Shown here one piece after another: positions 1 through 64,000 of a stretch of DNA of 64,000 bases (positions are counted from its first letter, which is position 1; the number at the start of each line of letters is the position of its first letter). Under the pieces are notes generated by a model. That model was not told the origin of the DNA. It saw only the letters and a program-made list of their open reading frames with translations, and made no database searches. The position numbers and the translations under genes were made by a program. The stretch is taken from contig JAMPAI010000012.1 of NCBI GenBank assembly GCA_023667315.1, positions 1 to 64,000 of the forward strand. Direction: 5' to 3'. This DNA is from Ruminococcus flavefaciens. Lineage in GTDB: Bacteria > Bacteroidota > Bacteroidia > Bacteroidales > P3.

Positions 1-71
1 ATTTCTCTATACGTTTTATCCCCGTATAGTGTCAACTTTTTTTAGGGAAAGACACATCCCCATAATCGCCG

Positions 72-99
72 AGAAAAGGCTATCTTTACGAATGTAATT
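72..99 (+). promoter_or_regulatory. possible promoter of the serine hydrolase gene
   Basis: The stretch TATCTTTA at 81-88 differs by one base from the Bacteroidetes -7 consensus TAnnTTTG and lies 20 bases ahead of the ATG at 109. No clear TTTG element is visible at the expected distance upstream, so this is a weak call. Confidence 0.35.
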
Positions 100-108
100 T
101 TGATTCGT

Positions 109-1185
109 ATGAAAAATTTGATAATCAACATTTTATTATTTGCCTCATATCTGTGCATCGCCCAAAGGCCGCAGGAACCAAAACCTCCTTTCCCTTATTA
201 CAGCGAGGAGGTGGTGTTTTACAACAAGGCGCAGGACGTTCGGCTGTCGGGCACGTTGACTTTGCCCAAGAAGGGCTTTCGCGGCACTGTGGCGGTGCTG
301 GTTACCGGCAGCGGGCAGCAGGACCGCAACGAGGAGGTGTTCGGGCACAAGCCCTTTCTGGTGCTTTCCGACTATCTGACCCGCGCCGGCATCGGGGTGC
401 TGCGCTACGACGACCGGGGCGTGGGCGGCTCCACCGGCGAGTTCAAGAACGCCACTTCCCACGATTTCTCGCTGGATGCCGAAGCCGCCGTGGATTACCT
501 GCACGGACGCAGGTTCAAGCATGTAGGGATGCTGGGGCACAGTGAGGGCGGCAGCATCGCGATCATGAACGCCGCCCGCAGGCCGGATCTGGCTTTTGCG
601 GTCTTGCTGGCATCGCCCGGAATACGCGGCGACAGCCTGCTTCTGTTGCAGCAGGAAGCCGTGGCCCGCAATGCCGGCTGGCCCGAAAGCACGATCCGCT
701 TTACGCTCGAGGCCAACAGGCAGGTGTTCGAACTCTTGGATTCCAATCCGGATATAGAACAATTGATTGACACACTGAAATATACGGTACGCGCCCTCTT
801 GGGCAGCGATTTTCCGGAAGAACCCTTCGAGGACGAGCGCATGGAAAAGAATGTGGAAATGCAGATAGAACGCACCACAAACCCCTGGATGCTGTATTTC
901 CTGGGCTACGACCCGGTTTCCGACCTAAGGAAGATAAACTGCCCCGTGCTGGCGCTCAACGGAGGCGAAGACCTGCAGGTGCCGCCCCAAGCCAATATCG
1001 GCGCCATCGAATCCGCCTTGCATCAGGGCGGGAACACGCGCAGCGAAACCGAAATCTTTCCCGGCCTGAACCATCTCTTTCAAGCCTGCAAGACCTGCTC
1101 CGTGTCTGAATACGCAGACTTGGAGGAAACCATCAACGCAAAGGTGCTGGAACGGATTGCAGTCTGGATTAACGGATTGTATTAG
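109..1185 (+). CDS. secreted alpha/beta hydrolase (serine esterase/peptidase-like)
   Basis: A 358-residue protein with a signal peptide (about residues 1-20, hydrophobic LIINILLFASYLCIA then Q). The mature part has the alpha/beta-hydrolase layout: an oxyanion-region VTGSGQQDRNE, a DDRGVGGSTG segment, and the nucleophile elbow GHSEGG with catalytic Ser near residue 145. An acid (GGEDLQVPP) and a histidine (GLNHLF) in the last third would complete the triad. The frame is open from a TTG at 100, but ATG at 109 starts the signal peptide cleanly and is preferred. The substrate is unknown. Its stop overlaps that of the convergent TonB-dependent receptor gene by four bases, with no terminator between them. 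Confidence 0.85.
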   Translation: MKNLIINILLFASYLCIAQRPQEPKPPFPYYSEEVVFYNKAQDVRLSGTLTLPKKGFRGTVAVLVTGSGQQDRNEEVFGHKPFLVLSDYLTRAGIGVLRYDDRGVGGSTGEFKNATSHDFSLDAEAAVDYLHGRRFKHVGMLGHSEGGSIAIMNAARRPDLAFAVLLASPGIRGDSLLLLQQEAVARNAGWPESTIRFTLEANRQVFELLDSNPDIEQLIDTLKYTVRALLGSDFPEEPFEDERMEKNVEMQIERTTNPWMLYFLGYDPVSDLRKINCPVLALNGGEDLQVPPQANIGAIESALHQGGNTRSETEIFPGLNHLFQACKTCSVSEYADLEETINAKVLERIAVWINGLY

Positions 1186-3677
1186 AAAGTGATGTCTAAC
1201 TTAAGGTTCACCTGCAACGGGGTGAGCGTGTTGGGAATGGCGTAGCTGGTGCCGTCCACGGTGGGAATCCACATATAGGAAATCGTGTTGCGCATCTGGA
1301 ACATGTTGAACAGTTCGAGTGTAAGCCAGATGTCTTTCAGATAGGCGAACGGATTGCGTCTGGTCAACTGCCGTTCCTGCCCCTTGAGAAGGAAGGAAAG
1401 CCCCACGTCCACGCGCTTGTAGTCGGGCAGGCGGGTCTTGCGGCCTTTGAGCAGAGACGGGTCTTCCAGGCGTTTGGAATCGCCCGAGGGCAGCCCGGTG
1501 GCGTACACGGCGTTCAGATAAATCTTGAAGTTCTTTTTCCGGAACAGGAAGTCGAGGTAGTCCTGCACGTAGAGGTTCAGCGAAACCAGCTGGTTGGTGG
1601 GGCGGGGCACCCAGCCGCTGTGCCGCTTCACACCCGCCGCATCGGTGTAGGTGATGTTCTCGCGGGTGTTCATGAACGAAAGGCTGATCCAAGAGTTGAC
1701 TCCGGGCACGAATTCCCCGTCTAAGCGCAGGTCGATCCCGGCGGCGTAGCCCTTGCCGCAGTTCCGGGCCATATAGCGGATCCGCACGTTGTCGATTTCG
1801 TAGGGGTTCAGGTCGTAGAGATACTTGTAGTAGGCTTCGGCCGTAAACTTGAAGGGGCGGTCCCACATCTTGAAATAGAGGTCGGAGGCGAACACGGCGT
1901 GGATGGACTTCTGCGCCTTCACCTTCTTGTTGAGATGCCCGTACAGGTCGCGCATTTCCTTGTAGAAAGGCGGCTGGGCGTAGTGTCCCACGGCAAGCCG
2001 GAAATGAACCTCGCGCTTCCAGCCCGGATTGATGTTCAGGTTCAGGCGCGGGCTCCAGGTAAATTCGTTGTTCAGGGTCCAGTACGAGAAGCGGATGCCG
2101 GCGTCCAGCACGTAGCGGTCGTGGGAATTGAAGTCGAACTTGGCCTGGGCGAAAGCGTTCAGGCGGTGTGAGACCGTGTGGTGGTCGGCCTTATAGACAT
2201 CCTGCAGGGCGGGGGGCGCGAGCGGCGATTCCACTCCCGGCGGGTTCTGCGGTGCCAGGGGCAGGTTGTAGCCCGCCGAATCCTCCATGTGCCATTCGTC
2301 CAGGTGGTCGATGATGTCTTCGTACTGATACTTGAAGCCCCACTGCACGTGCGCCACCGGTGTCTGCTGCCAACCCCGGTAGTCCAAGGCGGTGATGATG
2401 CCGTTCAGGTAGTTGCGGGCGTGGTCCATGTAATGCCCTTCGCCCAATATGTCGCCCTCCACGGCATGGCCGCCGTTGTCGCTCATCGTCTCGCTGAGGC
2501 GGTAATAGCCCTCGATGTCGAAATTCTCGCGTTCCACGGTGTTGAAGAAACTCGCCGTAAGGCTGTGCCGGGCATCGGCCGAGGCCTGGTTCGTCCAGGT
2601 GAGCGCGCCGAAGTAGGTGGTGAAGCGGTCTATCTCGAAGCCGTTGAAATCGACCCAGAAGGACTTGGACGCCCCCGAGGTACCGAATTTGGTCTGCTGG
2701 CTCTTGGGAATGAACTTGTAGCGGTTGTGGGCGATGTTGCCCAAGAGTTCGATTTTGTTCCTGGGGTCAATCTGATAGGCGAGCAGCAGCTGGAAGTCGG
2801 TAAAGGAGGGTTTGTATTGCCCCGACTTGTCTAATTTCTTGAGCACCAATTGCGAATTCTTCTGCCGGAGCCCCGTCAGATAGGTGAATTTCTTGTTTTT
2901 GGAAGCCCCCTCCAGATGCAGGTGCCCGCCCATGAAGCTCAAGCCCACCGAGCCGCCGAACTGCTGGGGCTGCTTGTAGCGGATGTCGAGTACGGAACTC
3001 ATCTTGTCGCCGTAGCGGGCATCGAAACCGCCGCTCGAAAAGGTGAGGGTCTGCACCAGATCGGGATTGATGAAGCTAAGGCCTTCCTGCTCGCCCGAAC
3101 GGGTCAGGAACGGACGGTAGATCTCCACGCCGTTCACATACACTAAATTTTCGTCGAAGTTGCCGCCCCGCACCGAGTACTGCGAGCTCAGCTCGTTGTT
3201 GTTGTTGACCCCCGGCAGCGACATCACCAGGCCTTCCACGCCTCCGGTGATGCCGGGCAGGGTTTGCCCCGAAAGCGGGGTCAGGTTTACGTAGGCAGTG
3301 TTGCGCTGGCGTTCGCCCTGTACGGACACTTCCTCCATCTGCACCCGGGAGGCCTGCAGGTTCACCTGCAATTGTTTCTTCTGCTTGTCCTGCAGCTTGA
3401 TTTTCTGTCTGTACGGCTGATAGGCAGTATGGCTGAAAAGTAGTTCAAGCTCGATGCCGGCGGGTACGCTGAGGCTGAAATATCCCTTTTCGGAGGTGGA
3501 GGTGCCGATGGGCTTCTCCAGATTGACCACGCCTACCGAGACCACGGGTATGCCGTTGCCGTTCTCGTCGCGTACAAAGCCCTCGACAAGAGCGTTCTGG
3601 CTGAAGGCGAACAAGGGCAGCGACAGCAGTAAGGCCACCGCCAGACGCGACAGAAACACGGAAAGGCTATTCTTCAT
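1182..3677 (-). CDS. TonB-dependent outer membrane receptor with carboxypeptidase-like N-terminal domain
   Basis: An 831-residue outer-membrane receptor. After the signal peptide (ending near FAFSQ, residue 27) comes a carboxypeptidase-D regulatory-like beta-sandwich (about 30-115; VEGFVRDENGNGIPVVSV), a plug domain (about 125-235, with YSVRGGNFDENLVYVNGVEIY and FDARYGDKMSSVLDIRY), then a beta-barrel ending in an aromatic residue (KLDITF). The family imports large ligands energised by TonB-ExbBD. No SusD partner or glycan enzymes adjoin it, so siderophore, cobalamin or peptide uptake are as likely as glycans. It is the last gene of the operon, and its start overlaps the upstream small protein gene by 11 bases. 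Confidence 0.9.
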   Translation of the reverse strand: MKNSLSVFLSRLAVALLLSLPLFAFSQNALVEGFVRDENGNGIPVVSVGVVNLEKPIGTSTSEKGYFSLSVPAGIELELLFSHTAYQPYRQKIKLQDKQKKQLQVNLQASRVQMEEVSVQGERQRNTAYVNLTPLSGQTLPGITGGVEGLVMSLPGVNNNNELSSQYSVRGGNFDENLVYVNGVEIYRPFLTRSGEQEGLSFINPDLVQTLTFSSGGFDARYGDKMSSVLDIRYKQPQQFGGSVGLSFMGGHLHLEGASKNKKFTYLTGLRQKNSQLVLKKLDKSGQYKPSFTDFQLLLAYQIDPRNKIELLGNIAHNRYKFIPKSQQTKFGTSGASKSFWVDFNGFEIDRFTTYFGALTWTNQASADARHSLTASFFNTVERENFDIEGYYRLSETMSDNGGHAVEGDILGEGHYMDHARNYLNGIITALDYRGWQQTPVAHVQWGFKYQYEDIIDHLDEWHMEDSAGYNLPLAPQNPPGVESPLAPPALQDVYKADHHTVSHRLNAFAQAKFDFNSHDRYVLDAGIRFSYWTLNNEFTWSPRLNLNINPGWKREVHFRLAVGHYAQPPFYKEMRDLYGHLNKKVKAQKSIHAVFASDLYFKMWDRPFKFTAEAYYKYLYDLNPYEIDNVRIRYMARNCGKGYAAGIDLRLDGEFVPGVNSWISLSFMNTRENITYTDAAGVKRHSGWVPRPTNQLVSLNLYVQDYLDFLFRKKNFKIYLNAVYATGLPSGDSKRLEDPSLLKGRKTRLPDYKRVDVGLSFLLKGQERQLTRRNPFAYLKDIWLTLELFNMFQMRNTISYMWIPTVDGTSYAIPNTLTPLQVNLKLDITF

Positions 3678-4404
3678 TGCTAAATTCGGGCAGCGCGCCG
3701 GAGGGAGTCGCCTCGTATTGCTTGTAATCCTGACCCTGCGCCTCGGTCTTCTCCATGTCCTTGCGGCGTTTGAGCTGCTTTACGAACTGAGCCCAGGCAA
3801 AGGGGTTGAGCAGGTTCACAGGCGCCACCTGGTTCTGGTAATAGTTTCTCGAAACCTGCTGCTGCATGAGCGAACGGTAGTTCATGTCGGCGTTCATCTT
3901 GCCGTTCCGGGCCTGCTCGCGCAGGGACGCTAGATCGAAATTCTTGCGGATGATGTCCATGTCCGATTCGGGCAGCTTGAGGTTGATGAAGGCTTCGCGG
4001 AACTTGTCCTTGCTCGGCCAAGGGTAAATGACGGTCTCGAGCAGCATCACGGTATCCTGTTCCATGGGCACCACCATTGAGTAGGCATCGTGGCGTATCG
4101 TGTCGGGAATCACCACGAAACGAGGCCGGTAGCCCACCGAGGTGAAGCGCACCGTGTCGCCCACGAGCGCCACGAACGAAAAGAAGCCGTTGGCATCGGC
4201 AATCGTTCCCTGGCGGCGCGAGCCGATAATCAATGTGGTGAAGGGCAGGGGATTGCTGTCGATGCCGCTGACCACGCCCCCCGAGAACTGGATGATCTTG
4301 GTGGGTGCCGCGTAATGCCGCAGCTGCGAATAGGCCGACGGCCCTTCGGCAAGGAGCCAGAGGGCGGCCAGGACAAGAAGTCTTTTAAGGCAGGAGGCAC
4401 GCAT
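3667..4404 (-). CDS. secreted carboxypeptidase-like regulatory domain protein
   Basis: A 245-residue exported protein: signal peptide at 1-27, then a carboxypeptidase-regulatory-like beta-sandwich (about 38-110; FSGGVVSGIDSNPLPFTTL, ANGFFSF, RFTSVGYRP), then a charged helical C-terminal half with no recognised domain. Such proteins often sit beside TonB-dependent receptors in Bacteroidetes; here it directly precedes one with an 11-base overlap, so translational coupling is likely. It begins nine bases after the lgt stop. Its role is unknown; a periplasmic partner of the receptor is an inference from context. Confidence 0.75.
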   Translation of the reverse strand: MRASCLKRLLVLAALWLLAEGPSAYSQLRHYAAPTKIIQFSGGVVSGIDSNPLPFTTLIIGSRRQGTIADANGFFSFVALVGDTVRFTSVGYRPRFVVIPDTIRHDAYSMVVPMEQDTVMLLETVIYPWPSKDKFREAFINLKLPESDMDIIRKNFDLASLREQARNGKMNADMNYRSLMQQQVSRNYYQNQVAPVNLLNPFAWAQFVKQLKRRKDMEKTEAQGQDYKQYEATPSGALPEFSNEE

Positions 4405-4413
4405 AGCGCGAAG

Positions 4414-5211
4414 TTAGGCTTTTTTATCCAATAATCCCTTATGCGACATGACCAGAATCGCGATTCCCCCCAAGATAAAGGGGACACTCAGGATCTGCCC
4501 CATGTCCAGCAGGTGTCCCACTTCCCACTCAACCTGCACTTCCTTAAGGAATTCTATAAGGAAACGGGCGCCGAAACAGCCGATGAGGAACCAGCCGAAC
4601 ATCTGCCCGTTGCGCACCTGACCCTTCTTTTTCCAGAAATAGGCTGTCAGGGCGGTGAACAGCAGCAGGTAGCAGAGCGCTTCGTAAATCTGGGTGGGAT
4701 GTTTGGGCAGCAGTTCTCCGTCGCGCACGAACACAAAGCCCCAGGGCAGGGAAGTGAGGTGTCCGTAGATTTCGGAGTTCATGAGGTTGCCCATGCGGAT
4801 AAAGAAGCCGCTCAGAGCCACGGTAACCACCACGCGGTCGAGCCAGTACCAGATGGAGGTCTTGTACTTGCGGGAAACCAGCCACAGGGCGATGATGATG
4901 CCGATGGCCGCGCCGTGGCTCGCCAGCCCGCCGTCGCGTATCTTGAAGATATCCAGGGGATGGCTCAGGTACCACTGCGGCTCGTAGAAGAAGCAGTGCC
5001 CCAGGCGCGCCCCCACGATAACCGCCACCGCCACATACCAGAGCAGCACGTCGGCCATCTCGGGCTTCTGGCCCTCCAACTTGAGCATGCGCGTCAGAAT
5101 CCACCAGCCCAGCAGGAAAGCCACGGCAAACAGGATTCCGTACCAGCGTATCTCTAGTCCTAACAGGCTAAACGCCACAGGATTAACATTCCAGATAATG
5201 TAATTTAACAT
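4414..5211 (-). CDS. lgt: prolipoprotein diacylglyceryl transferase
   Basis: Lgt moves diacylglycerol from phosphatidylglycerol to the lipobox cysteine of prolipoproteins in the inner membrane, the first step of lipoprotein maturation. The 265-residue sequence is strongly hydrophobic with about seven membrane segments. It carries the family signature around the essential arginine (FIRMGNLMNSEIYG), a GGLASHGAAIG motif with the conserved His, and a GARFLIEFLKE motif near the C-terminus. Length is normal. The start overlaps the 3' end of the MerR gene by seven bases. Several proteins in this window have lipoboxes (S9 peptidase, GldB) and would be its substrates. Confidence 0.95.
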   Translation of the reverse strand: MLNYIIWNVNPVAFSLLGLEIRWYGILFAVAFLLGWWILTRMLKLEGQKPEMADVLLWYVAVAVIVGARLGHCFFYEPQWYLSHPLDIFKIRDGGLASHGAAIGIIIALWLVSRKYKTSIWYWLDRVVVTVALSGFFIRMGNLMNSEIYGHLTSLPWGFVFVRDGELLPKHPTQIYEALCYLLLFTALTAYFWKKKGQVRNGQMFGWFLIGCFGARFLIEFLKEVQVEWEVGHLLDMGQILSVPFILGGIAILVMSHKGLLDKKA

Positions 5212-5534
5212 AATTCTTTAAGTTCGAGCAGCAGGCTCTTTATCCGGCGCAGATTCTCGGCCACCGTAAGTCGGGCATCCTGGGAATCAAGGGGTTTCCC
5301 CTTCAGTTTCTCCTTGGCGCCCTGCAGGGTGTGCCCCTGTTCCTTGACCAGATGGTAGATTTGATGGAAGTAATCCAGGTCCCGTCGGGTAAAAAGCCGG
5401 TTCCCCTTCTTGTTCCGCTGTGGATGTATCACTTCAAATTCCTTCTCCCAAAACCGTATGAGAGAAGTGTTTACATTAAACAGTGCAGCCACTTCGCCGA
5501 TGGTGTAAAAGAGCTTTTGCGGTTGTTCTTCCAT
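5205..5534 (-). CDS. MerR family transcriptional regulator
   Basis: A 109-residue protein with an N-terminal MerR-type winged helix-turn-helix (about residues 9-75: FYTIGEVAALFNVNTSLIRF, then FEVIHPQRNKKGNRLFTRRD) and a short helical tail. It lacks the cysteine-rich effector region of metal-sensing MerR proteins, so it is a short MerR-like regulator of unknown signal. The frame is open further upstream inside the M23 gene, but ATG at 5534, two bases after the M23 stop, gives the standard MerR N-terminus. It lies between the peptidase and lgt genes in one operon. Targets cannot be read from the sequence. Confidence 0.85.
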   Translation of the reverse strand: MEEQPQKLFYTIGEVAALFNVNTSLIRFWEKEFEVIHPQRNKKGNRLFTRRDLDYFHQIYHLVKEQGHTLQGAKEKLKGKPLDSQDARLTVAENLRRIKSLLLELKELC

Positions 5535-5536
5535 GG

Positions 5537-6511
5537 CTACGACAGGCTTTGGTTCACCTCCTTCGCCTTTTCGAAGATTTCGAGGTATTCTTCGGGCGAC
5601 ATATCGATAAAGAAGTAATAGACCGGATTCACGTGCTTGCCGTTCACCAGCACCTCGTAATGCACGTGCGGGCCGCTGGAAGCCCCGGTGGAGCCCACGT
5701 AGCCCACGATGTCCCCGCGCGACACCTTCTGTCCGGGACGCACGGCCAGTTTGCTCATATGGGCGTAGAGCGACTCGTAGCCGAAGCCGTGGTCTATCTT
5801 GCACACGATGCCGTAGCCCGAAAATCCGCGCGGGCTATGGTCGGCCACAATCACCTTTCCGTTGCCGGTGGCGTAGATGGGCGTGCCCTGAGGCGCGGCG
5901 ATATCCACGCCCGTATGCATGCGCAGGGCCTTGTAGATGGGGTGGAAACGGTAGCCGTAGCCGGAACTCATGCGGCTGTTGTGCTTGTTGATCGGGTAAA
6001 TGGCCGGCACGCGCCGCATACGCTCTTCCTTATGCTTGGCCAGGTCGTAGATCTGGTCGAGCGAGATCGACTGGGCGTAGAGGTCGTTGGCCAGCTTGTC
6101 CACCTTCTCGGAGGTCTGCACGATGGCACGCGCAATGGTGTTGTCCTTGAAATTGCTGTAGTTCTGCCGCAGCACCGCCTTGGGAACGGGCGGCTCGGCC
6201 TCGAAAATCATGCGGTAGAGGTCGCGGTCGCGGGTATGCACGTCGGTAACCACCTTTTCCAGTTCATCCACCCGACCGCACAGATAGGTGTATTGCGCCC
6301 TGGCCGCCATCAGGTCTTCGGAGAGCTGCTTTTCGCGCGGCGACTCGAAGAAGTTTACCGACACGAACATGGCGACGCCAAAGAAAAACAGGGCCACCAC
6401 CAGATAGCGCAGTATCTTGAACAGACGCTGCTTGGCGCTCACCCGCACTTTCTTGACCGAAAGCGAAGCGGTATCCAGATAGTAGATTTCGTTCTTTTTC
6501 TTCTTTGCCAT
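5537..6511 (-). CDS. membrane-anchored M23 family metallopeptidase (LytM-type)
   Basis: A 324-residue envelope protein: cytoplasmic basic N-terminus, one membrane segment (about 36-57, LRYLVVALFFFGVAMFVSV), a helical stretch (about 60-190), and a C-terminal M23 domain (about 195-310). Zinc and catalytic signatures are present: HTGVD, YAHMS and HVHYEV, preceded by SSGYGYRFHPI. M23 enzymes cleave peptidoglycan cross-links. All ligand residues are present, so it is probably an active endopeptidase rather than an EnvC/NlpD-like degenerate activator. It starts 17 bases after alaS ends. A role in wall remodelling is an inference from the family. Confidence 0.9.
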   Translation of the reverse strand: MAKKKKNEIYYLDTASLSVKKVRVSAKQRLFKILRYLVVALFFFGVAMFVSVNFFESPREKQLSEDLMAARAQYTYLCGRVDELEKVVTDVHTRDRDLYRMIFEAEPPVPKAVLRQNYSNFKDNTIARAIVQTSEKVDKLANDLYAQSISLDQIYDLAKHKEERMRRVPAIYPINKHNSRMSSGYGYRFHPIYKALRMHTGVDIAAPQGTPIYATGNGKVIVADHSPRGFSGYGIVCKIDHGFGYESLYAHMSKLAVRPGQKVSRGDIVGYVGSTGASSGPHVHYEVLVNGKHVNPVYYFFIDMSPEEYLEIFEKAKEVNQSLS

Positions 6512-6528
6512 GTGTCAGGGTTGGCCTT

Positions 6529-9171
6529 TTAGTTTAAGGAAAACTCCAGTTGCAGTTGGGAGAACACGCTCTTGATGGCTTCCATCAGGTTGTCGGGCTG
6601 CGAACCCGAGCCGGTGGCGAAGCCGGGCTGCCCGCCGCCGCTGCCGCCCATCATCTTGCAGGCTTCCTTGATGATGTTGCCTGCATGGAAGCCTTTCTTG
6701 GCAAGTTCTTCGCCTATCAGTAACTGCATGAAGGGTTTCTCGGCCCAGATGCCGGCTATGAGCGCCACGCCCCCGGGCAGGTCTTTCTTGAACGACATGG
6801 CCAGCGATTTGGCGATATCGGGCTTGTAGGCCTTCAGGGAGAACACCACCGGCACGCCGTTCACCGTTTTCTTGGCTTCCAGCAGCTGGTTGTGGGTCTG
6901 GGCGAGCCGTTCGTTGATAAGGGTTTCCATTTCCTTCTTAAGCTGGGAATTTCCCTCGATCAGTTTCTTGATATGGCCGATCACATCGTTGCCGGCCTTG
7001 AACAGTTCGCTTACCTCGGCCAGTTGGTCGGAAACCACGTAGGCCAGGTTTTCCGCCATGTCGGCGCTTACGGCGGTGATGCGCCTTACCCCGGCGGCAA
7101 TCGCGCCCTCGCTCAGAATCTTGAAGAAGCCGATCTGTCCCGTGGCCGCCACATGGGTTCCACCGCAGAATTCCACCGACTCGCCGTAGCGGATCACGCG
7201 CACCTTGTCCCCGTATTTCTCGCTGAAAAGTGCCATGGCACCCATCTTGCGGGCTTCGTCGATCGGCATGTCGCGGTGTTCGTCCAAGGGAATGTTCTGC
7301 CGTATGAGGCCGTTCACGATGCGTTCCACCTGCCGGATTTCCTCGCGGCTCATCTTCTGGAAGTGCGAGAAGTCGAAGCGCAGTTCCTTTTCATTCACCA
7401 ACGAGCCTTTCTGTTCCACGTGCGTGCCCAGCACCTTGCGCAGGGCGTAGTGCATGAGGTGGGTAGCGGTGTGGTTGCAGGCCGTCTGGATACGCAGGCC
7501 GTTGTTCACCACGGCCTTGAAGGTGGCCTTGGGGTCGGAGGGAAGCTTTTCGACCCAGTGGATCGCGGTGTTGTTTTCCTTTACCGTGTCGATAATGGAG
7601 ATTCTTTCCCCACTGTTCATATCCTCGATATAGCCCCGGTCGCCGGTCTGACCGCCCGATTCGGCGTAGAACGGAGTGGGCGAGAACATAAGCTGATACA
7701 GGTCCTTGCCTTTCTTGTTCACCTTGCGGTAGCGCAGGATAGCGGTTTCAGCCTCCAGGGTGTCGTAGCCCACGAACCTTACCTCGGTGCCTTCGTGCAC
7801 CACCGTCCAGTCGTCGGACGAAACGGCGGCGTCGGTGCGGGAGCGGTCTTTCTGCTTCTTCATTTCGGCCTCGAAGCCCTTCTGGTCTACTTTGAGCCCC
7901 TTTTCGCGCAGCATCAGCTCGGTAAGGTCGAGGGGAAAACCGTAGGTGTCGTAGAGGGTAAAGGCGTTCACGCCGTCCAAGGTGTCCTTGCCCTCGGCCT
8001 TCAGCCGGTCGGTCAGTTGATCCAGGAGGCGGTTGCCGGTCTCGAGGGTCTTCAGGAAGGTGTTTTCCTCTTCGGTGATCACCTTGGTTATCAATTCTTT
8101 CTGTTTGGCGATTTCGGGATAGGATTCGCCCATCTGCGCCACCAGCACGTCCACCAGTTTGCAGATAAAGGGTTCGTGCAGGTTCAGGAAACTGCACCCG
8201 TAGCGTACGGCCCGGCGCAGGATCCGGCGTATCACGTAGCCGGCCTTGTTGTTGGAGGGCAGCTGCCCGTCGGCGATGGCGAAGCTTACCGCGCGGGCAT
8301 GGTCGGCGATCACGCGCATGGCGATGTCGCACTTGGGGTCTTGCCCGTAGGCGATGCCGCAGTGTTTCGACAGGGCGGAGATCAGCGGCTGGAACACGTC
8401 GGTGTCGTAGTTCGATTTCTTGCCCTGCACCACCATGCAGAGGCGTTCGAAGCCCATGCCGGTGTCGATGCACTTGGAGGGCAGTTCTTCCAGATGCCCG
8501 TCGGCCATGCGGTTAAACTGCATGAACACGAGGTTCCATATCTCGATAACCTGCGGGTTGTCCTTGTTCACCAAGTCGCGGCCGTTCACCTTGGCGCGTT
8601 CTTCGTCGCTGCGGATGTCGGCATGGATTTCCGAGCAGGGGCCGCAGGGGCCCGTGTCGCCCATTTCCCAGAAATTGTCGTGCTTGTTGCCGAAGAGAAT
8701 GCGGTCTTCGGGCACATGTTCCTTCCAGAAGTCATAGGCTTCCATATCCTTGCCCGTGCCGTCCTTTTCGTCGCCGCCAAACACGGTTACATAGAGGCGG
8801 TCCTTGTCGAGGCCGGCCACCTGGGTCAGGAATTCCCATGCCCAAGCGATGCTTTCCTTCTTGAAATAGTCGCCGAACGACCAGTTGCCGAGCATCTCGA
8901 ACATGGTGTGGTGGTAGGTGTCGTGCCCCACTTCCTCCAGGTCGTTGTGCTTGCCCGACACGCGCAGGCACTTCTGGCTGTCGACCACGCGCGGGTATTT
9001 GCGGGGCGTGTTGCCCAGAAAGATGTCCTTGAACTGGTTCATCCCCGCGTTGGTGAACATCAGCGTAGGGTCGTTCTTCACCACCATGGGCGACGAAGGA
9101 ACGATTTGATGCCCTTTCGATTCAAAGAAATCGAGAAAGGCCTTGCGTATGGCTTTCGAAGATGTATCCAT
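6529..9171 (-). CDS. alaS: alanyl-tRNA synthetase
   Basis: An 880-residue class II synthetase that charges tRNA-Ala and edits Ser/Gly mischarging. The N-terminal catalytic core starts SSKAIRKAFLDFFESKGHQI and contains the motif region TNAGMNQFKDIFLG. The editing domain has HTATH near residue 565 and CGGTH near 668, the usual zinc site. A glycine-rich C-terminal segment (GGSGGGQPGFATG) belongs to the DHHA1 domain. Length is normal. It begins one base after the acyl-CoA ligase stop, so it is probably expressed from that gene's promoter. Confidence 0.98.
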   Translation of the reverse strand: MDTSSKAIRKAFLDFFESKGHQIVPSSPMVVKNDPTLMFTNAGMNQFKDIFLGNTPRKYPRVVDSQKCLRVSGKHNDLEEVGHDTYHHTMFEMLGNWSFGDYFKKESIAWAWEFLTQVAGLDKDRLYVTVFGGDEKDGTGKDMEAYDFWKEHVPEDRILFGNKHDNFWEMGDTGPCGPCSEIHADIRSDEERAKVNGRDLVNKDNPQVIEIWNLVFMQFNRMADGHLEELPSKCIDTGMGFERLCMVVQGKKSNYDTDVFQPLISALSKHCGIAYGQDPKCDIAMRVIADHARAVSFAIADGQLPSNNKAGYVIRRILRRAVRYGCSFLNLHEPFICKLVDVLVAQMGESYPEIAKQKELITKVITEEENTFLKTLETGNRLLDQLTDRLKAEGKDTLDGVNAFTLYDTYGFPLDLTELMLREKGLKVDQKGFEAEMKKQKDRSRTDAAVSSDDWTVVHEGTEVRFVGYDTLEAETAILRYRKVNKKGKDLYQLMFSPTPFYAESGGQTGDRGYIEDMNSGERISIIDTVKENNTAIHWVEKLPSDPKATFKAVVNNGLRIQTACNHTATHLMHYALRKVLGTHVEQKGSLVNEKELRFDFSHFQKMSREEIRQVERIVNGLIRQNIPLDEHRDMPIDEARKMGAMALFSEKYGDKVRVIRYGESVEFCGGTHVAATGQIGFFKILSEGAIAAGVRRITAVSADMAENLAYVVSDQLAEVSELFKAGNDVIGHIKKLIEGNSQLKKEMETLINERLAQTHNQLLEAKKTVNGVPVVFSLKAYKPDIAKSLAMSFKKDLPGGVALIAGIWAEKPFMQLLIGEELAKKGFHAGNIIKEACKMMGGSGGGQPGFATGSGSQPDNLMEAIKSVFSQLQLEFSLN

Positions 9172-9172
9172 G

Positions 9173-10843
9173 TTAACTTTCTAATCTATGTGCCTGATAG
9201 AGAAAACGCTTGATGCTTCGCTTGGGCGTCTTTTCGAATTCCTCCATCATTATTTTTACTTTGCTGATCTGACTGTAGGCGGGCAGGGCGGCGTTCACGG
9301 CCACCCGGTTCTGTTCCATGACGGCCTGCAGCTGCGCCATATCCACGCCTGTCTTGTCGGCGGTGTCGAAGTCGGGGTATATCAGGGCTTCCAGGCGGCC
9401 GTTTCCGGCATCGATCACCAGGGATTCGGAAACGAGGTTCATGGAGTTGATCACGTCCTCGATTTCTTCGGGATAGATGTTCTGCCCGCTGGGGCCGAGA
9501 ATCATGGTCTTGCTGCGTCCCCTTATAAAGAGGTTGCCTTCGCTGTCCAGCACGCCCATGTCGCCCGTCTTCATCCATCCGTCTTCGGTAAAGGCGGCCT
9601 TGGTGGCCTCCTCGTTCTTGAAATAGCCCAGCATCACGTTGGTGCCGCGCACCTGAATCTCGCCCGGAATCTCGGCGGGCGACTCGGAGTCGATGCGGAT
9701 CTCCATGCGGGGAGCCGCCTTGCCGCAGGAATGCAGCCGGTGTTCCTCCCACGAGGCGTAGCTGATGATGGGACCGCACTCGGTCATGCCGTAGCCCACC
9801 GTGTAGGGGAACTTCATGCGCTTGAAGAAGTCTTCGGTCTCGCGGTTGAACGCGGCCCCTCCGATAATCACTTCCACGAACTTGCCCCCGAAGGCGTCCA
9901 CGAGCGTGCTGCGGATGCGGTCGGTAACCGTGGCGTCGATCACCGGCAGCTTAAGCAGCGCCTTGACGGCCGGACGTTCGATATTGGGCTGGATCTGTTT
10001 GCGGTATATCTTCTCGATAATGAGCGGAACGGCGATGATGATGTCGGGGCGCACTTCCTGGAAGGCCTCGAAAATCACCTTGGGGGAGGGGGTGCGGGTC
10101 AGGAAGTAGATGTGGGAACCCTGGCCGAACTCGTAGAGGAACTCGAAGGCCATGCCGTACATATGCGCCATGGGCAGCAGGCTCACCACGTTGGAACCCT
10201 GGGTGATGGAGGGCAGCACCTGTCTGGCGAACATGAAGTTAGACCAGAGCGTGCGGTAGGGCAGCATGACGCCCTTGCTGGCGCTGGTGGTGCCGGATGT
10301 GTAGCTGATAAGCGCCAGTTCGTCGGGCTGGTCCTGATGGAACACGATGTCTTCCTTGCCGAAAGACTTGGGATATTTCTCGCCGAACATGCGGTTCAGG
10401 TTCTCGATGGCCTCGCGGTTCCTGGGCTCGGTGGTGTGCAGCAGCTCGAAGGAGTCGATGGAGTAGATGGCGCTCAGGTGAATCATGGCGGCCGGATTGA
10501 GGTTCTCCCAGACCGCGTCGCCGGCAAAGAGCAGCTTGGCGTCGCAATGGTTCACGATATGGTGCACGCTTTCGGGCTTGAACTCGTGCAGGATGGGCAC
10601 GATGACCGCGCCGTAGCTCAATGTGGCCATGAACACCACCGCCCAGTTGGAGGAATTCTTGCCGATCAGGGCGATCTTGTCGCCTTTTTGGATGCCGGCC
10701 GCCTCGAAAAGGATATGCAGCTTGGCGATCTTGCGCGCAATCTCCTTGTACTGGAACGTGGTGCCCTTATAGTCGGTAAGGGCGGCCAGTTCCCAATTCT
10801 CCTTTATGCTGTTCTCCATTATCCGGAGAAAACTCTGTTCCAT
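9173..10843 (-). CDS. AMP-dependent synthetase, long-chain acyl-CoA ligase type
   Basis: A 556-residue adenylate-forming enzyme, probably activating fatty acids to acyl-CoA. Visible motifs are the phosphate-binding loop SYTSGTTSASKGVMLP (about residue 180), GYGMTECGP, the ATP/ribose motif GWMKTGDMG, and the hinge/lysine region RSKTMILGPSGQNIYPEEIE. The C-terminal KRSIKRFLY carries the lysine typical of the final domain. It is the first gene of the seven-gene operon, transcribed from the promoter at 10886-10918. Chain-length preference cannot be read from the sequence. Confidence 0.9.
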   Translation of the reverse strand: MEQSFLRIMENSIKENWELAALTDYKGTTFQYKEIARKIAKLHILFEAAGIQKGDKIALIGKNSSNWAVVFMATLSYGAVIVPILHEFKPESVHHIVNHCDAKLLFAGDAVWENLNPAAMIHLSAIYSIDSFELLHTTEPRNREAIENLNRMFGEKYPKSFGKEDIVFHQDQPDELALISYTSGTTSASKGVMLPYRTLWSNFMFARQVLPSITQGSNVVSLLPMAHMYGMAFEFLYEFGQGSHIYFLTRTPSPKVIFEAFQEVRPDIIIAVPLIIEKIYRKQIQPNIERPAVKALLKLPVIDATVTDRIRSTLVDAFGGKFVEVIIGGAAFNRETEDFFKRMKFPYTVGYGMTECGPIISYASWEEHRLHSCGKAAPRMEIRIDSESPAEIPGEIQVRGTNVMLGYFKNEEATKAAFTEDGWMKTGDMGVLDSEGNLFIRGRSKTMILGPSGQNIYPEEIEDVINSMNLVSESLVIDAGNGRLEALIYPDFDTADKTGVDMAQLQAVMEQNRVAVNAALPAYSQISKVKIMMEEFEKTPKRSIKRFLYQAHRLES

Positions 10844-10885
10844 GGTCGTGGGGTTGTGGGGCGTCTATTATTCCGCCCAAAATAG

Positions 10886-10918
10886 CAAAGATACAAATAA
10901 GCCGAGAGTAATGCCAAA
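10886..10918 (-). promoter_or_regulatory. promoter of the acyl-CoA ligase-alaS-lgt operon
   Basis: On the minus strand TTTG (10918-10915) is followed after 21 bases by TATCTTTG (10893-10886), an essentially perfect Bacteroidetes housekeeping promoter. It predicts a leader of about 35 bases before the ATG at 10843. No other convincing promoter lies between the following six genes, which are separated by at most 17 bases. Confidence 0.8.
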
Positions 10919-10943
10919 TTTATTTGAGCATTACCGAGGCGAT

Positions 10944-10968
10944 GTATCTTCAGCGAAGCTCAAGATAC
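10944..10968. repeat. small hairpin
   Basis: GTATCTT (10944-10950) and AAGATAC (10962-10968) form a perfect 7-bp stem with an inner AGC/GCT pairing. It directly precedes the partial palindromic element at 10969-11008. There is no clear terminator U-tract on either strand. Confidence 0.4.
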
Positions 10969-11008
10969 AAAAAGCGTTTTGGAGGGGCGATCTGCTTCGT
11001 TGCCGGCC
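10969..11008 (+). repeat. partial copy of the palindromic element (fragment C)
   Basis: This resembles the left part of the palindromic element found complete at 41119-41247: AAAGCGTTTTGGA, then GGCGATCTGC, then CGTTG. The right half and the central CGTAC hairpin are absent, so it looks like a decayed or truncated copy. It lies between the divergent promoters of the acyl-CoA ligase and glycosyltransferase genes. Confidence 0.6.
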
Positions 11009-11022
11009 TTGACACCTTTTTA

Positions 11023-11054
11023 TTTGGTGAAGATTACATCTTTTAGTACTATTG
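11023..11054 (+). promoter_or_regulatory. probable promoter of the glycosyltransferase gene
   Basis: TTTG at 11023-11026, 20 bases, then TACTATTG at 11047-11054, which differs by one base from TAnnTTTG. This leaves a leader of about 27 bases to the ATG at 11088 and supports that start over the TTG at 11052. Confidence 0.5.
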
Positions 11055-11087
11055 CACTATGGTTTCATCTGTGCAAAGTCAATCATA

Positions 11088-11795
11088 ATGGATTTGTCGG
11101 TTATTATTCCCGCCTATAACGAAGAGGGGACAATCGAGGAGGTGCTCAGGAAAATTTCGGAAACGCTCTCGGATTCTCCCTATTCGTATCAACTGATTGT
11201 GGTGGATGACGGTTCGAAAGACCGCACCGCCGAACTTGTAGAATCGTTTATCGGAAAGACGGAGTTGAAAAACGGCATGCTGTCGTTGATCCGTAAGGAA
11301 AACGGAGGAAAGGGTTCGGCCATCCGCGAAGGAATCCCCTATGCGACGGGGAAATATACGATTATCCAGGATGCCGATTTGGAATACGAGCCTGCGGATA
11401 TCGTGCGGATGATGAACCGGATGACGGCCGACCATCTGGACGTGCTTTACGGCTCCCGCTTTTTGGATAAATCGAACAAACATTCCTATATGTCGTTTTA
11501 TCTGGGCGGGCGTTTGGTTTCGTTGGCCACGAACATCCTTTATGGACAAAGGCTTACGGATGAACCTACGTGCTATAAGCTTTTTTCCACCCAACTGCTT
11601 AAATCCATCAGGCTCAATTGCACCGGTTTTGAATTTTGTCCGGAAGTAACCGCCAAAGTGGCCAAACGGGGGTATAAGATTTCTGAAATTCCGATTTCGT
11701 ACAGACCGAGAACGGTTGACGAGGGCAAGAAAATATCTTGGAAAGATGGCGTGGAGGCGCTTTGGGTATTGCTGAGATACAGATTCTGTAGATAG
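11088..11795 (+). CDS. family 2 glycosyltransferase (dolichyl-phosphate mannose synthase-like)
   Basis: A 235-residue cytosolic GT-A enzyme. It starts MDLSVIIPAYNEEGTIEEVL, has the nucleotide-binding VVDDGSKDRT and the metal-binding QDADLEYEP motif, and KENGGKGSAIREGI typical of DPM1/polyprenyl-phosphate sugar synthases. It has no C-terminal membrane segments. The family moves a sugar from a nucleotide donor to polyprenyl phosphate. The next gene is a polytopic GT39/GT-C-like protein, a class that uses polyprenyl-linked sugars, so donor synthase plus membrane transferase is a plausible pair. The donor sugar is unknown. The frame is open from TTG 11052, but ATG 11088 fits the family. Confidence 0.88.
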   Translation: MDLSVIIPAYNEEGTIEEVLRKISETLSDSPYSYQLIVVDDGSKDRTAELVESFIGKTELKNGMLSLIRKENGGKGSAIREGIPYATGKYTIIQDADLEYEPADIVRMMNRMTADHLDVLYGSRFLDKSNKHSYMSFYLGGRLVSLATNILYGQRLTDEPTCYKLFSTQLLKSIRLNCTGFEFCPEVTAKVAKRGYKISEIPISYRPRTVDEGKKISWKDGVEALWVLLRYRFCR

Positions 11796-11817
11796 TTTCA
11801 ATTATAAGTTGTACATA

Positions 11818-13422
11818 ATGAAAAAGTATCTTCCCTATATATTGTTGGTGGTTTTCACCATTTTCTTTGTTTGGATGTATGCCTATACGGTGAACCCGAA
11901 GCTGGACTTGAACGGCGACAACGCCACCTATATCCGTTTGGCACGGAATCTGGCCGACGGGCATGGCTACTGTATGCAGAATGCGGAAGGCGGGTTTACG
12001 CCTACTTCAATCTGGCCACCAGCTTATCCGTTTGTGCTTTCTTTATTTGTCCGGATGGGGGTGGATTCGTTGATGGGATTCAAGGTGCTCAATGCCGTAT
12101 TTTGCTTCCTTTCCCTTCTTTGCGTGGCGTTTTTGGTTGAAAAACTGACCAGGCAGCGTTGGCTGGCCTTTTCCGTGGCGGTATTGACGGTGATGTCGCC
12201 GCAAATGCTGAGTTTTGCGGGAATGGCCATGTCGGAGATGCTGTATATGCTGGCTACGGTCTGCACCCTGCTGGCCTTGTATCTATACGCACAACGGGAT
12301 ACCGTACGGTTTTACGCCTCGCCTTGGTTCTATGCGGCGGTGGTTTGCGCCTCGTGGGCCTATTATACCCGCACCATCGGAGCAACCATCCTTTTTACCG
12401 TTGTGGTGTTTTTCCTGTTCCGTAAGGAATGGCTGGCTTCGTTGGGGGCATTGGCCGGCATGGCAGTCTGCATCCTGCCTTGGTCGCTGCGCAACCGCGC
12501 CTACGGCTTGGGCGGAAGCCGGTATATCGCCGAAACCATGTATATCAACCCCCGCAGGCAGGAAGAGGGGGTGATGGATAGTTTCGGACTGTGGTGGGAC
12601 AGAATCAGCACCAATATTCAGGATATATTCCTGGACGGATTTAGGGAGATACTTTTCCCGTTCTCGCATGTTTCAGGCAATTTCGGAATTATTCTTGTCG
12701 GCATATTGATTGTGGCGGTTTGTGTAATCGGTGCCTGGAATGCCGGCAAGATGCGCTGGGCGTTGATAGGCTATTTTGTAGCCACGGCCGGTTTTTTGTC
12801 GATATGGTATGGAGGCCACGGCACCCGCTACATAACGCCGCTTATACCCTTGATATTCGCGCTGTTCTATATGGGAGTCTGGTCGATATACGCCTATGGA
12901 AAGCATAGAAGGCAGGCCCACCGTGCCATGACGTTGAACCGCAAGGGCGGGGCAGGGCAAGCGGCTTCCGTACGGAAAGACCATTCTCTTTTGCCGCTGT
13001 TACTCTTGGTTCTCCTGTTGCCGATGGGCAAGCCGGTAGCCGAATTGCATGTGCAGAGCAAAAAGCCTTATCCCCCCGCTTATTTCAACTATTTCTCGAT
13101 AGCGGCCTCGATGAACGCTTCCTATCCCGAAGGCACGGTGGTCTGCTGCCGTAAGCCGGAGTTGTTCTCGTATTTTGCGCCAAAAATCCACACTACCGGA
13201 TATGCGTGGACCATGGATCAGGATGAACTGGTTCGGGGTTTGTTGAGAAACAAGACCGAATATGTGGTGTTGGAACAGTTGGGATATTCTTCCACGGCCC
13301 GCTATCTATATCCCGCCATTCAGAAATACCCGCAGTTCTTTTCGCTGGTGTATCATCTGCAGAATCCAGATACCTATCTGTTCCGCTTCGAACGAAAGGC
13401 GGCCGAAAAACATTTTGAATAA
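11818..13422 (+). CDS. polytopic membrane glycosyltransferase-like protein (GT-C fold, GT39/ArnT-like)
   Basis: A 534-residue protein with a first membrane helix (YILLVVFTIFFVWMYAYTV), then a periplasmic loop with an acidic motif (LNGDNATYIRLARNLADGHG) in the position of the catalytic loop of GT-C enzymes. About nine further helices and a soluble C-terminal domain follow. It begins 22 bases after the family 2 glycosyltransferase. The pair probably attaches a sugar from a lipid-linked donor to an envelope acceptor; this is inferred from fold and context. ATG 11818 is preferred to the TTG at 11809. Confidence 0.75.
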   Translation: MKKYLPYILLVVFTIFFVWMYAYTVNPKLDLNGDNATYIRLARNLADGHGYCMQNAEGGFTPTSIWPPAYPFVLSLFVRMGVDSLMGFKVLNAVFCFLSLLCVAFLVEKLTRQRWLAFSVAVLTVMSPQMLSFAGMAMSEMLYMLATVCTLLALYLYAQRDTVRFYASPWFYAAVVCASWAYYTRTIGATILFTVVVFFLFRKEWLASLGALAGMAVCILPWSLRNRAYGLGGSRYIAETMYINPRRQEEGVMDSFGLWWDRISTNIQDIFLDGFREILFPFSHVSGNFGIILVGILIVAVCVIGAWNAGKMRWALIGYFVATAGFLSIWYGGHGTRYITPLIPLIFALFYMGVWSIYAYGKHRRQAHRAMTLNRKGGAGQAASVRKDHSLLPLLLLVLLLPMGKPVAELHVQSKKPYPPAYFNYFSIAASMNASYPEGTVVCCRKPELFSYFAPKIHTTGYAWTMDQDELVRGLLRNKTEYVVLEQLGYSSTARYLYPAIQKYPQFFSLVYHLQNPDTYLFRFERKAAEKHFE

Positions 13423-13439
13423 TCCCGGCGCAAAAAACG

Positions 13440-13447
13440 TACATTTA
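13440..13447 (+). promoter_or_regulatory. possible -7 element before the glycosylase gene
   Basis: TACATTTA at 13440-13447, one base from consensus, 19 bases before the ATG at 13467. No matching upstream TTTG was found. Confidence 0.35.
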
Positions 13448-13466
13448 CGGACTTTTTGATCGGCCT

Positions 13467-13952
13467 ATGGACTACAAGTTTTCGTTTGAGCCCTTGGCGG
13501 GGAAAGAGGCCCGCGTGCTGGTGCTCGGTTCCATTCCGGGCGACCGTTCGCTGGAGCTGAACGAGTATTACGGGCATCCTCAGAACCGTTTTTGGCGGAT
13601 GCTGGCCTGCCTATGTAATGAAACTATGCCGGGTACGTATCCCGAAAAGAAAGAACTTCTGCTAAGGAACGGCATCGCGCTGTGGGATGTGGCGCACAAG
13701 GCGGTGCGTCCGGGCAGCATGGACAGCGATATCCGCAACGAGGCTCCCAACGACATTCCCGCCCTGATGGCCTCTTTACCCAACCTGCACACGGTGGCGT
13801 TCAACGGCAAGACCGCCGAAAAGCTGTACGACAAATATTTTTCCCGCCTGCCGGGTATCCGCTACCTCCCGATGCCCAGCACCAGCCCCGCCAACGCCCG
13901 GTTCACCTTGGATAAATTATGTGCCTGCTGGGGGCAGATGTTGCAGCGATGA
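13467..13952 (+). CDS. DNA-deoxyinosine (hypoxanthine) glycosylase, uracil-DNA glycosylase superfamily
   Basis: A 161-residue base-excision repair enzyme. The N-terminal motif VLVLGSIPGDRSLELNEYYG followed by HPQNRFW is diagnostic of the family that removes hypoxanthine (and sometimes uracil) from DNA. The C-terminal active-site-like LPMPSTSPANA matches the second superfamily motif. Length is typical. It ends three bases before the stop of the convergent membrane protein gene. Enzyme specificity is inferred from the signature. Confidence 0.88.
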   Translation: MDYKFSFEPLAGKEARVLVLGSIPGDRSLELNEYYGHPQNRFWRMLACLCNETMPGTYPEKKELLLRNGIALWDVAHKAVRPGSMDSDIRNEAPNDIPALMASLPNLHTVAFNGKTAEKLYDKYFSRLPGIRYLPMPSTSPANARFTLDKLCACWGQMLQR

Positions 13953-13955
13953 GAA

Positions 13956-14726
13956 TCACTCGCCCTTGCGGTAGATGAAGCGGGCCAGGCCGTAGAGGGA
14001 GCGGCGGAAACCAGGGCGGTGCGCCAGCAGATGGCGGAACCAGCCGATATGCTTGCCGGTAAAACGCACCACGATACCCACGTAGAACATGGCGAAGAGC
14101 GTCCCCACGCCCACGATATGCCATTGCCACGACCCGAAGAACCCATAGCAGGCCACCACGCCGAGCAGCACCAACGCGATATCCACACATATCTTAACCT
14201 TCGGGAATTCGAAGCCCGTTACCCGGCTCACCGCCACCGGAAAGCCTTCGCCGGGCATGGTGACGCTGCCGCAGCACACCTCGAGCGCGATGCCGACACC
14301 CAGTATCGTGCAGCCGACCACCTGCGATACAATCTGCTGCCAGAGAACAGCCGGGGCGAGCCATACGGTAAGCAGCATGCAGAGGTCGATCAGCGTTCCG
14401 AACAGGAAACCTATCACCAGCTGGAACAGCTGTACCCACTCGAACCGCTTCCTGAGCACCAGAATCTGCCCGAGAACCAGCACGAAATTCATGATATAGG
14501 TGTATTGTCCGATGGTGAGGGCCGACACCATACCCAACTTGCCCGCGCTCTCGAACACATAGGGCAGCACGCTGATAACGCTCGAACCCAACATGGAGCG
14601 CACGCACACGGCCACGCCCAAGGTCATGATAAAAAGGGATATCAGCAGCAGGAAATGCTGCCAGCAAAAGGAAATGACTTTCTTGCGCCGCGACTTGAAA
14701 TCGGCATCAGAATGAACAGGCTGCAT
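13956..14726 (-). CDS. YczE/YyaS/YitT-like integral membrane protein
   Basis: A 256-residue membrane protein with about five helices (FLLLISLFIMTLGVAVCV, GQYTYIMNFVLVLGQILVL, LFQLVIGFLFGTLIDLCMLL and two more) and conserved-looking GVGIALEVCCGSVTMPGEGF and RVTGFEFPKVKICVDI segments, as in the uncharacterised YczE/YitT families. Function is unknown. A longer start at 14777 is possible, but it would overlap the promoter seen at 14765-14795; ATG at 14726 leaves a normal leader. Confidence 0.7.
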   Translation of the reverse strand: MQPVHSDADFKSRRKKVISFCWQHFLLLISLFIMTLGVAVCVRSMLGSSVISVLPYVFESAGKLGMVSALTIGQYTYIMNFVLVLGQILVLRKRFEWVQLFQLVIGFLFGTLIDLCMLLTVWLAPAVLWQQIVSQVVGCTILGVGIALEVCCGSVTMPGEGFPVAVSRVTGFEFPKVKICVDIALVLLGVVACYGFFGSWQWHIVGVGTLFAMFYVGIVVRFTGKHIGWFRHLLAHRPGFRRSLYGLARFIYRKGE

Positions 14727-14764
14727 ATCAAAACTTTTTCCGGAATCACCCGTAGAATGAAGCG

Positions 14765-14795
14765 CGAATTTATACAAGCAGAAAGAAAAATCAAA
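14765..14795 (-). promoter_or_regulatory. probable promoter of the YitT/YczE-like gene
   Basis: On the minus strand TTTG (14795-14792), 19 bases, then TAAATTCG (14772-14765), one base from consensus. This places transcription start near 14758 and supports the ATG at 14726. The TTTG lies in the U-tract of the preceding terminator. Confidence 0.5.
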
Positions 14796-14826
14796 AAAGA
14801 ACGCCCCGGAAAAATCCGAGGCGTTC
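14793..14826 (-). terminator. second intrinsic terminator downstream of rpsA
   Basis: Minus-strand hairpin with a 12-bp stem (GAACGCCTCGGA against TCCGGGGCGTTC, one U-G wobble), a four-base loop and a run of six U. It is a duplicate of the terminator at 14939-14972. Confidence 0.8.
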
Positions 14827-14862
14827 TATGCAGGTGAGGTAAAATTGATTTTGGGCGGTGAG
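14793..14862 (-). repeat. direct repeat, copy 2 of terminator plus palindrome arm
   Basis: About 70 bp nearly identical to 14940-15008: terminator hairpin, spacer TATGCAGGTGAGG and the arm GTAAAATTGATTTTGG. The two copies differ by one A in the loop and one G/A. The unit, including part of the palindromic element arm, has been duplicated; the 77 bases between the copies (14863-14939) show no gene. Confidence 0.85.
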
Positions 14863-14938
14863 GTAAATCACGAACCCAAAATCGAAGGAATAAAAAGTGT
14901 TGAGAGTGTGAGCCACAAGACGAGAATCCCAAGCCAGC

Positions 14939-14972
14939 AAAAAAAGAACGCCCCGGAAAATCCGAGGCGTTC
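14939..14972 (-). terminator. first intrinsic terminator downstream of rpsA
   Basis: Minus-strand hairpin GAACGCCTCGGA / TCCGGGGCGTTC with a three-base loop followed by seven U. On the plus strand the stem has a C-A mismatch that becomes a U-G pair in minus-strand RNA, so it is oriented for rpsA. Confidence 0.85.
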
Positions 14973-15008
14973 TATGCAGGTGGGGTAAAATTGATTTTGG
15001 GCGGTGAG
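14940..15008 (-). repeat. direct repeat, copy 1 of terminator plus palindrome arm
   Basis: Partner of the repeat at 14793-14862. This copy adjoins the complete palindromic element and is probably the source copy. Confidence 0.8.
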
Positions 15009-15111
15009 ATGCGACCCGCAGGCCGAAGGTGGTGAGGGAGCGTACTGATGTACGTGACCGAACCTACCGAGGACTGCGGGGAAGCAGATTACCGTCCAAA
15101 ATCAATTTTAC
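14985..15111 (-). repeat. palindromic element, complete copy A (3' end of rpsA)
   Basis: Perfect 16-bp outer arms (14985-15000 and 15096-15111) enclose about 95 bp. Read on the minus strand it shares with copy B at 41119-41247 the blocks TTTTGGACGG, ATCTGC, GGTCACGTAC, GTACGCTCCC, GCATCTCACC and CCAAAA in the same order and spacing. The centre is a CGTAC / GTACG hairpin with a four-base loop. The rpsA stop codon (15108-15110) lies inside the outer arm, so the arm contains gene-specific sequence (AAGTAAAATTGA) that is repeated in inverted orientation on the far side. Confidence 0.85.
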
Positions 15112-16919
15112 TTGTTCTTTTCGGCGGCTTCCATCGCGTCCTTCAAGTTCGAAAGCGCCTCAATATCCCCCAACGTCGTCTTTTCGGACGAATCGTTGAG
15201 TTTCTTGACGGCCTTGGCGGTGTTGTCGGCGTTCTTACGGTTTTCGTTTTCCGTCTTGGCGCGTTCTTCAGCCGCTTCTTCCTGGTGGATACGCATGTGG
15301 GAAACCACAATACGCTTGTTTTCCTTGCTGAACTCGATTACCTTGAAGTCGGCCTGTTCCTCAACCTTAAGGTTGGAACCGTCGGCCTTCACCATGTGGC
15401 GGTTGGGGCAGAAGCCTTCCACGCCGTAAGGCAGAACGATAACGCCGCCCTTGTCGTTGGCCGAGGCAACCGTACCCTTCTGGATGCTGCCCACGGAGAA
15501 CAAGGTTTCGTAAACGTCCCAGGGATTTTCTTCGAGTTGCTTGTGGCCGAGGCTCAAGCGACGGTTTTCAACATCGATATCCAATACGATGACGTTGATC
15601 TTTTCGCCGATCTTGGTGAATTCGGCCGGGTGCTTGATCTTCTTGGACCAGCTCAGGTCGGAGATATGGATCAGGCCGTCGATGCCTTCTTCCAGTTCCA
15701 CGAAAATACCGAAGTTGGTGAAGTTGCGCACCGTAGCCGTGTGACGCGAGCTGACCGGGTATTTTTCGGCGATGTGCTGCCAGGGATCAGGCGTAAGCTG
15801 CTTGATACCGAGCGACATCTTGCGTTCGTCGCGGTCGAGGGTCAGGATAACGGCTTCCACTTCGTCGCCCACCTTAAGGAATTCCTGAGCCGAACGCAGG
15901 TGCTGCGACCAGGACATTTCCGAAACGTGGATAAGGCCTTCCACACCGGGAATGATTTCCACGAAAGCGCCGTAGTCGGCCAAAACGACCACCTTGCCCT
16001 TTACCTTGTCGCCCACCTTCAACTCGGGGTCGAGCGAATCCCAGGGATGCGGGGTCAGCTGCTTGAGACCGAGCGCGATACGTTTCTTGTTTTCGTCGAA
16101 ATCCAAGATAACCACGTTGATCTTTTCGTCCAGCTTCACCACTTCTTCGGGGTGGTTTACGCGGCCCCAACTCAAGTCGGTGATGTGGATCAAGCCATCT
16201 ACGCCGCCCAAATCGACGAACACACCGTAGGAGGTGATGTTCTTGACGGTGCCTTCCAGAACCTGTCCCTTTTCGAGCTTGGACATGATTTCGGCCTTCT
16301 GCTGTTCGATTTCGTCTTCGATAAGCGCCTTGTGCGAAACCACCACGTTCTTGTATTCGTGATTGATCTTCACAACCTTGAATTCCATCGTCTTGTTTAC
16401 GAACACATCGTAGTCGCGGATGGGCTTCACGTCGATCTGGGAACCGGGCAGGAAGGATTCGATGCCGAATACGTCCACAATCAAGCCGCCTTTGGTACGG
16501 CTCTTAACGTAACCGTTGATGATTTCCTGATTGTCGTAGGCTTCGTTGATGCGTTCCCAAGACTTGAGGATGCGCGCTTTCTTGTGGGAGAGCACCAATT
16601 GACCGGTGGCGTCTTCCTGGCTTTCCACATAGACTTCCACCTTGTCGCCGGGCTTGAGGTCGGGATTGTAGCGGAATTCGGAAACGGGAATGATGCCGTC
16701 GGACTTGTAGCCGATGTTCACCACCACTTCGCGGTTGTTCTTGGAAACGACAAAGCCTTCTATAACCTGTTGGTCGGCAATTTGTTTGAGCGTATTGCCA
16801 TACTGTTCGTCAAGCGGGCTCTGATTGGCGTCCTTTTCTTTTTCCTTTTTGATCTGGTGATGAGAAAGGGAATCCCAATCGAATTCTTCGATTCCTGTTT
16901 TAGCAAATTCGTTTGCCAT
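15108..16919 (-). CDS. rpsA: 30S ribosomal protein S1
   Basis: A 603-residue protein made of consecutive S1 RNA-binding domains, recognisable by repeated motifs such as GFVVSKNNREVVVNIGYKSD, GYVKSRTKGGLIVDV, GTVKNITSYGVFVDLGG and VRNFTNFGIFVELEEGIDGL, each with HISDLSW or similar. S1 helps load mRNA on the ribosome. Six repeats and a charged C-terminal tail (EEAAEERAKTENENRKNADN) fit a typical Bacteroidetes S1. The start at 16919 (MANEFAKTGIEEFDWDSL) is chosen over an upstream in-frame ATG at 16940. The leader is about 120 bases, which would allow the autogenous control known for S1 in other bacteria. Confidence 0.95.
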   Translation of the reverse strand: MANEFAKTGIEEFDWDSLSHHQIKKEKEKDANQSPLDEQYGNTLKQIADQQVIEGFVVSKNNREVVVNIGYKSDGIIPVSEFRYNPDLKPGDKVEVYVESQEDATGQLVLSHKKARILKSWERINEAYDNQEIINGYVKSRTKGGLIVDVFGIESFLPGSQIDVKPIRDYDVFVNKTMEFKVVKINHEYKNVVVSHKALIEDEIEQQKAEIMSKLEKGQVLEGTVKNITSYGVFVDLGGVDGLIHITDLSWGRVNHPEEVVKLDEKINVVILDFDENKKRIALGLKQLTPHPWDSLDPELKVGDKVKGKVVVLADYGAFVEIIPGVEGLIHVSEMSWSQHLRSAQEFLKVGDEVEAVILTLDRDERKMSLGIKQLTPDPWQHIAEKYPVSSRHTATVRNFTNFGIFVELEEGIDGLIHISDLSWSKKIKHPAEFTKIGEKINVIVLDIDVENRRLSLGHKQLEENPWDVYETLFSVGSIQKGTVASANDKGGVIVLPYGVEGFCPNRHMVKADGSNLKVEEQADFKVIEFSKENKRIVVSHMRIHQEEAAEERAKTENENRKNADNTAKAVKKLNDSSEKTTLGDIEALSNLKDAMEAAEKNK

Positions 16920-17040
16920 TAGGGTAAAAAATTGCGACATGCCTGGCGCGGAATCCGGTGCACGTTCGGCAGCCTGTGTTGTTTAATTGGTTAATTGTGA
17001 ACCCGTACCGGATCCGAAACCACGGGCTCGTAAAGGGTCG

Positions 17041-17048
17041 CAAATGTA
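17041..17048 (-). promoter_or_regulatory. -7 promoter element of rpsA
   Basis: Minus-strand TACATTTG, a perfect -7 match, about 120 bases before the rpsA start. A TTTG lies only 15 bases upstream rather than 19-21, so the upstream element is uncertain. It sits about 30 bases beyond the stop of the RND gene on the same strand. Confidence 0.6.
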
Positions 17049-17079
17049 ATAAATTTATTGATACAAAACACGATAATAT

Positions 17080-20000
17080 CTACGACCGGGCGCATTTTTT
17101 GCCGAACACGACAAAAAGGAATGGCACGAGCAAAAGCAACGAAATGGTTCCCAACAACATACCGCCAATCGTGCCCACCGCCAGCGAACGCGAGCCGTTG
17201 CAGCCCACGCCGGTGGCGAACATCATCGGGAGCAGGCCGAAAATCATGGTCAGGGAGGTCATCAGGATAGGGCGGAGGCGTGCACCGGCCGCCGCCAAGG
17301 CCGCCGCGCTCAGGCTCATGCCCCGCTGTCGGCACTCGGAGGCGTATTCGGTAAGCAGGATGGCGGTCTTGGCCAGCAGGCCGATCAGCATGATGATGCC
17401 CGTCTGCATATAGATGTTGTTCTCGATGCCGAACAGTTGGGCGAACAGGAAGCATCCGAACAGACCGCAGGGAATGACCGGGATAACGGCCAGGGGAATC
17501 AGCAGGCTTTCGTACAGAGCGCACAGTATCAGATAGATGAACACGATACAGATAACGAATATCCATACGGAGGTGTTGCCCGTGGAAGCCTCCTCGCGGG
17601 TCATGGCACCGAATTCGTAGCCGTAGCCGGCGGGCAGGGTCTGCGCCGCCGCCTCGCGTATGGCCGCGATCGCCTGTCCGGAACTGTAGCCGGGAGCCGG
17701 TGTCCCGTTTACCGAAATAGACGGAAAGAGGTTGAAGCGGGAGAGGGATTCCGTTCCATAGACCCGCTGCATCTTTACATAACGGCCTATGGGTGCCATC
17801 TCACCGGAAGCGGTGCGCACGAAAAGCCGGTCTAAGGAACCTTCGTCTGCGCGGAACTGCGGGGCTGCCTGCATCATGACCCGGTACAGCTTGGAAAAAC
17901 GGTTGATGTTAGACGCGTACACCCCGCCCACATAAGCCGAAAGCGCGTCGAGCACCTCGGCAGGAGATACGCCGGAACGCTTGCACAGGGCGGCGTCCAC
18001 CTCCACTTGGTATTGGGGATAGCGGTTGTCGAACGAGGTCTGCGCCCGGGCGATTTCCTGCCTCCCGTTCAAGGCGTCAATAAAGGCCGTGGCGTGCCGC
18101 TGCAGTTCTTCCAACGAACCGCCGCGTCTGTCCTGCACATGCACCTCGAATCCGTTGGTGACCCCGTAGCCGGCGATGATGGGCTGGGCGAACACCATGA
18201 TACGCGCCTCGGTGATATCCGCCAGCCGCCGGTACACCTCGTTGATTACCGAACGGTTGTCGTCGCCCTTGCCCTTGCGTTCCTCCCAGGGCTTGAGGCG
18301 GATGATGAAGGTGCCGTTCGACGGCCCCTGTCCGGCCAGCATGCCCATGCCCACCGACTTGGAGTACACGCGGAACTGGGGCGTTTCCCGGATGCGGTCC
18401 TCTATCTGCCGCATCACGCGTTCGGTCTGTATGAGGCTTGTGCCGGGCGCCGTCTGCACGTCCACCACCATCGTGCCCGTATCCTCGTCCGGCACCAGTC
18501 CCGTCTTGGTTACCTTAAGGAAATAGAAAAAGCCAGCCGCCGACAGCACGAGCACGCATACGGGAATCCAGCCGCGCCGAAACAGAACCGCCACCAACGA
18601 CTTGTATTTGAGGCTCATGCCCTTGAACGTGCGGGCGTATGCCTCGGCAAGTCGGGAACGGGCGGCACGGTGCGCCTTCGGCTTCATCAGCAGCACACAA
18701 AGGGCCGGGCTCAGGGTAAGGGCGTTGAAGGTGGAGATGCATACCGCCACCGCCATCGTAAGGCCGAACTGGGTGTAGAACTTGCCGGTGGCGCCCCCGA
18801 TAAAGCATACGGGAATGAACACCGACATGAACACCAGCGAAGTGGTCACCAAGGGGCGGAGAATGCCCTGCATGGCCGATTCGGTGGCTTCGTGTATCGA
18901 GCGGCAGCCCCGTTCGGTCTGTGCCTGCACCGCCTCCACAACCACGATGGCGTCGTCCACCACCGTGCCGATTACCAGCACCAGCGCGAACAGCGTAAGC
19001 ATGTTCACCGACATACCCGCAAAATAAAGGAAGGCGAACGTGCCCACCAGCGACACGATGATGGCCACGGCCGGCACCACGGTGGCGCGCAGGTCGCGCA
19101 AAAACAGCCACACCACGAGGATCACCAGAACGATGGCCTCGACCAGCGTCTTCACCACGTTATGGATGGAGGCGTCCAGAAAACTCTTGATGCTCATCAG
19201 GTCGAGCAGTTCCATGCCGTCCGGCAGCCCGGCCTCCACCTCGCGCAGCACCGCGTCGATTTCCTTGATGATCTGATTGGCGTTGGAGCCGGGCGCCTGG
19301 GCGATCATGCAGTTGGTGCCCGGATGTCCGAGAAGCTCGTTCCTGGTGGAATAGCTGAGCGAGCCCAGTTCCAGTTCCGCCACGTCCTTGAGCCGCAGCA
19401 CGTATCCGTCGGGAAACGATTTCAGCACCAGTTCGCCGAATTCCTTCTCGTCTTCGTAACGCCCCCTGTATTTGAGCACATACTGGAATGAATTGTCCAT
19501 ATCCGCGCCCAAGGTGCCGGTAGGGTATTCGATGTTCTGCTCGTCCAGCACGGCGGCAATGTCGGAAGGCACCAGCCCGAAGGCGGCCATCTTGTCGGCG
19601 TCCAGCCAGATACGAAGCGAGTAATCGGAACCGAATACGGTGATGTCGCCCACGCCGGCGATCCGGGCAAGGCGGGGTTCGATGTTTATCTTGAAATAGT
19701 TGTAGAGGAACTTCTGGTCGAAGCGGTCGTCGGGGCTGTACAGCGCCACGATCTTGGCCGTGCTGTTCTGGCTCTTGCGCACCGTGATGCCCGAACGTAT
19801 CACCTCGGCCGGCAGCACCCCCTGCGCCGAGGCGATACGGTTCTGCACGTTCACCGTGGCCATGTCTGGGTCGGTGCCCTGACGGAAATACACGTTGATG
19901 GAAGCCGTGCCGTTGTTGGTGGACGAAGAGGTCATGTAGTTGATGTTCTCCACGCCGTTGATGGCCTCTTCCAAGGGTGCCACCACCGCTTTCTGCATGG

Positions 20001-20169
20001 TTTCGGCATTGGCGCCCGTGTAGGTGGCGCGCACGCTTACCGTGGGCGGGGCTATCTCCGGAAACTGCTCCACCGGCAGCTGCACCAGGCCGATGATGCC
20101 GAGCAGCACCACGAACAGCGACAACACGCCGGAAAGGATGGGACGGTTCAGAAAGGTCTGCAATTTCAT
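17080..20169 (-). CDS. RND efflux pump, hydrophobic/amphiphilic efflux (AcrB) type
   Basis: A 1029-residue inner-membrane proton-driven transporter. It begins MKLQTFLNRPILSGVLSLFV with the standard first helix and QLPVEQFPEIAPPTVSV. The proton-relay aspartate pair is seen in GTVVDDAIVVVEAV (about residues 400-405), with GGATGKFYTQFGLTMAVAVC later, and two large periplasmic loops. Length matches AcrB-type pumps. The usual neighbours, a periplasmic adaptor and an outer-membrane channel, are absent, so it must use partners encoded elsewhere. An upstream in-frame ATG (20196) is less likely because the -7 box overlaps it. Confidence 0.92.
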   Translation of the reverse strand: MKLQTFLNRPILSGVLSLFVVLLGIIGLVQLPVEQFPEIAPPTVSVRATYTGANAETMQKAVVAPLEEAINGVENINYMTSSSTNNGTASINVYFRQGTDPDMATVNVQNRIASAQGVLPAEVIRSGITVRKSQNSTAKIVALYSPDDRFDQKFLYNYFKINIEPRLARIAGVGDITVFGSDYSLRIWLDADKMAAFGLVPSDIAAVLDEQNIEYPTGTLGADMDNSFQYVLKYRGRYEDEKEFGELVLKSFPDGYVLRLKDVAELELGSLSYSTRNELLGHPGTNCMIAQAPGSNANQIIKEIDAVLREVEAGLPDGMELLDLMSIKSFLDASIHNVVKTLVEAIVLVILVVWLFLRDLRATVVPAVAIIVSLVGTFAFLYFAGMSVNMLTLFALVLVIGTVVDDAIVVVEAVQAQTERGCRSIHEATESAMQGILRPLVTTSLVFMSVFIPVCFIGGATGKFYTQFGLTMAVAVCISTFNALTLSPALCVLLMKPKAHRAARSRLAEAYARTFKGMSLKYKSLVAVLFRRGWIPVCVLVLSAAGFFYFLKVTKTGLVPDEDTGTMVVDVQTAPGTSLIQTERVMRQIEDRIRETPQFRVYSKSVGMGMLAGQGPSNGTFIIRLKPWEERKGKGDDNRSVINEVYRRLADITEARIMVFAQPIIAGYGVTNGFEVHVQDRRGGSLEELQRHATAFIDALNGRQEIARAQTSFDNRYPQYQVEVDAALCKRSGVSPAEVLDALSAYVGGVYASNINRFSKLYRVMMQAAPQFRADEGSLDRLFVRTASGEMAPIGRYVKMQRVYGTESLSRFNLFPSISVNGTPAPGYSSGQAIAAIREAAAQTLPAGYGYEFGAMTREEASTGNTSVWIFVICIVFIYLILCALYESLLIPLAVIPVIPCGLFGCFLFAQLFGIENNIYMQTGIIMLIGLLAKTAILLTEYASECRQRGMSLSAAALAAAGARLRPILMTSLTMIFGLLPMMFATGVGCNGSRSLAVGTIGGMLLGTISLLLLVPFLFVVFGKKCARS

Positions 20170-20193
20170 CGCGCTGTGCTTTGTAAACGGAGG

Positions 20194-20201
20194 CAAAGCT
20201 A
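20194..20201 (-). promoter_or_regulatory. -7 promoter element of the RND pump gene
   Basis: Minus-strand TAGCTTTG, a perfect match to TAnnTTTG, 25 bases before the ATG at 20169. No clear TTTG upstream. Confidence 0.5.
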
Positions 20202-20275
20202 CAGACCCGGCAGACCTGTTATATAATAGGTGGCGTCAAAACGAGAAAAAGGCGGTTAAAAGCGAAATTCGGGGG

Positions 20276-21028
20276 TTATTCCTCCATCAGCCAGGCCTTG
20301 AAGCCGTTGGCCCGGTTCTTGCTTACATACACCGGTTCGGGCGTTTCCACCTTCAGGTTCACCAACAGGCGGCTGTCGAACCAGACGGTAAGGTCCTTCA
20401 CGCTCTCGCGGGCCACGACATACTGTTTGTTGGCGCGGGTAAAGGCCGCCGGGTCGAGCGTGTCCATAATCTGATCCAAGGTCTTGGCGTAGGGGTGGCG
20501 CGTGCCGTCGTTCAGCAGCACCAGCGTCTGTTTGTTGGTGGAGTAGAAACAGGCGATATCCGACACCGGCACCGGCAGCAGCTTGTCGCGCCAGGGTATC
20601 AGCAGCCGGCTCTTATACGCGGGCTTGGGAGCCAGTGCCGCAAGCCGCGCCATATAGTCCTGAAGGTCGGGCGTGCGCCATTGCCGGAACTTGTTGAGGG
20701 CGCGCCGCAGTTCCTCCGGCTTGATGGGTTTGAGCAGGTAATCGATGCTGTTTACCTTAAAGGCATCCAGCGCATATTGGTCGTAGGCGGTGGTGAACAC
20801 CACGGGGCTTTCCACCTTCATCATGTCGAAAAGCAGGAAGGCTGAACCGTCCGAGAGCCTGATATCCATAAAGATAAGGTCAGGCCTGGCATGGGTCTCC
20901 AGCCATTCCCTGGTGCGGATCAGGCTTTCGGTATTGCCGGCCACCTCTATCGAAGGGTCGATGGAATGCAGGGCGTCCACCATGTTTTCGTAAGCCACCG
21001 TTTCGTCTTCTACAATCAGTACGCGCAT
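20276..21028 (-). CDS. LytTR family response regulator
   Basis: A 250-residue two-component regulator. The N-terminal receiver domain (about 1-120) has the acidic pocket VEDE, the phospho-acceptor aspartate in LIFMDIRLSDGSAF, TTAYDQYALDAF and the lysine in YLLKPIKPEEL. The C-terminal LytTR DNA-binding domain (about 140-245) has IPWRDKLLPVPVSDIACFYS and FTRANKQYVV. It starts nine bases after the histidine kinase gene, its probable partner. Regulated genes are not identifiable here; LytTR sites were not recognised. Confidence 0.92.
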   Translation of the reverse strand: MRVLIVEDETVAYENMVDALHSIDPSIEVAGNTESLIRTREWLETHARPDLIFMDIRLSDGSAFLLFDMMKVESPVVFTTAYDQYALDAFKVNSIDYLLKPIKPEELRRALNKFRQWRTPDLQDYMARLAALAPKPAYKSRLLIPWRDKLLPVPVSDIACFYSTNKQTLVLLNDGTRHPYAKTLDQIMDTLDPAAFTRANKQYVVARESVKDLTVWFDSRLLVNLKVETPEPVYVSKNRANGFKAWLMEE

Positions 21029-21037
21029 AAGCCGGTC

Positions 21038-22054
21038 TTATTTAAGGGGTAGGCTAACACAGAATACGATTCCATCGGCCTTTATCCGTATGTCCTTTTT
21101 CATCATCAGTTCAAAGCGGTGGGACAGGTTCGCAAGCCCGATGCCGTGGGTCTCGGGTTCCACCAGCTTGGGATACACCGGATTGGAAACCTCCAGCTCG
21201 CCTTTTGCGTTGAGGCGGATGCTCAGGTGCATGCGGTGGTCGCTGTCGATCGTATTGTGAACCGTAACGTTTTCAATCAGGGGAAGCAGCGAAAGCACCG
21301 GGAGTTCCCGTCCGTACGCGCTTTCGGGCACATCGACCGAATAGGAGAGCTTATTGGCGAAACGCACCTCCAGCACGTGCATGAAGGCCTCGGTAAAGGC
21401 CAGTTCCTCGCCCAAGGGAACCAGGCCGCGCTTCTCGCTCTGCAAAATGTAGCGGAAGATATCCGACAACTTGTTTACATACAGCACCGTGTCTTCGTTA
21501 TTGCCTTTCCGTATCAGGGAATTGATGCCGTTGAGCGAGTTGAAGAAAAAATGAGGGTTGATCTGGTTGGCCAAGGCATCGCAGCGGCTTTGCAGATTTT
21601 CTATCTTGAGCCGCTCGATTTCCTGTTCCTTTTCGCGGCGGCTTTCGTACAGGGCGGAGATATAGCCGATAAAACTGCAGAGCAGGCAAAGCACAAAGAA
21701 TTGAAAGAGAAGGATGTTTCCCACGTAGCCGGTCTGTATGCCCAAGAGCGGCAGCCCGTACGAAAGCCCCACGAAGGCGGCGCAGCCCACCAGGGTGTAG
21801 AGGAAGTTCCGCCCGATGCGTCCCAGGAGGGAAACCGCCCCGATTTTCCGGAGGTTATAGCGCAACTGAAAGTAAAACAGCGCATAGAAATAGGCGATAC
21901 GGAAAACGAAGAAAGCCCAGAACTCCGCCTCCTCGCCCGCGCTTAACTGCGCCAGGTTCCAGGGAATCCAGGCGATGTTGGGGTAGGTGATGAACAGGGC
22001 GCAGACCAAGGCCACCACCGGCAACCGCCGCGAAATAAAGGAATCGTGATTCAT
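21038..22054 (-). CDS. LytS/YehU-type sensor histidine kinase
   Basis: A 338-residue membrane kinase. Four or so N-terminal helices (VVALVCALFITYPNIAWIPW, FVFRIAYFYALFYFQL, FLYTLVGCAAFVGLSYGLPL, NILLFQFFVLCLLCSFIGYI) and a short coiled coil precede the His_kinase domain, with the phospho-acceptor region NQINPHFFFNSLNGINSL, and an ATPase part (LPLIENVTVHN, THGIGLANLSHRFEL). It pairs with the LytTR regulator downstream. The frame extends to a GTG at 22096; ATG 22054 is chosen for the standard N-terminus. Confidence 0.88.
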   Translation of the reverse strand: MNHDSFISRRLPVVALVCALFITYPNIAWIPWNLAQLSAGEEAEFWAFFVFRIAYFYALFYFQLRYNLRKIGAVSLLGRIGRNFLYTLVGCAAFVGLSYGLPLLGIQTGYVGNILLFQFFVLCLLCSFIGYISALYESRREKEQEIERLKIENLQSRCDALANQINPHFFFNSLNGINSLIRKGNNEDTVLYVNKLSDIFRYILQSEKRGLVPLGEELAFTEAFMHVLEVRFANKLSYSVDVPESAYGRELPVLSLLPLIENVTVHNTIDSDHRMHLSIRLNAKGELEVSNPVYPKLVEPETHGIGLANLSHRFELMMKKDIRIKADGIVFCVSLPLK

Positions 22055-22102
22055 CGCCAAGCAACTGTTTAGTCGCGTAAAAATAGCAGAAATCACCCAA
22101 AA

Positions 22103-22140
22103 TTTCGATAAAACCGCGATTTGGGGTTTATACTATAGAG
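22103..22140. repeat. TA-associated repeat, copy 1
   Basis: About 38 bp sharing TTCGATAAAACCG, ATTTGGGGTTTATA and CTATAG with copies at 23031-23069 and 23649-23690. Each copy stands ahead of one toxin-antitoxin module (here 27 bases before the -33 element of module 1). The function is unknown: a relic of module duplication, a recombination site or an operator are all possible. Confidence 0.7.
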
Positions 22141-22166
22141 CCTGTATTCAAAAATACTCGCTTTGA

Positions 22167-22198
22167 TTTGTAAAATTATCACCAATGAGTTATATTTG
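22167..22198 (+). promoter_or_regulatory. promoter of toxin-antitoxin module 1
   Basis: TTTG at 22167-22170, exactly 20 bases, then TATATTTG at 22191-22198: a perfect Bacteroidetes promoter. The predicted transcript starts near 22205, downstream of the first in-frame ATG (22185) of the toxin gene, which raises the question of where the toxin starts. Confidence 0.75.
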
Positions 22199-22568
22199 CA
22201 ACCACAAAGAGGCATTCAAGGCGGCCAAAGAAATAAGGGCTATTGTCAGTACGCCTTGTTTCGATGCGTTTTTTGATGCCTTACCGCCCAGGGTGCGGAC
22301 TAAATTCCTGTACACCATCAACGTGATAACAAGAGTTTACTCCATACCCACAAAATTCGTGAAGCACCTGACAGGCACCGACTTATACGAACTGCGCGTG
22401 TCGGTGGGGGCAAACGAATACAGAACCATCCTCTTTGCCGTTGACCACCGGAATATCATCGAGTGTACGCGGATAATCCTGCTCAATGGCTTTATGAAGA
22501 AGTCGGGCAAGGACTACAAGAAACAGATAGCGTTGGCAGAACGAATATTAAAAGAACTGGTACTATGA
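22185..22568 (+). CDS. HigB/RelE-type toxin of module 1 (Gp49-like)
   Basis: A type II toxin-like protein of 127 residues from ATG 22185. The conserved part IRAIVSTPCFDAFFDALPPR through GTDLYELRVSV, NEYRTILFAVD and LLNGFMKKSGKDYKKQI matches the phage-derived Gp49/HigB family, which cleaves mRNA on the ribosome. Relatives usually begin MREIV; here that position is ATA AGG GCT ATT GTC, with ATA at 22233. The perfect -7 element overlaps the ATG at 22185, so that ATG may not be transcribed. The true start may be the ATA, or a different promoter is used. The stop overlaps the antitoxin ATG (ATGA). Confidence 0.78.
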   Translation: MSYICNHKEAFKAAKEIRAIVSTPCFDAFFDALPPRVRTKFLYTINVITRVYSIPTKFVKHLTGTDLYELRVSVGANEYRTILFAVDHRNIIECTRIILLNGFMKKSGKDYKKQIALAERILKELVL

Positions 22569-22909
22569 AAACGATAAACCCTGAAAAACTGGCGAAGCTT
22601 CCTACCTTTAACCAACGGCTGGAAGCCGAATACGGCAAGATTGGAACGCCCCGGCGGAACAAGTTCGACGAAGAATCCATCGCGTGGTTTTACGGAACCT
22701 TGCTGCGGGAGCGTCGGCGCGAACTGAACTTGACCCAACGGCAAGTGGCGGAACAGGCGGGCCGGAAACAAAGCTACATCGCCCGCGTGGAAAAAGGGGA
22801 GACCGACATCCAGCTGTCCAGCTTTTTCCGCATAGCCGCACTCCTCGGAATCCAGTTCATCCCTACCTTCCTCCCGCCAATGCAAGAGCGAAGCGACTTG
22901 CGCAAATAA
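22565..22909 (+). CDS. HigA-type antitoxin of module 1 (XRE helix-turn-helix)
   Basis: A 114-residue antitoxin with an XRE helix-turn-helix at about residues 45-100 (LNLTQRQVAEQAGRKQSYIA then RVEKGETDIQLSSFFRIAAL). Antitoxins of this group bind the toxin and repress their own promoter. The ATG overlaps the toxin stop by four bases. The C-terminal residues QERSDLRK are encoded by a short palindrome (22882-22901) of a type scattered in this genome, so the original C-terminus may have been replaced. Confidence 0.85.
   Translation: MKTINPEKLAKLPTFNQRLEAEYGKIGTPRRNKFDEESIAWFYGTLLRERRRELNLTQRQVAEQAGRKQSYIARVEKGETDIQLSSFFRIAALLGIQFIPTFLPPMQERSDLRK
22882..22901. repeat. short palindrome inside the 3' end of the antitoxin gene
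   Basis: GCAAG, loop AGCGAAGCGA, CTTGC. The same loop with matching arms occurs at 29773-29796, with arm variants at 29729-29750, and with loop AGCAAAGCGA at 41485-41508. Here it encodes part of a protein rather than lying between genes. Confidence 0.75.
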
Positions 22910-23030
22910 ACCGCGGAGGCATCCGCCACGCATCTGGATTAGTTTTCTTTCGAGGCAAAGGAATTGCTTTGCCATTGGCTTTATTTAGTGCTGATATTTT
23001 TTCTGTTACGATGGTTTTACAGTTGAAGAC

Positions 23031-23069
23031 TTCGATAAAACCGGCTTTTATGGATTATACTCTATAGGA
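23031..23069. repeat. TA-associated repeat, copy 2
   Basis: CTTCGATAAAACCGG, then GGATTATACTCTATAG: the second, more diverged copy of the repeat at 22103-22140, ahead of the truncated toxin of module 2. Confidence 0.6.
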
Positions 23070-23096
23070 GTGCTTTTGCTCCATCACAAAAAAATG

Positions 23097-23127
23097 TTTC
23101 ATTGCGTGGAAACAATCATTATCTTTG
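23097..23127 (+). promoter_or_regulatory. promoter of toxin-antitoxin module 2
   Basis: TATCTTTG at 23120-23127 with TTTC 19 bases upstream (23097-23100). It resembles the promoter at 24690-24720: both contain ATTGCGTG and ATCATTATCTTTGCA. It now drives the toxin remnant and the intact antitoxin. Confidence 0.6.
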
Positions 23128-23138
23128 CAACAACCACC

Positions 23139-23234
23139 CATGGTATTATAAAGAAAACGCAAAAGACACCCCGCAAGGAAATTGCGAAAGCCGAGGAGCT
23201 GCGAAGGCGGTATTTTGTTGATAAAGAAAGGTAA
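23139..23234 (+). pseudogene. C-terminal remnant of a HigB toxin (module 2)
   Basis: Reading from 23139 gives HGIIKKTQKTPRKEIAKAEE and then LRRRYFVDKER before a TAA at 23232. This matches the C-terminus of HigB-type toxins (compare NGFSKKSQKTPKKEIRKA in module 3). Everything upstream of this tail, including the catalytic core, is gone: the remnant begins 11 bases after the -7 element, so the promoter was fused to the tail by deletion. No start codon is in frame. The toxin is certainly non-functional. Confidence 0.8.
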
Positions 23235-23238
23235 GGAT

Positions 23239-23571
23239 ATGGCAAAGACAAAGTTGACCCCGTTGGGGGATATGGTGGATGAAGTTTGGGGCAAGAAAGG
23301 CACTCCCGAACGGGACGGGATGGAAATGCGCCTGAAAGAAGACCTTCATGCCTATTTTGTAGGGGAGGCCATTCGGAAAGCCCGCCAAGAACAATGCTTG
23401 ACCCAAGAAGAGTTAGGCAGGCGGATAGGTGTTCAACGGGCGCAAATCTCCCGCCTCGAAAAGGGCAGAAGCGTCATCACGCTGCCCACGATGAGCCGGG
23501 TGTTCAAGGCCCTGGGTATCGCCACGGCCACGCTGGATTTGGGGCACTTCGGCAAAGTTTCTTTATGGTGA
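23239..23571 (+). CDS. orphan HigA-type antitoxin of module 2 (XRE helix-turn-helix)
   Basis: A 110-residue DNA-binding protein with an XRE helix-turn-helix at about residues 45-95 (ARQEQCLTQEELGRRIGVQR then AQISRLEKGRSVITLPTMSR). The N-terminal KGTPERDGMEMRLK resembles the GTPERNKFDE segment of the other two antitoxins. Its toxin is reduced to a remnant four bases upstream, so it can act only as a repressor, or cross-act with related modules. Start ATG 23239 follows an AAGGAT sequence. Confidence 0.85.
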   Translation: MAKTKLTPLGDMVDEVWGKKGTPERDGMEMRLKEDLHAYFVGEAIRKARQEQCLTQEELGRRIGVQRAQISRLEKGRSVITLPTMSRVFKALGIATATLDLGHFGKVSLW

Positions 23572-23648
23572 AAAAACAATTTTCAGTGAGTAATTGAATT
23601 TTTATTTAATTGACATTGTGGCTAATGCAATTAGTTAAATTCTCAAGA

Positions 23649-23690
23649 CTTCGATAAAACGGCCATTTGGGGTTTATAGTATGTAATACG
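23649..23690. repeat. TA-associated repeat, copy 3
   Basis: CTTCGATAAAACGG, ATTTGGGGTTTATA and GTAT, very close to copy 1 at 22103-22140. It lies about 100 bp ahead of module 3 in an otherwise featureless, AT-rich spacer (23572-23785). Confidence 0.7.
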
Positions 23691-23785
23691 TACACCGATG
23701 AACCTCGAAATTTTAGCCTATCCCCATATTAAAGCCACCTCTGGCACAAAAGAACCAAAAAGTTTTAAGATAATGAAACTTTTTA

Positions 23786-23793
23786 TACCTTTG
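23786..23793 (+). promoter_or_regulatory. -7 promoter element of toxin-antitoxin module 3
   Basis: TACCTTTG, a perfect -7 match, three bases before the toxin ATG at 23796. A TTTT occurs 20 bases upstream in place of TTTG. Use of this promoter would leave almost no leader before the first ATG. Confidence 0.5.
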
Positions 23794-23795
23794 CA

Positions 23796-24141
23796 ATGGA
23801 AAGAAGAAAGATTTTAACATACGGGGGGGTACTTTGAGCGCTTCCTTTCCGGTCTATCCGACAAGGAGGTGTTGAAAGTCAAATATGTGGTTTCTCTTCT
23901 CGCCACCAAAGAACGGTTGCCCAAAAAGTTCATCAAGCTGATTCAAGATGGGCTTTTTGAATTGAGGATTGAATTTGACGGAATGGCGTTCCGCATATTC
24001 TTTATCTTCGACCGAGGCAATGTAGTCGTTCTTTTCAATGGCTTCAGCAAAAAATCGCAAAAGACCCCGAAAAAAGAGATTAGAAAGGCGTTACGCATAA
24101 AGGAGGCTTATTATGAAGACAAACAATCACAAAATTGTTGA
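23796..24141 (+). pseudogene. HigB/RelE-type toxin of module 3, frameshifted in a G7 run
   Basis: From ATG 23796 the frame reads MERRKILTYGG and stops at TGA 23835-23837. Shifting by one base at the G7 run (23823-23829) gives the family sequence MERRKILTYGGYFERFLSGL and so on, continuing without a stop through FIKLIQDGLFELRIEFDGMA, FRIFFIFDRGNVVVLFNGF and KKSQKTPKKEIRKA to TGA at 24139. Six instead of seven G would give an intact toxin of about 114 residues. The run may be a true inactivation, a phase-variable tract or a sequencing error. The end overlaps the antitoxin by 29 bases. Confidence 0.82.
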
Positions 24142-24409
24142 TTACAGCGCGCAACTCGACCAAGAGTTCGGACGTCCCGGCACCCCGGAGAGGAACAAGT
24201 TCGATGAAGATGCCTACAACTTTTACATCGGATTGATCCTGCACAAAAGCCGCAAGGAGGCCAAAGTGACCCAAGCGGAACTGGCAGAGAAAACCCATAC
24301 GTCCAAATCCTACATTTCCCGAATAGAAAACGGCTCCATCAACCCCAGTGCCGGCATGTTCTATCGTTTAATCCACGCCCTCGGCTACAAAATAGAGATA
24401 AGCCTCTAA
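24113..24409 (+). CDS. HigA-type antitoxin of module 3 (XRE helix-turn-helix)
   Basis: A 98-residue antitoxin. Residues about 45-95 form an XRE helix-turn-helix (AKVTQAELAEKTHTSKSYIS, RIENGSINPSAGMFYRLIHA). The N-terminal half carries the GTPERNKFDEDAYNF segment typical of Bacteroidetes HigA proteins next to Gp49 toxins. It overlaps the toxin frame by 29 bases. If the toxin frameshift is real, this is a second antitoxin without a working partner. Confidence 0.88.
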   Translation: MKTNNHKIVDYSAQLDQEFGRPGTPERNKFDEDAYNFYIGLILHKSRKEAKVTQAELAEKTHTSKSYISRIENGSINPSAGMFYRLIHALGYKIEISL

Positions 24410-24554
24410 GCCCGAAAGAGAGCTCCAATTTTGCTATATATCAAGATCTTTTCGACTGACAATGAAGTTGTTGGTGGTATGATTGACAAAACTTGGCTTT
24501 GCGGAAATTTTGTTTGCCATAACAAATAAAATCCTGAATCTTTCCGTCCGTGAA
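24410..24554. other. AT-rich spacer without recognisable genes
   Basis: No convincing reading frame, promoter or terminator is visible between the last antitoxin and the inverted-repeat element. Confidence 0.5.
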
Positions 24555-24666
24555 ATTTTATTATTATAATGCACGGGGAGAAGCCAAACACTGGCGGTTG
24601 TTGCAAGTCTGCCGCAAGCTCCCACGCGCCATAAACCGCTGTACGCGTGCATTATAATAATAAAAT
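24555..24666. repeat. 112-bp element with perfect 21-bp terminal inverted repeats (MITE-like)
   Basis: Positions 24555-24575 are the exact reverse complement of 24646-24666; the arms start ATTTTATTATT and end at TGCACG. The 70-bp interior is GC-richer and contains no reading frame of note. There is no transposase and no obvious target duplication at the flanks, so it is either a non-autonomous mobile element or a cruciform/hairpin site. It lies 23 bases upstream of the promoter for the leucine-rich-repeat protein gene. Confidence 0.75.
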
Positions 24667-24689
24667 CCATTCATTTACAATAAGTTACA

Positions 24690-24720
24690 TTGCGTGAATG
24701 TAAATTTATCATTATCTTTG
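24690..24720 (+). promoter_or_regulatory. promoter of the attenuator RNA and leucine-rich-repeat protein
   Basis: TTG at 24690-24692, 20 bases, TATCTTTG at 24713-24720: a near-perfect promoter. Predicted transcription starts near 24727, about 120 bases before the protein start. Confidence 0.75.
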
Positions 24721-24726
24721 CACCGC

Positions 24727-24811
24727 TACAGGGGGGCGTAAAGGCGTTTTCGCCCCGCATTATTGCGACGAGGAGAATCTGTTGCGATTAAGCGACAGGT
24801 TCTCCTTTTTT
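24727..24811 (+). ncRNA. structured leader with intrinsic terminator (attenuator or small RNA)
   Basis: Downstream of the promoter come two hairpins. The first pairs GGGGCG (24733-24738) with CGCCCC (24751-24756). The second is a strong 14-bp stem, GGAGAA plus TCTGTTGC (24772-24785) with GCGACAGG plus TTCTCC (24792-24805), a six-base loop and six U (24806-24811), i.e. a textbook intrinsic terminator in front of the coding region. No second promoter is seen between it and the ATG at 24850, so transcription of the surface protein must read through. It could equally be an independent 85-nt small RNA. Boundaries are predicted. Confidence 0.6.
24771..24811 (+). terminator. intrinsic terminator in the leader of the leucine-rich-repeat gene
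   Basis: 14-bp stem with two G-U wobbles and a U6 tract, placed 39 bases before the start codon. The position suggests attenuation. Confidence 0.75.
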
Positions 24812-24849
24812 ATTGTAAACCAATAGTAATTACCTAAATAAAAGGAAAG

Positions 24850-27800
24850 ATGAAAAAGTTCCGCCTACTCCTTACAGGGCTGTGCCTGGCCATGATGGCC
24901 TGCGCGTCCTTCAACTTTGCCAACGCACAGGAAAAAAGGCCGATAACGCTCTACGCCCTGCCGCAGAAGGCCGAAAACCCGGTAATGGCAAGCCCCATCA
25001 TGCAGATGCCGTCCATGGATTTAACCAAGGCGCGGATGGAGCGCGAGAAAGAGTTGTATAGCAGCAATATAGAAAAGAACAGGGCTGCAGAATGCAAGGC
25101 CTACTACGAGGCAAGGAGAAGCGAGGAAACCAAGCGGATGGAGGAACTCCGTCAGGAAAGCAGGGAAAGGATGTCCGAAGCCCCGCCCCTGTCGCAAGAA
25201 AAGCTGTCCGCCATGCGCCGCAAGGCCCAGGAAACCAACCACTGCGACACCGTAAGTTTTACCTGGAAAGTGGAAGCGGGTGTGAAAAAGAGTTTTTCGT
25301 TTAGAGGAACGGAAGGCGAAACATTTATCGTAGAGTGGGGCGACGGAACGCGGGAGGAAGTTATAGGAAACGGTTGGAGTGTACCAGTAACCCATACCTA
25401 TGATGAGGCCGTAGATAGGCATGTTCTGTTTTATAGCCAAACACCAGACGGCCTTTTGACAGAATTGGTGCATTATCGTAACTCGTTGGAGGAATTAGAT
25501 GTGTCGAAAAATGTGAATTTGACGTACCTGTCTTGTGCGGAGAATTCGTTGACAGAATTGGATATAACGAAAAATGTGAATTTGAAGAGTTTGAATTGTT
25601 CCAATAATTCGTTAACAGCATTGGATGTAACGAAAAATGTGAATTTGGGGTGGTTCCTGTGTACTGAGAATTCGTTAAAGGAATTGGATGTGACGAAGAA
25701 TGAAAATTTGTGGTATCTGGATTGTGAATCTAACTGGTTAAGAAAATTGGATGTAACAAAGAATGTGAATTTGGAGTGGCTGGAATGTCATTATAATATA
25801 TTAACGGAATTGGATGTAACGAAGAATGTGAATTTGACAATGTTGCATTGTAACGGTAATTCGTTGACGGAATTGGACGTAACGAAGAATGTAAATTTGA
25901 CGTATTTAGATTGTGGCGATAATCCGTTGATGGAGCTGGATGTAACGAAGAATGTAAATTTGGAGCATTTGCGTTGTTATGCTGTCTTGTTGAAAGAATT
26001 GGATGTAACAAAGAATGTGAATTTAAAGTATCTGAATTGCAATGATAATTCACTAACCATATTGGATGTATCGCAGAATGTTATTTTGGAAAGCTTGGAT
26101 TGTAGAGACAATCTATTGAAAGGATTGGATGTAACGAAGAATGTAAACTTGACGGAATTGAATTGCTATGAAAATCAAATCCCTCTTTCTTCTTTCTCTA
26201 CGTTTCCGCTCGAGAATATGACTTCATGGCAATTGGGGCCGCAATATATTGAATATACCGACAATCTTTTTACGGGTGATTCTTTAGATGTCTTTTGTTT
26301 GGATGTCCCTTTATCCATCATGGATATTTATCGCAGAACAACGCCAACTTCCGATTGGAAAAGAGCCGATGAATCCGATTATACATGGAAAAGTTGCTGC
26401 CTGTATGTCCATCGTCCGGGGCATTATGGGGTAAAAACACATAACAGCATAAAGAATAACTACGACAACTACAATGGGGGAAAAGACACCTCCCTTGTAG
26501 AATGTTGGTACTATTTTAGCGTAAGGGATACCGCCCAACAATCGCCCGAAGAACTTATATTTCCCACTTGCGATACCGTAAGCTGGACATGGAAGGTGGA
26601 AGCCGGTGTGGAAAAGAATTTTGTGTTTAATGGGACATATGGGAAAAAGTACATCCTGGAGTGGGGTGATGGATCGAAATCGGTGGGACGTGGCATGTTT
26701 GGGATGCACTTGGGAACCTATGAGGATACGATAGATAAAACTGTTGTTTTATATGGAGATACACCAAAATTTCTTTTAACAAGACTGGAGGTTTTTGGCA
26801 GGTTATTGACGGCATTGGATGTAACGAAGAACGCGAATTTGAAAGAGTTGTATTGTTATGGTAACTCGTTGACGGAATTGGACGTAACGAAAAATCCCGT
26901 TTTGGAGATTTTGAGTTGCTATAATAATTCGTTGACGGAACTGGATGTAACGAAAAATGTGAATTTAACGGAGTTGTATTGTAACGGTAATTCGTTAACG
27001 GAATTGGACGTAACGAAAAACACGAAGTTGTCATACCTGAATTGTTCGCATAATGAATTGTCCTTTTTAAAATTAAACCACACCCGTATTTTTGCTCAGT
27101 GTCAAGGCAACCATATTCCGTTATCCGTTGCAAATAGAATATCCTTATCGGCAAATGATAGTAGTGCACTGCTTTGGGGCACACCCTTGGATCCAGATTT
27201 AGAACCTCAATCTATTTATGATACGGTACAAGCTGGAGAAATATGGGACATCCGTTCGGAAATGGAGTTTAACGGCGTCAAGACAGATGTGACATTTGAC
27301 CCGTTATTGGAAAATGCCTATGATTTTGACCAAGGGATGGTAACATTCCATAATCAGGGAACCTATCGTATCGTAATGAAAAACACAAGCATCAAAAACC
27401 GAGGCTGGAAATATAGTAATGGCGAACCCGTCGACACCTCCGGAATGGTGGTTGTTTATTATCTAACCGTTACCGCCCCCAACGACCTGGATGAGCCCGA
27501 ATACGACCCCTGCGACACCGTAAGTTTTACATGGAAAGTGGAAGCCGGAGAGGAAAAGGATTTTTCGTTTGGAGGAACAGAAGGAGAAACCTTTATCGTA
27601 GAGTGGGGCGACGGAACAAAGGAGAAAATTTCGGGAAGAGGAACTGGAGAAGATGAAAATGTATCGGTAACCCATACCTATAATGATGCGGCAGATAGAC
27701 ACGTTCTGCTTTATAGTCAAACATCCGACGGACTTTTGACGGAGTTGGTTTGTTCCAGTGAATCGTTGACGGAATTGGATGTGTCGAAAAATATAAATTT

Positions 27801-29685
27801 GGAGCGTCTGTATTGTTATGTCAACTCACTGACGGAATTGGATGTAACGAAGAATGTAAATTTGACGGAATTATGGTGTGATTATAATTTGTTGACGGAA
27901 TTGGATGTATCGAAGAATGTGGAATTGACGTCGTTATGGTGTAACGATAATTCGTTGACAAAATTGGATGTGTCGCAAAATTCAAAATTGACAGAATTGA
28001 GCTGTTTCCGAAATTCATTGAATACATTGGATGTAACACGGCAGATAAATTTGAAATATCTACATTGTCATTATAATTCGTTGACGGAATTGAACACATC
28101 AAAGAATACTAAACTTTTGGAACTTGATTGCCATGGGAATGCGTTAAGATTGTTGCTTCTTCCCGATTTTGTCAGGGATACGCTGGGAACTGTAAATTTA
28201 GGCGATAATCAATTGTCGCTGGCGGATATAGCCGGGTTCCATTCTATCCTAAAGGATAAGTGTGTACGGTATTTATGTATGTCACCGCAAGTCAGAACGG
28301 ATAGCGTGGCCTTGGACAAGGTATTGGATTTATCGGAAGAAATGAACCTGATGAATGCTAAGCCGGAATATGCCGTGTGGTCGCTGGCCGACTCCAATAT
28401 CACTTCCGAATACTCGGAAACGGTGGGCAAGTTCCGATTCAACAGGCAGGGGAACTATTGCATACGCCTGTATAATGAGGACTTTATGGATAATGCATAT
28501 ATAGAGGATGAAACGTATTTTCCCTACCATCCCGATTCCTTGCAGCCGGTATATGTGCATCACATGGTTACCGTAACAGCACCCTTTGGGGAAGACCCCG
28601 ATACGGTGGTGATTCCTGCCCGCGGAGTGGGCTTGATCTGGCAGGCGCAGGCCAACCGGGAGAAGGAAATCGAGATCGAGGGTCGGGGAGGCTTCACGGT
28701 GGATTGGGGGGACGGCAATACGAATACTGTCAAGGCGTTCACTGATGGAACACCGGAGGCCAAGGACTCCGACAAGGAACTAAAACACCGCTATGCCGCC
28801 GCCGGCATCTATACGGTGCAGATACTGCCTTCGGACAACAAGGGCTACCTTACGGCCTTGGAAGTGTCGGGAGAACAGGTGCTGGCCCTGGCCGTCGGCG
28901 ACTCCACGCGACTGGAGAAACTCGACTGCTCCGACAATCTAATCGAGGCGCTCGAACTGGGCAGCCTGAACACACTGAAGGAACTCGACTGCTCCGAGAA
29001 CCGCCTCACGGCCCTGGACGTATCGGGCTGCATCAACCTGCAAGACCTCGACTTCTCGGAAAACAAGCTCAGGGAAATCAACCTGAACGGACTGGGCAGG
29101 ATAGACGAAGTGGACGGCGAGGACAACCGCATGCCCTTATCTACCTTATATAATATACTGACCGCCCGCAACCGGAACGCCACCTACGAATTCGACCCGC
29201 AGTCGGACTCGGCGAACGTGGCCCCGAACACGCCCTTCGACCTGACAGGCGAGATGACGATAGGCGGCAAGCGCAGCACCTACACCCTGCGCTACGCCGA
29301 CACCCGCCAGACGGTGCCCAACACAGACTACAAGGAAGAAAACGGCATCTTCCAGTTCTACAGCAACCGTCCCTTCATCCTGAGCCTGCAGAACGCCAAC
29401 GTAGTAGAATACGATGACGGTCGCCCCAAGAAACAGATTACCTTCACCTGGCACATCAACACCTCAGGAGTAGCCAACGAAGGCCTGAACAACTCCAAGA
29501 CCCGCCTGCAGGCCTACGTAAAGGAGCACATTATCCACGTCCAGAACGCCGAAGGCGAGATAACCCTCTACAACACCTTAGGCCAGCAACTCTACCAAGG
29601 CACCCAAACCGAAATCCCAGTCCAGACCTCCGGCCTATACATAATAAAGTCCGGAACCTCGCACCTAAAGGTGCTGGTCAACTAA
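24850..29685 (+). CDS. giant leucine-rich-repeat surface protein secreted by T9SS
   Basis: A 1611-residue exported protein. Signal peptide 1-27; a highly charged helical stretch (about 55-130); then four modules, each beginning with a beta-sandwich-like segment with a WGDG motif (near residues 133, 573, 887 and 1258), the first three introduced by CDTVSFTWKVEAG or a close variant. Each is followed by leucine-rich repeats of 21 residues of the type LTELDVTKNVNLTYLDCGDN: 11, 4 and 6 regular copies in the first three blocks and about four degenerate ones in the last. The final 80 residues (GEITLYNTLGQQLYQGTQTE to SHLKVLVN) form a T9SS type A sorting domain. Binding or adhesion is likely, with no catalytic motif. 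The repeat blocks are AT-rich; the two ends are GC-rich. Confidence 0.9.
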   Translation: MKKFRLLLTGLCLAMMACASFNFANAQEKRPITLYALPQKAENPVMASPIMQMPSMDLTKARMEREKELYSSNIEKNRAAECKAYYEARRSEETKRMEELRQESRERMSEAPPLSQEKLSAMRRKAQETNHCDTVSFTWKVEAGVKKSFSFRGTEGETFIVEWGDGTREEVIGNGWSVPVTHTYDEAVDRHVLFYSQTPDGLLTELVHYRNSLEELDVSKNVNLTYLSCAENSLTELDITKNVNLKSLNCSNNSLTALDVTKNVNLGWFLCTENSLKELDVTKNENLWYLDCESNWLRKLDVTKNVNLEWLECHYNILTELDVTKNVNLTMLHCNGNSLTELDVTKNVNLTYLDCGDNPLMELDVTKNVNLEHLRCYAVLLKELDVTKNVNLKYLNCNDNSLTILDVSQNVILESLDCRDNLLKGLDVTKNVNLTELNCYENQIPLSSFSTFPLENMTSWQLGPQYIEYTDNLFTGDSLDVFCLDVPLSIMDIYRRTTPTSDWKRADESDYTWKSCCLYVHRPGHYGVKTHNSIKNNYDNYNGGKDTSLVECWYYFSVRDTAQQSPEELIFPTCDTVSWTWKVEAGVEKNFVFNGTYGKKYILEWGDGSKSVGRGMFGMHLGTYEDTIDKTVVLYGDTPKFLLTRLEVFGRLLTALDVTKNANLKELYCYGNSLTELDVTKNPVLEILSCYNNSLTELDVTKNVNLTELYCNGNSLTELDVTKNTKLSYLNCSHNELSFLKLNHTRIFAQCQGNHIPLSVANRISLSANDSSALLWGTPLDPDLEPQSIYDTVQAGEIWDIRSEMEFNGVKTDVTFDPLLENAYDFDQGMVTFHNQGTYRIVMKNTSIKNRGWKYSNGEPVDTSGMVVVYYLTVTAPNDLDEPEYDPCDTVSFTWKVEAGEEKDFSFGGTEGETFIVEWGDGTKEKISGRGTGEDENVSVTHTYNDAADRHVLLYSQTSDGLLTELVCSSESLTELDVSKNINLERLYCYVNSLTELDVTKNVNLTELWCDYNLLTELDVSKNVELTSLWCNDNSLTKLDVSQNSKLTELSCFRNSLNTLDVTRQINLKYLHCHYNSLTELNTSKNTKLLELDCHGNALRLLLLPDFVRDTLGTVNLGDNQLSLADIAGFHSILKDKCVRYLCMSPQVRTDSVALDKVLDLSEEMNLMNAKPEYAVWSLADSNITSEYSETVGKFRFNRQGNYCIRLYNEDFMDNAYIEDETYFPYHPDSLQPVYVHHMVTVTAPFGEDPDTVVIPARGVGLIWQAQANREKEIEIEGRGGFTVDWGDGNTNTVKAFTDGTPEAKDSDKELKHRYAAAGIYTVQILPSDNKGYLTALEVSGEQVLALAVGDSTRLEKLDCSDNLIEALELGSLNTLKELDCSENRLTALDVSGCINLQDLDFSENKLREINLNGLGRIDEVDGEDNRMPLSTLYNILTARNRNATYEFDPQSDSANVAPNTPFDLTGEMTIGGKRSTYTLRYADTRQTVPNTDYKEENGIFQFYSNRPFILSLQNANVVEYDDGRPKKQITFTWHINTSGVANEGLNNSKTRLQAYVKEHIIHVQNAEGEITLYNTLGQQLYQGTQTEIPVQTSGLYIIKSGTSHLKVLVN
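25486..26172 (+). repeat. tandem 63-bp leucine-rich repeats, block 1
   Basis: Eleven 63-bp units encoding LDVTKNVNL-type repeats. Many are near-identical at DNA level (GGATGTAACGAAGAATGT recurs), so slippage or recombination could change copy number. Confidence 0.88.
26806..27065 (+). repeat. tandem 63-bp leucine-rich repeats, block 2
   Basis: Four units of the same 63-bp repeat, following the second WGDG segment. Confidence 0.85.
27765..28150 (+). repeat. tandem 63-bp leucine-rich repeats, block 3
   Basis: Six units, the last ones more diverged (LTELNTSKNTKL), following the third WGDG segment. Confidence 0.85.
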
Positions 29686-29690
29686 AGAAA

Positions 29691-29723
29691 AAAATAGCCT
29701 CGGAAATCCGAGGCTATTTTTTT
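29691..29723 (+). terminator. intrinsic terminator of the leucine-rich-repeat gene
   Basis: ATAGCCTCGG / CCGAGGCTAT stem with A and T runs on both sides, directly after the stop codon. It can act on both strands. Its CCTCGGA core resembles the rpsA terminators. Confidence 0.9.
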
Positions 29724-29728
29724 AATCC

Positions 29729-29750
29729 CGCGAGAGCGAAGCGATTCGCG
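29729..29750. repeat. short palindrome, AGCGAAGCGA loop family
   Basis: CGCGAG, loop AGCGAAGCGA, TTCGCG. The arms differ from the copy at 29773-29796 but still pair, so the structure is kept while the arms change. Confidence 0.65.
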
Positions 29751-29772
29751 CCCTACGCCGAAGGCGCCCACC

Positions 29773-29796
29773 GCGCAAGAGCGAAGCGACTTGCGC
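29773..29796. repeat. short palindrome, AGCGAAGCGA loop family
   Basis: GCGCAAG, loop AGCGAAGCGA, CTTGCGC, immediately upstream of the large structured repeat. It is the same unit as at 22882-22901. Confidence 0.75.
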
Positions 29797-30013
29797 TAAA
29801 CCAACCACCAGCGGTACCGACCGCAGCGCAGGGTGCGGGTTCTTGCGGGGCGAAGCCCCGTAAGTTATTCCATAGCACAGGCCAAGCGCGCGGGGTGCGG
29901 GAGCGGCCGAAGCCTCTGGCAAGCACCATTTGCCCTCCGCCATAGGAGCGCCGTCCGCGCAGGACGCGCCTTTCTTTTGGTTACTTTTCTTTGGCAAGAC
30001 AAAGAAAAGTAAC
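29797..30013 (+). repeat. large structured intergenic repeat, copy 1
   Basis: A 217-bp block nearly identical to 41533-41743. It begins TAAACCAACCACCAG, includes GTTATTCCATAGCACAGGCC and GGAGCGCCGTCCGCGCAGGA, and ends in a 14-bp perfect hairpin (GTTACTTTTCTTTG against CAAAGAAAAGTAAC). An internal hairpin CGGGGC-GAA-GCCCCG (29846-29860) has a compensatory G-C to A-T change in the other copy. Minus-strand frames through it (KKGASCADGAP) are repeat translations, not credible genes. It fills the gap between two convergent genes. Confidence 0.88.
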
Positions 30014-30040
30014 ATAGCGTCGCGCGCCAGCGCGAAAAAA

Positions 30041-30454
30041 TCACCACTTAATCCGATACCAAAAAGTCTCGCTTTTAATCCTCCTCCTCATGGCCTCCCG
30101 CACAGCCTCCGCCAAAATCACAAAAGCAGCAAACCCATGCGCTTCAAGCCAGGCAAGAGCCTCCTTATCCTTCTTAGTAGCCTGGCAGAACGCATAATAA
30201 AAAGGAGAAGGGTGTTGCGAGAGCCACTTCATGGCCGCCGGCTCATCATCCATGCCGTTGGCCAGTACCCCCATTTCGGGGAAGCCATTCTTGAGCAGCC
30301 ACAGCACCGCCTTTTCGTCGCCCAAGATGCCGTTGGCGAAAGCCGCCCATTCCGGGTAGCCCCCGTCGATCAGTTTCTGCGAGAACTTGGCATCCCCCAA
30401 GACCGCCTTCTGAAAATCCTGATATACAGAAATCGGATATTCGCTTATCTTCAT
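30041..30454 (-). CDS. hypothetical protein with internal repeats
   Basis: A 137-residue soluble protein I do not recognise. It contains related segments of about 30 residues (GGYPEWAAFANGILGDEKAV, then NGFPEMGVLANGMDDEPAAM) that alternate short helices with Gly/Asn turns, reminiscent of ankyrin-like helical repeats. No signal peptide, membrane segment or catalytic motif. It starts at the base following the radical SAM stop, so the two genes are co-transcribed, and the last one ends 28 bases before the structured repeat. Confidence 0.7.
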   Translation of the reverse strand: MKISEYPISVYQDFQKAVLGDAKFSQKLIDGGYPEWAAFANGILGDEKAVLWLLKNGFPEMGVLANGMDDEPAAMKWLSQHPSPFYYAFCQATKKDKEALAWLEAHGFAAFVILAEAVREAMRRRIKSETFWYRIKW

Positions 30455-31279
30455 CTAAAAAAAGGCTTTAACGTTGTTGAATCCCCGGCGCCGCAGTTCC
30501 TCCGCCTTGGCCTCCAGTTCCTCCGCACTCAGTTTCTGCAGTTTCTTGGCCGGCGTTTCCCGGTCGAGTCCGTAGAGCATGACCCCCTGCGGCCTGATTA
30601 GCGAAAGCCGTTCCACGTAGGCATCCCATTCCGCCCCCGAGGTATTGTCGATCGTTTCTCCCTCGTTCTCGCCCCGAAACAGCAGGGTCTGCACCGTAAA
30701 CGGGTAGGGGAAGCGTTCCAAGTTCCGCAGCAAGCACCCGTAATAGGCCTCAGGGCTTTCTTCCTGCCTATAGGTTCCCAGTCGGAACCCCTGCCGCAAG
30801 CGGTTTATGCGCGCGTACATCTCCGGCGTTCCCGCGTCCAGTTTCAAAAGCACCTTACCGCACAGCGCCAGAGCCTCAGCCACCTCCGGGCGGCCGATCT
30901 GCGTGGCGTTCGAAATCACCGTCAGGACGGGCGGATTTTCGGGATAGAAACTTTCAACACAATCATTCACCACCGCCACAATCTCCCCGAAAGCCGGATG
31001 CAGGGTGGGTTCCCCGTTGCCCGAAAAGGTAACCGAGTCCGGACGCATCCCCTTGGCTTTCAGCTCCGTCAATGCCTGTTTCAAGGCCGACTGTACCTCC
31101 CGCACGGCAGGCAGCTGCTCCGGTTCGGCGGCATCCACCGTGTTCCAGCCGCACTCGCAATACACGCAGTCGTAGTTGCACACCTTGTTTTGGGTCGGCA
31201 GCAGGTTCACCCCCAGTGAAAGCCCCAGTCGGCGGCTGTGGATGGGTCCTGTAATGATATGGTGATGAAAGAAGGCCAT
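30455..31279 (-). CDS. radical SAM protein (COG0731-like)
   Basis: A 274-residue iron-sulfur enzyme-like protein. The cluster motif CNYDCVYCECGWN (CxxxCxxC, about residues 34-46) coordinates a 4Fe-4S cluster with S-adenosylmethionine. Also visible are a glycine-rich TFSGNGEPTLHPAF, LKLDAGTPEMYARINR, and QTLLFRGENEGETIDN. This arrangement fits the COG0731 group of small radical SAM oxidoreductases. The substrate is unknown. ATG 31279 overlaps the stop of the upstream transporter gene by one base. Confidence 0.85.
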   Translation of the reverse strand: MAFFHHHIITGPIHSRRLGLSLGVNLLPTQNKVCNYDCVYCECGWNTVDAAEPEQLPAVREVQSALKQALTELKAKGMRPDSVTFSGNGEPTLHPAFGEIVAVVNDCVESFYPENPPVLTVISNATQIGRPEVAEALALCGKVLLKLDAGTPEMYARINRLRQGFRLGTYRQEESPEAYYGCLLRNLERFPYPFTVQTLLFRGENEGETIDNTSGAEWDAYVERLSLIRPQGVMLYGLDRETPAKKLQKLSAEELEAKAEELRRRGFNNVKAFF

Positions 31280-31830
31280 CAGCGATACAGTATGAACCCG
31301 GCCAGCGCGCACAGCAGAATGGCCAGGATAGGGTTGAACTTCTTATGGAAAGAGGCGGCGAAGACCGCCGCGAAAATCAGCACGCTCCTGTAGTCGATAA
31401 AGTTGTAGGCGTTCATCATCATGACCGCCACCGAAGCGATCAGCGCCACCGATACTAATTTGAAGCCGCCCACGACCCCGTTTACCAGCGGGTTGCGCTT
31501 GTGGCGCATCAGGAAGGCCATCACGATCCATATCAGGAAGAGGGACGGCAGGCAGACGGCGAGGCTGGCCACCAGCGAGCCGGCGATCCCCGCCCACACG
31601 CTGCCGCAGGCATCGAAGGCCGCATGATAGCCCACGTAGGTGGCCGCGTTGATGCAGACCGGCCCCGGCGTCATCTGGCTCAGCGCCACGATGTCGGCGA
31701 ACTGCCGGGAATCGATCCAGGCGTAGCGTTCCACCACGTCGTACTGCATGAGCGAGAGCATGGCGTAACCGCCCCCGAATCCCAGCAGTCCCTGCTTGAA
31801 AAACACGTAGAAGAGAAGCAGATAGGTCAT
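31279..31830 (-). CDS. chromate transporter family protein, second half-size subunit
   Basis: A 183-residue membrane protein with about five helices and the ChrA signatures LLFYVFFKQGLLGFGGGYAM, FADIVALSQMTPGPVCINAA and TYVGYHAA. Short ChrA proteins come as adjacent pairs that together make the full transporter; the partner gene overlaps by four bases upstream. The true substrate in anaerobic Bacteroidetes is not known, and chromate is the family name only. Confidence 0.85.
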   Translation of the reverse strand: MTYLLLFYVFFKQGLLGFGGGYAMLSLMQYDVVERYAWIDSRQFADIVALSQMTPGPVCINAATYVGYHAAFDACGSVWAGIAGSLVASLAVCLPSLFLIWIVMAFLMRHKRNPLVNGVVGGFKLVSVALIASVAVMMMNAYNFIDYRSVLIFAAVFAASFHKKFNPILAILLCALAGFILYR

Positions 31831-32465
31831 GCCGCCCCTCCTTTCCGCTTAAGGTAGTACCCGTGGGCGGCACCCAGCAGCCCCGCCGCCAGAATCACCC
31901 ACACGGGCGACACACCCGCCGCGCACACCAGCACCGTGGCCGCCACCGGCAGGTAGAAGTTGCGCCAGGTAATGCCCGCCTTGCGCACCATCTGCAATGC
32001 CGGCGAGAGGATCAGCGCCACCACGCAGGGGCGTATGCCCTTAAAGCAGCTTTCCACCACCGGGTTGCTCTTGGCCGACTGGGCGAAGATGGCCAATGCC
32101 AGCACGATGGCGATCGAGGGCAGTACCGCCCCCAGGGCCGCCACGATGCTTCCGCCCTTGCCCTTGACCCGGTTGCCCACGCTCAGGGCCGTGTTCACGG
32201 CAAAGATACCCGGCAGGCTCTGCATCACGGCGATGGTTTCCACAAACTCGTCCTCGTCGATCCAGTGCCGGTCGTTCACGATGATCTTGCGCACCAGCGC
32301 CAGCATGGCATAACCGCCCCCCACCGTAAAAAGCCCGATCCTGAAGAAGGTGGTGAAGAGCAGCCACAGCGTGGGGCGGGGGGATTTCCCCTCTCCATAA
32401 AGCAGGAACGTCCCTGTCGGCCTTGACCGGCAGGGACGTGGTGCGGATTTTAGGATTCGTCGCAT
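31827..32465 (-). CDS. chromate transporter family protein, first half-size subunit; start uncertain
   Basis: A membrane protein with ChrA features: LWLLFTTFFRIGLFTVGGGY, FVETIAVMQSLPGIFAVNTA and GNRVKGKGGSIVAALGAVLP. From ATG 32465 it is 212 residues, but the first 40 (RRILKSAPRPCRSRPTG) do not resemble the family and are encoded partly by a terminator-like hairpin (32404-32434). An ATG at 32398 lies one frame off; one extra G in the plus-strand G6 run (32378-32383) would join it to the transporter frame as MERGNPPRPTLWLLF. A frameshift or indel error is possible. Confidence 0.75.
   Translation of the reverse strand: MRRILKSAPRPCRSRPTGTFLLYGEGKSPRPTLWLLFTTFFRIGLFTVGGGYAMLALVRKIIVNDRHWIDEDEFVETIAVMQSLPGIFAVNTALSVGNRVKGKGGSIVAALGAVLPSIAIVLALAIFAQSAKSNPVVESCFKGIRPCVVALILSPALQMVRKAGITWRNFYLPVAATVLVCAAGVSPVWVILAAGLLGAAHGYYLKRKGGAA
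32404..32434 (-). terminator. terminator-like hairpin downstream of the S9 peptidase gene
   Basis: A stem of GTCCCTG and CAGGGAC with inner CGG/CCG pairing. On the minus strand it follows the peptidase stop by about 57 bases but has no U-tract. It overlaps the doubtful N-terminus of the transporter gene. Confidence 0.4.
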
Positions 32466-32490
32466 GGCGAATGATCCGTTGAATTGCAAA

Positions 32491-34818
32491 TTATTGAGCC
32501 ACCTGCTTTTCTGTATTCTGTTCTTTGGAGCCGCCCTTGGCCACACGCTGCGCCTGGTCGCCAAAGGGATCCTTCATGCTGAACGCCTGTTCACCGTAAT
32601 ACTTGGCATCCAGTTCGGCATCGGAAAGTCCCTTTACGTACTTATCCAAAAAGCGGAAGAAACGGCGTTGCCAAAGGATGCCGTTCTGCGGCTGCAGCAC
32701 CCAGTGGTTTTCGTCAGGGAAAATCAGCAGTTCGGCGGGAATGCCGCGCAACACGGCCGAATTGAAGGCCGCCATGCCCTGCGAGGCCAGGATGCGGTAG
32801 TCCAACTCCCCGTGGATCACGAAGATAGGCGCGTCCCACTTATCCACGAAACGGTGGGGCGAATTGGCGTAGCTGCGCTGAGCCACCTTGTTGTCCTTTT
32901 CCCAGAAGGGGCCGCCCAGATCCCAGTTGGTGAACCAAAGTTCTTCGGTTTCGGCATACTGCTGTTCAAGATTGAACATGCCGTCGTGGGCAATGAAGCC
33001 CTTGAAGCGCTTTTCGTGATGACCGGCCAGCCAATACACCGAGAACGCCCCGTAGCTGGCGCCCACGCAACCCAGACGGTCTTTATCCACATAGGGTTCC
33101 TTGCACAGGTCGTCGATGGCCGAGAGGTAGTCTTTCATGTTCTGTCCGCCGTAGTCGCCGCTTATCTGTTCCAGCCATTCCATGCCGAAGCCGGGCAGGC
33201 CGCGGCGGTTGGGCGCGATGATGATATAGTCGTTGGCCGCCATGATCTGCAGGTTCCAGCGATAGCTCCAGAACTGGCTCACCGTACTCTGCGGGCCGCC
33301 TTGGCAGTAGAGCAGGGCGGGGTACTTCTTTTCGGGATCGAAGTGGGGCGGATAAATGACCCAGGCCAGCATCTTCTTGTTGTCGGTGGTCTTGATCCAG
33401 CGTTCTTCCACCTTGCCGGCATCCAGCCTGTCCATGATGTCCTTGTTGATAAAGCTGATTTGCGTCTGGGGATGGATGGCATCCGCATCGGCGGCGCCCA
33501 GGTCAACCGAGAACATTTCTTCGGGTGTGGACATGGAGGCGCGCGTACCCAGCAAGAGGTTTTCGTTTACGGGATACACGCTGTTGTAGTCGTGAACACC
33601 GCCTGTAAGGCATTCTATCGCATTGCTTTCCACTTCCAGGCGGTAAATCTGCGAGAGGGCGTGGTAGTTGCTTATAAAATAGATGTACTTGCTGTCGGCG
33701 CTCCACTGCAGGCCGTTGGCGTTCTGGTCGAAATCGCGCGTGGCATCCGTCTTTTCGGAGGTCTGCAGGTTGAGCAGCATCAGACGGCTCTTGTCGGATT
33801 CGTAGCCGTCGCGTTCCATGCTTTCCCAGGCCAGGTACTTGCCGTCGGGGCTGAAAGCGGGGTTCACGTCATAGCCCATCATGCCTTCGCTCAGGTTTAC
33901 CGTAGAGCCGGATTCGGGGCTGTACAGATAGATGTCGGTGTTGGTGGAGAGGGCGTAGTCCTTGCCGGTAAGCTTGCGGCAGGTGTAGGCCAGGTATTGA
34001 CCGTCGGTGCTCCAGGCGAACTGTTCGATGCCGCCGAAAGGTTTTACGGGCGACTCGTAGGGTTCATTTTTCAGGATGTCAACCGGTTGCGATGCCTTTA
34101 CCGAACCCAAAGCCGTATTGAGGTCGGCTCCGCTCAGTTCGGAAACAAAGATATGGGGGATGCCGCTGACCCATTCGTCCCAGTGACGGTAGTTCAAGTC
34201 GTTGAAAATCATGCCGCTCGACTTATCCAAATCGGGATAGCGGTCCTGAACCGTGGGTTCGGCCTGCACTTGGCGCACGAAGGCGATCTTGCCTTGGTCG
34301 GGACTCAGCCTGAAGCCTTCCATCCCCCCGGGAATCGAGGTAATCTGAACTGGCTTTAACTGCTTATAAGTATCTGCAATCGTTCCGTTTGCCACATCTA
34401 CCTTAAATACGTTCTTTAAGTCGATTCCGAACATCTGCATGCCGTCGCCGGCGGGGTAGAGATAGGCCAGGGTATGTTCGTTGAGCCAGCACAGATTGTT
34501 TTCGGAGGCGGCGGTACGGGTCAGGCGGCGTACGTTCTGCCCGTCGATGTCGCACAGATAGAGGTCGGTGTTGCCCTTGTTCTCGGCCACGCTGTAGTAG
34601 CGGACCGAATAGGCCACATACTGCCCATCGGGGCTTACGGCCACTTCGCCCAGGCGTCCCATGGCCCACAGGGCTTCGGGGCTGAGCCGTCCGTCTTTGA
34701 TTTCCACCGGCTGCCTGTCGATAATGGCGGGTTTCGCCCCGTTTTTCGTACAGCAGCTTACCATTGCCAAGCTCAAGCCGAACAAACATACGGCCCCGCT
34801 TATCCTCGCAAATTTCAT
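32491..34818 (-). CDS. S9 family prolyl oligopeptidase/dipeptidyl peptidase, lipoprotein
   Basis: A 775-residue peptidase with a lipoprotein signal (LFGLSLAMVSC, Cys near residue 22). The N-terminal half is a WD/beta-propeller-like region (repeated SPDG, WSTDGQYLAY, WSADSKYIYF). The C-terminal alpha/beta-hydrolase domain has the nucleophile motif GASYGAF, the acid in HGELDYRI, and the histidine in DENHWVLQ. Such enzymes remove dipeptides or cut after proline and support peptide use in Bacteroidales. It follows the GNAT-like gene by 29 bases on the same strand. Confidence 0.92.
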   Translation of the reverse strand: MKFARISGAVCLFGLSLAMVSCCTKNGAKPAIIDRQPVEIKDGRLSPEALWAMGRLGEVAVSPDGQYVAYSVRYYSVAENKGNTDLYLCDIDGQNVRRLTRTAASENNLCWLNEHTLAYLYPAGDGMQMFGIDLKNVFKVDVANGTIADTYKQLKPVQITSIPGGMEGFRLSPDQGKIAFVRQVQAEPTVQDRYPDLDKSSGMIFNDLNYRHWDEWVSGIPHIFVSELSGADLNTALGSVKASQPVDILKNEPYESPVKPFGGIEQFAWSTDGQYLAYTCRKLTGKDYALSTNTDIYLYSPESGSTVNLSEGMMGYDVNPAFSPDGKYLAWESMERDGYESDKSRLMLLNLQTSEKTDATRDFDQNANGLQWSADSKYIYFISNYHALSQIYRLEVESNAIECLTGGVHDYNSVYPVNENLLLGTRASMSTPEEMFSVDLGAADADAIHPQTQISFINKDIMDRLDAGKVEERWIKTTDNKKMLAWVIYPPHFDPEKKYPALLYCQGGPQSTVSQFWSYRWNLQIMAANDYIIIAPNRRGLPGFGMEWLEQISGDYGGQNMKDYLSAIDDLCKEPYVDKDRLGCVGASYGAFSVYWLAGHHEKRFKGFIAHDGMFNLEQQYAETEELWFTNWDLGGPFWEKDNKVAQRSYANSPHRFVDKWDAPIFVIHGELDYRILASQGMAAFNSAVLRGIPAELLIFPDENHWVLQPQNGILWQRRFFRFLDKYVKGLSDAELDAKYYGEQAFSMKDPFGDQAQRVAKGGSKEQNTEKQVAQ

Positions 34819-34847
34819 CTCTGTAAGGTTTTATTGTTGATTGATAA

Positions 34848-36044
34848 TTATTTGCCTTCTTCTTTCAAATACTTCTCGCGGGTATCCTTGGCGATGATCG
34901 AAGAACGTTCGAATTCCCGGTTCTCATCGAAAAGGATACGGTAGGTATAATGCCGCTGATGGAACTCGGCGCCCACGTTTTCGTGCAGGGCGCGCATCTT
35001 GGGGTTGAAGTCGCCCACCCACGAAAGTTCCAGATGGGTGTAGCTCAGTTTCTTCATCACTTCGTTGAGATGCCAGAAAAGCAGCGACTCGATGCCGGCG
35101 CGCTGGTACCTGGGCTTGATGCCCATAATCGTGAGCCGGGTGCGGGTCATCACGTGCCGCCGCTTCATCCAAAGGAAACGCAACTTATTGATTAACGTTA
35201 ATTTGCCATCAAACTTACGGAAGATGGGCGAGGCATCGGGAATCATCACCAGAAAGGCGATGGGCTCGTCGTTGCAGTAGGCGAACCAAATCATGCGCTC
35301 GTCGATCAGCCCCTTGCCCTCGCGCAGTTCCTTGCGCATGGTTTCGGTCTGCAGGGGCACGAAGTTTTCGTGGAAGCGCCAGGCGTCGTCATACACCTCT
35401 TTCATATCGTGCATATAGCGTTCCACCTTCTTCATTTCCAGATGGCGGCAGGAATATTCGGGCTTGGAACGCACCCAGTTGGCCACTTTCCAGAAGCGTT
35501 CGGGAAAGGGCTTGGTGTAGTCGAGCAGGTTGCTCACCTGTTCGAAATAGAGTTTAAAGCCGTAGTTTTCAAAAAGTTTCTTGTAGTAGGGGGGATTGTA
35601 GTTCATGCCCCAGCCGGAAGCCGAGAAGCCCTCCACGAGCAAGCCCCAGTAGTTGTCGTTCTCCCCGAAGTTGATCGGCCCGTCCATGGCCTGCATGCCA
35701 TGATTCTGCAGCCAGTCCCGGCAGGCATCGAACAGCATGTTGGCCGCTTGTTGGTCATCGATGCACTCGAAAAAGCCCATGCCGCCCGTAGGCTGCTGGA
35801 ACGTATAGGCCTTCTTGCCGTTCACGAAAGCCGCCGTACGACCGATAATCTGCTGGTTGTCATCGTAAAGCAGAAAGCGGGTGGCCGCTCCATTTTCGTA
35901 GAACTCGTTCTTGCCGGGCGTAAAGATGGCTTCGACCATTTTCTCGAAAGGCGCCGAGAAATTGGGGTCGTTCCGGTAAAAATCGCGCTGGAACTTATGC
36001 CAGGCCTTTTTGTCCGCAGTGGAGATGACTTCTTTTATCTGCAT
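34848..36044 (-). CDS. GNAT-like N-acyltransferase domain protein
   Basis: A 398-residue soluble protein common in Bacteroidetes: an N-terminal part (KAWHKFQRDFYRNDPNFSAP, GRTAAFVNGKKAYTF, FGENDNYWGLLVEGF) and a C-terminal GNAT-like fold (IAFLVMIPDASP, LTIMGIKPRYQRAGIESLLF, LSWVGDFNPKMRALHENVGA). Acetyl-CoA binding is suggested by the RYQRAGIESLLF motif. Substrate unknown. It is divergent from wecB and cotranscribed with the S9 peptidase gene. Confidence 0.75.
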   Translation of the reverse strand: MQIKEVISTADKKAWHKFQRDFYRNDPNFSAPFEKMVEAIFTPGKNEFYENGAATRFLLYDDNQQIIGRTAAFVNGKKAYTFQQPTGGMGFFECIDDQQAANMLFDACRDWLQNHGMQAMDGPINFGENDNYWGLLVEGFSASGWGMNYNPPYYKKLFENYGFKLYFEQVSNLLDYTKPFPERFWKVANWVRSKPEYSCRHLEMKKVERYMHDMKEVYDDAWRFHENFVPLQTETMRKELREGKGLIDERMIWFAYCNDEPIAFLVMIPDASPIFRKFDGKLTLINKLRFLWMKRRHVMTRTRLTIMGIKPRYQRAGIESLLFWHLNEVMKKLSYTHLELSWVGDFNPKMRALHENVGAEFHQRHYTYRILFDENREFERSSIIAKDTREKYLKEEGK

Positions 36045-36114
36045 GGTTCACAAATGTTTACCGAGAGGCTTGCGCCGTCCCGTACAGGGTGGTAAAAATA
36101 CGTGTTTTTTTTCA

Positions 36115-36122
36115 TACATTTG
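36115..36122 (+). promoter_or_regulatory. -7 promoter element of the wecB operon
   Basis: TACATTTG, a perfect -7 match, 25 bases before the ATG at 36148. A TTTG at the correct upstream spacing is lacking. Confidence 0.5.
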
Positions 36123-36147
36123 TTGCCTGTACCATACCACACGCCCG

Positions 36148-37266
36148 ATGTCCATTCATCAGCCCAGTATAAAGATAGCCACCGTGGTGGGAGCGCGCCC
36201 TCAGTTCGTCAAGGCCGCCGCCCTGAGCCGCGCCTTTGCCGGACAGCCCGGAATCGAGGAATTCATCATCCATACCGGGCAGCATTACGATGATGCCATG
36301 TCGGAGGTCTTTTTTCGCGAACTGGAGATTCCTTCTGCCCGCTATCACTTGGGAATCAGCAAGGAAACGATGCCCGAGGGGGAACGGAACGCCGCCTCCG
36401 TATTGGGAAAGACCGTGCAGGAAATAGCGCGCGTGCTTGAAAGGGAAAAGCCCCGGTGGGTGCTGGTCTATGGCGACACCGATTCCACCTTGACGGGGGC
36501 ATTGGCGGCGGCCAAGTGCGGCATCGAGCTGATTCATGTGGAAGCCGGACTGCGTTCCTACAACGACCGGATGCCGGAAGAACTGAACCGCGTGCTGGCC
36601 GACCGCATGTCTAGGCTCTTGTTCTGCCCCACAGACCGGGCGGTCAAGAACCTCCAAAAGGAGGGCTTCGACCGGCTTTCCGCCCGCATTTTCAGGGTCG
36701 GCGACCTGATGCAGGATGCCGCCGTATTCTACAGCCCAAAGGCTAAACCGATACCTGATATAAAAGAATGTAATAATTTTGTTCTGTGCACTATCCATCG
36801 AATTGAAAATACATCGAATCCTACGGTTCTGAACCGTATTTTCCAGGCCTTGGATCGGGTGGCCGAACGGATGCCGCTGGTTATGCCCCTGCATCCGGGC
36901 ACGCGCAAACGCCTGCAGGATAACGGCTACGGTTTCGACCGCTCCAACATCCGCTTTATCGAGCCTGTGGGCTATTTAGAAATGGTTTTTCTGTTGCAGC
37001 ACTGCCATTTCGTGATGACCGACAGCGGGGGCGTGCAGAAGGAAGCCTACTTCTTCGGAAAGATGTGCCTGACCCTGCGCGAAGAAACCGAATGGACGGA
37101 ATTGGTGGAAAACCGCTGCAACATTCTGGTTGGCAGCGACGTGGATAAAATTACGGAAACCGCAGGTACAGTATGGGAGTCCGATACCCGAAACTTCGTG
37201 CCGGGGCTGTACGGGCAGGGAAACACAGGGGCGGAAATAGCCCGCATCATCCTTCAAAACAGTTAA
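36148..37266 (+). CDS. wecB: UDP-N-acetylglucosamine 2-epimerase (non-hydrolysing)
   Basis: A 372-residue cytosolic enzyme interconverting UDP-GlcNAc and UDP-ManNAc for surface polysaccharides. Visible family motifs: VVGARPQFVKAAALSRAF at the N-terminus, IHTGQHYDDAMS, VYGDTDSTLTGALAA, HVEAGLRSYNDRMPEELNR, MPLHPGTRKRL and TDSGGVQKEAYFFGK. The frame is open further upstream, but ATG 36148 gives the normal N-terminus. It heads a tightly packed five-gene polysaccharide operon (4-base gap or overlapping starts). Confidence 0.95.
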   Translation: MSIHQPSIKIATVVGARPQFVKAAALSRAFAGQPGIEEFIIHTGQHYDDAMSEVFFRELEIPSARYHLGISKETMPEGERNAASVLGKTVQEIARVLEREKPRWVLVYGDTDSTLTGALAAAKCGIELIHVEAGLRSYNDRMPEELNRVLADRMSRLLFCPTDRAVKNLQKEGFDRLSARIFRVGDLMQDAAVFYSPKAKPIPDIKECNNFVLCTIHRIENTSNPTVLNRIFQALDRVAERMPLVMPLHPGTRKRLQDNGYGFDRSNIRFIEPVGYLEMVFLLQHCHFVMTDSGGVQKEAYFFGKMCLTLREETEWTELVENRCNILVGSDVDKITETAGTVWESDTRNFVPGLYGQGNTGAEIARIILQNS

Positions 37267-37270
37267 TGCC

Positions 37271-38653
37271 ATGACTTTACACGAAAACGCGCTGGCATAT
37301 TTACTACGTTTTTTAACGGGTCTGGACGACGAGGCGATCCTGCGCACCTTCCGCATCGGCTATACGGCTGATGAAGACAAGTTCGGGCATTACGACCTCG
37401 TCTTTATCCCTTCCGGATTTTTTGAGGCCGAAAACTACGGCAAGGCGGCTTCCATTCCTCAATCGATACAGGAAATCAATGGAATCCCTTTTCTCTATGG
37501 CAGACCGGAAGTGGAGAAAAGGGGGGATACCGTACTGGTTCACGCCGACCTTCCGGCCTCGGCTTTCTTCTTTCTGAGCCGCTACGAGGAAATATGCCGC
37601 CGCGAGGTTCGCGACATTCACGGGCGTTTCCCCGGAAAGCAGTCGCTTGCCTACAGGCACAACCTGCTCAGCCGCCCGTTGGTGGACGAGTATGGACTAC
37701 TGATACGCCAATGGCTCCGCAGCGCGGGCAAGGACATTCCCGAACCAGAGCCCAAGGTGGGCAAGGTATGGGTCACACACGATTTGGACCAGCCGTTTTT
37801 CTGCAAGAGCCTCAGGTCGGTAGCCCGCGAAACCATACACGGCAAAGGCCTCCTGTATGCCCTGAAGGTGTTTTTCGGCAAAATTGACGACCCTTACGAC
37901 ACCTTCTCATGGATGTTCCAGGCCGAAGAGGAACACCTCAAGAAGATGCCGTACCCCTGCCAGACCATCTACTTCATCAAGGCCGGCGGCGTGCATGTGT
38001 ACGACAAACCACATTACAGACTCCGCCGCAAACGCATCCGGCGCCTGCTGCAGGAAATAGCCTCACACAAGGTTCTCTTGGGCTTGCACGGCAGTTATTC
38101 GGCGGCCGAAATAGGGGCGTCTTTATTGGAAAAGAAGCAGTTGGAACTGTTTGCCAAACGTAGGCTTGGCATCGGCCGCAACAAGATATTCCTCTTCAGG
38201 AGCCACTACCTTCGCTCCCGTGAACCGGAAGACTTCCGTAAGCTCGAAAAAATCGGCATCACCGACGACTTTACGATGGGATATGCGGACGTGGCAGGTT
38301 TCCGCCTGGGCACCAGCCGTCCCGTGGTGTGGATCGACCCCGCGCGCGGCACGCTTTCCAAACTGGTTCTGCACCCGCTCACCGTTATGGACAGCACGCT
38401 CTATCAAAAAGAGTATATGTACCTTAACGAAGATGCCGCCAAGGAATACTGCGCCGGTCTTTTCGAAAAGACAAGACGGTTCGGGGGCGATATCTGCCTG
38501 TTGTGGCACAACACCACGCTTACCGGCAGCGCCTATCCGGGAGCCGCCGTCCCCTGGGCACGTTCGTTTTATCTTTATGTGCTTGATTACTTAGCCAATA
38601 TGGAATCTCCCGATACGATTTCGGAAGAAAGCACCATAAGTTCCCTGCTATGA
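37271..38653 (+). CDS. polysaccharide deacetylase family-like protein
   Basis: A 460-residue protein resembling the Bacteroidetes O-antigen cluster proteins with a deacetylase-like (CE4/NodB) barrel. The N-terminal region (to about residue 155) is a family-specific domain (SAFFFLSRYEEICRREVRD). The barrel has a metal-site-like VTHDLDQPFF, TIYFIKAGG, GLHGSYSAAE, FLFRSHYLR and LLWHNTTLTG. The DLD and H motifs suggest metal-dependent hydrolysis, perhaps N-deacetylation of a hexosamine made with the wecB product. Activity is inferred. Confidence 0.75.
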   Translation: MTLHENALAYLLRFLTGLDDEAILRTFRIGYTADEDKFGHYDLVFIPSGFFEAENYGKAASIPQSIQEINGIPFLYGRPEVEKRGDTVLVHADLPASAFFFLSRYEEICRREVRDIHGRFPGKQSLAYRHNLLSRPLVDEYGLLIRQWLRSAGKDIPEPEPKVGKVWVTHDLDQPFFCKSLRSVARETIHGKGLLYALKVFFGKIDDPYDTFSWMFQAEEEHLKKMPYPCQTIYFIKAGGVHVYDKPHYRLRRKRIRRLLQEIASHKVLLGLHGSYSAAEIGASLLEKKQLELFAKRRLGIGRNKIFLFRSHYLRSREPEDFRKLEKIGITDDFTMGYADVAGFRLGTSRPVVWIDPARGTLSKLVLHPLTVMDSTLYQKEYMYLNEDAAKEYCAGLFEKTRRFGGDICLLWHNTTLTGSAYPGAAVPWARSFYLYVLDYLANMESPDTISEESTISSLL

Positions 38654-39876
38654 AGGTCCTGATTGTCTGCGACGCTTTCCCGCCCGAATTCGCTCCCCGC
38701 ATGGGCTACCTGTGCAAATATCTGCCCCGTATGGGCTGCACGGCCGATGTGGTGTGCGAGCAGTGTTCCGACGACCGGCGCTTTGCCTTCCTGGAAAATA
38801 CGGCCGGAGACGTAAAGCGCATACGCTTCTATAGCTCCCTTTCCATGCCCAGGCCCCGGGGCGAATGGTTGCGCCTGATGTTCCGCGACCTGTTTTTCCA
38901 TTACAAAGACAAAAGGTTATTTAAAGAAATACAGAAAGATAAGGCTTGGGACGGCTACGATTTGGTGCTGTGCAGCACCTACCGTACCTTTCCTCTCCGG
39001 GCGGCGGCAAAACTGGCCAACCACTTCCACGTACCTTTGGTGGCCGATTTGCGCGACATCGTGGAGCAGTATCCCGACCGCTCGTACCTTACGCACCGCC
39101 TGCCATTCGCCGCACTCCTTACCCGGCACCTGCTCAAAGAACGGAACAGGGTTCTGAAAAAGGCTGCCGCCGTAGTGAGCGTTTCCGAATGGCACCGCGA
39201 TTTCCTGAAACGTTTCAATCCGAATACTCACCTGATTTACAACGGATACGACCCCGAACTATTCTTTCCCGCACCACAGCCGGATCCGTGTTTCCGTATC
39301 GTGTTCACCGGGCGGATGATCAGCGTGGGGAACCGCAATCCCGAATGGCTGTTTGCGGCGGTTTCCAACCTGATAAAGTCGGGCAGGTTAGGCAGACACG
39401 ATTTCCGCATCTGCTGGCATACCGACGGCGATACGATGCAATTCATTAAAAAGGAGGCGGAAAAGTACGGAATAGGGGATGTAACCGAGTGTTCGGGCTA
39501 TGTGCCGGCCGAACAGGTGTCGGCCTTGTTGAACCAGGCATCCCTCTTGCTGCAGCTGGCCAATGTGTCGGATGCCAAGGGGCCGAAAGGGGTGATGACC
39601 ACCAAATTTTTCGAGGCCCTGGCGGTGGGGAAGCCCTTGCTTTTGATTCCGGGCGACCGAAGCTATCTGGAAGAACTTATACGCCGATACGATTGCGGAC
39701 TGGCGGCCACCGATGTAGAAAGCGTAGAAACATTTATTGAAAACCAATACAATAAGTGGAAACAGACGGGAAGCACGCAAATCGGGGTGCATCCGGAAAT
39801 AGCCCGTCTGTTCTCGAGGGAACAGCAGGCAGGGCAGTTCCTGCAACTTTTCAACACCATCCTGAACCATGAATAA
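38650..39876 (+). CDS. glycosyltransferase family 4-like protein
   Basis: A 408-residue GT-B glycosyltransferase. N-terminal domain: VLIVCDAFPPEFAPRMGYLC and ADLRDIVEQYP. C-terminal domain: YNGYDPELFFPAP, RIVFTGRMISVGNRNPEWLF, a donor-binding TKFFEALAVGKPLLLIPGDR. No signal or membrane helices. The start overlaps the previous stop (ATGA), indicating coupling. It probably extends a surface polysaccharide or glycan on a lipid carrier; donor unknown. Confidence 0.88.
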   Translation: MKVLIVCDAFPPEFAPRMGYLCKYLPRMGCTADVVCEQCSDDRRFAFLENTAGDVKRIRFYSSLSMPRPRGEWLRLMFRDLFFHYKDKRLFKEIQKDKAWDGYDLVLCSTYRTFPLRAAAKLANHFHVPLVADLRDIVEQYPDRSYLTHRLPFAALLTRHLLKERNRVLKKAAAVVSVSEWHRDFLKRFNPNTHLIYNGYDPELFFPAPQPDPCFRIVFTGRMISVGNRNPEWLFAAVSNLIKSGRLGRHDFRICWHTDGDTMQFIKKEAEKYGIGDVTECSGYVPAEQVSALLNQASLLLQLANVSDAKGPKGVMTTKFFEALAVGKPLLLIPGDRSYLEELIRRYDCGLAATDVESVETFIENQYNKWKQTGSTQIGVHPEIARLFSREQQAGQFLQLFNTILNHE

Positions 39877-40759
39877 GTCGTTGACGCAAAATTCCTTATT
39901 TATACAGGACTGGTGGTGGGAGGCTGTTTGCCCCTCCCAAGAACGGATGATACTGAAAACGGAGGGCGGTGCACGTTGGAATATGGCCTGCATCCGTCGC
40001 TTAGGCATGTTCAGCCTCTGCGCGATGCCGCCGCTGACCCAGCACGCCGGGCCTTATCTTTCCGACAGAAGCGATTTCATCAAGATGCTCGCCCAAATTC
40101 CCCCAAAGCGGCAAATCTGCATAAATGTAGGTTTCGCATTGAATGAAGAAGAATGCCGTTTTGCCGCAAAACAGGGAATGAAGGTCGTAAGGAGGCAGAG
40201 TCACCGCCTGGAAGACCTCTCTGACCTGGAGGCAGTTTACCGCAACGTCAAACCGCCACGGCAACGGCAGATACGTAAGGCCGAACGCCTGCTGAAAACA
40301 GTGGAAATCGATGATATCGAACCGCTTATAGCGTTGCAGACCGAAACGTTCCACCGGCAGGGTTTGCGTTCACCGTATCCACCGCAAACAGTACGGAACC
40401 TATACCGGGCCATACAACAGCATGATGCCGGCCGGCTGATTGCGCTTGCCGATGCCCAAGACCGGATTATGGCCTGCGGGTTGTTCGTGCACGACGACAC
40501 CACCTGCTATAGTCTGACCCACGGCTACGATACGCTTGCCCACGACATGGGCGCGGGCAGTCTCCTGCAGTGGGAAGGCATCCGCTACGCCGCTTCAAAA
40601 AATCTTGTATTTGATTTTGAAGGTTCTAATATAGAATCGATTGCGCAATTTAATTCAAGTTTCGGTGCAATACCTGTAACGTACTCCCGGATAGAACGCC
40701 ACACTACGTTTTTTCGCGTCGGCGAGCGGGTATGGCGCTTACTAAAACGAATCCGATGA
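39869..40759 (+). CDS. GNAT/FemAB-like acyltransferase
   Basis: A 296-residue protein of the two-domain GNAT fold found in polysaccharide clusters (acetyltransferase 6/FemAB-like): PPRQRQIRKAERLLKTVEID, LQTETFHRQGLRSPYP, MACGLFVHDDTTCYSLTHGY, LLQWEGIRYAASKNLVFDF and EGSNIESIAQFNSSFGA. It probably adds an acyl or aminoacyl group to a sugar. It overlaps the glycosyltransferase gene by eight bases. No catalytic residue is certain. Confidence 0.75.
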   Translation: MNKSLTQNSLFIQDWWWEAVCPSQERMILKTEGGARWNMACIRRLGMFSLCAMPPLTQHAGPYLSDRSDFIKMLAQIPPKRQICINVGFALNEEECRFAAKQGMKVVRRQSHRLEDLSDLEAVYRNVKPPRQRQIRKAERLLKTVEIDDIEPLIALQTETFHRQGLRSPYPPQTVRNLYRAIQQHDAGRLIALADAQDRIMACGLFVHDDTTCYSLTHGYDTLAHDMGAGSLLQWEGIRYAASKNLVFDFEGSNIESIAQFNSSFGAIPVTYSRIERHTTFFRVGERVWRLLKRIR

Positions 40760-41124
40760 ACGGGCTTTACACCATTCTGCTGCTCTTGGTTTCCAACGTC
40801 TTCATGACCTTGGCCTGGTACGGGCACCTCAAACTGCAGGAAATGAAAATCAGCACGAGCTGGCCGCTGATCCTGGTCATCTTGTTCTCGTGGGGCATCG
40901 CCCTGTTCGAATACGCCTGTCAGGTTCCGGCCAACCGCATCGGCTTCCGCGAAAACGGCGGCCCGTTCAGTCTGGTGCAGCTGAAGGTGATACAGGAAGC
41001 CATCTCATTGATAGTCTTTACCGCCATAGCCATGTTCATGTTCAAAGGCGAGCAGCTTCACTGGAACCACGTGGCGGCGTTTGGGTGCTTATTGTTAGCC
41101 GTCTACCTTGTCTTTATGAAATAA
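40756..41124 (+). CDS. DUF486/DMT-like small membrane protein
   Basis: A 122-residue protein with four membrane helices (YTILLLLVSNVFMTLAWYGH, WPLILVILFSWGIALFEYA, QEAISLIVFTAIAMFMFKG, HVAAFGCLLLAVYLVFM) and the conserved CQVPANRIGF segment of the DUF486 family, related to small drug/metabolite transporters. ATG 40756 overlaps the previous stop (ATGA), preferred to the upstream ATG at 40732. The stop TAA (41122-41124) lies inside the left arm of palindromic element B. Confidence 0.85.
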   Translation: MNGLYTILLLLVSNVFMTLAWYGHLKLQEMKISTSWPLILVILFSWGIALFEYACQVPANRIGFRENGGPFSLVQLKVIQEAISLIVFTAIAMFMFKGEQLHWNHVAAFGCLLLAVYLVFMK

Positions 41125-41247
41125 AGCGTTTTGGACGGCGATCTGCGGCGTTGGGCGGCTTAGGCTCGCTTGGTCACGTACAAAAGTACGCTCCCGCGCG
41201 TTCCTAAGCCGCCCGCCTTGCATCTCACCATCCAAAACGCTTTATTT
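41119..41247 (+). repeat. palindromic element, complete copy B (3' end of DUF486 gene)
   Basis: Perfect 17-bp outer arms (41119-41135 and 41231-41247), inner arms GGGCGGCTTAGG (41153-41164) and CCTAAGCCGCCC (41203-41214), and a central CGTAC-AAAA-GTACG hairpin (41177-41190). It shares TTTTGGACGG, ATCTGC, GGTCACGTAC, GTACGCTCCC, GCATCTCACC and CCAAAA with copy A at 14985-15111. The left arm includes the last codon and stop of the preceding gene, repeated in inverted form in the right arm. Confidence 0.9.
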
Positions 41248-41269
41248 CCCAGCGCATCGGCATTTGCAA

Positions 41270-41297
41270 TTGGACGGCGATCTGCGGCGTTGGGCGG
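41270..41297 (+). repeat. fragment D of the palindromic element
   Basis: 28 bases identical to 41131-41158 (begins TTGGACGGCGATCTGC) placed 22 bases after copy B, without a matching right half. A partial tandem duplication or an adjacent truncated insertion. Confidence 0.8.
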
Positions 41298-41415
41298 ATT
41301 GGTTGCGGAATGTGCATGTGGATTGTTTTGGCGGTTTTCAAATTTGAATATAATCTATATTATGTTAACTAAGAAAAAAATAACTGCAAGACAAAACCCA
41401 GATTCCGGATCCCCT
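41298..41415. other. AT-rich non-coding spacer
   Basis: No gene, promoter or hairpin of note between the palindromic element fragments and the structured repeat. Confidence 0.5.
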
Positions 41416-41532
41416 CGCCGAAGGCGCCCACCGCGCGCAAGCAAAGCGAGTGCGCTCAACAACCGCCAGAGGCTCAAATTTTCCGCGCAAGAGCAAAGCG
41501 ACTTGCGCCACACGCAAGCGAAGCAAGCGTGT
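41416..41532 (+). repeat. cluster of short palindromes before structured repeat copy 2
   Basis: Starts with CGCCGAAGGCGCCCACCGCG as at 29756-29775. Contains GCGCAAG, AGCAAAGCGA, CTTGCGC (41485-41508) and a second hairpin with arms CACGC and GCGTG (41511-41531), giving more short hairpins than copy 1 has. Confidence 0.7.
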
Positions 41533-41743
41533 TAAACCAACCACCAGAGGTACCGACCGCAGCGCCGGGTGCGGGTTCTTTCGAGGCAAAGCCTCGGAAG
41601 TTATTCCATAGCACAGGCCAAGTGCGCCGGATGCGGGAGCGGCCGAAGCCTCCGGCCAGCACCAATGCCCTCCGCTGAGGAGCGCCGTCCGCGCAGGACG
41701 CGCCTTTTTTGGTTACTTTTTTGGGCAAAACCAAAAAAGTAAC
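41533..41743 (+). repeat. large structured intergenic repeat, copy 2
   Basis: A 211-bp block matching 29797-30013 in the same orientation. The internal hairpin is CGAGGC-AAA-GCCTCG (41582-41596), with one stem pair changed from G-C to A-T relative to copy 1. The terminal hairpin GTTACTTTTTTGG / CCAAAAAAGTAAC is again a perfect stem (13 bp) although its sequence differs from copy 1. Preserved pairing with changed sequence points to selection on structure. Confidence 0.88.
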
Positions 41744-41788
41744 GACGTATCGCGCACGCCAGTGCGCAAAAAAACTGCGCCGCAGGCG

Positions 41789-41811
41789 AAAAAAGCCCGC
41801 CGCGCAGCGGC
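41789..41811 (-). terminator. probable terminator of the grpE-dnaJ operon
   Basis: Minus strand: GCCGC-TGC-GCGGC then GGGC and six T, ten bases after the dnaJ stop. A second hairpin with a T7 run follows at about 41768-41788. Confidence 0.6.
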
Positions 41812-41820
41812 AAAAAAACT

Positions 41821-42975
41821 TTATCGGAAATACTCCTTCATCCGGTCAAAGAACCCCGGCTCCTTCTTCCCGGCTTTCACCTGAAAGCCCTCCATCTCCC
41901 GCATCTTTTCAAGCAAGGCCTTTTCTTCCTTGCCCAACGACTTGGGCACATCCACCGTTACATAGACGATCAAATCCCCCTTGGGCATGCCCCGCTGTAC
42001 CGAGGAAAATCCCTGCCCCCTGAGCCTCAGGAGCTTGCCCGAAGGCGTTCCCGGCTCTATCTTGATACGCGCCTTGCCTCCCAGGGTCGGAATCTCCGTC
42101 GAGCAGCCCAAGGCCGCATCCATATAGCTGATGGGCAGAGTATAATGCAGGTTCTGATGGTCGCGCTGGAATTCGGTATGCGGCAGTTCCTCGATCAACA
42201 CCAGCAGATCGCCGTTCACGCCCCCCTGGGGCGCCGCGTTGCCCTTGCCCGAAACCGAAAGCTGCATGCCCGCTTCCACGCCGGCCGGAATATGTATGCT
42301 GATCACCTCGTCGGCATACGTGACCCCCTGCCCGCTGCATTTGGGGCACTTCTCGGTAATGGTCTTGCCCGTGCCGTGGCAGGTCGGACACACGTGCACC
42401 TGCTGCATGACCCCGAAGATGCTCTGCTGGCGGCTCACCACCTGTCCCTGCCCGTGGCAGGTCTCACAGGTCTTCATGGCCGTGCCGTTCTTGGCTCCCG
42501 TGCCGTGGCAGTCCGAACAGCTCACCGCCTTGTGCACCTTTATCTTCTTTTCAACGCCCGAGGCGATTTCCTCCAAGGTAAGCTTAAGCGTTACCCGCAG
42601 GTCCGAGCCCTTCACCACGGTGCGCCGGCCCGAACGTCCGCCGCCCCCGAAGCCCGAAAAGCCGAACCCGCTGAAAATATCGCCGAACTGGCTGAAGATG
42701 TCTTCCATACTCATGCCGCCCATGCCGCCGCCGAATCCCCCGGCGCCGCCCATGCCCGCATGGCCGAACTGGTCGTAGCGCTGTTTCTTTTCCGGATCGC
42801 TCAGCACTCCGTAGGCCTCGGCCGCTTCCTTGAACTTCTCTTCGGCCTCTTTGTCTCCCGGATTGCGGTCAGGATGGTACTTGAGCGCCAGCTTGCGGTA
42901 GGCTTTCTTTATCTCGTCGGCCGAGGCGCCCTTGGCCACCCCCAGCACTTCGTAGTAATCTCGCTTGTCTGCCAT
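41821..42975 (-). CDS. dnaJ: chaperone protein DnaJ
   Basis: A 384-residue Hsp40 co-chaperone that stimulates DnaK. J domain at 1-70 with [10 protein letters not shown] (HPD), a Gly/Phe-rich linker ([24 protein letters not shown]), four zinc-finger CxxCxGxG motifs ([36 protein letters not shown]; about 140-220), and the C-terminal substrate domain. Length is normal. It follows grpE by 18 bases; dnaK is not in the window. Confidence 0.97.
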
Positions 42976-42993
42976 TGTTACCTTCCTTTCCGA

Positions 42994-43593
42994 TTAACAG
43001 CCCACCACCACCTTGGCAAAGCGCAACACCTTGCCTTCCAGCGCATATCCTTTTTGAACCACGTCCAATACAAAACCCTTCTTGCCTTCTTCGGGCGCGG
43101 GAATCTGCGCCACCGCCTCGGCGGTCTCGGCATCGAACGGCTTGCCGCACACCTCGCACTCGCTCAGTCCCTGTTGCTTCAGCGTACCCATCAATTTGTT
43201 GTATATCAACTCAACACCTTCCAGCAAGGCAGCCTGCCCCGCCCCTTCTTCCGATTCCCGGATGGCCTTGAGCGCCCGTTCCATATCGTCTATGACAGGC
43301 AGCAGTGACAAAACGACACCCGACGAGGCTGTCTTGATCATTTCCAACTTTTCCTTATTGGCCCGGCGGCGATAGTTGTCGAAATCCGAATAAAGGCGTA
43401 AGTATTTGTCGTTCAGCTCCGCCAATTGACCCTTCAGGTCTTGGGGCGCCGCTTCCGGCGAACCGGCATCTTCCGCAGCCTCACTCCCCTGTTCCGTCTG
43501 GCATCCCTCCGGACAAACTTCGTCCTGAACGCCCTCCAAGCCCTCTTTCAAGGGTTCTTCCTCCCGTGAATTGTTCTTCTTGCTCATGGCCAT
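42994..43593 (-). CDS. grpE: nucleotide exchange factor GrpE
   Basis: A 199-residue DnaK nucleotide exchange factor. An acidic, disordered N-terminus (about 1-60) is followed by a long coiled coil (LKGQLAELNDKYLRLYSDFD, NYRRRANKEKLEMIKT) and the C-terminal beta domain with VLDVVQKGYALEGKVLRFAK. It precedes dnaJ with an 18-base gap. Start may be 43593 (MAMSKK) or 43587 (MSKK). No CIRCE element was seen upstream. Confidence 0.95.
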   Translation of the reverse strand: MAMSKKNNSREEEPLKEGLEGVQDEVCPEGCQTEQGSEAAEDAGSPEAAPQDLKGQLAELNDKYLRLYSDFDNYRRRANKEKLEMIKTASSGVVLSLLPVIDDMERALKAIRESEEGAGQAALLEGVELIYNKLMGTLKQQGLSECEVCGKPFDAETAEAVAQIPAPEEGKKGFVLDVVQKGYALEGKVLRFAKVVVGC

Positions 43594-43755
43594 ATCTCAT
43601 TTAAAAGCCCTCCCCATCCAGCAAAAACAATACCACACCCCTCCTCTCTCCATTTTCCTGCCACAATGACACACGCACGCAAGCGAAAATTTAGTATATT
43701 CGCGCTTCGCGCAAACGCAGCGAGCGCAATTCCAAAGAAAAAAACAAAACAAAAT

Positions 43756-45061
43756 ATGAAACAGACAGTCATCCCCAAAGAAACCGTTGACGGCGTTATC
43801 AGCCAGAACGGCCTCAAAAGCGTTGGCCAGGCCTCCATCCGCGAAGTAAAGAAACTCATCAACGACGTGGAAAAGGCATCCGGCACCCACTTTATCCGTA
43901 TGGAAATGGGCATCCCCGGCCTGCCGGCCGCCAAGATCGGCGTGGAAGCCGAAATCGCCGCCCTCAATAAGGGTATCGCCTCCCTCTATCCCGAAGTGGG
44001 CGGGCTTCCCGAACTGAAAACCGAAATCTCGCGCTTCGCCAAGAACTTCCTCAACATCGAGGTGAACCCCGCCGGCTGTATCCCCACCGTAGGCTCGATG
44101 CAGGGCAGTTTCGCGGCCTTCCTTACCGTGAGCCGCGCCCAGAAAGGCAAGAACACCACCCTCTTCACCGACCCCGGTTTCGCGGTGCACAAACAACAGC
44201 ACCGGGTGCTGGGCATCCCCTTCGAAAGCTTCGACGTGTATAACTTCCGGGGCGACAAGCTGCGCGAAAAACTGGAAAGTTACCTTTCCAAGGGCAATAT
44301 CTCGTCCATCTTCTATTCCAACCCCAACAATCCCTCATGGATCTGCTTTACCGACGACGAGTTGCGCACCATCGCCGACCTGGCCAAGAAATACAACGTT
44401 ATCGTGATGGAAGACCTCGCCTACTTCGGCATGGACTTCCGCCACGACATCTCCACCCCCGGCGTACCCCCCTTCCAGCCCACGGTGGCCCGATACACCG
44501 ACCGCTACATCCTGTTCGTTTCCAGCTCGAAGGCCTTCAGCTATGCAGGCCAGCGCATCGGCATGATGATGATTTCCGACGCCCTCTACCAGACCGACTT
44601 CCCCGACTTCAAGCAATACTACAACAGCACCCAGTTCGGCCACACGATGATTTTCGGCACCGTCTATTGCCTCAGTTCCGGTACCGCCCACTCGCCCCAG
44701 TACGCGCTGCACGCAATCCTGAAGGCCACCAACGAAGGCAAGTACAATTTCGTGCACGAAACCCGCATCTACGGCGAAAAGGCGCACAAGATGAAGCAGA
44801 TGTTCCTCAAGAACGGCTTCTACCTGGCCTACGACAAGGATGTGGACAAAGACCTTTCCGACGGCTTCTACTTTACCGTAGGCTATCCGGGCATGAACAG
44901 CGAGGAATTGCTGCACAACCTGCTCTACTTCGGCATCAGCGCCATTTCGCTGGGCATCACCGGCTCCGAACGCGAAGGCATCCGCGCCTGCGTTTCGCTC
45001 GTGCCCATGGAAGACCTGCCCGAACTGGAAAAACGCTTGGAACAATTCAAGGCCTATTTTG

Positions 45062-45069
<8 letters not shown>
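43756..45069 (+). CDS. PLP-dependent aminotransferase, class I/II
   Basis: A 437-residue fold-type I enzyme. Visible: GTHFIRMEMGIPGLPAAKIG, the PLP phosphate-contacting VGSMQGSFAAFL, YSNPNNPSWICF, VIVMEDLAYFGMDFR, and the Schiff-base lysine in FVSSSKAFSYAGQRIGM. Exact amino donor unknown. Starts at ATG 43756, after an AT-rich leader; the longer upstream frame is not supported. The end overlaps the uvrB start by eight bases. Confidence 0.85.
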
Positions 45070-47074
<2,005 letters not shown>

Positions 47075-47086
47075 CAACCTTATATT

Positions 47087-48367
47087 ATGAAGAAACAGAA
47101 CCCATTCGATCCTGCCACACAAGTGCAGAACAGCTTTGAAAAAGGCCCGTTCGGCGATGTGAACCCCGCGGTTACCGACTCGGCCACCTTTATGTTCGAC
47201 AAAGGCGCCGACATGACCGCCACCTTCCACGGCGAAAAACAAGACGCCTTCCTGTACTCCCGCCACTGGAACCCCATGAACATGAGCCTCTGCAAGGCCC
47301 TGGCCGCGATGGAAGGCACCGAGGCCGCCTGGGTAACCGGTTCGGGCATGGCCGCCATCACCAACGCCATGCTGCAGCTGGTAAATGCGGGCGACCATAT
47401 CGTGGCCAGCCCCACCATCTACGGCGGAACCTTCGCCTTCTTGAAGAACTACCTGCCCAAGTTCAACATCGAGGTTACCTTTGTGGACGCCACCAACCTC
47501 CAGTCGGTGGAAAAGGCCATCCGCAAGAACACCAAGTTCATCTACACCGAAACGATGAACAACCCCATGCTGCGCATCGCCGACATTCCGGCCCTGAGCA
47601 AGATCGCGCATAAGCACAAGGTAAAGTTAGTGGTTGACAACACCTTCACCCCCATGATCTTCTCCCCCGCCCGCCTGGGCGCCGACATCGTGGTGTATTC
47701 GATGACCAAGTTCATCAACGGCAAGAACGACTGCGTGGCCGGCGCCATCTGTGCCAGCGCCGAGTTCATCAACTCGCTCATCGACGTGAACAACGGCACA
47801 AGCATGCTGCTGGGTCCCGTGCTGGATCCCTTCCGTGCCTCGAGCATCATGAAGAACCTCTACACCCTGCATATCCGCATGAAGCAGCACGGGCAGAACG
47901 CCCTCTACCTGGCCGAACGCTTTCCCGAAATCGGCCTGAAGGCCAACTACCCCGGCATGAAGGAACATCCCGACCACAAGATCATCAAGCGCGACATGAA
48001 CTCCGGCTACGGCTTCGGCGGTATGATCGCCATCGACCTTGAAACGGCCGAGAAAGCCAACTTCATGATGGAGACCATGCAGAAAAAAGGCGTGGGCTAC
48101 CTGGCCGTTTCCCTCGGCTATTTCAAGACCCTGTTCAGCAATTCGGGCAAGAGCACCTCGAGCGAGATTCCCGAAGAATTCCAGAAAGGCATGGGGCTTT
48201 CCGAGGGCCTGGTACGTTTCTCGGTAGGCTTGGACAACGATATCGAGCGCACCTTCCAGCTTATCAAGGAAAGCTTCCTGCTGACCCAGCAGAAGTTTGC
48301 CGGCAAGAAAGCCAAGGTTTCCACCTCCGGCAAACCGGCCGCGAAAAAGAAAGCTTCCGGGAAATAA
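47087..48367 (+). CDS. Cys/Met metabolism PLP-dependent enzyme (trans-sulfuration family)
   Basis: A 426-residue enzyme of the cystathionine/methionine gamma-lyase and O-acetylhomoserine sulfhydrylase family. Motifs: YSRHWNPMNMSLCKALAAME, GSGMAAITNAMLQL, NNPMLRIADIPALSKIAHKH, VDNTFTPMIFSPARLGADIV, and the PLP lysine in VYSMTKFINGKND. The residues do not settle which reaction it performs. A Lys/Ala-rich basic tail (KVSTSGKPAAKKKASGK) is appended. It begins 12 bases after uvrB. Confidence 0.85.
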   Translation: MKKQNPFDPATQVQNSFEKGPFGDVNPAVTDSATFMFDKGADMTATFHGEKQDAFLYSRHWNPMNMSLCKALAAMEGTEAAWVTGSGMAAITNAMLQLVNAGDHIVASPTIYGGTFAFLKNYLPKFNIEVTFVDATNLQSVEKAIRKNTKFIYTETMNNPMLRIADIPALSKIAHKHKVKLVVDNTFTPMIFSPARLGADIVVYSMTKFINGKNDCVAGAICASAEFINSLIDVNNGTSMLLGPVLDPFRASSIMKNLYTLHIRMKQHGQNALYLAERFPEIGLKANYPGMKEHPDHKIIKRDMNSGYGFGGMIAIDLETAEKANFMMETMQKKGVGYLAVSLGYFKTLFSNSGKSTSSEIPEEFQKGMGLSEGLVRFSVGLDNDIERTFQLIKESFLLTQQKFAGKKAKVSTSGKPAAKKKASGK

Positions 48368-48391
48368 CCGGAACCGTTTTTTCCAAAAACA

Positions 48392-48423
48392 AAACGCGGT
48401 GCCCGAAAGGACACCGCGTTTTT
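48392..48423 (+). terminator. terminator after the trans-sulfuration enzyme gene
   Basis: ACGCGGTG and CACCGCGT stem with a GAAA tetraloop region and a T-run, 25 bases after the stop. Confidence 0.88.
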
Positions 48424-48445
48424 ATTATCCATTGTTTCTATCAAC

Positions 48446-48477
48446 AAAAAAAGGCGGTGTTTGCACACCGCCTTTTT
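48446..48477 (-). terminator. terminator of the T9SS protein gene (minus strand)
   Basis: GGCGGTG / CACCGCC stem flanked by A7 and T5, lying 20 bases beyond the stop of the minus-strand gene. Two converging genes therefore each have their own terminator. Confidence 0.88.
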
Positions 48478-48496
48478 CATATTCATGAACCGCAGA

Positions 48497-49849
48497 TTAG
48501 CGAACCATGATTTTCTTGTTGGCCACACCGGCATCGGTGGTAACCTTGGCAATATACATACCGCTGCTCAAACCGCTCAAGGAAATATTTTCGCGATGGC
48601 TGTTGCAAGCCTGGGTCTTAACCAACTTACCGCTCAGGTTGTAGATTTCAACCTTGTTGATTCTGTCGGTAGCGTTGATTACCGTATAATCGATGGCGGG
48701 GTTGATCTTCACTTCCACGTATTTGTCGTAAGAAGCACCGCGTTCGATAGTAACGCCTTCGGCAAGAATAACGTGCATAGCAATTTCACCATCCATATGA
48801 GAACCGTCGTTCTGCCAAACCCAGCTCATCGTAGGCACTACGCCATAACGTTTGTTGGGCTGAGCGTTGGAATCGGGAATAAAGCCATTGATACGTTCAC
48901 GAACAAGTTCTCCTTCTTCCGGATGTTGTTCGCTTACATTATATGTCCACATATTCTGATTCTGGAAATCCCATACGGTGTACATGGCTCCCATATAACC
49001 ACTCTTTGCTTCGTCTTGTTCGTAACTTACAGTATAAAGCGTTGCATTCCAAAGAGTGTCCGTACCATCGTTTTTAACGGGAAATATCACGCTGATACAG
49101 GGATTGACACCGGCTACCGCAGGGGTTTCAAATTTGGCACCAACCCAAGCCGAGCCAAAACGCTGCCCTTCCTTCGGCGTGAACACAGGTATGCCCACGG
49201 TATCCGAATAAGAAACGAAGTTATCCGGATCGGCCGGATAGAAAACTTCAATTTCATCCGTTACCTCCGGATTCACGATATCCGTATATGCGCTCTGTTT
49301 GGTCACCTGCCCCATAGGTTCGGTATAAAGTTTAAAGCGCAGCGGCATACGCAGGCTATTCATCGAATCGACCGTGGATTTAGCCCTTCCCACCAAGGTC
49401 ATGGCTCCGGTAATACCATAACTGTAGTAAGGCATCTCATAGTTTAGGCAATACCAACCTGTGGGAGTGAAATCGAACCAATAACCTATTTCACCGCTAC
49501 CATAGATATGATTCAGCCAGCCGGAACCCATCGTGAACCATACCGCGTCACAGCTACCGATAACATCCCAATTAGGCTTACCATCGGCCCCCCTAGGAAT
49601 CCCGGTGCAACTATAACCGGCATAGAAAGATCCCCCCAAAACTTCGGATACTTCTTGCATCGGCTGGGTGGAAATGGTATCGACACGACCGGCCTTAGCC
49701 GCACCGGCAACCGGATCCATCACCAACGGAGAAATATCCGTCTTTTCCTTTACAACAGCGGGAGCGCCCACCGATTTCGCTTGCTTTACCTGCGCATTTG
49801 CACCCGCAACGAGAGCTACCGCACAAAGCAACGTCACAATTTTTTTCAT
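48497..49849 (-). CDS. T9SS type A sorting domain-containing secreted protein
   Basis: A 450-residue exported protein. Signal peptide 1-19 (MKKIVTLLCAVALVAGANAQ), a linker, then a beta-rich central part of unknown function with aromatic motifs (GSGWLNHIYGSGEIGYWFDF, PTGWYCLNYEMPYYSYG). The C-terminal 80 residues (NKVEIYNLSGKLVKTQ, LSGLSSGMYIAKVTTD, KKIMVR) form a T9SS type A sorting domain, so it crosses the outer membrane and is likely attached to the surface or released. No catalytic residues are recognised. Confidence 0.88.
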   Translation of the reverse strand: MKKIVTLLCAVALVAGANAQVKQAKSVGAPAVVKEKTDISPLVMDPVAGAAKAGRVDTISTQPMQEVSEVLGGSFYAGYSCTGIPRGADGKPNWDVIGSCDAVWFTMGSGWLNHIYGSGEIGYWFDFTPTGWYCLNYEMPYYSYGITGAMTLVGRAKSTVDSMNSLRMPLRFKLYTEPMGQVTKQSAYTDIVNPEVTDEIEVFYPADPDNFVSYSDTVGIPVFTPKEGQRFGSAWVGAKFETPAVAGVNPCISVIFPVKNDGTDTLWNATLYTVSYEQDEAKSGYMGAMYTVWDFQNQNMWTYNVSEQHPEEGELVRERINGFIPDSNAQPNKRYGVVPTMSWVWQNDGSHMDGEIAMHVILAEGVTIERGASYDKYVEVKINPAIDYTVINATDRINKVEIYNLSGKLVKTQACNSHRENISLSGLSSGMYIAKVTTDAGVANKKIMVR

Positions 49850-49905
49850 TGTTTAAAGTTTTTAATGTGTATTTTATACTCTTTTCTTTTGCTGTAAAAG
49901 CGGGG

Positions 49906-49935
49906 CTAAGATAGTAATTTTTTCGATAGCCCCAA
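49906..49935 (-). promoter_or_regulatory. promoter of the T9SS protein gene
   Basis: On the minus strand TTG (49935-49933), 19 bases, then TATCTTAG (49913-49906), one base from the consensus. The leader to ATG 49849 is about 50 bases. Confidence 0.65.
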
Positions 49936-49962
49936 CTTTTTTCTTCAAAATTCGGCATGAAC

Positions 49963-52395
49963 CTAACACAAGGCAGCCTTCAGCACCTCGGCGGCCTTGT
50001 CCACATAGGTTATATCCAGGCCTTTCGTGTACAGTTCGGGAATTTCCTCCACCTGCGGGCGGTTCTCCCTGCACAATATAATCTGTCCGATACCCGCCCG
50101 CTTGGCGGCCAGCAGTTTTTCCCTCACCCCGCCGATGGGCAGAACCTGCCCGCGCAGGGTCATCTCGCCGGTCATGGCCACCGAGCATTTTACCTTTACG
50201 CCCTTGAGCGCCGACACCATCGCGGTAAAGAGCGTGATGCCCGCCGAGGGGCCGTCTTTCGGAGTGGCGCCTTCGGGCACATGGATATGGATATCGGTTT
50301 CCTTGAGTTTCTTGGCGTCGATGCCCAAGGCCTTGGCGTTCGACTTGATGTAGGCCATCGCCACCGAGGCCGATTCCTGCATCACCGTGCCTAAGTTGCC
50401 GGTAATGTGCAGTTCGCCCTTGCCGGGCGCCGTGGCGGCCTCGATAAACAGCACGTCGCCGCCCACGCTGGTCCAGGCCAGGCCGGTGGACACCCCCACG
50501 GTATCGGCCTTCAGCTTTTCGGGCTCGGTGAACGAAGGCACGCCCAGGGCTTCCTTGATAAAGGCCTTGCTCACCTTGGCGCCCAGCCTGCGTTCCCGCG
50601 CGTTCTCCGACACCAGGTGTTTGGCCCGTTCGCGGATCAGCGCGGCAATCTGCTTTTCGAGCCTGCGCACGCCCGCTTCCCGCGTGTACTCGGCAATCAG
50701 GAAACGTATCATGTCTTCCGGGAAAGCCATATCGGAGGGCTTCATGCCGTGTTCTTCCAACTGTTTGGGTATAAGGTGCTTCTGCGCGATCTTCACCTTC
50801 TCGTCCATCACGTAGCTGGGCACCTCTATAATCTCCATGCGGTCCAGCAATGCCGGGTGTATCGTGGAAAGCGTGTTGGCGGTGGCGATGAACAGCACCT
50901 TCGAAAGGTCGTAATCGACCTCGATGAAGTTATCGTGGAAGGCCACGTTCTGTTCGGGGTCGAGCAGTTCCAGCAAGGCCGCCGAAGGGTCCCCGTTGTG
51001 GGTCATGCCCGCAAGCTTGTCCACCTCGTCGAGCATGAACACCGGATTCGACGACTTGGCTTTCTTAATACCCTGTATCACGCGGCCCGGCATCGCCCCC
51101 ACGTAGGTCTTGCGGTGTCCGCGTACCTCGGCCTCGTCGTGCAGGCCGCCCAGCGACATGCGCACGTACTTCCGGCCCATGGCGGCGGCAATCGACTTGC
51201 CCAAGGAGGTCTTGCCCACCCCCGGAGGGCCTACCAGGCAGAGGATGGGCGCCTTCATGTCGCCCCGCAGCTTGAGCACCGCCATATGCGAGAGAATGCG
51301 CTCCTTTACCTTTTCCAGGCCGAAATGGTCTTTGTCCAATATCTTCCGGGCCTTCTGCGCGTCGTAGTTGTCGGCGGTGTACTCGTCCCAGGGCAGTCCC
51401 ACCAGGGTGCTCAGGTAGTTGAGCTGCACCGAGTATTCCTGGCTCATCGAAGACATATGCCGGGTCTTGGCCACTTCCTTCTCGAAATGTTCCCGCACCT
51501 CGTCCTTCCACTTCTTGTTCTTGCCGGCTTCCACCAGGTCTTTCAGTTCCTGTTCGGCGGAGCCGCCCAGCTCGTCCTGTATGGTCTTGAGCTGCTGGGT
51601 CAGGAAGTATTCTTTCTGCTGTTTGGCGATATCGGCCTCCACCTTGCCCTCGATCTGCCGCTTCCATTCCAGGTTCTGGTGCTTGGTGTTGATGTACTTG
51701 ATCAGTGCCGAGGCCCGTTCCACCAGGTCGGCCTTTTCCAGAAGCACCTGCTTCTCGGGCGTGGAGAGGTTGATGGTGTCGGCCACGAAGGCCAGCAGTA
51801 TGTCGGGGCTGTCGATATTCTGCAGCGTGAACATCGCCTCCTGCTTTACATGGGGAATCAGGCGCGCGAACGACATGAACGACTCCCGCACCATTTCCAA
51901 GGCCGCCTTCAGGTCTTTCGACGACGATTCCCTGGTGTCGAACGCCTCCACCTTGGCCTGCAGGTAGTGGCTGTTTTTCTTATACCCCACGGTCTTGATG
52001 CGGCGTATGCCCTGGATAAGCGCCGAAAGCGAGCCGTCGGGCATCTTCAGGATACGGATCACCCGCGCCATCGTGCCCACCGTATAGAGGTCTTTTTCGG
52101 TGGGGTCTTCCTCGTCGCGCGACTTCTGGGCGCAGGTTCCGAAATAGGTATGGTTGTCGTTGGCGGCGTTTATCAGGTCGATCGACTTGCGGCGCCCTAT
52201 CGTGATGGGGATGATCTCGCCCGGAAACAGCACGTTGTTGCGCAACGGCAGGATCGGCAGCGTGGCGGGCACCTTGGTGTCGCCCATCGCCTCGGCATCT
52301 TCCTTGCTGATGATCTGTATAAAGGTAGGCTCGTCGGCGCCCGAAGAAGGCATATCGGGCATCACGGGGTCTTTTTTCTTGTCTTTCTTGGCCAT
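49963..52395 (-). CDS. lon: ATP-dependent protease Lon
   Basis: An 810-residue AAA+ protease that degrades misfolded and regulatory proteins. The N-terminal substrate domain (about 40-260) starts with ATLPILPLRNNVLFPGEIIP. The AAA+ module has Walker A GPPGVGKTSLGKSIA (about 390), VFMLDEVDKLAGMTHNGDPS (Walker B) and REAGVRRLEKQI. The C-terminal S16 domain has the catalytic serine in PKDGPSAGITL (about 715) and a lysine-containing region GVREKLLAAKRAGI. Length is normal. It begins 26 bases after the GlmU-like gene. Confidence 0.97.
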   Translation of the reverse strand: MAKKDKKKDPVMPDMPSSGADEPTFIQIISKEDAEAMGDTKVPATLPILPLRNNVLFPGEIIPITIGRRKSIDLINAANDNHTYFGTCAQKSRDEEDPTEKDLYTVGTMARVIRILKMPDGSLSALIQGIRRIKTVGYKKNSHYLQAKVEAFDTRESSSKDLKAALEMVRESFMSFARLIPHVKQEAMFTLQNIDSPDILLAFVADTINLSTPEKQVLLEKADLVERASALIKYINTKHQNLEWKRQIEGKVEADIAKQQKEYFLTQQLKTIQDELGGSAEQELKDLVEAGKNKKWKDEVREHFEKEVAKTRHMSSMSQEYSVQLNYLSTLVGLPWDEYTADNYDAQKARKILDKDHFGLEKVKERILSHMAVLKLRGDMKAPILCLVGPPGVGKTSLGKSIAAAMGRKYVRMSLGGLHDEAEVRGHRKTYVGAMPGRVIQGIKKAKSSNPVFMLDEVDKLAGMTHNGDPSAALLELLDPEQNVAFHDNFIEVDYDLSKVLFIATANTLSTIHPALLDRMEIIEVPSYVMDEKVKIAQKHLIPKQLEEHGMKPSDMAFPEDMIRFLIAEYTREAGVRRLEKQIAALIRERAKHLVSENARERRLGAKVSKAFIKEALGVPSFTEPEKLKADTVGVSTGLAWTSVGGDVLFIEAATAPGKGELHITGNLGTVMQESASVAMAYIKSNAKALGIDAKKLKETDIHIHVPEGATPKDGPSAGITLFTAMVSALKGVKVKCSVAMTGEMTLRGQVLPIGGVREKLLAAKRAGIGQIILCRENRPQVEEIPELYTKGLDITYVDKAAEVLKAALC

Positions 52396-52421
52396 ATGTC
52401 TTGGTTTACGCCTTGCGGCGG

Positions 52422-53621
52422 TTAAACTTCCTGTTGGTCTCGCTCGCGGTTGCCGATGGTCTGTGCATAGACCTCACGCAGCACCTCGGCATCGGCTTCG
52501 GCAAAGGTCCGGTTGCGGCGCGCATACACGATCCGCGCCGTGTCGATGGCGCGTTCCACCCTATAGGTTTCCCGCCCCCAGGTAAAGGAGGGAATGAAGT
52601 TCTTGGGAAATCCAGCACCGAACACGTTGCAGCCCACGCCCACCACCGTTCCGGTATTGAACTGGGTGCCGATGGCGCTCTTGGAATGGTCGCCCATCAG
52701 CAGCCCGCAGAACTGCAGGCCCGTCTTTACGAAACGTTCTTCGGCATAGCTCCACACCCGCACCGGCGAATAGTCGTTCTTAAGGTTCGAGCAGTTCGTG
52801 CCCGCGCCCAGGTTGCACCACTCGCCCAGCACGGCGTCGCCTAGAAAGCCGTCGTGCGCCTTGTTGGCGTAGCCCAGCATCACGGTGCTTTCCACCTCGC
52901 CCGCCACCTTGCAGTAGGGGCCGAAGGTGTTGCCTCCGTAAATCTTGGCACCCATCTTGATGAGGCTTCCCTCGCACAATGCCAGAGGCCCCTGCACCAG
53001 GCAGCCGGGCATGATCCGGGCGTTCCTGCCCAGATACACCGGGCCCTGGGTCGTGTCGATCAGCGCGTGGGTCACCAGCGCGCCTTTTTCGGCGAACACC
53101 GGATAGGCTCCGGTCTGCACCGCGCCCTCCCCTTTCCAGTTTGCGGAAACACGGTTCCGGCTCAGCCGTGCCAGATCCACTCCAATTTGTTTGCCATTGA
53201 GCGTAAAGATGTCCCAGGGATGCCGTATTTGCAGGCACTCGGCAGGATATTCCAGTTTTTCCCTGCCAGAAAGGCAGGCTTGCAGGTCGAAGTCGGCCAA
53301 TTGCGCGGCGGTGGCGTAAACGGCGATCCATTCGCCCCCCTTGAACAAGGCTCCGTTCTTCGGCAGGGCCTTCACGGCTTCGGCCAAGCCCTGGTCGGCG
53401 ATAAAGGAGGCGTTCAGCAGCAGGTTCTCCGCCTCGATACGGCAACCGAAACGCTTCTGCAGGTAGGCTTCCGTTACAAACCCGCCGTCCTGCCCCAGAA
53501 AGGCGTTCCATTTTTCCTGCAGGGTGTCGATACCCGTGCGCAGCAGGACCACGGGGCGCGTAAAGGTGAACGGCAACAGCTGTTTCCGTATCTTCGGGTC
53601 GTCGCAAAACAAATAATTCAT
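52422..53621 (-). CDS. GlmU-like sugar nucleotidyltransferase (Bacteroidetes alternative GlmU)
   Basis: A 399-residue protein of the Bacteroidetes GlmU family proposed to act as N-acetylglucosamine-1-phosphate uridyltransferase/acetyltransferase (TIGR03991-type). N-terminal FCDDPKIRKQLLPFTFTRPV is characteristic. The C-terminal half is a left-handed beta-helix of hexapeptide repeats (VYLGRNARIMPGCLVQGPLA, GSLIKMGAKIYGGNTFGPYC, VVGVGCNVFGAGFP). It would supply UDP-GlcNAc for the wall and for wecB. It lies between rpmE2 and lon on the same strand. Confidence 0.85.
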   Translation of the reverse strand: MNYLFCDDPKIRKQLLPFTFTRPVVLLRTGIDTLQEKWNAFLGQDGGFVTEAYLQKRFGCRIEAENLLLNASFIADQGLAEAVKALPKNGALFKGGEWIAVYATAAQLADFDLQACLSGREKLEYPAECLQIRHPWDIFTLNGKQIGVDLARLSRNRVSANWKGEGAVQTGAYPVFAEKGALVTHALIDTTQGPVYLGRNARIMPGCLVQGPLALCEGSLIKMGAKIYGGNTFGPYCKVAGEVESTVMLGYANKAHDGFLGDAVLGEWCNLGAGTNCSNLKNDYSPVRVWSYAEERFVKTGLQFCGLLMGDHSKSAIGTQFNTGTVVGVGCNVFGAGFPKNFIPSFTWGRETYRVERAIDTARIVYARRNRTFAEADAEVLREVYAQTIGNRERDQQEV

Positions 53622-53648
53622 GGGATTGGGAATGAAATGTCCATATAC

Positions 53649-53684
53649 GACAAAAGCGGAAGTATCTCTGCCTCCGCTTTTGTC
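53649..53684 (-). terminator. terminator of rpmE2
   Basis: A perfect 12-bp stem (GACAAAAGCGGA at 53649-53660 and its complement at 53673-53684), 22 bases after the rpmE2 stop on the minus strand. It isolates rpmE2 from the GlmU-like gene. Confidence 0.75.
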
Positions 53685-53706
53685 GCTTTTACAATGAAAG
53701 AACTTC

Positions 53707-53985
53707 TTACTTTCCGGCCGCAGCCTTCTTCTTGTCGAGCTGCTTCTGGTATTTGCTCATAAACTTGTCCACACGTCCGGCGGTGTCCACCAGCTTCACC
53801 TTGCCGGTGAAGTACGGGTGCGAGGCGCTGGAGATTTCCAACTTTACAAGGGGATATTCGTTACCGTCTTCCCACTTGATGGTATCTTTCGTTTGAATGG
53901 TTGATTTGCTTAAAAAAGCGTAGTCGTTCGACATATCCTTAAATACAACCAAACGATAATCTTTAGGGTGAATGTCTTTCTTCAT
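53707..53985 (-). CDS. rpmE2: 50S ribosomal protein L31, type B
   Basis: A 92-residue ribosomal protein. [40 protein letters not shown] and [16 protein letters not shown] match type B L31. The zinc-binding cysteines of type A are absent, as expected for the zinc-independent form. A Lys/Ala-rich tail ends the protein. It has its own promoter at 54009-54040 and terminator at 53649-53684. Confidence 0.95.
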
Positions 53986-54008
53986 GGTTCAAGCACAATT
54001 TTGAGGCG

Positions 54009-54040
54009 CAAAAGTAGCACAATCTTTTTTATTTACCAAA
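54009..54040 (-). promoter_or_regulatory. promoter of rpmE2
   Basis: Minus strand: TTTG (54040-54037), exactly 20 bases, then TACTTTTG (54016-54009), a perfect consensus promoter 24 bases before the ATG at 53985. Confidence 0.8.
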
Positions 54041-54053
54041 AGATTTTTTGCAT

Positions 54054-55703
54054 CTACGCGGTAATGAACTTCACGGCTTCCGAAAGCGGCGGCACCACTT
54101 GCTTCTTGCGCGACATCACGCCCGGCAGCCACATCATGTTGTGCGAGGCGTCCATATGGAAGGCCTCCCCGATCAGGTTCTTGGGCTCTCCGGTAAACAC
54201 CAAGACGGATGCCGCCTCCAATACATTGGTTATCATTACCATCGACAAATCGTAGCCCTCTTTCCTGCGCATGGCGTCCAAGACCTCCACGATCTCGTCC
54301 TTGCGGTCGGCCGCTTGCTGGCGGTCCAGTACCGAACACTGGCTGATGGAAAGGCGGTAGCGCCCTATCAGGAACTCCTTCATGTCGTTCTTGGCGATTT
54401 CCTCGGCCGTCATGTTGCCGATATCCGAACCTGCCTTGAGCAGTTCCATGCCGTATTCCTGCACGTCCACCCCGGCGATTTTCGACAGATATTGCGCCAT
54501 CTCGCGGTCGTGCTCGGTGCAGGTGGGCGACTTGAACAGCACCGTGTCCGAAAGGATGGCCGAAAGCATGAGGCCCGCGATCTTGGGCGGGATGGCCACC
54601 TGGCGGTGCAGGTGCATGTCGGCCACGATGGTGCAGGTGCAGCCCACCGGATCCTGGCGCGTAAAGATGGGTTCGTTGGTCTGTATGCCGCCCAGCCGGT
54701 GATGGTCTATGATCTCGATGATCTTGGCCATCTCGATGCCTTCCACCGCCTGGCTGCGCTCGTTGTGGTCCACCAGGATCAGCTTGGTCTTTTCGGGCAC
54801 CATGACCGACTCGCTGCTCACGATGCCCACCAGCTTGTTGTTCTCCACCACCGGATAGAAGCGGTGGCGGTGCTTTTCCATAAGCCCCTTCACCTCGCTC
54901 ACCATGTCGGCGGGCTTGAAGCGGATCACGTCGGTCTGCATGATCGACGATACCGGCACGCACTGGTTGATGAGCCGCGCGCAGGTATAGGTGTCGTGCG
55001 GGGCGGAAAGTATCACGGCATGGTTCCTGCGCGCCGCCTCCAGCACGTCGGGATGCGCCGCGCTGTTGCCCGTAAGCAGCAGGCAGACCGCCCCGTGTTC
55101 GATGCAGGCCAAATGGATTTCGGCGATACGGTCGCCCACCAGGATCACATCGCCCTTCTGCACGCTGTCCTGCACCGTCTGCAGGCTTCCGGCGGCAATC
55201 CTCACCTCCCCCGACACAATCTCGCCCAGCCTGTCCTCGCCCTCCACCACGACCGCGTCGCAAACATTGGCCAGTTCCCTGAGCGATACCTTGATGTCCG
55301 CGAAGCTCTGCATCTCCACGTCCTCGAAATAGCGCTTGGCCACATCGCTCACCGTCACCATGCCCACCAGATCCTGGCGGTCGTCGAGCACCGGAATCGA
55401 CTTGACCCCGTCCTTGCACATGATCTGCGCCAGCTCGCGCAGGTTCTGCCGCGCGTTGATGGTGAGGTCCCATTGCATCGAAACGTCCGCCACGCGGGGA
55501 TACACGTCCGAAAGCAGTACCGGGGCCTCGACCCCGAAGTATTGCAGGGCGAAGGCGGTTTCCCGGTTGATGGAACCTGCCCTTGCCGGAACCACGTTGA
55601 AGCCTAACTCTGTCTTGAGGTGCGCGTAACAGATGGCCGCGCAAATGGAATCGGTGTCGGGATTGCGGTGCCCGATCGCGTAAATGGGACGTTGCTGGTT
55701 CAT
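54054..55703 (-). CDS. putative manganese-dependent inorganic diphosphatase with CBS and DRTGG domains
   Basis: A 549-residue family II pyrophosphatase-type protein. The DHH phosphoesterase motifs are split around a regulatory insert: GHRNPDTDSICAAI at the N-terminus, then a CBS domain (KSIPVLDDRQDLVGMVTVSD), a DRTGG region (ETAFALQYFG to HDTYTCARLINQ), a second CBS (RFYPVVENNKLVGIVSSESV), then LVDHNERSQA, EIIDHHRLGG and the DHHA2 part (LIGRYRLSISQ, VFTGEPKNLI). CBS domains usually bind adenine nucleotides to regulate activity. It hydrolyses pyrophosphate. Confidence 0.9.
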   Translation of the reverse strand: MNQQRPIYAIGHRNPDTDSICAAICYAHLKTELGFNVVPARAGSINRETAFALQYFGVEAPVLLSDVYPRVADVSMQWDLTINARQNLRELAQIMCKDGVKSIPVLDDRQDLVGMVTVSDVAKRYFEDVEMQSFADIKVSLRELANVCDAVVVEGEDRLGEIVSGEVRIAAGSLQTVQDSVQKGDVILVGDRIAEIHLACIEHGAVCLLLTGNSAAHPDVLEAARRNHAVILSAPHDTYTCARLINQCVPVSSIMQTDVIRFKPADMVSEVKGLMEKHRHRFYPVVENNKLVGIVSSESVMVPEKTKLILVDHNERSQAVEGIEMAKIIEIIDHHRLGGIQTNEPIFTRQDPVGCTCTIVADMHLHRQVAIPPKIAGLMLSAILSDTVLFKSPTCTEHDREMAQYLSKIAGVDVQEYGMELLKAGSDIGNMTAEEIAKNDMKEFLIGRYRLSISQCSVLDRQQAADRKDEIVEVLDAMRRKEGYDLSMVMITNVLEAASVLVFTGEPKNLIGEAFHMDASHNMMWLPGVMSRKKQVVPPLSEAVKFITA

Positions 55704-55746
55704 AGGCCATGCTTTTTGGAAGTCGTAAAGATACGGAAAAAAGGCT

Positions 55747-55754
55747 TATCTTTG
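55747..55754 (+). promoter_or_regulatory. -7 promoter element of hpt-adk-mrp
   Basis: TATCTTTG, perfect consensus, 20 bases before the hpt ATG at 55775. A TTTG lies 28 bases upstream, further than usual. Confidence 0.6.
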
Positions 55755-55774
55755 CGCGCAATAGAACTATTGCC

Positions 55775-56317
55775 ATGGATAAAGGAATTATCCGGATCAA
55801 GGACAAGGACTTCAAGCCCTATCTTCCGGCTCAGGAATTAGACCGAATCATCGGGGAATTGGCCGAAAAAATCAACCGTGACTATGCCGGCAGGAGCCCG
55901 CTCCTGCTGCCCGTGCTCAACGGGGCCTTCATCTTCGCCGCCGACCTGGTAAAGAAAATCAAGCTGCCCTGCCGCATCTCGCTGGTAAAGATGAGCTCGT
56001 ACAGCGGTCTGGAAAGCACCAACAAGGTGCAGAACCTGATCGGCCTGCAGGAAGACATCTCGGGGCAGGACGTCATCATTATCGAAGACATTGTGGATAC
56101 CGGCGTCACGATGGCGCACATGCTCGACATGCTCAAGGAAAAGAATCCCAAGAGCGTGGCCATCTGCAGCCTGTTCTTCAAACCGGAAAAATTCACCAAA
56201 GACTACCCTGTCCAATACATCGGAAAATCCATTCCCAACGACTTTGTAGTGGGTTACGGTTTCGATTACGACGGCTTCGGCCGCAATCTGCCCGACATCT
56301 ACAGCATCGTGGAATAA
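55775..56317 (+). CDS. hpt: hypoxanthine phosphoribosyltransferase
   Basis: A 180-residue purine salvage enzyme forming IMP/GMP from PRPP. Contains the PRPP-binding motif VIIIEDIVDTGVTM and the substrate loops PVLNGAFIFAADLV and SLVKMSSYSGLEST, plus IPNDFVVGYGFDYDG. Length is standard. ATG 55775 is chosen for the family N-terminus; an upstream ATG (55709) overlaps the divergent gene's control region. adk follows after 12 bases. Confidence 0.95.
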   Translation: MDKGIIRIKDKDFKPYLPAQELDRIIGELAEKINRDYAGRSPLLLPVLNGAFIFAADLVKKIKLPCRISLVKMSSYSGLESTNKVQNLIGLQEDISGQDVIIIEDIVDTGVTMAHMLDMLKEKNPKSVAICSLFFKPEKFTKDYPVQYIGKSIPNDFVVGYGFDYDGFGRNLPDIYSIVE

Positions 56318-56329
56318 AATAGACGAGTC

Positions 56330-56902
56330 ATGCTGAACATAGCACTTTTCGGCCCTCCGGGTGCCGGAAAAGGAACACAGAGCGAAAAGCTCCTGGCCAA
56401 ATACGGACTGCTCTACATCTCCACCGGCGACATGCTCCGCAAGGAAACCGCCTCCGGCTCCGAGTTGGGCAAGGAAATCAATCAGATAACCTCCCAAGGC
56501 CATTTGGTGTCGGACGACCTGATCATGCGCATCATCCGCAAGACGGTCTCGGAGAATCCCCACGCGAACGGCATCCTGTTCGACGGTTTTCCGCGCACGC
56601 TGAGCCAGGCCGTGCTCTTGGAAGAATTCATCAACGAGCTGCACACCCGCTTCTTCGGGGTGCTGAGCCTGGAAGTGCCGAGAGAGGAACTCATCACGCG
56701 CCTCATCAACCGGGGCAAGGTGTCGGGACGTTCCGACGACAAGGAAGACGTGATTCTGGAACGCCTCCGCGAATACGAGGCCAAGACCCTGCCGGTGGCC
56801 GACTACTTCCGCAAGAAAAACTGCTATTATCCCGTGAACGGAACCGGCTCGCTCGACGAGATTTTCGGCCGTCTGGTGGAACAAATCGAAAAACACGCCT
56901 GA
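56330..56902 (+). CDS. adk: adenylate kinase
   Basis: A 190-residue enzyme converting ATP + AMP to 2 ADP. P-loop GPPGAGKGTQSEKL at residues 7-20, AMP-site motifs STGDMLRKE and FDGFPRTLSQA, and a short LID domain with RGKVSGRSDDKED without zinc cysteines, the short-form type. Length is normal. Flanked by hpt and mrp. Confidence 0.97.
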   Translation: MLNIALFGPPGAGKGTQSEKLLAKYGLLYISTGDMLRKETASGSELGKEINQITSQGHLVSDDLIMRIIRKTVSENPHANGILFDGFPRTLSQAVLLEEFINELHTRFFGVLSLEVPREELITRLINRGKVSGRSDDKEDVILERLREYEAKTLPVADYFRKKNCYYPVNGTGSLDEIFGRLVEQIEKHA

Positions 56903-56908
56903 TACGAT

Positions 56909-57967
56909 ATGGAAAACACACCTCGAATAGAAGATGTAATGGCGGCCCTGAGCCATGTGATGGATCCCGAGCTGGGCGCCGACCTGGTGAGCCTCAACAT
57001 GATACAGAATATCGCCGTCAAAGGCAAGACCATTGCCTTCGACCTGGTGCTCACCACCCCCGCCTGCCCGCTCAAGAAAGTGATGAGCGACAACTGCAAG
57101 GCGGCCATCGCCCAATACATCTCGCCCGAATACGAAGTGGAAATCAACCTGACTTCCGCCAAGCGCGAAGCTCCCAAAGACGACCTGCAGCAGCTTGCCA
57201 AGGTAAAGCACATCATTGCCGTGGCTTCCGGAAAAGGCGGCGTGGGCAAATCCACCGTGGCGGCCAACTTGGCCCTGGCCTTGGCCAAGAGCGGCCAGAA
57301 GGTGGCCTTGGTCGACGCCGACATCTACGGCCCGTCCATCCCCACGATGTTCGCGCTGGAGAACGTGCAGCCCCAGGGGGTTCAGGAAGGCGACAAGACC
57401 TGGCTCCTGCCTGTAGAGAAATACGGCATCAAGCTGATTTCCATCGGTTTTTTCGTGGATGCCGACAAGGGTCTGCTCTGGCGCGGTCCGATGGCCTCCA
57501 ACGCGCTCAAGCAGCTTTTTACCGAAACCAAGTGGGATGACATCGACTATATGGTGGTGGACCTTCCTCCCGGAACGGGCGATATCCACATCACGCTCGT
57601 GCAGATGCTGCCCATCAGCGGCGTGGTGATGGTTTCCAGCCCGCAGCAGGTGGCCATCGCCGACGTGAAGCGCGCCGCCCAGATGTTCCAGGCCGTCAAG
57701 GTGCCCATGCTGGGCATGGTGGAGAATATGGCCTATTTCGTGCCGGGCGACATGCCGGAAAAGAAATACTACATTTTCGGCAAGGGCGCGTTCGAACGCT
57801 ACGCCGCCCAGATGGGCTTCCCCGTACTGGCTGAAATCCCGATGACCGAGGAAACCGCCCAGAGCGGCGACGCCGGCAAGCCGGAAGTGCTGCGCGAGAA
57901 CAGTCCCGTGGGCGAGGCCTTTATGAAACTGGCGCAGAAGATAACGGAACTGCGAAGCTGCAAGTAA
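56909..57967 (+). CDS. Mrp/NBP35-type iron-sulfur cluster carrier ATPase
   Basis: A 352-residue P-loop ATPase that carries Fe-S clusters to apoproteins. An N-terminal MIP18/DUF59 domain (about 5-80; VMAALSHVMDPELGADLVSL) precedes the ATPase domain, with the deviant Walker A SGKGGVGKST (about 105-115), VALVDADIYGPSIPTMF, WDDIDYMVVDLPPGTGDIHI and LGMVENMAYFVPG. The canonical CxxC of the Mrp C-terminal region is not present (NMAYFVPGDMPEKKYYIFG), so cluster binding may be atypical. Followed by a NifU-like gene. Confidence 0.9.
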   Translation: MENTPRIEDVMAALSHVMDPELGADLVSLNMIQNIAVKGKTIAFDLVLTTPACPLKKVMSDNCKAAIAQYISPEYEVEINLTSAKREAPKDDLQQLAKVKHIIAVASGKGGVGKSTVAANLALALAKSGQKVALVDADIYGPSIPTMFALENVQPQGVQEGDKTWLLPVEKYGIKLISIGFFVDADKGLLWRGPMASNALKQLFTETKWDDIDYMVVDLPPGTGDIHITLVQMLPISGVVMVSSPQQVAIADVKRAAQMFQAVKVPMLGMVENMAYFVPGDMPEKKYYIFGKGAFERYAAQMGFPVLAEIPMTEETAQSGDAGKPEVLRENSPVGEAFMKLAQKITELRSCK

Positions 57968-58027
57968 CCTAAACACACAGTTTCGGTAAGCTCTACAATA
58001 AAAAGAAAATCAAAGAACAACAAAGCA

Positions 58028-58282
58028 ATGGATAATCAAGAAAAATTGGCCGTAATGGAAAAGGTACGGCAAATTATCGAAACCCGTATGCGCCCCGCCC
58101 TGCAAGCCGACGGCGGCGACATTTCGTTTGTGGACATGAGCGACGACATGGTGGTGAGCGTGCGCCTGCACGGTGCCTGCGGAACCTGCCCCCGCGCCCA
58201 GATGACGCTGAAACAAGGCGTGGAAGTGGCCATCCGCAACGAAGTGCCCCAGGTCAAGGAAGTGGTGGCGGTGGGTTTCTAA
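58028..58282 (+). CDS. NifU-like C-terminal domain protein
   Basis: An 84-residue NifU C-terminal scaffold domain that binds an Fe-S cluster: ETRMRPALQADGGDISFVDM and the CGTCPRAQMTLKQGVE motif (CxxC). With mrp upstream (60-base gap) it forms a likely cluster assembly/transfer pair. Confidence 0.92.
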   Translation: MDNQEKLAVMEKVRQIIETRMRPALQADGGDISFVDMSDDMVVSVRLHGACGTCPRAQMTLKQGVEVAIRNEVPQVKEVVAVGF

Positions 58283-58304
58283 ACACAGCCCCCTTTATAA
58301 CGGC

Positions 58305-58336
58305 AGAAGCCGGTAAACGTACGTTTACCGGCTTCT
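58305..58336. terminator. bidirectional terminator between the NifU-like gene and nadE
   Basis: A perfect 32-bp palindrome (AGAAGCCGGTAAACGT and its complement) with T-runs on the plus-strand side. It overlaps the last codons and stop (58325-58327) of nadE, so the end of the coding region is part of the hairpin. Confidence 0.88.
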
Positions 58337-59893
58337 TTTGTATGCGGCGGGAATCTCGGTGTCTTCGGCCAGCACCGTGCCGCTTATCCGGATAACGGGC
58401 GGAGCCTGCCGGCGCTTGTAGGCGTTCTTATAGAACAGGTCGAGCACCTTCCTGGTGATTTCCTTATCCACGCCGCCTTCCTTGACGATTTCCTTCTCAT
58501 CTTTCTTTTCCTCCAGATGCAGGCGGAGAATCTTCTCGATAAGGTCGTAGGGAGGCAGCGAGTCGCTGTCTTTCTGATTGGGCCGCAGTTCGGCCGAGGG
58601 CGCCTTGTCGATGCAGTTCTGCGGAATGATCTCCTTCTTGCGGTTGATATAGTGCGCCAAGGCATACACCTGGCTCTTGTATAGGTCGCCGATCACCGAC
58701 ATGCCGCCGCACAGGTCGCCGTACATCGTGCCGTAGCCGCAGGCCGCCTCGCTCTTGTTGGAGGTGTTGAGCAGCATCGCGCCCGTCTTGTTGGCCACGG
58801 CCATCAGCAGGTTGCCGCGTATGCGTGCCTGCAGGTTTTCTTCGGCCAGGCCGAAAGGCGTTCCCTTGAATACAGGCGCCAGTTGCTTCATGAATGCCTT
58901 GTACAGCGGTTCTATCGGTATGATCTCGTAATGGATCTGCAGGGTCTCGGCTTCCTGCACCGCATCGTTTACCGAATGGTCGGTGGAAAACTGCGAGGGC
59001 ATCATCAATCCGAACACATTCTGCCGCCCCAGGGCTTCCACGGCCAAGGGAAGCACCACCGCCGAATCGATGCCGCCCGACAGGCCGATCACCGCCTTCT
59101 TGATGCCGTTGTGCTTGAAATAATCGCGGATACCGCACACCAAGGCATCGTGAATCATGCCGATTTCCTTGTCGGCGGCTGCCGCCTTGCGCACGGCCTT
59201 GATTGAACCTTCGGTATCGATAATATCCGTATGCGATTTAAAATAAGGGAATTGCAGGCAACACTTCCCCTGTCGGTAATACGCGGAACCGCCCACCAGC
59301 ACCTTGCCGGCCTGTCCGCCGCTTTGCGCCACGTAGAGCATGTTCCGGAACATGCCGGACACCTGTTCCATAAACTCGCCGCGATCCCTTTCGCTTTCGG
59401 TCATGAACGGACGGGCATCCAGGAACAGGGCCAGATCCACCTCGGCCAGCATTTCCATATCCATGCCCGCCTGCAGTATGAACAGGCTCGAAAGATAGGA
59501 AGCGAGAATCCTGGTGTCCTTGAACTCGAACACATTGCCCTGCAGGCTGGAGTCGCCATCGGGGAACTGGTTCACCGAAAACTGGATGCAACCGCCCCAG
59601 GCCGCACACAGCGAGGGGATAAAGGAGCCGTCAAGGGCAAAAGGCGTATCGAACACCAAGGCGGTGCTCCCGGTGGTCTCCTGAATCAGTTTTTTCTGCA
59701 ACTTGGCGATCTTGTCGGAACACTCGGTGTATTCCAGCATAGCCTTGGGGTCGAAGCCGCACAAGGCATCGGTGGGCACCACGGCCAAGTCCGCCTTTTC
59801 CTTGCAGGCTTTTTTATAGAAGTCGCTTATTTTCTTAATATTGTCTTCCCACGCTCCAGGAAAGAACGAATCTTGCAAAATTGAGATTTTCAT
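58325..59893 (-). CDS. nadE: NAD(+) synthetase with degenerate nitrilase-like N-terminal domain
   Basis: A 522-residue NAD synthetase (deamido-NAD + ATP + ammonia). The C-terminal ATP-pyrophosphatase domain is intact: GLSGGIDSAVVLPLAVEALG (about 270-290), LLNTSNKSEAACGYGTMYGD and PSAELRPNQKDSDSLPPYD. The N-terminal region resembles the glutaminase (nitrilase) domain of glutamine-dependent NadE (VGGSAYYRQGKCC, CIQFSVNQFPDGDSS), but the expected catalytic Glu position is VVPTDALCG (Thr) and the Cys position is LFLD (Phe/Leu). No free glutaminase is expected, so it probably uses ammonia directly. It is shorter than the roughly 640 residues of full-length forms. Confidence 0.88.
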   Translation of the reverse strand: MKISILQDSFFPGAWEDNIKKISDFYKKACKEKADLAVVPTDALCGFDPKAMLEYTECSDKIAKLQKKLIQETTGSTALVFDTPFALDGSFIPSLCAAWGGCIQFSVNQFPDGDSSLQGNVFEFKDTRILASYLSSLFILQAGMDMEMLAEVDLALFLDARPFMTESERDRGEFMEQVSGMFRNMLYVAQSGGQAGKVLVGGSAYYRQGKCCLQFPYFKSHTDIIDTEGSIKAVRKAAAADKEIGMIHDALVCGIRDYFKHNGIKKAVIGLSGGIDSAVVLPLAVEALGRQNVFGLMMPSQFSTDHSVNDAVQEAETLQIHYEIIPIEPLYKAFMKQLAPVFKGTPFGLAEENLQARIRGNLLMAVANKTGAMLLNTSNKSEAACGYGTMYGDLCGGMSVIGDLYKSQVYALAHYINRKKEIIPQNCIDKAPSAELRPNQKDSDSLPPYDLIEKILRLHLEEKKDEKEIVKEGGVDKEITRKVLDLFYKNAYKRRQAPPVIRISGTVLAEDTEIPAAYKRSR

Positions 59894-59913
59894 CGATTCC
59901 TCCAGTCAAATCA

Positions 59914-60834
59914 TTAAAACATTACACCTAACAGCAAGCCTATCTGCTGATTATTGTACGAGGGTTTCCCCAACGAATGGTTCTTCTTTACCGGACGCAC
60001 GAAACCGTAGTGGTATTCCACGCCCATTATCAAGTTGACCCTTCTGGCTATCTGATAGTTATATCCAAACTGCGCCACGCCGGCCAGATTCGCCAGACGG
60101 CTGTCTTTCTTCATCTTGTCCTTAAACTTGAACACGCCGTCCATCGTGCTGCCGTTTATCGTGATGGGGCCGTCGTAAATATCCTTGTACTTGTAGCTTA
60201 CCCCGAAACCGAGGTTCAAGCCCGCCGAAAGGAACAAGGAGCCCTTGCTGTCGGCGAAATTACGGGTCTGCCACTTTACACGCACCGGAATCTCCACATA
60301 CGAGAACGAATACGCGGTTTCGTATTTCACGTTGCCCAAACTCGGGTTCCTTACCCGGCCGCCGAAGGTATTGAAAGCCACCCCCACGCCCAAATACAGA
60401 CGTCCTACCATACGCATGTCCAGCATTACCATAGGTGTTACGCAACCGGTCACGCCCGAACGCGTATAAGGCTTGTCGATGGAACCGAGCCAGTTGAGCA
60501 CCGGAGTGACGTAAACACCGATATGCAGGAAGCCTTCTTTCTTGGGATTGGAGGGTTCAACGCTCTTTTTCTTTCCCTGCGCTTCTTCGGCCCGCCGTTC
60601 CGGCCTGTTTTCCGCTTGGCTCCGGGAAGCCTTGGCCTCCGTTACCGTTTGATTTTTGGCCGGATTGTCTGCCCGGTTGGGTTGGTCCGAGCTTCCGACA
60701 GAAGGCCGCCCCGAGGTCTGGGCGTCGTTCGCCAGCACCCAGGAAGGGCTGTCGATAAAGCGGGTATTGCCGCTCTGCGCGTAGGCGAACGACATGCATA
60801 TCAACACGAATATGGAAAGGACGGGGCTTTTCAT
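59914..60834 (-). CDS. outer membrane beta-barrel protein, PorT-like/uncharacterised
   Basis: A 306-residue secreted protein. Signal peptide MKSPVLSIFVLICMSFAYAQ (residues 1-20), a charged, disordered region rich in Asn/Lys/Glu (RADNPAKNQTVTEAKASRSQ; about 30-90), then a beta-rich C-terminal half (FLHIGVYVTPVLNWLGSIDK, YSFSYVEIPVRVKWQTRNF, GLNLGFGVSYKY, VEYHYGFVRPV, YNNQQIGLLLGVMF) that fits an outer-membrane barrel of 8-10 strands ending in Phe. Specific function unknown. It precedes nadE by 20 bases. Confidence 0.75.
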   Translation of the reverse strand: MKSPVLSIFVLICMSFAYAQSGNTRFIDSPSWVLANDAQTSGRPSVGSSDQPNRADNPAKNQTVTEAKASRSQAENRPERRAEEAQGKKKSVEPSNPKKEGFLHIGVYVTPVLNWLGSIDKPYTRSGVTGCVTPMVMLDMRMVGRLYLGVGVAFNTFGGRVRNPSLGNVKYETAYSFSYVEIPVRVKWQTRNFADSKGSLFLSAGLNLGFGVSYKYKDIYDGPITINGSTMDGVFKFKDKMKKDSRLANLAGVAQFGYNYQIARRVNLIMGVEYHYGFVRPVKKNHSLGKPSYNNQQIGLLLGVMF

Positions 60835-60843
60835 AATTTTGCG

Positions 60844-60851
60844 TACTTTTG
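60844..60851 (+). promoter_or_regulatory. -7 element upstream of the barrel protein/gldB pair
   Basis: TACTTTTG, perfect -7 match, about 40 bases ahead of ATG 60892. A second match (TAATTTTG, 60834-60841) precedes it. No upstream TTTG at standard spacing. Confidence 0.45.
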
Positions 60852-60891
60852 AAAATTGGCAAAGGCAAACCAAACACTTGCCTGCCCGATT

Positions 60892-61551
60892 ATGCAAATG
60901 TACATCAAATCTTCGTTCTCCCGCCTTATTTTCGCTCTTTTATTACTGATGCCTTGCCTTGCATCGGGGCAGATGCTCAAAAGTGCGGGTAGCGAGAAGC
61001 TGCATTTCGGTCTTTCGATAGGCGGAGCCTGCAATACCACCTTCCCTGTATCGGGTCCCTGGCGGTTCGACACCAAGGAAACCAAGATCGGCTTTACGGG
61101 CGGCGCGTTCTTCGACCTGGATTTCGCCAAGCGTTTCTTTGCCCATTTCGAAGTGAATATCTCCGGCCGCCGGCTGTTGGCCAACGGCACTTCGGCCGAT
61201 ACCGCCCTGGGAAATTTCGACCTCTCCTACCACTACACAAACATCAACGTTCCCTTGGGCCTGGGAGTGTCGTTCTTTCCGGCCTCGAATCCGTTCAACG
61301 TGTCGTTTATCGCCTGCGCGGTGGTGGGCTTTCCGCAATACAACAAAAGCCAGATCAGCGTGACCGGCCAAAATGTGGAAAAACAGCTTCAGGTGGTGAA
61401 TGTAGGCGGCTTGGCGGAACTGCGGCTCAAATACGAGTTCGTCTTCCTGGCCTTCCGTTACGAATTTTCGGGAATGAACCTGTTTAAATACCGCCAACAG
61501 GCGTTCAAAACGGGAACGTTCAGCTTTATGCTCGGCTTTCAAATCATTTAA
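60892..61551 (+). CDS. outer membrane beta-barrel protein (uncharacterised)
   Basis: A 219-residue protein with a signal peptide (IFALLLLMPCLASGQ, about 1-27). The rest is beta-rich: LHFGLSIGGACNTTFPVSGP, GFTGGAFFDLDFAKRFFAHF, NINVPLGLGVSFFPASNP, FLAFRYEFSGMNLFKYRQQ, and a C-terminal SFMLGFQII, consistent with an eight-stranded barrel. Start may be 60892 or 60898. It ends three bases before gldB, probably co-transcribed. Confidence 0.75.
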   Translation: MQMYIKSSFSRLIFALLLLMPCLASGQMLKSAGSEKLHFGLSIGGACNTTFPVSGPWRFDTKETKIGFTGGAFFDLDFAKRFFAHFEVNISGRRLLANGTSADTALGNFDLSYHYTNINVPLGLGVSFFPASNPFNVSFIACAVVGFPQYNKSQISVTGQNVEKQLQVVNVGGLAELRLKYEFVFLAFRYEFSGMNLFKYRQQAFKTGTFSFMLGFQII

Positions 61552-61554
61552 CCC

Positions 61555-62529
61555 ATGATTTCTAAAACATTGCGTCTTATATCGGGACTTACGGCGGCAT
61601 CCCTGCTGCTTACGGCAACCTCCTGCCACAGGAATGGCGAAGTGTCGGTTACTCCCGTGCCGGTCCTGCGCTACGACCTGGCCCTCATGCACCTAAACAC
61701 CGACAGCCTCAAAGAAGGCCTGCAAGGGCTCACCGACAGCTTTCCACTCTATCTGGAAGGCGCCGACTGGGATAACCCGCTGAACCTGCAGCGGATTCAA
61801 AATTTCGTGGAAGACCCCGTGGTGCAGCAGACCTACGGCAAAATAGAAGCGCAATACCCCAATTCCAAGGCCTTGGGCAAGGAACTGGCACGGATTTTCG
61901 GGCGAACCCGCCGTTTTTTTCCTGAATTCCGCGACCCTGAGGTCTATACCTACATCTCTTATTTCGACTTCGTGAACCGGGTGCTGTACCTCGATTCGGT
62001 GCTTTCCATCGCCCTCGACCTCTATATCGACAACAATCAGGAACGTCTGGACGAAATCGGCGTGCCCCGCTATATGAGCCGCAAGCTCGATGCCGCCCAC
62101 TTGGGCGCGGACGTGGCGCGGGTTATCGGTTCAGCCCTGATAAGCCAGGAAAAGGAAACACTGCTCGATCACCTCGTTTACGAGGGCAAGGTGTTGTATT
62201 TCATGCAGGAAGTTCTGCCCGACGCCTCTCCAGAAACCCTCTTCGGGTACAGCAGGGAACAGGTGTTGTGGTGCCGGACGCACGAAAGGGAGGTTTGGCA
62301 GTATATGGTGCAGCAGAACCTGTTGTACGAAAGCAATCCGCTTAAATTCAGATATTTTGTGAATGAAGGGCCGTTCAATCCGCTCCTGGAAGGTGCACCC
62401 GCACGGCTTTCGCAATTCGTGGGGCTGCGTATCGTACGCGCCTATCTCAAAAAATCGGGCAAGGACTTCAAGGCGTTGCTGAACGCCTCCGCGCAGGAAG
62501 TACTGCAAGGCTCGGCCTACCGCCCGTAA
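61555..62529 (+). CDS. gldB: GldB-type gliding motility-associated lipoprotein
   Basis: A 324-residue lipoprotein (TAASLLLTATSC; Cys about residue 23) of the GldB family, related to DUF2268-type proteins. Features: VLRYDLALMHLNTDSLKEGL, LYLDSVLSIALDLYIDNNQE, LDHLVYEGKVLYFMQEVLPD, YSREQVLWCRTHEREVWQYM and YFVNEGPFNPLLEGAPARLS. In flavobacteria GldB is needed for gliding. Non-gliding Bacteroidales keep it with an unknown role. The gene follows the barrel protein gene directly. Confidence 0.8.
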   Translation: MISKTLRLISGLTAASLLLTATSCHRNGEVSVTPVPVLRYDLALMHLNTDSLKEGLQGLTDSFPLYLEGADWDNPLNLQRIQNFVEDPVVQQTYGKIEAQYPNSKALGKELARIFGRTRRFFPEFRDPEVYTYISYFDFVNRVLYLDSVLSIALDLYIDNNQERLDEIGVPRYMSRKLDAAHLGADVARVIGSALISQEKETLLDHLVYEGKVLYFMQEVLPDASPETLFGYSREQVLWCRTHEREVWQYMVQQNLLYESNPLKFRYFVNEGPFNPLLEGAPARLSQFVGLRIVRAYLKKSGKDFKALLNASAQEVLQGSAYRP

Positions 62530-62532
62530 ACA

Positions 62533-62985
62533 CTAACGGCTCAACCGTTCCAGCAAGGCTCGGCAGCCGGCATGCACCTGCTGCCAGGTAAGGTCGAAAT
62601 CGCGGGTGTACCAAGGGTCGGCTATATCGCCGGGCGTATCGGTATAATCCAGCAGGCGGCATACCTTGCCTTGGTCATCCTGTCCGATAATCCGCCTGAT
62701 ATTGTTCATGTTGTTGGTGTCCATCAGCACGATGTGGCCGTAGTGACGGTAATCGTCCATAGTGACCTGCCGGGCGCGATGCCCCGAACAGTCGATGCCG
62801 TCGGCCTCCAGCAAACGGCGCACCGGCGGATAGACCCCGTTGCCGATTTCTTCGGTGGAGGTGGCGGCCGATGCGATCTCGAAATCACTGTCAAGACCGG
62901 CTTCGGCCACCATCTTCTTCATAACGAATTCCGCCATCGGCGAACGGCAGATATTGCCGTGGCAGACAAAAAGGATCCTGTGCAT
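62533..62985 (-). CDS. low molecular weight protein tyrosine phosphatase
   Basis: A 150-residue phosphatase with the C-x5-R active site CHGNICRS at residues 9-16 and the general-acid loop DPWYTRDF (about 125). Length is typical. Such enzymes often regulate bacterial tyrosine kinases of capsule systems; none is present here. It begins four bases after the end of the tpx frame. Confidence 0.93.
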   Translation of the reverse strand: MHRILFVCHGNICRSPMAEFVMKKMVAEAGLDSDFEIASAATSTEEIGNGVYPPVRRLLEADGIDCSGHRARQVTMDDYRHYGHIVLMDTNNMNNIRRIIGQDDQGKVCRLLDYTDTPGDIADPWYTRDFDLTWQQVHAGCRALLERLSR

Positions 62986-62989
62986 AAGT

Positions 62990-63502
62990 TTACAGGGCGG
63001 CCTTTACCGCAGCCAAGGCGGCGTCGAAATCGGGCAGTTCGGTGTTTTCCTTTACGTATTCCACGTAAACCACCTTGTCGTTGCGGTCGATCACGATGAT
63101 ACCGCGGTTCAACAGACGCAGTTCCTTAAGCAGGAAACCGTATTTCAAACCGAATTCGGTGGCCATATGGTCCGACAGGGTCTGCACCTTGTCGATGCCT
63201 TCCGCACCGCAGAAACGACCCAGCGCGAAAGGAAGGTCGCAGGAAATGGTAAGGATGGCCACACCGTTCAGGTTGGCCGCTTCCTGGTTGAAACGGCGGG
63301 TCTACATCGCGCAAACGCCCGTATCGATCGACGGGATGGTGGAGATAACCTTTACCTGTCCTTTAAAGTCGCTCAGCTTGACGGGCTGCAGGCTCGCGTT
63401 GAGCACCGTAAAATCGGGAGCCGAAGCACCCACCTTGATTTCGGGGCCGCACAGCGTAAGCGCGTTGCCCATCATAGTAACCACACCGGTACGTTCTTCC
63501 AT
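62990..63502 (-). pseudogene. tpx: thiol peroxidase interrupted by an in-frame TAG
   Basis: The frame reads as a normal Tpx: EIKVGASAPDFTVLNASLQP, PSIDTGVCAM with the peroxidatic cysteine, and after the stop TRRFNQEAANLN, SCDLPFALGRFC with the resolving cysteine, to the end. A TAG at 63304-63302 sits where relatives have Gln. A single C-to-T change (CAG to TAG) explains it. The rest is intact in one frame, so the mutation is recent, or a sequencing error. Elsewhere in the window TAG is a normal stop (e.g. 17082, 30457), so reassignment is unlikely. Confidence 0.85.
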
Positions 63503-63534
63503 GATTATAGAATTTAGAGGTTAGAATTCACCCG

Positions 63535-63568
63535 CAAATGTAGCGAAAAAGCGAAGACTTATCACAAA
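63535..63568 (-). promoter_or_regulatory. promoter of tpx
   Basis: Minus strand: TTTG (63568-63565), 22 bases, TACATTTG (63542-63535). The spacing is one base above the usual range. Confidence 0.6.
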
Positions 63569-63574
63569 TAGCGT

Positions 63575-63582
63575 TAACTTTG
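63575..63582 (+). promoter_or_regulatory. -7 promoter element of the acyltransferase gene
   Basis: TAACTTTG, perfect -7 match, 40 bases before ATG 63623, divergent from the tpx promoter. No clear upstream TTTG. Confidence 0.5.
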
Positions 63583-63622
63583 CCATCTATTGTATGGTAC
63601 ACCTTTCTCAAACCAAAGACCA

Positions 63623-64000
63623 ATGACAGGCCACGAACAGGATTCACGTCTACCGACAGCCGGCGATACCCAATCGAATACGATTTATTTTCTTCGTTTT
63701 CTGCTGATTGCCGCCGTAGCCTTTACCCATTCCGCTGTCAGCAAGCCCCAATCGTTCGAAAACGCTTATTCACTCTTCGTCTTTATATTCACCAGCGTAT
63801 TCGAAAGGCTTCCTGCTTTGGTTCTTTTTTCGGGATTTCTGTTCTTTAAATCAGGTTTCTCCGCACGTATTTACGGAAAAAAACTTAAAAACCGCATAAA
63901 AAGCCTGTTGATTCCCTATTTATTTTGGAACGCGGCGGTGGTGATCTATTATCTGTTGCTTCAATTCTACCTTCTAAAAAACGGACAACAACCCGACTCC
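63623..64000 (+). CDS. acyltransferase 3 family membrane protein, partial (runs off the window)
   Basis: The first 126 codons are open from ATG 63623 to the window edge. The predicted protein has YFLRFLLIAAVAFTHSAV, FERLPALVLFSGFLFFKSG and KNRIKSLLIPYLFWNAAVVI, typical of OafA/WcaF-type membrane acyltransferases that O-acetylate surface glycans. The C-terminal two thirds are not in the window, so the acceptor is unknown. A longer-looking frame starting at 63580 is in another phase and is a shadow. Confidence 0.78.
   Translation, partial: MTGHEQDSRLPTAGDTQSNTIYFLRFLLIAAVAFTHSAVSKPQSFENAYSLFVFIFTSVFERLPALVLFSGFLFFKSGFSARIYGKKLKNRIKSLLIPYLFWNAAVVIYYLLLQFYLLKNGQQPDS

Follow-up and report, generated by a model that had tools for sequence, protein, structure and literature searches.

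The two palindromes in the window, the 64,000-nucleotide stretch of DNA that was analysed, are probably ERIC-type miniature inverted-repeat transposable elements, non-coding hairpins 125-130 bp or so in length that a transposase would move in trans. The first-pass annotation had recognised no named element here, but a model of this genome's copies matches the ybhI-ybhJ ERIC of E. coli and the ERIC consensus hits the genus copies in return. ERIC was described in 1990-91 (cited in PMC2229807), and a 2024 review gives its host range as Enterobacteriaceae and Vibrionaceae (PMC10969869). The present family occurs in Bacteroidales, a bacterial group distant from these two, which suggests a wider spread for an old repeat supposed to be enterobacterial. 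In the literature searched (titles and abstracts, with few subscription papers) no report of ERIC-type elements in Bacteroidota was found.

Structure and copy number of the elements

Copy 1 (14985-15111, minus strand; model match 14981-15119 minus, E=3.2e-26) lies behind rpsA and copy 2 (41118-41248, plus strand; model match 41111-41251, E=1.8e-34) behind a DUF486 gene; both are part of the alignment behind the model that gives these E-values. The extent first assigned to copy 1 was exact, and that of copy 2 (41119-41247) was one base short on each side. Arms of about 20 bp form the outside of each element; inward of them come a box and then a variable inner stem, and a hairpin lies at the centre. 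The left arm of copy 1, on the stop-codon side, is GTAAAATTGATTTTGGACGG (15092-15111, minus) and the right arm is CCGCCCAAAATCAATTTTAC (14985-15004, minus); those of copy 2 are GAAATAAAGCGTTTTGGACGG (41118-41138, plus) and CCATCCAAAACGCTTTATTTC (41228-41248, plus). The box, ATCTGC..GCGTTG, pairs imperfectly with CCTTGCATCTCACC in both copies. The central hairpins, located by a core pattern search, are GGTCACGTACATCAGTACG (15041-15059, minus) and GGTCACGTACAAAAGTACG (41172-41190, plus), both of the form GGTCACGTAC-NNNA-GTACGCTCCC. The shared blocks and the central CGTAC hairpin reported at first pass are indeed present in both copies. The arms had also been called perfect inverted repeats. This holds in copy 1 for GTAAAATTGATTTTGG (15096-15111, with its complement starting at 14985), whereas the leading AA of the arm then proposed, AAGTAAAATTGA, is unmirrored; the perfect inverted arm of copy 2 is GAAATAAAGCGTTTTGG, one base longer than had been given. 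The TAA stop codons of rpsA (15108-15110, minus; ORF 15108-16940 minus, with S1 domains) and of the DUF486 gene (41122-41124, plus; ORF 40732-41124, PF04342) lie within the left arms, as had been observed.

Several related features are found in the window. By eye, a partial second element (TTGGACGGCGATCTGCGGCGTTGGGCGG...) is stacked downstream of copy 2 (41270-41305, plus), and a degenerate remnant with an arm and a box, without the core, lies downstream of copy 1 (14838-14890, minus); a matching arrangement is found behind rpsA in genome G004 (L149). Between 14800 and 14984, downstream of rpsA, there is a tandem duplication of a terminator-like hairpin (AACGCCCCGGAAA..TCCGAGGCGTTC) with its surroundings, accompanied by an element remnant. 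A weak model match at 10960-11060 (E=0.036) is possibly a degraded copy.

This genome has 24 occurrences of the core pattern and one of the pattern read backwards. The covariance model has 62 matches here at E<=0.01, and 97, 0, 27, 63, 91, 99, 31, 18, 1, 35, 0 and 7 in 12 congeners, counts that may be low because at most 150 candidates were scored per genome. The family bears out the earlier view that the palindrome is present in multiple copies, behaves as mobile elements do, overlaps gene ends and has arms that differ between copies yet stay complementary. The covariation check recommended with it was positive: over 23 aligned copies pairing covaries with a score of 0.397, against 0.171 in shuffles (0 of 500 as high) and 0.04-0.17 with slid partners. 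No Rfam family reached its gathering score on the element, in the window or at 18 other loci, and a known Rfam RNA was rejected on this result; a further Rfam search gave just three weak matches below the gathering score (best E=0.13).

G001, G005, G006 and G007 also have dozens of copies (e.g. at L154, L166, L227) of a second high-copy repeat, unrelated to this one, that starts AACCCAAATCGGTCATTAGAC. Different ERIC-like hairpins are found at the serC stop codon across several species (L180, L182-L185), and those of G001, G005, G007 and G012 have variant cores (such as CCTCACGTACC..GTACGCTCCGG) that are missed by the exact pattern.

Kinship with ERIC and occurrence in other bacteria

Sequence homology to ERIC was found in both search directions. 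Run against 50 kb of E. coli MG1655, model R1, whose 23 source copies all come from this genome, gave a single match at E=10 or below, namely the ybhI-ybhJ ERIC, aligned end to end at E=1.5e-4; the ybhI-ybhJ ERIC of E. coli strain 120899 was matched at E=1.6e-5 in 3 kb. For the reverse search the ERIC consensus (PMC2759123, Table 1a) was run as a single nhmmer query against 102 genus loci. It produced 45 hits at E<=1 (10 at E<=0.01; best E=0.00032), 43 of them in the same orientation and covering 36 distinct copies of 87 distinct cores, and 0 hits in dinucleotide-shuffled genus loci. The other 51 of the 87 cores had no hit, and the individual hits are weak, the set being clear against the shuffles. 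A blastn search of E. coli genomes with a window copy found no match. The elements are, like ERIC, imperfect palindromes of about 127 bp with a conserved centre. None of the consensus matches extends to the ERIC ends, however, and the ERIC terminal repeats TATAC..GTATA are not present, the arms being lineage- or locus-specific. Because ERIC's own end repeats are absent, the element is regarded as an ERIC relative, hence 'ERIC-type', and not as ERIC proper.

An exact-core scan with one genome per species found at least 117 stretches, 22 from this genus and 95 from elsewhere. The latter, numbering at least 95, come from Porphyromonas and other Bacteroidota and from Clostridia and other Bacillota (three Sporosarcina records and one Psychrobacillus record among them), and also, among the matches listed, from Sandaracinaceae, a deltaproteobacterial bin, Bacteriovoracia, several Proteobacteria bins, Verrucomicrobia, Lentisphaerae and Coriobacteriales; since many of these records are metagenome bins, any one taxon assignment may be mistaken. 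After masking of the core, an HMM made from the copies in this genome still matched 35 of the 98 non-genus copies at E<=10 (24 at 0.1, 9 at 0.01); when the flanks were shuffled the figures were 1, 0 and 0 of 98. Against a broad distribution, 0 matches to the exact core pattern were obtained in an even draw of 394 other Bacteroidota genomes, in which the same order was thinly represented. Carriage by phages or plasmids was rejected, with 0 matches in 50,697 phage records, 0 matches to the exact core pattern in viral contigs, and one 30-bp partial match in plasmids.

At a number of Porphyromonas loci (L031, L032, L036, L039, L042, L059, L099 and others) the ERIC-type core lies within constant IS5-like ends (GAGACTGTTGCA). 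A second conserved hairpin follows the IS5-like end at these loci, and a T or TA before the end often makes a stop codon. The P. somerae and P. levii copies have ends of this type, which resemble ISPg4 and MITE464 as reported (PMC4596501). Palindromes with the core are also found immediately beside the 5' end of 16S rRNA, in antisense orientation, in records of Coriobacteriales and Sporosarcina (L027, L040, L138); the 16S was assigned by Rfam in L027 and by the leader sequence in L040 and L138.

Gene ends, arms and the target site

ERIC is said, from the work of De Gregorio in 2005, to overlap or adjoin stop codons in a single orientation, and the same was found for the present family. Spacing was measured in copies preceded by an ORF in the same direction, at least 80 codons long, that ends 15-212 nt before GGTCA. 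The stop codon lies 46-53 nt before GGTCA in 51 of 81 genus copies, which include orthologues and are not independent, and in 34 of 74 copies from other taxa (further away in 35 of the 74). In E. coli, the ybhI stop codon is 53 nt ahead of the same point in its ERIC. Convergent genes on the right side show no comparable peak, in a tally that counts 22 records of this genus among the other taxa. The end of a tRNA or tmRNA is found 52-54 nt before GGTCA in 5 of 49 loci scanned (L001, L018, L121, L256, L268). In several species of the genus an element or a remnant comes immediately after the tmRNA 3' end (L018 and L268, called by ARAGORN; L306 and L051, called by matching 3' sequence).

ERIC is reported to insert at TA with a TA target-site duplication (PMC2229807, Table 1; PMC6267812), and an IS630-type transposase has been suggested as its mover (PMC6267812). 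TA is seen at the outer end of the arm in the genus copies, and symmetric TA..TA flanks are found in 28 of 100 genus copies and 10 of 98 other copies. As TA is self-complementary, its duplication would itself lengthen the palindrome over a TAA or TAG stop codon. Insertion probably takes place at TA, by which TAA and TAG stops would be regenerated and the palindrome extended over the stop codon. TA alone fails to explain the stop-codon rule, since TGA is the stop at the fixed spacing in 19 of 34 non-genus copies, against 2 of 51 genus copies. The relatives compared yielded no clean pair of empty and filled sites in which both flanks are conserved and a target duplication can be seen; apparent empty sites (ilvE in G002, frr in G004, nqrF in G003) may equally be deletion scars, and the argument is not rested on them. 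To our knowledge, the transposase of ERIC and its targeting are unsettled.

The first-pass annotation had further proposed that the tail of the host gene was copied, in inverted form, onto the far side of the element, by insertion or by palindrome extension. We now consider this highly improbable. Complementarity was measured in 52 genus and 32 other stop-abutting copies, with the register set from the element alone. At stop positions 3, 2 and 1 it is 75, 58 and 40% in the genus and then 37, 23 and 25% in the sense codons; the other taxa have 56, 47 and 34%, then 38, 31 and 25%. Upstream of the stop codon beyond the first sense base it is about at chance in both sets. The stop codon and six sense bases are mirrored in 0 of 84 copies (0 of 52 genus, 0 of 32 other), and the stop codon and three in three of the 52 genus copies. 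These three copies count in favour of copying, as do the window copies, which mirror one (rpsA) and four (DUF486) sense bases past the stop codon, and short locus-private mirrored bases after the stop codon in G005 copies (GTC/GAC, GTT/AAC). The DUF486 value is above that of most copies; the tail of this gene, ATG AAA TAA, is identical in G002 and G009, which lack the element at this site. When arms were compared with adjacent gene ends in relatives, as had been advised, quite different arms were found on orthologous ends (L274 and L360; L289 and L367/L368; L298 and L371), which argues against copying.

At some loci the element seems instead to have supplied the tail. The gene at L004 ends in YEK*, against YHVK* at the element-free site; that at L011 ends in WYKIRQ*, where WYK is followed by no more than a single R or K ahead of the stop codon in 8 of 11 relatives and the other three run on; at L258 the tails of relatives differ. 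These comparisons with relatives suggest that the last codons and the stop codon came with the element. A precedent is a Coxiella element reported to supply the last 33 residues of a gene (PMC5896051). Tail copying is refuted in its general form and may have a rare role in arm extension. The arms belong to the element itself, as its own terminal inverted repeats.

Turnover, alternative readings and known systems

The core was found in both members of 27 of 28 orthologue pairs compared. With class cut-offs of our own, under which swapped left cores score 55-73%, the arms are kept and the core swapped in six pairs at five sites (L007/L159, L009/L254, L016/L247, L274/L361, L285/L362), the core is half-swapped in one pair (L012/L250), and six pairs differ throughout (L006/L249, L001/L317, L274/L360, L298/L371, L289/L367, L288/L366). 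The left arm and left core are retained in 14 of the 27 pairs, and in five of these 14 the right arm is at most 61% alike. Clustered changes that perfect an imperfect palindrome are the mark of template-switch correction of a quasipalindrome. At L283 the right arm is GTTCTGACCC, against GTTATCACCC in the orthologue L297, the latter being the exact complement of the shared left arm; three neighbouring changes convert the imperfect right arm into this complement. Another element, complete or partial, lies within 300 bp downstream of 14 of 43 stop-abutting genus copies and upstream of 1 of 43, although stacking on the downstream side only is partly expected because the upstream side is coding. 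Deletions within the hairpin are seen in L206, L150 and L196. A search with the G005 arms gave 12 matches, and by eye the far arm lies within 150 bp in 10 of them, which are therefore elements or shortened elements; an autonomous IS sharing these arms was rejected on this count, L353 and L358 being the two that lack a nearby far arm. Exchange between copies, template-switch correction of imperfect palindromes and selection for mobility would together keep the arms symmetric.

Alternatively, the elements may have been at these gene ends already in the ancestor of the genus and have undergone core and arm conversion since then, with little real re-insertion. The frr, serC, nqrF and rpsA ends are occupied in several species and cores have been swapped while arms were kept, as ancestral presence would have it. 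On the other hand, G002 and G011 have no model match and G009 has one, the arms also differ in six pairs, and at L360 what resembles the right arm of the older element is found downstream of the newer element. On balance we think ancestral presence with little re-insertion rather unlikely. A still less likely reading is that of a functional RNA structure at the mRNA 3' end, a terminator or a stability hairpin, selected in place and resembling ERIC by convergence. Strong covariation, the fixed spacing from stop codon to core across taxa, also behind tRNA and tmRNA genes, and the missing spacing peak for convergent genes on the right would all suit it, but the number of model matches varies from 0 to 99 within the genus, whole elements differ at orthologous ends, and the similarity to ERIC spans boxes and core, beyond what pairing alone would give. 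An RNA wobble test over genus and other copies gave no clear strand signal. In the variable inner stem G.T is commoner than A.C in non-genus copies (75 against 45), as RNA pairing would have it, and hardly so in the genus (56 against 49). G.T is the rarer of the two in the outermost arm (8 against 20 in the genus, 20 against 33 elsewhere), opposite to what RNA pairing of this strand predicts, so that such pairing need not be what maintains the matching of the arms. It is barely credible that the palindromes are of REP/BIME type and mobilised by a Y1 (RAYT) transposase. REPs are reported to cluster likewise close behind stop codons (PMC12306157). However, the elements here are 125-130 bp with an ERIC core, and Y1_Tnp PF01797 was found in 0 of 13 genus genomes, with the control positive in 5 of 14 known genomes; mobilisation by Y1/RAYT was rejected on this result.

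An ERIC-type mobile element remains the preferred reading, and within it the hairpin may have consequences for the host gene. The hairpin of Yersinia ERIC is reported to be transcribed and, by way of ribosome-dependent folding and an RNase E site, to alter how stable the upstream mRNA is (PMC2229807, PMC10969869), and REPs within 15 nt of a stop codon are reported to lower translation (PMC12306157). By analogy, the hairpin would be co-transcribed once inserted and would probably affect the stability of the upstream mRNA, depending on ribosomes reaching the stop codon. More speculatively, and with doubt outweighing conviction, the ERIC core could be an old, multi-phylum module, framed by terminal repeats that differ with the transposon family (IS5-type in Porphyromonas, TA-flanked elsewhere), that is repeatedly installed about 50 nt away at the same gene ends, where the terminating ribosome would open the outer arm; the element would then be a mobile and exchangeable sensor of translation termination at mRNA 3' ends. 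This Bacteroidales genus, in which divergent copies number up to about 100, and the records from several other phyla are comparative material in which a fixed core can be set against swappable arms, and with which it can be tested why insertion is tied to stop codons and, by presence and absence, which transposase is involved.

Of the known systems, REP/BIME palindromes are likewise enriched directly behind stop codons (PMC12306157); they differ in that REPs are 20-40 bp long as reported (PMC3733652) and often go with Y1 transposases, whose PF01797 domain is missing from all 13 genomes here. The ISPg4/MITE464-type ends of Porphyromonas, of the IS5 family, have their like in the GAGACTGTTGCA-type ends of the P. 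somerae and P. levii copies, but the Porphyromonas copies considered here enclose an ERIC-type core. The closest likeness is to ERIC, also called IRU or RU-1 (MITEEc1, MITEYpe1, MITEPlu5), which is also a multi-copy, chromosomal imperfect palindrome of about 127 bp and shares the core GTCAC(G/T)TAC-loop-GTA(C/A)GCTCC and the boxes CTGCGTTGG and CCGCCTTGC. In the one E. coli example that was examined it adjoins the stop codon in the same orientation. The elements described here differ from ERIC in their occurrence in Bacteroidales and scattered other taxa, and in outer arms that are lineage- or locus-specific in place of TATAC..GTATA, with the TA flanks partly visible.
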